Origin: a virus
Virus record (IMG/VR): IMGVR_UViG_3300025648_001244
Coordinates: 1-23,167 of that record
DNA: 23,167 nt
Reading direction: 5' to 3' (one strand)
The notes under the pieces are model-generated. The model saw only the letters and a program-made list of their open reading frames with translations, was not told where the DNA came from and did no database searches. Of the stretch, positions 1-23,167 are shown in pieces. Numbering within the stretch: position 1 is the stretch's first letter; every line of letters starts with the position of its first letter. Position numbers and translations under genes: made by a program.

Positions 1-104
1 ACCAACTCTGGCGCGGTCACCTGGTGGATTGGTCCCGCGACATCAAGCAAACCTCCACGCTCTCGATGCGCCGCATCAACGTGAGCGCCGCCACCGGTAA
101 GTGA
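1..104 (+). CDS. 3' end of an upstream gene, probably phage structural
   Basis: An open frame enters from the left edge (codons in phase from base 3) and ends at TGA 102-104, giving the last 33 residues, including LWRGHLVDW and TLSMRRINVSAATGK. I do not recognise the family. Its place just before head-tail connector genes makes a capsid or other head protein plausible, but that rests on context only. The stop is 76 bases before the next start. Confidence 0.55.
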   Translation, partial: QLWRGHLVDWSRDIKQTSTLSMRRINVSAATGK

Positions 105-168
105 TTCACCTGGCGGGTGCAGACGTCTGCACCCGCCACTTTTAAACCAAACGTAAACCTCCTTTAAA

Positions 169-198
169 TTGAAACTGAAAATGAAAACGAAACTGAAA
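169..198 (+). repeat. 6-bp periodic NNGAAA array over a start codon
   Basis: Five consecutive hexamers (TTGAAA, CTGAAA, ATGAAA, ACGAAA, CTGAAA) run across the ATG at 181, which is the third unit. Inside the gene they encode the Lys-rich start of the signal peptide, so part of the pattern may be codon-driven. Confidence 0.6.
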
Positions 199-648
199 AA
201 TCTGTTGTTAGTCGCGACCATGCTTGAGTTGCTGGCGGCGTTCACCATTCCCGCCCGCGCCCAGGTCTATTCCACCAGCATCTACGGGATCACCAATTTC
301 CCGGCCACGCTGGCCACGGGTGCCACCAGTACCACCACCAACATCGTGCCGCTCACGAAAGATTGCAGCTTTGCCCTGCAAGGCATCTTCAACGTGAGCG
401 CCGGCACGAGCAATGTGGTGGTGCAAGGCTCGTTCACCGTGGATGGCACCAACTACGGCACCTCGCCGTGGACGTGGATCATCCCGGCCAACGGGACCAC
501 CAAGGTGATCGCCAGCACCAACTGGAACCGATCCCAGCTGGCAAGTTACACGGGCGTGAACATCACCACGTTTACCAATGGGAATTCCGGCACGCTGACC
601 AACTCCGGATTCCTGATCAACCGCACCGCCTACCTGAGCGGCTACTAA
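181..648 (+). CDS. small secreted hypothetical protein in the phage cluster
   Basis: A 155-aa protein with a typical Sec signal peptide: basic start (KTKLK), a hydrophobic core at residues 8-23, and an A-R-A cleavage motif before Gln28. The mature part is Thr/Asn/Gly/Ser-rich and looks like a small beta-sandwich (repeated FxVxxGTxN strands), with no motif I can name. I chose ATG 181 over the in-frame TTG at 169 because it puts the basic residues directly before the hydrophobic core. No clear Shine-Dalgarno is present. A strong terminator follows. It lies between a probable head gene and a gp36-like gene, a slot where decoration proteins can occur, but a signal peptide is unexpected there. Function unknown. 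Confidence 0.8.
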   Translation: MKTKLKNLLLVATMLELLAAFTIPARAQVYSTSIYGITNFPATLATGATSTTTNIVPLTKDCSFALQGIFNVSAGTSNVVVQGSFTVDGTNYGTSPWTWIIPANGTTKVIASTNWNRSQLASYTGVNITTFTNGNSGTLTNSGFLINRTAYLSGY

Positions 649-655
649 CCAACCA

Positions 656-714
656 GGGCGGCGGCGGGGTGGCGTTAAAAGCGCACACGACCAACGCCTC
701 GCCGCCGCCTTTTT
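656..714 (+). terminator. rho-independent terminator
   Basis: A GC-rich hairpin is followed by five T. The arm at 657-666 (GGCGGCGGCG) pairs perfectly with 700-709, and GGCGTT at 671-676 pairs with AACGCC at 693-698 across a small bulge. The T run is 710-714. It lies directly after the small secreted gene and 29 bases before the connector gene, so it separates or attenuates transcription within the structural cluster. Confidence 0.75.
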
Positions 715-723
715 AACCCGATT

Positions 724-744
724 ACCGAAAACCGAGAACCGAAT
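724..744 (+). repeat. 7-bp ACCGAAA-type heptad array at a start codon
   Basis: Three consecutive heptamers (ACCGAAA, ACCGAGA, ACCGAAT) end inside the ATG at 743 of the next gene. No Shine-Dalgarno lies in the usual window, so this array occupies the translation-initiation region. Confidence 0.7.
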
Positions 745-1204
745 GAGCAACTGGATCGTCATCACCAAAGCCGATTTGTACAACAGCGCCGCCGCTTCCT
801 ATGTGGACAGCGCGGACAGCCAGCAACTTGGCGCGGGCCAAACTAGCCGCTCCGCCGCCGTGATTGCCGATGTTGTCTTGGAAATTCGCAGTGCCGTGGC
901 CCGCAACGGCGTGGTGGATGTCAACGCGGCCGCCATTCCCTTTGGCCTGAAAAATCTGGCGGTGGATACGGTTATCCTCCGGTTAAAAAAAGGTCTGGGC
1001 ATTGCCCTGGACAAAGACGAGGTGGACGCGTTGGTGCGTTATGATCGCAAGCTGGAGAAGATCATGAGCGGCGAGCTCACGGTGGAAGCGCCGGACAATC
1101 CGATTGCCGCCCAGGTGACGCAAGGGGTCGCCAAGCCAAGCTTTCCGCAACGGGGTCTGTCCGCTCCGGCCCGGCAATTCAACGACACCACCCAAGACGG
1201 CTGA
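743..1204 (+). CDS. phage gp36-like head-tail connector protein (DUF1320-like), putative
   Basis: A 153-aa cytoplasmic protein. Its layout matches small head-tail adaptor proteins of the Mu gp36/DUF1320 type: a short N-terminus (ITKADLYN), a long helix with regularly spaced Ala/Val (residues about 37-52), an IPFGLKNLAVDTVILRL helix, then a charged helix DEVDALVRYDRKLEKIMSGEL near residues 92-113 and a disordered tail. In the family such proteins sit at the portal/tail interface. Position supports this: connector and tail-completion candidates follow. The start is ATG 743 with no good Shine-Dalgarno. The assignment is by pattern only; an unrelated small structural protein remains possible. Confidence 0.6.
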   Translation: MSNWIVITKADLYNSAAASYVDSADSQQLGAGQTSRSAAVIADVVLEIRSAVARNGVVDVNAAAIPFGLKNLAVDTVILRLKKGLGIALDKDEVDALVRYDRKLEKIMSGELTVEAPDNPIAAQVTQGVAKPSFPQRGLSAPARQFNDTTQDG

Positions 1205-1263
1205 CTGCGTCAGTGCCACCAACTGCGTTGGGGCCACTATTAAAAGACCACAAACCCTTTTTA

Positions 1264-2064
1264 ATGCCCATTGAACCAACCATAGGTCTTTCGGATGCCG
1301 CACTGATTAACGCGGCCAAGAATGTTTTCGGCACCGAGCTAACGACGGAGGAGCTGCGCGAATTGTCGGCGGCGATCCGGGCGCAATCGTTTTTCTCGGC
1401 GCAAACCACCGACGAGCATTTGTTGGACCTGTATCAAGGCAAGATCGGCGGCATCCTGAATCCCGTGGCCGGCGAGGGCGAAGCGACGACGCAATTCAGT
1501 CCGGCCTATGTGCGCCAGGCCATCAAAGATTTTCTATTCGAGGCGGGCTACCGGCCGGACGAGGAACAACGCGGAACGCTGACGGACCTTTCGAGCAACG
1601 CCCGGATTAACCTGGTCGTGAAAACGAATGTGGAAATGGCGCAAGGCCAGGGGTTGTGGATCAGCAACCAGCGCCAGGCATTGTTGGATCAGTTCCCGGC
1701 GTGGGAGTTGTTCCGGGCGGAGACGCGGGTGAATGTGCGCGACTGGTTGAATCGCTGGCGGCTGGCCGGCGGGCAGACGGGCGATCCGATGGGCACCGGG
1801 TGGACCATCACGGCCGACAGCCGGATGATGGCGCTCAAGAATCATCCGATCTGGAGTTTCATCGGTTCCTCGGCGCTGTTTAAAGACGCGCTGGATACGC
1901 CGTGGCCGCCGTTTGCGTTCAACTCCGGCATGTGGGTGCGCGACGTTAGCCGCAAGCCGGCGGAGGCGGCCGGGCTGATCAAGCCGGGGCAGCAGATCAA
2001 ACCGATGACCCTGGCGCAGGCGTTCAAGACGATCCAGGCGAAAGCGCAGGAGGTGGCCGCATGA
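1264..2064 (+). CDS. putative phage head-morphogenesis-related structural protein
   Basis: A 266-aa soluble protein. The frame is open back to GTG 1213, but ATG 1264 gives a more natural N-terminus (MPIEPTIGLSDAAL). The central part RINLVVKTNVEMAQGQG, then an Arg/Trp-rich helix (RVNVRDWLNRW) and the C-terminal PPFAFNSGMWVRDVSR resemble the C-terminal portion of minor head proteins (Mu gpF/SPP1 gp7-like) in prophages. That resemblance is recalled, not computed. The stop overlaps the next ATG (ATGA at 2061-2064), so translation is likely coupled. It is unusual to find a minor-head-like protein after the gp36-like gene; it may instead be a connector specific to this lineage. Confidence 0.6.
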   Translation: MPIEPTIGLSDAALINAAKNVFGTELTTEELRELSAAIRAQSFFSAQTTDEHLLDLYQGKIGGILNPVAGEGEATTQFSPAYVRQAIKDFLFEAGYRPDEEQRGTLTDLSSNARINLVVKTNVEMAQGQGLWISNQRQALLDQFPAWELFRAETRVNVRDWLNRWRLAGGQTGDPMGTGWTITADSRMMALKNHPIWSFIGSSALFKDALDTPWPPFAFNSGMWVRDVSRKPAEAAGLIKPGQQIKPMTLAQAFKTIQAKAQEVAA

Positions 2065-2714
2065 TTTCGCTCCGCATCAAAACCGACGCCCTGGACGAGT
2101 TGGCCGCGAAAGCGCAGCAGCTCGGCCGGGAAACCGACGTCGCCATGTTCGGCGCACGCGCGGCCGGCAACCTGGTGCGCAATCATTTGATCAGCCTGGA
2201 TGCCGAGCGGCCCAACGCCCTGGGCGGCACGCGCACCCATTTTTATGCGGCCGCCGCCAAGTCGGTGCATGAACCCGTGCCCGTGGGCAAAGGGGCGGCG
2301 TTCATCATTACCCAAATCGGCTTGGCCCAGCGCTGGCTGGGGGGCGTCATCCGGGCCGGCCAGGGCGAAAGCAGCTACTCGGGCAAGGCGACGCAATATC
2401 TGGCGATTCCCGCGCGTGCCGAGGCCTATGGACTCCCGCCAAAGAACTTTGATGATTTGCAATTTGTGCCGTTGAAGGGTGGCCGCGCCATGCTGGTGCA
2501 GGCGCTCCAGACCAAATTGAAGTTTGGCCGCAAGAACAAGGCCGGCGTGCGCAAAGTGTCCGGCACCACAGTGGGCGGTTTGGTGATGTTCTGGCTGGTC
2601 AAGGAAGTGGATCAGAAGCCGGATCCGACCGTAATGCCCGAACAAGAGCAAATCGCCGAGGCCGCCCGCGCCGAGATGGACGATTACCTGAGCCACACGC
2701 TCATGAGCAACTGA
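2061..2714 (+). CDS. putative tail-completion / virion morphogenesis protein
   Basis: A 217-aa protein that begins in the 4-base overlap with the preceding stop. An N-terminal amphipathic helix (DALDELAAKAQQLG) precedes a region with RNHL and THFY, a beta-rich middle (YLAIPARAEAYG), and a C-terminal VMFWLVKEVDQKPDPTVMP with a helix. The N-terminal helix and position between connector and tail-terminator genes fit the gpG/HK97 gp10-type tail-completion proteins. The family is inferred from size, order and these pieces. The next gene starts one base after its stop, so it belongs to the same tight operon. Confidence 0.6.
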   Translation: MISLRIKTDALDELAAKAQQLGRETDVAMFGARAAGNLVRNHLISLDAERPNALGGTRTHFYAAAAKSVHEPVPVGKGAAFIITQIGLAQRWLGGVIRAGQGESSYSGKATQYLAIPARAEAYGLPPKNFDDLQFVPLKGGRAMLVQALQTKLKFGRKNKAGVRKVSGTTVGGLVMFWLVKEVDQKPDPTVMPEQEQIAEAARAEMDDYLSHTLMSN

Positions 2715-2715
2715 T

Positions 2716-3180
2716 ATGGCCACCTTAAACGATCTCACGAATGGCATTAAGACGCGTCTCACCAACGCGGCCCAAGCGAATGCCTCTGCGCCCGGCTTGG
2801 TCGGGGCGGCCATCGTGACTGAGGACACCAAGGATTTGCAGACGGAGATCAACACGGCCATTGCCAAGATTGGCATGCTGATCCTGATTGGTGAGCCGGT
2901 GTTTGAGCAAATCGCCAGCGAGCTGAGTCCCACCAGCACACTCAAGATCACGCTGGCGGTGGCCATCGGCGAGATACCGGTGGTCTGGCGCACGGCGGCC
3001 AACAAGCCCAAGGCCAAGGACGCCGCCCTGCTCGTGACCCAACTGCTGCATAACTTGCAAATTCCCGGCTTTGTGAATTTGAAGGTGACGCATTGCCATT
3101 TTGTGCCGGATAAACAACGCCAGCTTTTTGAACTAACCATCATCACGTTCATGACCGCCGCCCCGTTACCGACCCCTTAA
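2716..3180 (+). CDS. putative tail terminator protein
   Basis: A 154-aa protein starting one base after the preceding stop. It has an N-terminal helix (LNDLTNGIKTRL), a conserved-looking core in which a beta strand (LKITLAVAIGEIPVV) precedes a helix (AKDAALLVTQLLHNL), and a C-terminal strand (FELTIITFMT). This alternation and length suit the alpha/beta tail-terminator fold (lambda gpU, Mu gp37-like), which caps the tail tube. Synteny supports it: the next gene is the probable tube protein. Without a structure comparison this stays a position-based call. Confidence 0.6.
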   Translation: MATLNDLTNGIKTRLTNAAQANASAPGLVGAAIVTEDTKDLQTEINTAIAKIGMLILIGEPVFEQIASELSPTSTLKITLAVAIGEIPVVWRTAANKPKAKDAALLVTQLLHNLQIPGFVNLKVTHCHFVPDKQRQLFELTIITFMTAAPLPTP

Positions 3181-3183
3181 CCG

Positions 3184-3204
3184 CAACCAACAACCAAACA
3201 TAAT
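3184..3204 (+). repeat. 7-bp CAACCAA repeat before the tail tube gene
   Basis: Two perfect CAACCAA heptamers (3184-3190 and 3191-3197) plus a diverged third unit fill most of the 27-base gap before ATG 3208. The spacer has no Shine-Dalgarno. This is the same 7-bp pattern with a different word from the other heptad arrays here. Confidence 0.55.
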
Positions 3205-3207
3205 ACT

Positions 3208-3768
3208 ATGCAACAAAACTCGACTCCCACAGTGATTCAAACCGGCGATTTCCTGTACTTCGCCCCGGCAGGTTCGGCCTTCACCGTGCCGGCCGCCGGC
3301 ACCGTCTCCGCCACCTCCAAACCCGGCGCCGCCGATTCCATCTGGACGACCTTCGGCCTGGGCACCGTCAAGAAACCCACCATGGACAAGGTGGACGCGA
3401 AGGAAATTGAAATCATGGCCCCCATGCCCGGCACCGGCATTGTGGTGGTGCAAAACATCGTGCGGCCGGAGCGCAAGCTCAAGGTGACGGTGGAAATGAA
3501 TGAGCTGAGCCGCCTGGCGCTAGCGGGCTTTTACAAGTCTAGCTACATCCAGCTCACCGACACCTCGTTCTCGCCTCTGGGTGGCTCGGGCAGCCTGCAA
3601 GGCTGGCTCAAGCGCCAGCGCGCTGACAACGTGAATGGCAACTGGATCGTGGACGATTATTGGGTTGACCTCAATGTGACCGACCTGGCGATTGACGAAG
3701 GCAACATCATCCATCCCAAGTTTGAGTTCACCTGGCTGTATAGCTCGCTCGCGGGCAGTGCCATCTAA
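3208..3768 (+). CDS. putative major tail tube protein
   Basis: A 186-aa protein, within the usual range for siphovirus tube proteins. It is beta-rich: GDFLYFAPAGSAF at the start, a long central strand pair (EIEIMAPMPG, RKLKVTVEMNEL), and a C-terminal segment DYWVDLNVTDLAID followed by HPKFEFTWLYSS. These suit the tube fold in which one subunit forms hexameric rings. Order agrees: it follows the terminator candidate and lies upstream of chaperone and tape measure genes, although a large insertion gene separates them here. No signal peptide. Confidence 0.65.
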   Translation: MQQNSTPTVIQTGDFLYFAPAGSAFTVPAAGTVSATSKPGAADSIWTTFGLGTVKKPTMDKVDAKEIEIMAPMPGTGIVVVQNIVRPERKLKVTVEMNELSRLALAGFYKSSYIQLTDTSFSPLGGSGSLQGWLKRQRADNVNGNWIVDDYWVDLNVTDLAIDEGNIIHPKFEFTWLYSSLAGSAI

Positions 3769-3772
3769 ACGA

Positions 3773-3859
3773 GGATGGAGGATGGATGCTGGCGGATGGC
3801 AAAGACGCCGCCGCCCGCGCCGGCCCCCACTGAAAACTGAACACTGAACACTAAAAACT
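3773..3859 (+). repeat. two intergenic 7-bp word arrays
   Basis: In the 96-base gap, four heptads based on GGATGGA/GGATGGC (3773-3800; the third unit is diverged) are followed by four based on ACTGAAA/ACTGAAC/ACTAAAA (3829-3856), which end 8 bases before the ATG at 3865. Two different words share the same 7-bp period. There is no T tract or hairpin that would make this a terminator. Confidence 0.75.
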
Positions 3860-3864
3860 ATTTT

Positions 3865-6450
3865 ATGCACAAAGCATTTGAATCCACCCGCGCCGAAGCG
3901 ATTGACCACCAGAATCCGCCGAAGCCGCTGCCCGTGAAACCGGGCTCGGCCACCAAGCCCGCGCCGCACCCCGCCTTTAAGGGCGACGCCGCCGAACCAG
4001 TGCCGGCCAAGCCGGTCAAACAGATCACCACCGTGGTGCCGAAGATTGTGGCGGCCATCCTGCTGCTGCTCTGCCTTGGCCTGCGGCCGGCGGTGGCGTC
4101 CACGCTCATCACCAACGACATGGGCGGCCCAATTGGCGTGTCGCTCTATACCAACGCGCCGGCCCTGACCATTGCTGGCCTGACCGTGCTGGGCACCAAT
4201 GCCAACACTACCCTCACCAACGCCGGCGCATGGTCCGGCGTGCTGCTGGTGAACACGCAGAACAACTTCGCCGTGGCCACCACCTTCACGGCCTGGACGG
4301 CGACCAACAACCACAATGCCTCCTACCTGCTCGGCCTGGGGCACCTGGTCTATTACAACCCGAACACGGTCAGCGTGGGCACCATTACCAACGGCAACGG
4401 CGGCGGTGGTGGTGGTGGCGCACCGCAGGCCATTCCCGCGCCGGTTTCGGTCTGGGGCGGCACCAACAATCCCAACGGGCTGATCACCTCCGGTTACGGC
4501 AGCATCTATAACCAGTTCGATGCCGCCACTGGCACCAACCTGGTGCAGCAATGGGTCAAACAAAACCCCGCCGGCAACACGAATTGGATGGCCGTGGGCT
4601 CCACCAATTTCGCCGGGCTAAAAGTGACCAACTCCATCACCACCGGCGGCAATATGCAAGTCGCGGGGAATGCCGTGGTGATTGGGTCCTTTACCAGTGA
4701 TGGCAGCGTCTTGCATTCGGATGGTGCAGGCAATCTCACCGGCTTGTCCTTCACGGGCAGTGGTGCTGGCCTCACCAGTATCCCTTTGGCCAATGTGGTT
4801 GGAGCGGCGAGCGGGGCCACTGTGTCCACCAACACAATCCTGGCCATGGCGGCGGCACAGACGACGGCTCAGGTTTCCACTTCCGCGATTCCGGCCGTTA
4901 ACATCGCTGGCACGGTGACCAATGTCTCTTTATATCCCGAAGTGGACGCCTTCATGGCCAGCAACAGTATCGGTTCCGTTTTCGGCAAGCAGCGGCTTCA
5001 GGGCTTTGAGCAGGAGCTGAAGAGCTTCGGTTGCTGGACAAACCTGGTGGACGCGGTCATCGAGAAGCCAAATCTGCTGGGCAGCCTTTGCTCCAACTCT
5101 TTCCTGGGGCGACCGCTGGTTCTCTCCAATGTGGTTTATGATGCCTGGGGAGCGCGGTTCAATGGCTCCAACAGCGCCATTAAGCTGTTTGGGCTGGGTG
5201 GTTACGGCTTGCGAACCAACACGCTGGTGTTGGTGATGCGGCAGAACCAAACTAACACGCTATCCCTTTACAACATGGCGGCGGCCTGTTTACTCAACAC
5301 CAACACGTTCTCCGCTTGTTTGTTTGATGCCCAATGGGGTGTTTCGTTAAGCGCCCAGCAGGCCATCGCCCAACGCAACGGGACGAATCAGGTTGCCGTT
5401 GGCAACAACAACTGTATTTGTCCGTTGGGTGCCGGGAGCTACAGCTACACCGTTCCGAATCAGGACGACGGACGGACGGTGTGGGTGTTCACCTCTGATG
5501 GGAACGGGGCGGTGACCGCCTGGAAAAATGGCGTGCAGTGTCGCGTGGGGGCGTTTGCCTCCAATTTCGTTTCGCCGTTACCCGGCACCAACTACGATGA
5601 ATTGAACTCGCTGTGGCTGGGGGCCGACATCATGGGCGGGCAAGGCGGACAACCCGTCAACTGGGGCAATTTCTGCGGCCGGATTGATTGCGCCATGGTT
5701 TTTAAAGGTGTGGCTGATTCCAATCTGGTGCGCGGCATTCACTGGGCGGCGCGGTATCTCGAACCAGAGACGGACGAGTATTATTTTATCGCCGACTCGC
5801 GCGCGAGCCTGGTGAATAGCAGCCAACCGGCCTATGCGTTTTCTGACTGGCCGCATAAATTCATGGCAGGCCTGCCTTCGACCGTGGCGACCTTTCAGGA
5901 TTTGGCTCAACCGGGCACTTCTTATACATCTCAATGGAACGGCTCGCTTTCGGGCACGAACTACATTTTTCCGCTGCCGCTGTTTGTGAAGCAGCATGTC
6001 TATGACGGCTTGGGTATCAATGATTATGGTTCGGCTGGCGGCATTACCGGGCCAACCTATTATCAATACACGGCGTCGTTTGCGACCTGTTTTATGGGCA
6101 TGGGTGCAGAGTTTGTTCCAGTGTTGGTTTGGCCAATGGCAACGAATTGTGCTGACTCAAACGATGGATGGACTCTCGGGCGATACACCAACATTATCAT
6201 TGGCTCCCAGATGGTGTTGTCGAATGCCTGGCAGTTCTCCGCCGTTGCCCGCACCGACCTGCTGGGGCTGGATGCGTTGCTGGCCATCACGAATGGCGTT
6301 GCTCCGTATTCGCTGGATGGACTGCATTTCAGCAGCACCAATGGTCCGTCCGCCAATCAGTTGGTTGCGAATGAGGTTCGCAACCCGGCCCGGCCGGGCG
6401 GTGTGAGCAAGGTTTCAATCACCTACACCAATTATATCATCTATCCGTAA
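3865..6450 (+). CDS. signal-bearing LamG-like + SGNH hydrolase tail-associated protein
   Basis: An 861-aa protein. Residues 1-52 are Pro/Lys-rich; 61-73 are a hydrophobic core ending at an A-V-A/S site near 78, as in a Sec signal. A GTG at 4033 would give a standard signal peptide directly, so the true start is uncertain. A Gly7 run lies near residues 177-183, and a fibre-like repeat (GSGAGLTSIPLANVVG) near 295-310. Residues about 423-640 look like a concanavalin/LamG sandwich. The C-terminal part has the three SGNH marks: DSR with Ser645, GIND with Asn719, and DGLH with Asp818 and His821. Family members are esterases or deacetylases, so it may trim a surface polysaccharide. It sits between the tube and chaperone genes, an odd place for a secreted or fibre protein. 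Confidence 0.8.
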   Translation: MHKAFESTRAEAIDHQNPPKPLPVKPGSATKPAPHPAFKGDAAEPVPAKPVKQITTVVPKIVAAILLLLCLGLRPAVASTLITNDMGGPIGVSLYTNAPALTIAGLTVLGTNANTTLTNAGAWSGVLLVNTQNNFAVATTFTAWTATNNHNASYLLGLGHLVYYNPNTVSVGTITNGNGGGGGGGAPQAIPAPVSVWGGTNNPNGLITSGYGSIYNQFDAATGTNLVQQWVKQNPAGNTNWMAVGSTNFAGLKVTNSITTGGNMQVAGNAVVIGSFTSDGSVLHSDGAGNLTGLSFTGSGAGLTSIPLANVVGAASGATVSTNTILAMAAAQTTAQVSTSAIPAVNIAGTVTNVSLYPEVDAFMASNSIGSVFGKQRLQGFEQELKSFGCWTNLVDAVIEKPNLLGSLCSNSFLGRPLVLSNVVYDAWGARFNGSNSAIKLFGLGGYGLRTNTLVLVMRQNQTNTLSLYNMAAACLLNTNTFSACLFDAQWGVSLSAQQAIAQRNGTNQVAVGNNNCICPLGAGSYSYTVPNQDDGRTVWVFTSDGNGAVTAWKNGVQCRVGAFASNFVSPLPGTNYDELNSLWLGADIMGGQGGQPVNWGNFCGRIDCAMVFKGVADSNLVRGIHWAARYLEPETDEYYFIADSRASLVNSSQPAYAFSDWPHKFMAGLPSTVATFQDLAQPGTSYTSQWNGSLSGTNYIFPLPLFVKQHVYDGLGINDYGSAGGITGPTYYQYTASFATCFMGMGAEFVPVLVWPMATNCADSNDGWTLGRYTNIIIGSQMVLSNAWQFSAVARTDLLGLDALLAITNGVAPYSLDGLHFSSTNGPSANQLVANEVRNPARPGGVSKVSITYTNYIIYP

Positions 6451-6488
6451 CCCTGAGACCCTAGCCTGAATTTCTGTTGCCAATATTT

Positions 6489-6884
6489 ATGAACCACGAA
6501 CACAAAACGGTCACCCTGCTGGGTGGCAAAACAATTCCCGTGATTTTTGACGACGGCAAAATCGGCGAGCTGAAGGTGACGCAGTTCAAGCTGCGCGATT
6601 ATCAGCGCGTCTTCCAAATCTCGGATGACGAGTTTGCGCTGGTGGCCGCTGCCTGTCAGGTGCCCAAAGAAGCCATTCTCACCCTCACGCCGGAAAGCTA
6701 TGAGCTGGCGCTGACCGCCACGCGGGAGGTGAACGAGCAGGGTTTTTTCGTCTATGCCAGCCGCCAGATGGACCGGGCGGCGGTGAACCTCCGGCAGATG
6801 CCGCCGGCGCTGCTGGAGAAGTTCATAAAAAACAATGTCACCTCGCCGACGCGGTCGCCGATGATGCCGCCGCCTGCGGGCTGA
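6489..6884 (+). CDS. tail assembly chaperone, short form (gpG-like)
   Basis: A 131-aa protein in the position of the tail assembly chaperone, just upstream of the tape measure gene. The N-terminal strand pair ([27 protein letters not shown]) and following helices suit the family, which coats the tape measure during tube growth. ATG 6489 is preferred to an in-frame TTG at 6477. The gene ends at TGA 6882-6884, but a slippery heptamer at 6827-6833 allows a -1 shift into a second open frame, giving the long form listed separately. Confidence 0.75.
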   Translation: MNHEHKTVTLLGGKTIPVIFDDGKIGELKVTQFKLRDYQRVFQISDDEFALVAAACQVPKEAILTLTPESYELALTATREVNEQGFFVYASRQMDRAAVNLRQMPPALLEKFIKNNVTSPTRSPMMPPPAG

Positions 6885-7051
6885 CGCTGGATCAGGCGCT
6901 CAACATGAGCTGGGAGCGCCTGACGATGCTGGCCCAGGCGCACGAGCGCCGGGCGGCCAGGACGATGATCCAGTTCATGATTGCCGCGCAAGGAACGGGC
7001 GATTGTTGGAAAACACAAGTGGAAGCCCTTAAGAAACTCATCCATCTGTAA
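6489..7051 (+). CDS. tail assembly chaperone, -1 frameshift long form (gpGT-like)
   Basis: A -1 shift at A-AAA-AAC (6827-6833) joins residue 115 of the short form to a 72-codon open -1 frame running from 6833 to TAA 7049-7051, for a 187-aa product. The extension is protein-like: [20 protein letters not shown], then [19 protein letters not shown] and a charged C-terminal helix ending LKKLIHL. It has no good start of its own and ends one base before the tape measure ATG at 7053. In lambda and many siphoviruses exactly this arrangement yields two chaperones in a fixed ratio, with the extension binding the tail tube. The shift itself is inferred. Confidence 0.78.
6827..6833 (+). promoter_or_regulatory. 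programmed -1 ribosomal frameshift slippery site
   Basis: The heptamer A AAA AAC lies in the correct phase (codons ATA AAA AAC at 6825-6833) for simultaneous -1 slippage of both tRNAs. The -1 frame is open downstream for 72 codons while the zero frame stops 48 bases on. GC-rich sequence after 6845 could provide a stimulatory structure; I did not fold it. Confidence 0.8.
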
Positions 7052-7052
7052 C

Positions 7053-9338
7053 ATGCAACCGATAACCATCACGATCAATGCCGCCACGGTCGAGGCGGCG
7101 AATGCCATTCGCGATTTCGTGTCGCGGACCAAAAACGGTTTGTCAGAGGTCAAAGAGATTGGCCACGCCACCGAAGGCGTGTTCGCTGCGAACAAGATGG
7201 CGATCATGGAGATGGGGCATTCCGCCCGCGCCATGGTGGATGGTACGGTGGCCGGCATGGACCCGATTCGGTTGCTAGCCATGGAGGCTCCTCGGCTGTT
7301 GCAGGCCGGATCCATGATGACCGAGGAGCTCAAGACCAAGCTGCTGGGTTATCTGCCCGTGGTGGGCGCGGTGGCGGCGGCGGTGGGGGCCGGGTTTGTG
7401 GCGTGGGAATTGTTCACGGCCGATGAACGCAAGGCGGCGGAGGAAGCGCAAAAGCTGGCGGAGGCGTTGGACAAAATTCCGGCGATCCTCGAAAAAATCC
7501 ACGCCTTGGGCAAAGCCGGGCTGATGAGCGAAGCGGCGCAAAAGGAGTTTGCGGATTACCTGGGCAAGAATCCGCGTAAAAAACTATACGTTACCAGCTC
7601 GGGCGATTTGTCGGAGAACCCCCAGGAAATGCAGGATGTGCAAGTGCCCGGTGGTGAAAAGGGGGTCTGGAAGACAGCCAAACGGCTGGTGGATTTGCCC
7701 CAAGCGACGCCCGATCAGGTGAACGAATGGGAATTAAAGCAGATGCCCCAGGCGTCGGAAAATGAGGTGAAGGCAAAAAACAAACTGGCCGATTTAACCA
7801 AGCGCGCGTCGCTGGATTTGCTGGATGGGCTGGAAAAGGAGAAGGCGGAGATTCACGAGCGTTACCAAAAAGAACGGGAGGAAGTGGAACTGGCTTTGGA
7901 GCAGTCGCGTGATTTGATGAGCCAGAAGGATCAGATGGCCACCACCGAAATGATTCAGCAAAGTCATTTGGCGGAAGCGCGGGCCATCGCGGCCGCGCAA
8001 TTGCGGCATGACCAGGAATCAGCCAGGCAGGCGGCAGCGGCGCTGGCCAAATCGCGGGAAGAAGCGGCGCAGGCGGTGAAACAAAAGCTGGATGAAGTGG
8101 AGGCGGCCATCAGCATTCGCGCCGGGCAGGAGGGCGTGGTGCGTGGTCAGTATGCCGAGCGGGAATACCAGGAGCGCTACGACGCACTGGCGGCCGCCTA
8201 CGAGGCCGGCGGCCTGGCCGAGGGTGAATACACCCAAAAGCTGGCGGCGGCTTGGAAAGAACGGGTACAGGGTGTTCATGAGTATCAGGCCGAAATCCAA
8301 AAGACGCGGGCTCTCCAAGAGGAAATTGCGCGCGGTGATTTGCAGGCGAAGATTAAGAACGTGCAGGGCGACCAGTTTTCCACGCAAAGCGAAAAGGACT
8401 CCCAATTAACGACCCTTTACAGCCAGCTTGAAGCATTGAACGCTCAGCGCATCGAGGAGTTGCAATTGATCCACGCGCAAACCACGGATGTGGCGGCCCA
8501 ACTGGAGGCGGAAAAGCAAATCACAGAACTTAAGCACCAACAGGCGGACATCGGCGACAAGATGTATGAGGCGCAGAAAAGCCAGAATCCGGCCGTGGCG
8601 TTCGGGACGATGTTTGCCAATTTGCGCGACCAGGCGGAAATCAATTTCAGCACGCTGGCAACGACGTTTCAAAATGTGTTTAACACGGCCGTACAGTCCA
8701 TCAGCCATGGCATCACCGGGCTGATTGAAGGGACGATGACGTGGGGCCAGGCGCTGCGGTCCATTGCCAACAGCATTTTGAACGAGGTGATCTCGGCCAT
8801 TGTGCAAATGGGCGTTCGCTGGCTGCTCACCCAAGCTATCATGGCGATTGGCGGAAAGGCGATAGCCGCATCGGCAGCAGCAGCAAGTGCGCCGATTGCG
8901 GCGATGCAATCGGCTATTTGGACGCCACCCGCTGTTCTGGCCACGATTGCCACGCTCGGATCGGCGGCGATAGCGGCACCTGGCTTTATAGGCGCGGCGA
9001 ACGCCATGACGATGTTGACCTCATCTTTCGCCACGGGCGGTTACACGGGTGATGGCGGTGTGTTTGAACCGGCCGGCGTGGTTCACAAGGGCGAATATGT
9101 CTTTAGCCAGGCGGCCGTGAACCGCATCGGTGTGCCCGTGTTGGACGCGATGCACAACAACGCCGCCGGCAGCGGTGCCGCCGGGGCGGCCGGCGCAGTG
9201 GTGAGCAACAAGACGAATCTGGCGGTCTATGGTTTCACCGATCCCAACCAGATGATGGAGCACTTCCACAAGAGCGACGCCCATGAGGCTTACGTGGTGG
9301 ATGTGATGGCCCGCAACGCCCACAAAATCTCCCGATGA
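7053..9338 (+). CDS. tail tape measure protein
   Basis: A 761-aa protein. ATG 7053 is preferred over the frame's earlier TTG at 6981, because 7053 follows the chaperone stop by one base. The layout is typical: an N-terminal helical part, a hydrophobic segment near residues 97-121 ([16 protein letters not shown]), long charged coiled coil from about 243 to 510 (Glu/Lys/Gln/Ala-rich), a second Ala/Gly-rich hydrophobic stretch near 587-655, then the common C-terminal [11 protein letters not shown] ... [11 protein letters not shown]. It sets tail length and is thought to help DNA pass the membrane. By the usual rule of about 0.15 nm per residue the tail would be near 110 nm (inference). Its stop overlaps the next ATG by four bases. 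Confidence 0.88.
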
Positions 9339-11344
9339 TTTCCGTTACTTTCAACGGCAACCCCGCGTTCCTGCTCGATGACGCGCCGGACTGGGCCACG
9401 CCTTTGACGCTGGCGGCCACCATGCCGGCGAGCTATGAGCGCAGCCTCACCGGCAAGGAGACGCGGCGGCAGACGGGCGACACGCTGCGCCTCGAGCTCA
9501 AGTTCACCAGCTACGTCAATGGCGACGCCGCGCTGACCACGCTCCGCAATTCCCTCCAGGCGCTGAATGTGCAGCCGGTGCTCTGCCCGTTCTGGCCCGG
9601 CGGCTTCGCGGCGGGGACGCTGCCCGCCATCACCGCGAGCTGGTATGTGTTGCTGGATGGCGCGAGCGCGCCGAGCATTCAGCCGGCCTCGGCGCTGGGC
9701 ACAGGGTTTGCGCGGTTCGCTTATCCGCTGATGGTGGGGATGCTGGCGGAGATTCCCGATGTGCCGCTGGATTGCATGACCGGCGCGGCCGTGGCCTGGC
9801 ATTTCAAGGAGAACGACACCACGCTGCTCACCCCACCCACTTTTGCGGCTCCGGCCGGGCTGGCGGCCACGGGCGCGGTGCGGCCACTGTTTCCCTTCGG
9901 GCCGGACTGGACGAGCCGCCCGACCAGCCTGGCGGCGGAGGTGGACATCACGCGAGACCAGATCGGCGCGACGCGGCCGCTGGCATCGTTCTACTACACG
10001 CAACCCAGTCGCCGGCGCATTCAGCAAGGGTTCACGCTGCTGGCCGTGGACGCGCTGAATCTGCTTTCGTTCTTTGTGACGGTGGGCGGCGAAAGCAAAT
10101 CCTTCTGGCTGCCAGCGGGATTGATTGAAGCGGGCCTCACCGCCAGCGTGCTGACCACCGACACCACGCTGACCGTGGACAACGGCGCGGCGCTGGGCAA
10201 CAACGGCTTCATCATCCTCAAGTCCCCTACGGCCGCCGTGCCGCTGGCGGTCATTGGCGTGGCAGGCAATACCTGGACGCTGTCCGGGGCGGTCGGCACG
10301 GCGTTTAACGCGGGTTTAACCACCGTGGAATCGCTCGTTTTGGCGCGGTTCGACACGCTCAAGCTGGAATTGAATTTCGTCAGCCCCACGCTGGCGGCCG
10401 CCACGGTGAAGTTCAAGGAGTTGCCCTGGGAGATGGCGGCCGCCGCCGGCGAAACGCTCGGCACCACGATGGGCGCGCTGCCCACAACGGCCATGCTTTA
10501 TGTGTTCACGCTAACTACGCCGGGCGCGAATACGGTTTCTTACTTCACCAATTTCGAGCGCAACCTCACGGATGGCGACGGCAACGTTTACACCTCCGCG
10601 CCGATGGAGAATGACAAGATTACCGAGTCGGCTTCGCTAGAGCGGCAGAATGTGACCATCAAGGCGCGCAATTTCGCCGGCAATCCGCTGGCGTTGCTGG
10701 TGCCGTTCCAACTGGAATGGCCGCTGGAACTGGCCATCTACGAGGCGGATGTCACCGGCAATGCCGCCGGCAACCTGCGCTGCTATTTCAGCGGCGAGAT
10801 TTCCGACGTGTCGCTGGATGGCCCGATCCTGACGGCGAATGCGGCGAGCTTGAACTGGATGTTTGACCGCAGCGCAGCGCGCCGGCTCTTTCAGCAGAAT
10901 GACAACTTTGTGCTATTCGAGACGGCCAATGGCCTCGCGCCGGCGGACTGGCAATGGAGCGCGGTGGTGGTGAGCTACGCCGTGCCGAGCGCGACGCTGG
11001 TGGTCGGCACCATCACCAGCACGAACTCGACCACGACCGTGGCGCATTTCTTCGCCGCTGGCTATCTGGCGCTCACCCACGCGGGCGCGGCCACACAATA
11101 CCGGATGATTGCGGATTCCTCGGCGGTCACAGCGGGGCAGATCACGCTGCACCTGTCCTCGCCGCTGGCCACGGCCCCGAGCGTGGGCGATGCCGTGCTG
11201 CTGTATCCCGGCTACGATGGCCAATACGAAACGGCCCTGAACACGTTTGCCAATGGCGATAATTTCGGCGGTTTCCCGTGGATACCGGTGGGAAATCCGT
11301 TTGTGCTCAAAATCAGCCAGCCTACGGGCGGCGGGAAGAAATAA
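9335..11344 (+). CDS. fused distal tail / baseplate hub protein (DUF2163/BR0599-like C-terminus)
   Basis: A 669-aa protein whose ATG overlaps the tape measure stop (ATGA at 9335-9338). Residues about 1-390 resemble a distal tail protein, with segments such as [21 protein letters not shown] and SFWLP. From about 395 a DUF2163/BR0599-like hub domain begins ([21 protein letters not shown]) and ends in [14 protein letters not shown], the diagnostic motif of that family. In gene transfer agents these are two proteins (gp12 and gp13); here they appear fused. Hub proteins of this kind (lambda gpL, GTA hub) carry an Fe-S cluster on four Cys; the matching positions here are Asp523, Asn532, Tyr627 and Ala634, so the cluster seems lost. 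Two Cys remain near the N-terminal half and one at CYF, none at the motif sites. Confidence 0.82.
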
Positions 11345-11350
11345 TTCTTA

Positions 11351-11448
11351 GCCACAGATGAACACAGATGAAACACAGATTAAAAAACCGGCCAGAACCG
11401 GGCGCTTGGCCGCCAGGCATCTGTGTTTCATCTGTGTGCATCTGTGGC
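11351..11448. repeat. inverted-repeat element 1, upstream of the NlpC/P60 gene
   Basis: Arms of 30 bases (11351-11380 and 11419-11448) pair with a single mismatch. Each arm is built from a CACAGATGAA-like word repeated every 10-11 bases. The 38-base loop is GC-rich and includes CGCCAGGC, also found in element 2. The element fills the gap between the hub gene and the peptidase start at 11459. The hairpin could end or slow transcription, but there is no T run after it. CACAGATGAA-type repeats are common between genes in this kind of genome (recalled). Confidence 0.8.
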
Positions 11449-11458
11449 CAAATAAAAA

Positions 11459-11950
11459 ATGAATCCCTACTTTGACTCACCGGAACGAATCGCCGCCCTC
11501 AAAGCCGCTGCCTTGCCCTGGCTGGGCACGCCGTTTGTGCCGAATGCGGCCATCCGGGGCGCGGGGGTCTCTTGCCAGAAGTTGGTGGGCAGCATCCTGA
11601 TTGAAACCGGCGCGTTGCCGGCGGGGTTCGCGTTGCCGGATGAGCCAATGGAGTGGGGCCAGGCGCACACGGATTCGTTGGTGGAACAATTCATGGCCGC
11701 CCACGCGGACCGGTTCGCGCTGATTGATGGCCCGGCCTTCGTCGTGGCGCAGCCGGGCGATGTGCTGGGCATCCGCTTCGGCGGGTGTGTGCATCACTGC
11801 GGCCTGGTGCTGGCGGAGCACGGGGCGTTCATCCACTGCATCCGGGGCGAAGGCGTGATCCTCGGCGAAATCCGCGACGCCGTCTTCATGCGCATGGTAA
11901 AACGCGTCTGGCGGCCTTTGCAGGCGGCCAAAAAACTGGCCACGGATTGA
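11459..11950 (+). CDS. NlpC/P60-family tail-tip cell wall peptidase
   Basis: A 163-aa protein with the NlpC/P60 layout: WLGTPF near residue 21, the nucleophile region GVSC (Cys39) followed by a helix KLVGSILIETG, a QPGDVL strand at 98-103, then HCGLVL with the catalytic His113 and a third polar residue in FIHC (His126). Such peptidases (GTA gp14, lambda gpK C-terminal type) sit in the tail tip and cut peptidoglycan at infection. The usual Asp before the Cys is Ser here. The flanking genes, hub before and tip protein after, are as expected. It is enclosed by two related inverted-repeat elements, the second overlapping its stop, so it looks like a bounded cassette. Confidence 0.87.
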   Translation: MNPYFDSPERIAALKAAALPWLGTPFVPNAAIRGAGVSCQKLVGSILIETGALPAGFALPDEPMEWGQAHTDSLVEQFMAAHADRFALIDGPAFVVAQPGDVLGIRFGGCVHHCGLVLAEHGAFIHCIRGEGVILGEIRDAVFMRMVKRVWRPLQAAKKLATD

Positions 11951-12037
11951 ACACGGATGAAACACAGATTAACAACCGGGGCGGACGCGGTGAGAAGCCG
12001 CCAGGCATCAGTGTTTAATCCGTGTTCAATCCGTGGC
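11939..12037. repeat. inverted-repeat element 2, overlapping the end of the peptidase gene
   Basis: A perfect 19-base stem (11940-11958 with 12018-12036) extends to about 31 bases with two mismatches. The left arm includes the last codons and TGA (11948-11950) of the peptidase gene. Word, loop start (AACCGG) and CGCCAGGC near the right arm match element 1, so the two are diverged copies of one family. Confidence 0.8.
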
Positions 12038-12049
12038 TAAAAAGAACCT

Positions 12050-12238
12050 ATGTTTGGAAATAAAACACAACAGCAACCGCAACCGTTCGGCATTCAGGAC
12101 CAGCAGACGAGCAACAGCCAGCAGGCGGTGCCGCTGCCGTTCGTCGCCGGCACGCGCAAGATTGCCGTCAAGGCCATGAGCGGCGTGTATAACCTCCAAA
12201 CCAAACCGGCACCCTCACAGGTGCCCAGCAAAAAATAA
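12050..12238 (+). CDS. small tail-tip protein preceding the J-like gene
   Basis: A 62-aa protein: a Gln-rich start (NKTQQQPQPFGIQDQQ), then VPLPFVAGTRKIAVKAMSGVYNL and a short Pro/Lys tail. The middle resembles the opening strand of tip-attachment proteins (a V-P-x-x-x-G-T-R type segment). It is in the same frame as the next gene, with only TAA (12236-12238) and one codon between them, so it may be a separated N-terminal piece of the tip protein, a small subunit, or a case of stop readthrough. The start at ATG 12050 follows inverted-repeat element 2. Confidence 0.7.
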   Translation: MFGNKTQQQPQPFGIQDQQTSNSQQAVPLPFVAGTRKIAVKAMSGVYNLQTKPAPSQVPSKK

Positions 12239-12241
12239 ATT

Positions 12242-15142
12242 ATGGGCGGTGGCAAATCAGGCGGTGCAGGCACAACGTATGACTACTACGGCACGATTGC
12301 CTGTGGCGTGTGCATCGGGCCGGTGGACGCGCTGGTCTCCATCATCCTGGACGGCCAGGAGGTCTGGCCGCAAGGCACGCCGTGGACGGTTGGCCTCGCG
12401 ATTGTCGCGGGCAATCTCTACGTCTATGACGCGCAGACGTGGGTCTGCACCACCAACCACACCGCCAGCCAAGCCAACGCGCCCGGCAGCGGGTTGGAGG
12501 GGTGGACGGAATACACCTTCGCCCGTGGCTCAGCCGCCTACAACGATTTCAGCATCACGACCAGCGACGGCACCTACTACGGCGTGCTGCGGTTCTATTG
12601 GGGCACGGCCGCGCAGACCGTTGACCCCAATTTGGAGGCGGCAAACAATGACGCGGGTCAGACGCATCCTCCCTACGCCGGCGTCTGCTACATTGTGCTG
12701 ATCAACTTCCTGCTTGGGCAGGAAATCCAATCCGCGCCCAACGTGGAAGTAGTGGTGCGAAAAGCCCCCACGCAATCCGTGGTCACCGGCGGCCCGGCCG
12801 GGCTGACGGATGGCCAGGCGAATCCAGCGGCCGTGGTGGCGGATATTCTCACCAATGAGAACTGCATCGGCCTGCCGGCCGCCGCGCTCGATGCCACCAG
12901 CTTCAACGCCGTGGCCACGGCGTGTGACAGCAACCCCACGCTCTATGGCATCTCCGCCCTGATTGATGCCAATGAGACGCTGCGCAGTGTGCTGGAAAAA
13001 ATCACGAACACGCTGGATGGCTTTGTGCGGTTCAATCCGGCGACCGGCCTGATTGAGATGGGGATTTATCAGCACGGCGTCACGCCGGGCAGCTATGTGA
13101 CATTGACCGAGGATGATTTGACCGAGGTGCCGAAGTTGAAATCCACGAGCTGGCAGGGCACCTACAGCCGCGCCACCGTGCGCTATCCCGACCGCCAGAT
13201 CAACTACCAGACCACCAGCCTGCACGCGGATGATCCCCGTGCGTGGACGGTGCTAAAGAGCGTGCGCGAGATGAACCTGGATCGGCCCTACATCTGCCGG
13301 CAAACGCAGGCGCTGAATCACGGGCACGAAACGCTGCGGGTGATTGGCCACGCGCAGTTGACCGGCACGCTCAAAGTGCGGCGTGAGTTCGCCCGGAACT
13401 GCAAGGCGGGCGGCTATGTGCTGCTGGACGTGGACATTGAGCCAAACAATTTCACGGTCTATCAGTTCTTCCGCATCACGAAGCGCACCATCCCGATGAC
13501 CGGGCCGATGACCTTGGACATCATGGCGGACAACACGCTGGCGGCCATCCCGTGGCCGTCCGCCTCCGCGCCGGTCTTCGCGGCCACGTCCACCGTGCCG
13601 GCCATCACCAACTTCCGCATCTTGGAAGTGCCGACGATTCTGAGCGGCAGCAAGGGGGCCATCATCGCATTGTGCCAGCGGCCCTCGGCGCTGGTGATTG
13701 GCTGCCAGATATTCTTCGACACGTCCACGGGCGGCACTTTTCCGTTGCTGGGGGCATTCACCGGGTTTGCGGCCAAGGGCGTGCTTCAGGCGAATGTGGC
13801 CGCCGGTGATGGCACCGTGAGCGTGACCGTGGACACGACGCAGGTGGACGCGGCCTATTTCACCAACAGCTACAGCGCCAATGACGCGGCGAATGACACG
13901 ATGCTGGCCTTCCTGGTGCAGGTGGTGCCCAGCGGCGGTGATGCTGGCGAAGTGGCGGAGTCCGGCGGCTTCCAGATCATGGAGATTTGCAGTGTGAGCA
14001 CGATGACGCTGGTCTCGGCCGGGCAATACACGCTGACCGTCTTGCGTGGCCGGCAGAACACCGCGCCGCAGGCGTTCACGGCCGCGCACAGCGAGGTGTG
14101 GCTGATTCCGCGCGCGAATGTCAGCGCGTTCACCAATTCGTTGTTCGACCAGATTCGGGCCAATCGCATCGCGGGCCTGACGCCGGCGTATGCGCAGTTC
14201 CGGCTTTGCCCCTACACATTTGAAGCGCAACTACCGCTGGCCAGCGCGAGCAACGAGCAGTTTCATTTCCCGCTCAATTCGGCCAGCGCGCCCACCCTTA
14301 CGCTGACCGCGCCGGCAAGCTACGCGCCCACCATCGCCGGCGTGACGAGCTGGCCGACCATTGTGCAGGTGACGGGCACTTGGAGCGATCCCGACGGCAA
14401 CCTGGTGGAGCTGATGGTGCGGCTCCGCAAATCCACGGACACCAGTGACCGGGTGATTTCGGATGTCACCTTTGCGCCCTGCACCAGCCAGGCGTTGAAC
14501 AGCTACGTCCAGATCGAGCAGCCGGGGGCTTACACCCTCAAGCTACTGGCGCGGGACGCCACGAATTTAACCACCGAGCGGGACATCATTATCACCGTGT
14601 CCGGCACGGGTGCGGCCAAGTGCGCGCTGCCGCAGTTCTTGGATGTGAATGGCGTGCCCATCCTGAATGATTACGAGTATCTGGGATCGGCAAATGATCC
14701 GGGCTATTACAGCGGGCCGGTCGGGTCCAGAACCCTGCACAAGGCTGATCCGACCGCCATCACCACCGGCGTGCCGGATTGGTCCGGCAACTACGCGAAT
14801 TATCGCGGCACGGGGCAATATGGCGTCATCTCGTGCCCTGCCTATCCGAACGGCGGCGGCGGCTGGTTCTGGTCCATTGTCTCCAACCAGAACATCCCGT
14901 TCGACTCACTGCAAATGCTGAGCAGCACGCCGGGCGCGACGGTTTACTTTGTGACGACCGGGCTGATCCTGCTCAACGGCCTGCTCACGCGCAGCAACCA
15001 GGCGCAAATCTATGTGCCCGGCACCTGCCAGCCCAGCAACGCCCTGACGACCGGCGAGAGCTATCAAATATTCGCCTGGGCCACCGCGCCCGGCTTCGCC
15101 ACGTCAGATTTGGTGGTGCTCTATGTGGCCCAGGCACATTAA
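12242..15142 (+). CDS. tip attachment / central fibre protein (lambda J / GTA gp15-like)
   Basis: A 966-aa protein. The opening GGGKSGGAGTTYDYYGT, then GPVDALVSIILDGQEVW, is typical of phage tail-tip proteins, whose first domain completes the hub. Residues about 190-440 hold the phage_tail/TIM-type region, with AWTVLKSVREMNLDRPYICR and a later strand set around VLLDVDIEPNNFTVYQF. An Ig/PKD-like domain lies near 682-790 (WSDPDGNLVELMVRLR). The C-terminal part, about 890-966, looks like a CHB_HEX_C-type beta domain (SSTPGATVYFVTTG ... YQIFAWATAPGFATSDLV). This protein probably binds the host surface. Its 3' end lies 4 bases before the next ATG, so the final gene of the cluster is co-transcribed. 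Confidence 0.82.
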   Translation: MGGGKSGGAGTTYDYYGTIACGVCIGPVDALVSIILDGQEVWPQGTPWTVGLAIVAGNLYVYDAQTWVCTTNHTASQANAPGSGLEGWTEYTFARGSAAYNDFSITTSDGTYYGVLRFYWGTAAQTVDPNLEAANNDAGQTHPPYAGVCYIVLINFLLGQEIQSAPNVEVVVRKAPTQSVVTGGPAGLTDGQANPAAVVADILTNENCIGLPAAALDATSFNAVATACDSNPTLYGISALIDANETLRSVLEKITNTLDGFVRFNPATGLIEMGIYQHGVTPGSYVTLTEDDLTEVPKLKSTSWQGTYSRATVRYPDRQINYQTTSLHADDPRAWTVLKSVREMNLDRPYICRQTQALNHGHETLRVIGHAQLTGTLKVRREFARNCKAGGYVLLDVDIEPNNFTVYQFFRITKRTIPMTGPMTLDIMADNTLAAIPWPSASAPVFAATSTVPAITNFRILEVPTILSGSKGAIIALCQRPSALVIGCQIFFDTSTGGTFPLLGAFTGFAAKGVLQANVAAGDGTVSVTVDTTQVDAAYFTNSYSANDAANDTMLAFLVQVVPSGGDAGEVAESGGFQIMEICSVSTMTLVSAGQYTLTVLRGRQNTAPQAFTAAHSEVWLIPRANVSAFTNSLFDQIRANRIAGLTPAYAQFRLCPYTFEAQLPLASASNEQFHFPLNSASAPTLTLTAPASYAPTIAGVTSWPTIVQVTGTWSDPDGNLVELMVRLRKSTDTSDRVISDVTFAPCTSQALNSYVQIEQPGAYTLKLLARDATNLTTERDIIITVSGTGAAKCALPQFLDVNGVPILNDYEYLGSANDPGYYSGPVGSRTLHKADPTAITTGVPDWSGNYANYRGTGQYGVISCPAYPNGGGGWFWSIVSNQNIPFDSLQMLSSTPGATVYFVTTGLILLNGLLTRSNQAQIYVPGTCQPSNALTTGESYQIFAWATAPGFATSDLVVLYVAQAH

Positions 15143-15146
15143 GATT

Positions 15147-16070
15147 ATGAAGAAAATCCTCCTGTTTGTTGTGTTGGCACTGGCCGGCCGGGCCGGGGCA
15201 TCATCCATCTCGTTCTACCATTCCAACGGTGGCCTGTCGGGCTACGCCGCGTGTAGTTGGAGTGGTAGTGCCTATGTTGCCGGCAGTAGCCTAGGGGATG
15301 GCTACGCCTCGATTAGCTACTTCGCCGCCAGCAATTCTTGGGTGGTTTCGGGGCTGTCCAATGGCTGGGAATATACCCAGGGCATTGGCGCGAACCCCAG
15401 CAATTCTGTGGGCTATTATCTTTACCGGGGCGGCACCAATGTGGTGGGGGTTGGCGGGTATGACTCACTCACTTTTTCCGGGTTCCCGCAAATTCAGTCA
15501 GGCGAGGGCGTGGGTGGCCTGTGGCACCAATCGGGCGATGCGGTCGCTTTCTCTTTTTCCGGCACCAATGCGGCCGGGGCGACCAACATATCGCCCATTC
15601 TGGTTGCGGTGAACGAGGCAACGCTGTTCACCTCGCCCACGCTGCATGGCACCAACGTGAGTTGGGGGATCACGGGCAACCTGATTTTGGACGGGACCAA
15701 TTTGGAAGCGCTGGTCAATTTTTCTTCCAGCGACCCGAGTAACTTCTTTGGCGGGGCGGCCATGGTGGTAACCAATTTCAATTACGGCACCAACTCGCTC
15801 GCTCTGTTGCAGTCCACCCCATCCATCGCTGTGACCAACAGCACGCTGGCGTCACCCTATTTGCCAGTCTATGACCCCTACGGGGCCGCCCAGGCCGCGA
15901 CGAACGGCTGGCCTTGGCTGACAGCTGCCTCCAACACCTGGTCGCTGGTTGCGGCCACGAACGGGATGAACTCGGGGGACTTCCGGGGACCGCTGAACTC
16001 GAACGGGCTGGCGTGGGTGGCGATCTGGATGTCGAACGGGGTGCCGGTGATTAAGCAGATCGCGCCTTAG
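15147..16070 (+). CDS. secreted hypothetical protein at the end of the tail cluster
   Basis: A 307-aa protein with a clear signal peptide (MKKILLFVVLALAGRAGAS, cut near residue 19). The mature part is rich in Ser, Gly and Asn, with many S-N-G and G-T-N pieces, and looks all-beta. Near the C-terminus is YDPYGAAQAATNGWPWL, a type of short motif I associate with fibre-like proteins of this lineage, and it ends GVPVIKQIAP. I know no family for it. ATG 15147 is chosen because an upstream in-frame start (15123) would overlap the previous gene and spoil the signal peptide. It may be a secreted moron or host-range component rather than a particle subunit. Confidence 0.8.
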   Translation: MKKILLFVVLALAGRAGASSISFYHSNGGLSGYAACSWSGSAYVAGSSLGDGYASISYFAASNSWVVSGLSNGWEYTQGIGANPSNSVGYYLYRGGTNVVGVGGYDSLTFSGFPQIQSGEGVGGLWHQSGDAVAFSFSGTNAAGATNISPILVAVNEATLFTSPTLHGTNVSWGITGNLILDGTNLEALVNFSSSDPSNFFGGAAMVVTNFNYGTNSLALLQSTPSIAVTNSTLASPYLPVYDPYGAAQAATNGWPWLTAASNTWSLVAATNGMNSGDFRGPLNSNGLAWVAIWMSNGVPVIKQIAP

Positions 16071-16094
16071 CCGGGGCTTAAAGCCAGGCTAAGG
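16065..16094 (+). terminator. possible terminator hairpin at the end of the tail cluster
   Basis: CCTTAGCC (16065-16072), which contains the TAG stop, pairs perfectly with GGCTAAGG (16087-16094) across a 14-base loop. No T run follows, so intrinsic termination would be weak. Confidence 0.35.
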
Positions 16095-16113
16095 ATGGCT
16101 TAAAAGGGGAGAT

Positions 16114-16296
16114 TTGGTTAGGTGGCAGGCTGGTCTGGAAAGGAGTGTTTTTCTCAAACCTTTTCAAAATCTTCTGAAACCAGCCGCGTTTTTACACCCG
16201 TTAAGCCCCGACTTGTCCCAAGTAGTCACCGCTTGGGAAAAACTCCCGGCTCCACTCAAGGCGGCAATCCTCGCCATCGTCAAAACGGCGGAGTGA
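16114..16296 (+). CDS. small conserved-looking protein (AWxxLPxxxKAxI motif)
   Basis: A 60-aa protein starting at TTG 16114, with a purine-rich GGGGAGA just upstream. The C-terminal half, DLSQVVTAWEKLPAPLKAAILAIVKTAE, follows a pattern (DLxxVVxAWxxLPxxxKAxI) that I recall from small proteins of Planctomycetes and Verrucomicrobia, sometimes beside integrase genes. No function is known to me. It could be a free-standing small gene or the end of a decayed larger one. Overlapping frames on the same bases look non-coding. Confidence 0.55.
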   Translation: MVRWQAGLERSVFLKPFQNLLKPAAFLHPLSPDLSQVVTAWEKLPAPLKAAILAIVKTAE

Positions 16297-16335
16297 TTCT
16301 TTCAACGAACTTTCCACCATGAATTTTAACCTGAC

Positions 16336-16473
16336 ATGGAATACGAGCGCGGCGAAATCGAATTTAACGCGCCTACAGGCCGGGGATTTGGGCGGGCTGC
16401 ATTCGGAAGATCGCCGCTTTGGAAAAACGTGCTGGCAGGGCTGGCAGCCGCCACGGCTGCGATTTGGGCGTGA
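16336..16473 (+). CDS. possible small ORF with hydrophobic C-terminus
   Basis: A 45-aa frame starting MEYERGEIEFN and ending in a hydrophobic stretch (LWKNVLAGLAAATAAIWA). It would fit a small membrane peptide 30 bases upstream of another membrane-protein gene. A competing frame (ATG 16319 to 16507, 62 aa) overlaps the next gene by ATGA but has a poorer composition. Neither has a good Shine-Dalgarno. Only one can be real, and perhaps neither is. Confidence 0.3.
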   Translation: MEYERGEIEFNAPTGRGFGRAAFGRSPLWKNVLAGLAAATAAIWA

Positions 16474-16503
16474 GACTGACAAACTGAAAATGGAGGACGA
16501 ACC

Positions 16504-16791
16504 ATGAACTTGAATCCCGCTGAATTGCTCAATCCCATTTTCAACTTTCTGGACACCCTGATTGCAGACGACGGCGTTTATCTCTACCTGGTGTTTGTCT
16601 GGCTGGCGTTGCTGGCCATCGGTTGGATTTTCAGCGGCGGCTTGCGGAAACGGATGAAAGGAAATTCAACCACGGTCATTCCCGGCATTATTTTCACGAT
16701 GCAACCGCCGACACAATCCCCACCGCCAATCATCGGCATCGAGGTCGGGCAGACATGGAACGATGACGACGAAACGATGGACGAACCATGA
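16504..16791 (+). CDS. small single-pass membrane protein, holin-like architecture
   Basis: A 95-aa protein with one transmembrane helix at about residues 26-44 (YLYLVFVWLALLAIGWIF), a basic segment after it (GLRKRMKG) and an acidic, Pro-rich tail. It has one of the few good Shine-Dalgarno sites in the window: GGAGG at 16492-16496, 7 bases before the ATG. The size and position after the tail genes would suit a holin or other lysis helper, but one helix and an acidic tail are not diagnostic and no endolysin lies nearby. Its last codons overlap a following ATG (ATGA). Confidence 0.65.
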   Translation: MNLNPAELLNPIFNFLDTLIADDGVYLYLVFVWLALLAIGWIFSGGLRKRMKGNSTTVIPGIIFTMQPPTQSPPPIIGIEVGQTWNDDDETMDEP

Positions 16792-17270
16792 CAACTTTTC
16801 ATTCCCGACAATCAGGCGATGCTAGGCGCACTCGCAAAAACGAGAACGCCAGCACGTTTAATTTCGCGTCACAAATTGCACCATCAATTCGCACGGTTGC
16901 ATTCACGAAGCGCGAAAAGTCCGATGCAATAATTTTCAAGTCACGGGTTAGTCGCTGGTCACTGATTTGTATTTTTAGACATAGGCACGCCTTACCCCTT
17001 GTCAAAACAAGGTTTTTACGGCTCGCCAATAGCTCACCGATGGCCGCGCGGAGTCCCGCGAGACGGTCACGCGATAGGCGCGCAACATCCGGCAAGACAT
17101 CCGGCGCCATGTCCGCGCAACGTCCCGGCAATGGCCGGGCAGTGGCAACGGCAATGCCGCCGAGCGTCCGTAAAGACGAATCGCAAGACAACTTGCCTTG
17201 TTCTCGAATTGGACGCGCCATGTCCGCGCCGGGAACTGGCGAGACGACTCGCCTCAAATCTCAACCATGA
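16788..17270 (+). CDS. doubtful ORF containing the RHALP block
   Basis: A 160-aa frame whose ATG overlaps the previous stop; the 13 bases GGACGAACCATGA at 16779-16791 also occur at the previous start (16495-16507), which argues for translational coupling. The composition is poor for a folded protein: very rich in Arg, Ser and Ala. Residues about 66-88 read RHALPLVKTRFLRLA then SPMAAR, and a similar peptide is encoded on the minus strand at 18206-18272. After it the frame enters a word array with a period of about 11 bases. I cannot tell whether this is a gene or a repeat element that happens to be open. Confidence 0.3.
   Translation: MTTFHSRQSGDARRTRKNENASTFNFASQIAPSIRTVAFTKREKSDAIIFKSRVSRWSLICIFRHRHALPLVKTRFLRLANSSPMAARSPARRSRDRRATSGKTSGAMSAQRPGNGRAVATAMPPSVRKDESQDNLPCSRIGRAMSAPGTGETTRLKSQP
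16984..17050 (+). repeat. 67-bp block, copy A (inverted relative to copy B)
   Basis: Begins GGCACGC and ends GCGCG. Aligned without gaps to the reverse complement of 18206-18272 it matches at 50 of 67 positions (hand count), including CGGCTCGCCAA and TTACCCC. An array of GCA-containing words follows downstream, at 17082-17153. Confidence 0.75.
17082..17160 (+). repeat. GCA-word array after copy A
   Basis: GCA or GCG words, mostly inside CCGGCAA/CGCGCAA contexts, start at 17082, 17092, 17104, 17117, 17128 and 17139 (spacing 10-13), then come closer at 17145 and 17151. The rest of 16,792-17,282 shows no convincing gene apart from the doubtful ORF. Confidence 0.5.
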
Positions 17271-17282
17271 CATTCAAAAATT

Positions 17283-17786
17283 ATGAATACACCAACCACA
17301 CCAACGCCCGATCTTGAATCGCTGCGCAAAGCCGTTCAGGAATTCCGGCCTGTTCCGCATCGTGTGCCGTTCAACGGTTTGAAGCCAGTCCATGATTTCA
17401 TCGTGGAATTGCGCAAGCAAACTGCGTCCTATGCCGCCATAGCTGAATTGCTGGAACAACATGGGGTCAAAACCAGCCGGGCGCGTGTGGCTGAATACGG
17501 CCGCATTGTCCTGGAAGGCGGAAAAAATCGCAAACGGCGGAAACGGGCGAAATTCGCGCCGGTCGTCAATGACCCGGCCACGCCTCAAAGTGCGCCAGTC
17601 GTGGCCGCAAAACCCGCGCCGGCCACGCCGCCGGCAACGGCGATCACGAGCGATGTCCCGCCGCCACCAAAAGAATATTCTCCATACCGTTCACGCGGAC
17701 CGCACATTGCCAACGTGAGAATGATGGGTGCCGAGGAAGCCAAAGAATTTGATGAGAGCCTGAAACCGAAACCGCCCGCGAGCTGA
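17283..17786 (+). CDS. putative HTH DNA-binding protein
   Basis: A 167-aa protein. Residues 47-76 (TASYAAIAELLEQHGVKTSRARVAEYGR) have the SYxxIAxxLxxxGVxxS shape of a helix-turn-helix found in small plasmid- and mobile-element-type regulators. A basic patch (KNRKRRKRAK, about 81-90) follows, then a long Pro/Ala linker and a C-terminal segment HIANVRMMGAEEAKEFDESL. It lies alone between the two inverted 67-bp blocks and their arrays, so it may bind them, but no operator is shown. No good Shine-Dalgarno. GC content and codon use look like those of the phage part. Confidence 0.7.
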   Translation: MNTPTTPTPDLESLRKAVQEFRPVPHRVPFNGLKPVHDFIVELRKQTASYAAIAELLEQHGVKTSRARVAEYGRIVLEGGKNRKRRKRAKFAPVVNDPATPQSAPVVAAKPAPATPPATAITSDVPPPPKEYSPYRSRGPHIANVRMMGAEEAKEFDESLKPKPPAS

Positions 17787-17814
17787 CGCAGGCCGGAAAG
17801 CAATCCGGCGATGC

Positions 17815-17935
17815 GCCAGCATCGCCACGCTGCCCGGCGCGGCAGCCAGAGCGCCTAATAAGCAGGCCAGCGACGACCGCCAGCCACCCGCAGCCACAAA
17901 GGTTCGGACGCCGCCCCGACAAGCCAGTAACGCCA
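17815..17935. repeat. irregular GCCA-word stretch
   Basis: GCCA-type words recur at 17815, 17824, 17844, 17866, 17879, 17883, 17893, 17923 and 17932. The spacing is often near 10-13 but irregular. It follows the HTH gene directly. I see no gene in 17,787-18,423; this stretch, the next array and block copy B fill much of it. Confidence 0.35.
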
Positions 17936-17961
17936 CCATAGAAGCAAGTTTTTTTCGGTTG

Positions 17962-18191
17962 GCAGCACGATTAGCAGCGGCGAGGCAATACGGTTAGCAA
18001 CAGGGTGGTAACGACGCGAGGCAGCATCCGAAGCAACAAAGTTCGCAGCGTGGTTAGCAGCACGGTTAGCACCGGGTTCGCAACAAGGTGGTAATCACGC
18101 GAGGCAACATCCGAAGCAGCAAAGTTTGCAACGTGGTTAGCAACACCGTGGAATAGCACGGTTAGCAACTGACGCAACAATGCGGTTAGCA
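17962..18191 (-). repeat. 12-bp-period array of GCAAC/GTTAGCA words after copy B
   Basis: GCA (or GTA) words start at 17962, 17974, 17985, 17997, 18008, 18021, 18033, 18045, 18057, 18069, 18080, 18091, 18104, 18116, 18128 and 18140, a spacing of 11-13 sixteen times running; then it loosens (18156, 18165, 18174, 18189). The common unit resembles GGTTAGCARCAC. Within it, 18000-18066 and 18083-18149 are imperfect direct repeats (about 9 mismatches in 67). Read from copy B it lies on the minus-strand downstream side. Confidence 0.75.
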
Positions 18192-18205
18192 CGAACGAAG
18201 CATTT

Positions 18206-18272
18206 CGCGCAGCACTCGGCGAGATTTTGGCGAGCCGCAGAAACCGTGTGAAACTACGGGGTAACGCGTGCC
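18206..18272 (-). repeat. 67-bp block, copy B (inverted relative to copy A)
   Basis: The reverse complement begins GGCACGC and ends GCGCG, aligning without gaps to copy A at 16984-17050. In the phase that gives RHALPRSFTRFLRLA and SPSAAR, several differences from copy A are synonymous (Arg, Leu, Ser, Ala codons), which hints at a once-coding origin. The minus frame is open from 18441 to 17971 but turns into low-complexity sequence in the array. Confidence 0.75.
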
Positions 18273-18423
18273 TTGTCGAAAAGCATTTATCAGGGCAGAT
18301 TTGCCGCACCACAAAATTGTAGTTGCTTGAGGCGACCGGAGGCGTTTTGAAATCCCATTCGTGGATAAATCTTGCGGAAATTCGCCAGTCTGATTTGATA
18401 AATCCACGCCAACAAAGGTCGTC

Positions 18424-18837
18424 ATGGAAATCACCGAGCATACGGTGGCTTACAAAACACGACTTAAAACTTGTTTGGCGGCTATGCCATATCGTTTTGC
18501 CATATTCGTCTTGTGTCTGCTGGCACTCGGAGCAGGTCAGAAGTTATGCCCGGTTCACAATGCGCCGATGACACGAAAACTGGTGCCGGTTATTGTTATT
18601 ATGGATCGGCATCGAGTTGAGGAATGGCAAGCATACACCAATGCGCGAGCACGACTTTTCCCATATTCATGTGACGAAATTTGCACTAATGCTGAGGACG
18701 TATTTAAGACCAGCGACAACTTGGATAGTGTGCCCACAAATGTTTGGATTTATGTGTGTCCTAAATGTGAGGAGCGCAAACGACAGTGGCAGGCAGATCA
18801 CCCACCACGGAAAGCAGAGCCGGGGGAAGTTCCATGA
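18424..18837 (+). CDS. secreted/membrane-anchored CPxH...CPxC small protein
   Basis: A 137-aa protein with a hydrophobic segment at residues 24-37 (FAIFVLCLLALGAG). ATG 18484 would give a 117-aa form with a more standard signal peptide, so the start is open. The mature part has CPVH (Cys42, His45) followed by NAPM and, near the end, CPKC (Cys112, Cys115) before EERKRQW. Paired CxxH and CPxC motifs of this kind suggest a metal-binding or zinc-ribbon-like fold, and I recall similar small exported proteins of unknown role in many bacteria. No operon partner is evident; the next gene begins 27 bases on. Confidence 0.75.
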   Translation: MEITEHTVAYKTRLKTCLAAMPYRFAIFVLCLLALGAGQKLCPVHNAPMTRKLVPVIVIMDRHRVEEWQAYTNARARLFPYSCDEICTNAEDVFKTSDNLDSVPTNVWIYVCPKCEERKRQWQADHPPRKAEPGEVP

Positions 18838-18864
18838 CGCAGCTTTGATGATTCGCCGGAGCCA

Positions 18865-19212
18865 ATGCGATTCACGCGAATGAATATTTTCACGACAGAT
18901 CACCCGCTGACATTGCAGCCGTCACGGTTTGACACGAGGGAGCATCCGTTGCTCTCCTTCGTTTGCCATGTCTCTGTCATGGCTCTGATTTTCACGCCTT
19001 TGATTCTGGTTAGCCTTTATTTCTATGCCATCAGCGACATTGGCGCAGAGCCGAATCCCTTTCCTGATCCTTGGCTGGATTTAGCCGCTGGGACTGCCTT
19101 GTCATTTGTCATCGGTTTGGCCTGTGCGTCTCTTATTATATTGACGTATCGCTTGCTGGCACGGGCTTGGAGCCGCAATATGCTCACCAAGTCACCGGAG
19201 CCAGGATGTTGA
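18865..19212 (+). CDS. two-helix membrane protein, hypothetical
   Basis: A 115-aa protein with two likely transmembrane helices: about 34-54 (VSVMALIFTPLILVSLYFYAI) and about 73-94 (GTALSFVIGLACASLIILTY). They are separated by a short acidic/Pro loop (EPNPFPDPWLD), and the tail is basic. I recognise no family. ATG 18865 and ATG 18880 are both possible. Base composition is lower in GC than in the tail genes. The stop falls inside the GTTGAA array that follows. Confidence 0.65.
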   Translation: MRFTRMNIFTTDHPLTLQPSRFDTREHPLLSFVCHVSVMALIFTPLILVSLYFYAISDIGAEPNPFPDPWLDLAAGTALSFVIGLACASLIILTYRLLARAWSRNMLTKSPEPGC

Positions 19213-19275
19213 AAAGCGTTGAATCACCCTGTTGAATTTTGTTGAACGGCGTTGAAACCATCAACGCATTTCAAC
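19208..19275. repeat. 10-bp-phased GTTGAA array
   Basis: GTTGAA starts at 19208, 19218, 19231, 19241 and 19251 (spacing 10, 13, 10, 10), then an inverted TTCAAC occurs at 19270. The words would lie on roughly one face of the helix, as in iterons or clustered operators. From 19,276 to 19,429 I see no gene; a GCATCC/GGATGC inverted repeat near 19,350 is the only structure. Confidence 0.7.
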
Positions 19276-19429
19276 ACAATTTTCCGTGCCATGCGGTGCA
19301 TAGCCGAAAAACTACGATTTTCCGTAGGGGTGGGGCGTCCCGCTTTCGAGCATCCGATTAGGATGCTAACGGAATGATTTCAAACGGGGCTATTGGCTTA
19401 AAATCCGAATGTGGCAAATGGATTTAGAA

Positions 19430-19511
19430 GCGGCAAAAGGCGACAAAAGGCGGCAAGTTAAAGCGACAAATTGCGGCAAATTCATTGCCGCCTTTTGCCG
19501 CTTTTTGTCGC
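19430..19511. repeat. GCGRCAA word array forming a large inverted repeat
   Basis: GCGGCAA or GCGACAA starts at 19430, 19440, 19450, 19463 and 19473; the complement TTGCCGC/TTGTCGC follows at 19485, 19495 and 19505. The outer arms 19430-19456 and 19485-19511 pair over 27 bases with three mismatches, leaving a 28-base loop. The 10-bp phase with one 13-bp step echoes the GTTGAA array. From 19,512 to 19,618 I see nothing else. Confidence 0.75.
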
Positions 19512-19618
19512 TCGGTTTCGAGCCGCGTTTTTTCCAAACGATTTCGTTAGGAGATGGTGTCTATGATTTTCTGCCAGCGGATGCGGGCAAGACGAACGCA
19601 AGATCGGCGGCTAATTTT

Positions 19619-20317
19619 TCATTCTGGTTTTCGCAATATGGTCGGCGGGTTACCAGTGTTTAAGTGTAAGACGGGAACATTCGTATGGCTCTGAATCGGT
19701 TTTGGGTAATCAGATTCAAGGCCAACATCTATCGTTGGGCTTTGTCGCCAAAAATTTGTGCCCGATAGCGACATCCCTACAACCTGCTTGTGTTGTAAAT
19801 CAATATCAAATTGAACGGTATAGCTTTTGAGCCGTTCTTCACGAGTGGTGGCTTGGGGACTCTCCCAAGTAATTCTGCAATAAGGAACATGACCAATTTT
19901 TTTACTGTCAGAAGGAATTTCTAAACTTGTCGGCTGTTCGTTGACATGAAAGGTTTCCTGCTGATAACCAAGTTTAGAAAAAGAACTTCTAGCAAGATCA
20001 ATCGCTGAGTTCGTAGTCATGTTATCATTTCCAGAAAACCGCTCTATATTATCAAAGTTCTGTATTGTAAACCAGTCATCAGGTGAACGGAAACCATTTA
20101 CACAGCCGAATGAAAACGCAAACCAGTAATGGTTTGTCAGCCACAATCCGCCGCCAACGTTATTCGTGTAAGGACTCGCATTGAATTTTCCTACTTGTTC
20201 AACGGTTATAGGCTGTGCAATCGGCAATTCGAGTTGCTTTGCGCAGTTTGAAACGTGTGGTAAAATTGCTACCAATACAGCATTTGAATAGGCCGCTGTT
20301 ATTTGGATGAATGGCAT
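19619..20317 (-). CDS. hypothetical exported protein in a low-GC patch
   Basis: A 232-aa minus-strand protein. Residues 4-24 are moderately hydrophobic, ending near SNCA, and could be a signal peptide. The body has NNVGGGLWLTNHYWFAFSFGC, a stretch with FDNIERFSGNDNMTTNSAIDLAR, an SSFSKLGYQQETFHV helix, and VPYCRITW then VQFDIDLQHKQVVGMSLSG. A pattern of a small helix (xLARxxFxKLGY) before a beta strand (PxYxxTW) is one I recall from hypothetical proteins typical of Verrucomicrobia. Function unknown. The gene is clearly poorer in GC than its surroundings (40% in 19801-19980 by hand count), which suggests recent transfer. Its start abuts a truncated gene. Confidence 0.7.
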   Translation of the reverse strand: MPFIQITAAYSNAVLVAILPHVSNCAKQLELPIAQPITVEQVGKFNASPYTNNVGGGLWLTNHYWFAFSFGCVNGFRSPDDWFTIQNFDNIERFSGNDNMTTNSAIDLARSSFSKLGYQQETFHVNEQPTSLEIPSDSKKIGHVPYCRITWESPQATTREERLKSYTVQFDIDLQHKQVVGMSLSGTNFWRQSPTIDVGLESDYPKPIQSHTNVPVLHLNTGNPPTILRKPE

Positions 20318-20322
20318 AGAAT

Positions 20323-20451
20323 TTAGTTGTTATAGCCGTGGTTGTTGTCCCATTGCAACCGGGGCGGGATGTCGAGTTGCACCGAGGCGGCCGCCCCCAG
20401 GGCGGTCGCGAGCCAGATTGCGCCAAATATCAGATTGTATAAACGCCGCAT
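20323..20451 (-). pseudogene. truncated start of a secreted C39-peptidase-like protein
   Basis: A 42-aa minus-strand remnant: a signal peptide (MRRLYNLIFGAIWLATALGAAA) followed by VQLDIPPRLQWDNNHGYNN and a stop. The mature start matches the opening I know from secreted C39-like peptidases, where PPRxQWxxNxGY is followed by the catalytic Cys (GYCGE). Here the protein ends right where that Cys should be, and the low-GC patch begins. I read it as a gene cut by an insertion or deletion; a short genuine secreted peptide is the alternative. No remaining part of the gene is visible elsewhere in the window. Confidence 0.5.
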
Positions 20452-20572
20452 GGGGTCAGGAAATGGCCGGTTTGAGGATTGGGTTCTGCTGGGGCAAACC
20501 GGCCAGCACCGTATTCTCCCGGCTCCGTCCGGACTGGCAAGATTATTCACTCGCTCCGAACCGTCTTCCCCA

Positions 20573-20600
20573 GACCCGAAAGCCGAGACCCGAGACCCGA
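20573..20600 (-). repeat. 7-bp GACCCGA heptad array
   Basis: Four heptads (GACCCGA, AAGCCGA, GACCCGA, GACCCGA) end two bases before the stop side of the next minus-strand gene at 20602. Same period as the arrays in the phage part but outside it. Confidence 0.65.
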
Positions 20601-20601
20601 A

Positions 20602-20829
20602 TCAAACGGTGCGCACCGTCAGCCGCCAGTGGATGTCGAAATGCGGGGCGGGGTGTTTGTGATGGTTGACCGACGGGAGCGGATGTTTTTTTTCGGCGAC
20701 TACCTCATGACCGCAGATTTCACAGCGGTAAATGCCCGCATGGGGTGCCGGGGTGCCGGGTTCGAGGAGATGGTCAAAGATGGGGTCGCGGCGGTGCAGC
20801 AAATAATTATCGTGCTTATAATGGGCCAT
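20602..20829 (-). CDS. small CxxC/His-rich (zinc-ribbon-like) protein
   Basis: A 75-aa protein. The pattern IYRCEICGHE (Cys36, Cys39) is followed by KKHPLPSVNHHKHP (His49, His56, His57, His59) and the ending IHWRLTV. This combination (GxYRCExCGxE...HPLPxxNHHxH...WRL) is a layout I recall from small uncharacterised proteins in many proteobacteria and related groups. Two Cys and several His suggest metal binding, but no role is known. The frame is compact, with ordinary composition and no overlap with other credible genes. The upstream 20,830-21,073 holds no convincing gene. Confidence 0.82.
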   Translation of the reverse strand: MAHYKHDNYLLHRRDPIFDHLLEPGTPAPHAGIYRCEICGHEVVAEKKHPLPSVNHHKHPAPHFDIHWRLTVRTV

Positions 20830-21073
20830 AGTGAATCACGGTAGCCTGCGAGTCCGACAGGCATCTGCCCTAGTTTTCTGGCTCCCTGGGTCGGCGCGGG
20901 CGGCCAGAATATGGAACAACTTCAATCCCCCAATAGCACTGATGCTTCTGAGCCAACGGATTGTGGCCCATACCTTATCCCACATTCCCATCCGAGCAAC
21001 ACCAATTTTGGCTTTTTTTGACCGCGAATTGCTTTGCGGAACCCATCGCCGCGCTAACCGATACCCGCACGGG

Positions 21074-21295
21074 TCAATTCTGAGCCAACTCACCGATATA
21101 CCAGTCCTCGACCTTTTTACGCGCCCAAGGAGTTTTACGGAGAAAGGTCAGGCTGGATTTAACGGTGGGATTGAACTGGAAACAGCGGACTGGAATGCGC
21201 CGCCCCATTTCGCTCCAGCCGTGCTTCTGCACGAGGTGGTTCAGAATGGTTTCCAAGGTGATGCCGTGCAGGGGATCACGGGGATGTTCAGGCAT
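21074..21295 (-). CDS. VF530-family DNA-binding protein (DUF2132)
   Basis: A 73-aa protein with the family hallmarks in order: DPLHGITLETILNHLV (residues 7-22), GWSEMGRRIPVRCF, then FNPTVKSSLTFLRKTPWARKKVE ending in a short Tyr-containing helix. The canonical family reads DPLHGxTLexILxxLVxxxGWexLgxxIxIxCFxxxPSxxSSLKFLRKTPWARxxVE, so the match covers the whole length. Members are small helical proteins reported to bind DNA (VF530 from Vibrio fischeri is the structural example). It stands alone, 244 bases upstream of the zinc-ribbon-like gene on the same strand. Confidence 0.93.
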   Translation of the reverse strand: MPEHPRDPLHGITLETILNHLVQKHGWSEMGRRIPVRCFQFNPTVKSSLTFLRKTPWARKKVEDWYIGELAQN

Positions 21296-21360
21296 GCAGG
21301 AAGCCTAGCAAACCGGGGCCAAAGGGCAACCCCAACGATGAATCCGAACGGGCGCATCTT

Positions 21361-21510
21361 GGCACTGCCCCGAAACTTCCGCCGTTCGGAGCGCCGGCTT
21401 GCAGCCGGCTTTGCGCGTTCATGCCTGCCAAATGGCCAGAAAACACTGACCGCATACGACCAGCGGAAGCGTTAAGCCGGTCACTGACCGGCGCTCCCCG
21501 GGGCAGTGCC
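21361..21510. repeat. inverted pair of REP-like hairpins (BIME-like)
   Basis: On the + strand, GGAGCGCCGG at 21388 opens a hairpin (GCCGGCT/AGCCGGC, 21393-21409). On the minus strand the same GGAGCGCCGG head (complement at 21488-21497) opens a hairpin GCCGGTC/GACCGGC (21476-21492). The outer words at 21361-21371 (GGCACTGCCCC) and 21500-21510 are exact complements. A conserved head plus a GC-rich hairpin in opposite orientations is the form of REP/BIME elements. It fills much of the gap between the VF530 gene and the glycosidase. Confidence 0.65.
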
Positions 21511-21655
21511 GGGATACGCCCAATCTGAACGACCTGCCGTTACGGAATATATGCTTGGCACCCGCAGGAACTGTCCATAAAGTTGCCCCTGCCAAATGAC
21601 TTGGTTACCACAATCACTGGTTCGGTTGCTGCCCTCGTCGCGTTGGGGGATTGAT

Positions 21656-22789
21656 ATGCGCTTATTAAAGCACCTGCCAGTTCTCGCCGCTGTTTGGATT
21701 GGTGCCACCCAGTTCCTGTCGGCGGCAGACTCCGCCACCGGGCGCACCGTTCTCCCGGCCATTCCCGCAGGGCGGCTGGTGGACACCAACACGCTGGCGC
21801 GCATCTATGCCGAGGTGAAGACGCCCTTCAAATACGATGTGGTCATCCAAGGCGCAAGCCCAAATGAATTCGTGGACTGTCCGGGCGTGTTCCGCAGCGG
21901 TGACCACTGGTATATGATGTATATCGCCATCAGCAACCGGGTCGGCTACCAGACTTTTCTGGCGCAAAGCGACGACCTGCTGCACTGGCAGAAGCTTGGC
22001 AAAATCCTGTCCCTGCAAGCGGCGGATACTTGGGATCGTTTCCAGTCGGCCGGCGGTTTGTCCCTGGCGGATTACCATTGGGACGGCACGCACACGCTGG
22101 AAAAGTTCGCGGGTAAATACTGGCTCTCCTACATTGGCGGGGCCAAGCCCGGCTATGAGACCGATCCGTTGAGCATCGGCATGGCGTGGACGGAGAACCC
22201 CGCCGAAGTCAAGGAATGGAACCGGTCCGCCGAAAACCCGGTGCTGTCCCCTGCCCAGCCGGACGTGCGCGCCTACGAGGCCAAAACACTCTACAAAAGC
22301 CAAATCATCCATGACGCCGCCGAATCTCTCGGCTGGCCATTCGTGATGTATTACAACGGACACTTCAAGGCGGGTTACGAACAGATTGGCATGGCGGTGT
22401 CCCGGGACATGGTTCACTGGCAGCGCTATGGCACAGAATCGGTAATTGCCAACGGTCAGGCCCAGCAGCGTGGCATCAGCGGCGACCCGCAAATTGTCAA
22501 AATTGGGGACGTATGGGTGATGTTCTACTTTGGCGCCTTCTGGGAGCCGAAGGCCTTTGACACTTTCGCCGCCTCCTACGACCTGGTTCACTGGAGCAAA
22601 TGGACCGGCCCGCATCTGATAGACCCATCGGAGCCGTATGACCAGACATTTGCCCACAAGCCGTGGCTGGTGAAATGGAACGGCGTGGTCTATCACTACT
22701 ATTGCGCCGTCGGCAATAAAGGCCGGGTCATCGCGGTGGCCACCTCACGCAACCTGCGCCCGGGGGCGGGCACCGCCGTCCAACCCTGA
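21656..22789 (+). CDS. secreted GH43-like glycosidase (five-bladed propeller)
   Basis: A 377-aa protein. ATG 21656 is chosen because it starts a signal peptide (MRLLKHLPVLAAVWIGA, cut near AA-D25) and has a GGGGG stretch a few bases upstream; the frame is open earlier from 21596. The mature protein repeats propeller blades with W-Y/D-L-V-H-W elements: DCPGVFRSGDHWYMMY (Asp74), SDDLLHWQKLGK, EKFAGKYWLSYIGG, VSRDMVHWQRYG, SGDPQIVKIGDVWVMFYFGAFW, HKPWLVKWNGVVYHYYCAVG. This follows the GH43/GH32-type plan. Substrate unknown; arabinan- or xylan-type sugars are common in the family. The catalytic triad cannot be fixed by eye beyond Asp74 as a candidate base. Confidence 0.85.
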   Translation: MRLLKHLPVLAAVWIGATQFLSAADSATGRTVLPAIPAGRLVDTNTLARIYAEVKTPFKYDVVIQGASPNEFVDCPGVFRSGDHWYMMYIAISNRVGYQTFLAQSDDLLHWQKLGKILSLQAADTWDRFQSAGGLSLADYHWDGTHTLEKFAGKYWLSYIGGAKPGYETDPLSIGMAWTENPAEVKEWNRSAENPVLSPAQPDVRAYEAKTLYKSQIIHDAAESLGWPFVMYYNGHFKAGYEQIGMAVSRDMVHWQRYGTESVIANGQAQQRGISGDPQIVKIGDVWVMFYFGAFWEPKAFDTFAASYDLVHWSKWTGPHLIDPSEPYDQTFAHKPWLVKWNGVVYHYYCAVGNKGRVIAVATSRNLRPGAGTAVQP

Positions 22790-22795
22790 CCAACT

Positions 22796-23167
22796 ATGCG
22801 CGACTCCCGACAAGCTCTGAAGCAGGCCCTGGAAGCGCACCTGATTCCCGTGCTGATTGCGGCCGGGTTTGATGGGCCGCTCACGCTGGCCGCGAAGGTG
22901 CGGACATTTTATTATTATCGCCGGGATGCGGACATTTACCGGTTCATCTCCATTCAGTTCACCAAAGAGGGCAAGGCCAAGTTCCGGCTCAACTTCTCGG
23001 AATCCACGCCCGCGAGCATGGAAGCGCGCCTGAAGATTCCGTTCAGCACCGAGCTGCTGCGGGAGCCGTCCGGTGAGTTTCGCGGCTCATTGCATCCCTC
23101 CAGCCTGCCGTATTTCCGACTGTTCACCTGGTTTTGGGTGGGCAATGACAAACGGCCGGACGCGGCC
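22796..23167 (+). CDS. N-terminal part of a DUF4304-like protein (runs off window)
   Basis: ATG 22796 follows the glycosidase stop by six bases, so it is probably in the same transcript. 124 codons are visible, without stop. An N-terminal helix (RQALKQALEAHLIPVLIAAGF) is followed by RTFYYYRRDADIYRFISIQF, then KAKFRLNFSEST. A helix before an aromatic strand pair (FYYYRR ... ISIQF) is what I recall of DUF4304-type proteins, but the match is loose. No signal peptide. The function is unknown. Confidence 0.6.
   Translation, partial: MRDSRQALKQALEAHLIPVLIAAGFDGPLTLAAKVRTFYYYRRDADIYRFISIQFTKEGKAKFRLNFSESTPASMEARLKIPFSTELLREPSGEFRGSLHPSSLPYFRLFTWFWVGNDKRPDAA

Follow-up and report, generated by a model that had tools for sequence, protein, structure and literature searches.

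A Tail Chaperone Gene with a Probable Early -1 Frameshift Site in a Virus of Verrucomicrobia Bacteria

Introduction

Does the tail chaperone gene of this virus encode a second, longer protein through -1 frameshifting and, if so, where would the ribosome slip? The window analyzed here spans the whole of a linear IMG/VR record (IMGVR_UViG_3300025648_001244; 23,167 bases) from a virus of Verrucomicrobia bacteria. It carries a gene for a G-like tail assembly chaperone of 131 amino acids on the plus strand (6489..6884; ATG at 6489, TGA at 6882-6884), and directly downstream, as is characteristic of frameshifted tail chaperones, lies the tail tape measure gene (7053..9338, plus strand; PHROG 339, E 1.5e-26). 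Such chaperones are a class already known (Xu, Hendrix and Duda, 2004, as represented in the papers citing it). A first-pass annotation of this DNA had placed the slip on A AAA AAC (6827..6833, plus strand), and much of its description stands: the heptamer is in phase, its first base being the third position of a codon (ATA AAA AAC), the -1 frame from there is open for 72 codons to TAA at 7049-7051, and the ATG of the tape measure gene (7053) follows one base later. The comparisons below place the slip site elsewhere.

Upstream of the chaperone gene, the frame at 3208-3768 sits where a tail-tube gene is expected and has no family match. Between it and the chaperone gene, an unusual place, lies an open reading frame of 861 amino acids (3865-6450) without a Pfam match, which has counterparts at the same place in relatives L002, L024, L026, and L027. 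At the right end of the window, 21596-22789 shows similarity to glycoside hydrolases 130/32 and could represent either host DNA or a cargo gene. The window contains no tRNA genes.

Relatives and Methods

The comparison set comprised 27 sequences, namely the window and 26 relatives, found in viral contigs and in genomes of Verrucomicrobiota and gathered by searches with tape-measure and chaperone alignments. A genome scan with the tape measure alone found none, whereas a second scan with an alignment succeeded; a tblastn search with the fused protein as query gave no match among 50,697 phage records. The viral contigs are L024, L035, L036, and L038, and the genome relatives include L026 and L027, both named Verrucomicrobia subdivision 3, as well as loci L030-L033 and L039-L053. 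No relative was removed for missing the site, duplicate records of one locus were counted once, and clustering of the set gives 20 groups at 70% identity and 19 at 50%. Part of the search for relatives used a profile that included the G-F-F residues of the putative slip site, though not their codons, which is a caveat on the relatives found. The nearest relative, L002, is 82% identical to the window in the best-matching segment and keeps both frames. AlphaFold (AF2) models were built from alignments of 8 sequences.

Some relatives have features of their own. The tape measure frames of L026 (7524-8714) and L027 (7815-9005) encode about 390 amino acids, compared with 761 in the window; their C-terminal part and the chaperone are the same as in the window, and the tails are predicted to be about half as long. 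Distant chaperone-like genes with A AAT TTC occur in L030, L032 (about 1500-3190), L031, and L033. In L030 and L032, the gene is followed by an open reading frame with a DRGHMAP nuclease motif rather than by a tape measure gene, and these two are possibly domesticated or belong to a different element. Genome G231 holds two copies of the chaperone-like gene.

Two Overlapping Reading Frames

The heptamer T TTT TTC at 6743..6749 (plus strand; zero-frame codons GGT TTT TTC) is the probable -1 slip site. From this position, the -1 frame continues without interruption past the zero-frame stop in 27/27 sequences, ending 54-119 codons beyond it. In the window, the -1 extension covers 6749..7051 (plus strand), so that the 72 codons first proposed become 100 codons plus TAA, and the full long form, join(6489..6749, 6749..7051), would have 187 amino acids. 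Synonymous recoding of each short form leaves the -1 frame open with a probability of 0.13-0.73. The product for the open overlap across the 27 sequences is 10^-12.6 if they are taken as independent, a value whose weight is inflated by their relatedness. The frame is already open from 6704, upstream of both heptamers, and its openness over the 28 codons upstream of A AAA AAC has a probability of 10^-9.6, again if the sequences are independent. This speaks for reading of the -1 frame from the T-run onward rather than from A AAA AAC alone.

As in other frameshifted tail chaperones, the -1 frame overlaps the zero frame, has no start of its own, and is kept as protein. In the window, the -1 frame holds no ATG, GTG, or TTG ahead of the zero-frame stop, and none is conserved there in the relatives. 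Ordinary gene calling would therefore miss the extension, as the first-pass annotation had pointed out.

Substitutions in closely related pairs bear on how the two readings are held. From the first heptamer place to the second, L026 and L027 differ by 5 synonymous and 0 nonsynonymous zero-frame changes; between the window and L002, the same stretch shows the opposite, with 0 synonymous and 5 nonsynonymous. Changes in the T domain of close pairs are mostly synonymous in the -1 frame (24 synonymous and 7 nonsynonymous for L026 and L035). These counts suggest that the overlap is held as the tail of the short form in at least part of the family, while the -1 frame there mainly must stay open. The -1 linker is poorly conserved at the protein level, which counts against a slip at the T-run.

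Conservation of the Slip Site

An in-phase heptamer of the form X XXY YYZ is present at the codons homologous to GGT TTT TTC in all 27 sequences, as T TTT TTC in 16, T TTT TTT in five, T TTT TTG in one, A AAT TTC in four, and C CCT TTC in one. The nucleotide pattern is kept while the encoded residues vary (GFF, DFF, SFF, DFL, INF, and GPF). The first Phe codon is TTT in 22/22, compared with 40% of Phe codons overall, and the codon preceding it ends in T in all 22 sequences with that Phe. In a column-by-column test, synonymous-codon pair identity was 1.0 at the first Phe (0.52 expected) and 0.90 at the codon before it (0.42 expected). Many neighboring columns are close to what is expected; some show smaller peaks, and one strong peak stands at +5, counted from the first slip-site codon. 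The latter is an Ala codon (window 6756-6758) that reads GCC in 14/14 sequences with Ala, where the expected pair identity is about 0.36.

The column-by-column test is less model-bound than the summed per-sequence chances. With the encoded residues taken as fixed and codon use pooled (GC3 0.73), a heptamer would arise at the slip codons with a probability of 0.03-0.19 in each sequence. Treating all 27 as independent gives summed logs of -30, a product that overstates the evidence because the sequences are related. The background of this sequence set is 2.27 in-phase XXXYYYZ per 1000 codons, with 0.08 for AAAAAAC and 0.21 for TTTTTTN, which puts the expectation for the 59-codon overlap at about 0.13 in-phase heptamers, whatever their type. 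With about 2.3 per 1000 codons as background, a lone in-phase heptamer in the overlap is weak evidence and cannot identify a slip site. The window gene holds two further in-phase heptamers besides T TTT TTC, a point against the latter as the slip site. One heptamer, G GGT TTT (6740-6746), lies in phase just ahead of T TTT TTC, overlaps it, and leads into the same -1 frame; it was rejected as the slip site, as it occurs only in the window, L002, and L041.

Taken as a whole, the sequences make it very likely that the tail chaperone undergoes programmed -1 frameshifting, and we hold with good confidence that T TTT TTC at 6743-6749 is where it would occur. This position is 84 bases upstream of A AAA AAC and 46 codons (about 138 nt) before the zero-frame stop, a distance that ranges over 31-60 codons across the 27-sequence family.

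Alternative Explanations

Slippage on A AAA AAC, as first proposed, would let the long form keep nearly the whole short form, with the heptamer acting either as the sole site or as a lineage-specific second one. The motif is canonical, in phase, and rare by chance (0.08 per 1000 codons, as above); its distance to the stop, 18 codons, is closer to what is usual, and it lies directly ahead of the T domain, with a strong hairpin just upstream (6785-6824, z -4.0) and an A AAA tetramer close to its place in L002, L026, and L027. However, conservation of the heptamer in homologues, which the first-pass annotation had named as a check, fails for A AAA AAC. It is found in this sequence only and is absent from 26/26 relatives, which keep both frames, while a heptamer at the place of T TTT TTC is present in all. 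Even L002 reads TTC ATG GCG CAA AAA TCC in place of the window's TTC ATA AAA AAC AAT GTC, and L024, L036, and L038 have no A-run there. In Escherichia coli, A_AAA_AAC ranks far below A_AAA_AAG (PMC5009743, review). Moreover, slippage at A AAA AAC would leave unexplained both the invariant upstream heptamer and the -1 frame that is open upstream of it in 27/27 sequences. Thus, we consider this explanation unlikely, and A AAA AAC is probably there by coincidence, or serves at most as a secondary site.

Explanations that dispense with ribosomal slippage fare worse. The T domain could be encoded by a gene of its own that starts within the chaperone gene or behind it, and the internal GGGAGGTG could resemble its ribosome binding site. 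Yet no start codon lies 5-12 nt after GGGAGGTG, and since the -1 frame of the window offers no start ahead of the zero-frame stop, initiation of the complete T domain on its own is excluded; the first -1 ATG, past that stop, would remove the first T helix, and we regard a separate gene as very improbable. Alternatively, RNA polymerase could add or drop bases on the T-run, with standard translation then giving the long form. Homopolymer slippage is known and a run of six T is present, but six is short compared with the runs of 9 A or T in the review (PMC5009743), and polymerase slippage does not explain the five relatives with A AAT TTC or C CCT TTC, which fit tandem tRNA slippage instead. There is accordingly very little to favor it. 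An error of sequencing or assembly, or decay of a once intact gene, might be suspected in a single record from a metagenomic contig; it is the least credible explanation of all, refuted by the relatives, in which the two-frame layout recurs (27 sequences) with protein conservation in both frames.

Candidate Stimulators

A Shine-Dalgarno-like element, GGGAGGTG (6724..6731, plus strand), lies 11-13 nt upstream of T TTT TTC, inside the spacing of 9-14 nt before the heptamer given for -1 frameshifting (PMC5009743), and may act as a stimulator of the slip. Its duplex with the anti-Shine-Dalgarno tail of 16S rRNA is calculated at -11.6 kcal/mol, while the chaperone's own start has no Shine-Dalgarno-like site. 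Elements of this type have the same spacing in most close relatives and a shifted position in several distant ones; none is present in L049, L042, and L030-L033. Against a synonymous-codon null, single-sequence P values in the close clade are mostly 0.06-0.25 and not significant, because the residues E-V favor GAG GTG.

No conserved downstream RNA structure was found as a stimulator, either by folding against shuffles or in the alignment, which counts against the proposed slip at T TTT TTC. The 61 nt directly after T TTT TTC fold no better than shuffles (z -0.04), and the downstream RNA alignment has 1 compensatory pair of 12 and a positive covariation energy. The fold of 6755-6830 reaches z -4.0, owed mostly to the hairpin at 6785-6824; this hairpin was rejected as a stimulator for T TTT TTC, being too distant from the heptamer.

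Predicted Structures and Family Matches

In the AF2 model of the short form, residues 11-90 form a confident core (pLDDT about 90) of two strands and four helices, followed by weaker helices. Codons 1-84 make up the chaperone core, and about 45 residues at the C-terminal end occur in the short form only. The dual-coded stretch (6749..6832, plus strand) thus has two readings: the short form takes its C-terminal helix from the zero frame, and the long form would take a Gly/Pro/Ala-rich linker from the -1 frame. When the -1 reading from 6749 is modeled, its first 27 residues are predicted to be disordered (pLDDT about 43) and a helical domain follows after residue 30. This T-like domain (6836..7048, plus strand, -1 frame; pLDDT 80-91) is kept across the relatives. 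Since the folded core ends at residues 84-90 in the model, the recognizable chaperone fold is predicted to stop at the proposed slip.

Against viral predicted structures, Foldseek matches the core at probability 1.0 with E 0.002-0.02, all above 0.001, and the closest models are the "pre-tape measure frameshift protein G" of Xylella phage Sano and several tail chaperones. A Foldseek search of the PDB with the core gave no significant match. In structural alignment, core residues 9-85 align to 3KLU (Z 4.4) and the HK97 tail chaperone 2OB9 (Z 3.6), modest scores over 67-74 residues at 10-13% sequence identity. Sequence families hardly recognize the protein: it scores 15.6-16.8 bits against PF10109 (Phage_TAC_7; E 0.007-0.02), below the 25-bit gathering cut-off, and E 0.19 against PHROG.

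Discussion

Both frames, the heptamer, and their conservation are observed directly, and from them we infer a slip and its likely course. Ribosomes starting at ATG 6489 would mostly hold frame and make the 131-residue short chaperone. A minority, whose size is presumed, would slip back one base on T TTT TTC, where two phenylalanine tRNAs would re-pair from TTT TTC to TTT TTT. The slipped ribosomes would continue from CGT at 6749 to the TAA, giving a long form with the shared core (residues 1-87), a flexible linker from the overlap, and lastly a helical counterpart of lambda T. If the parallel with lambda holds, the core may bind the tape measure and the T domain bring in the tail-tube protein. 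Pairing of GGGAGGTG with 16S rRNA may raise the slip rate.

Several known systems resemble this one. In lambda, the chaperone gene adjoins the tape measure gene, as here, and a -1 shift, as proposed here, joins the G core to a T domain, so that the likeness to G/GT claimed in the first-pass annotation holds for the arrangement and for the protein-conserved extension; it does not hold for the layout, as lambda uses G GGA AAG and slips 7 codons before the stop, adding 138 codons past it, whereas the long form of the window would lose the last 45 or so short-form residues and gain 100. The P2 proteins E and E+E' share the T-run heptamer, the -1 shift, and a short and a long chaperone ahead of the tape measure, and the P2 tail chaperone slips on T TTT TTG (PMC3091744). 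The weak match of the window protein to PF10109, a family named for proteins E, 41, and 14, is a further likeness, as is the identical TTTTTTG in relative L049. However, P2 slips 8 codons before the E stop compared with 46 in the window, and there is no clear sequence homology to P2 E. The predicted core aligns to the folds of HK97 gp13 and YqbN with modest scores, and no canonical heptamer was found near the stop of HK97 gp13. E. coli dnaX likewise has a Shine-Dalgarno-like sequence before its heptamer, but it is another gene with another heptamer, and the window differs in having no conserved downstream hairpin and in that the element is missing in some relatives.

A slip within about 10 codons of the stop, the sub-layout of lambda and P2, is usual rather than defining for the class. 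The annotated phage cases of the SEA-PHAGES training set have a mean slip-to-stop distance of 26 nt (PMC10885494), and our comparison of layouts covers lambda, P2, and this PRFect mean. The much greater distance in the window and its family counts against the proposed site. Neither this chaperone family nor an early slip with a long dual-coded stretch was found in the open-licence literature searched. The mechanism is known; the family is unrecognized, and its layout is unusual.

A slip at the T-run means that the two versions differ over their last third. A tentative but quite possible reading is that the frameshift swaps C-terminal domains rather than extending the protein. The short form would then end in a conserved C-terminal third that is its alone, encoded by the very bases that are read in the -1 frame as the long-form linker, and two different assembly factors would share one core, with the slip driven by the internal Shine-Dalgarno element and backed, in the window alone, by the second heptamer.

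For annotation, choosing the heptamer nearest the stop can yield a wrong junction, and PRFect, which takes slip-to-stop distance as a feature, would here favor the wrong site. For the biology of these viruses, the locus extends frameshifted tail chaperones to a Verrucomicrobiota phage family that is hardly recognized by family libraries. It would also provide a natural case of a long dual-coded stretch and of two chaperones with different C-terminal parts, in which the role of the tail end of G becomes directly testable.
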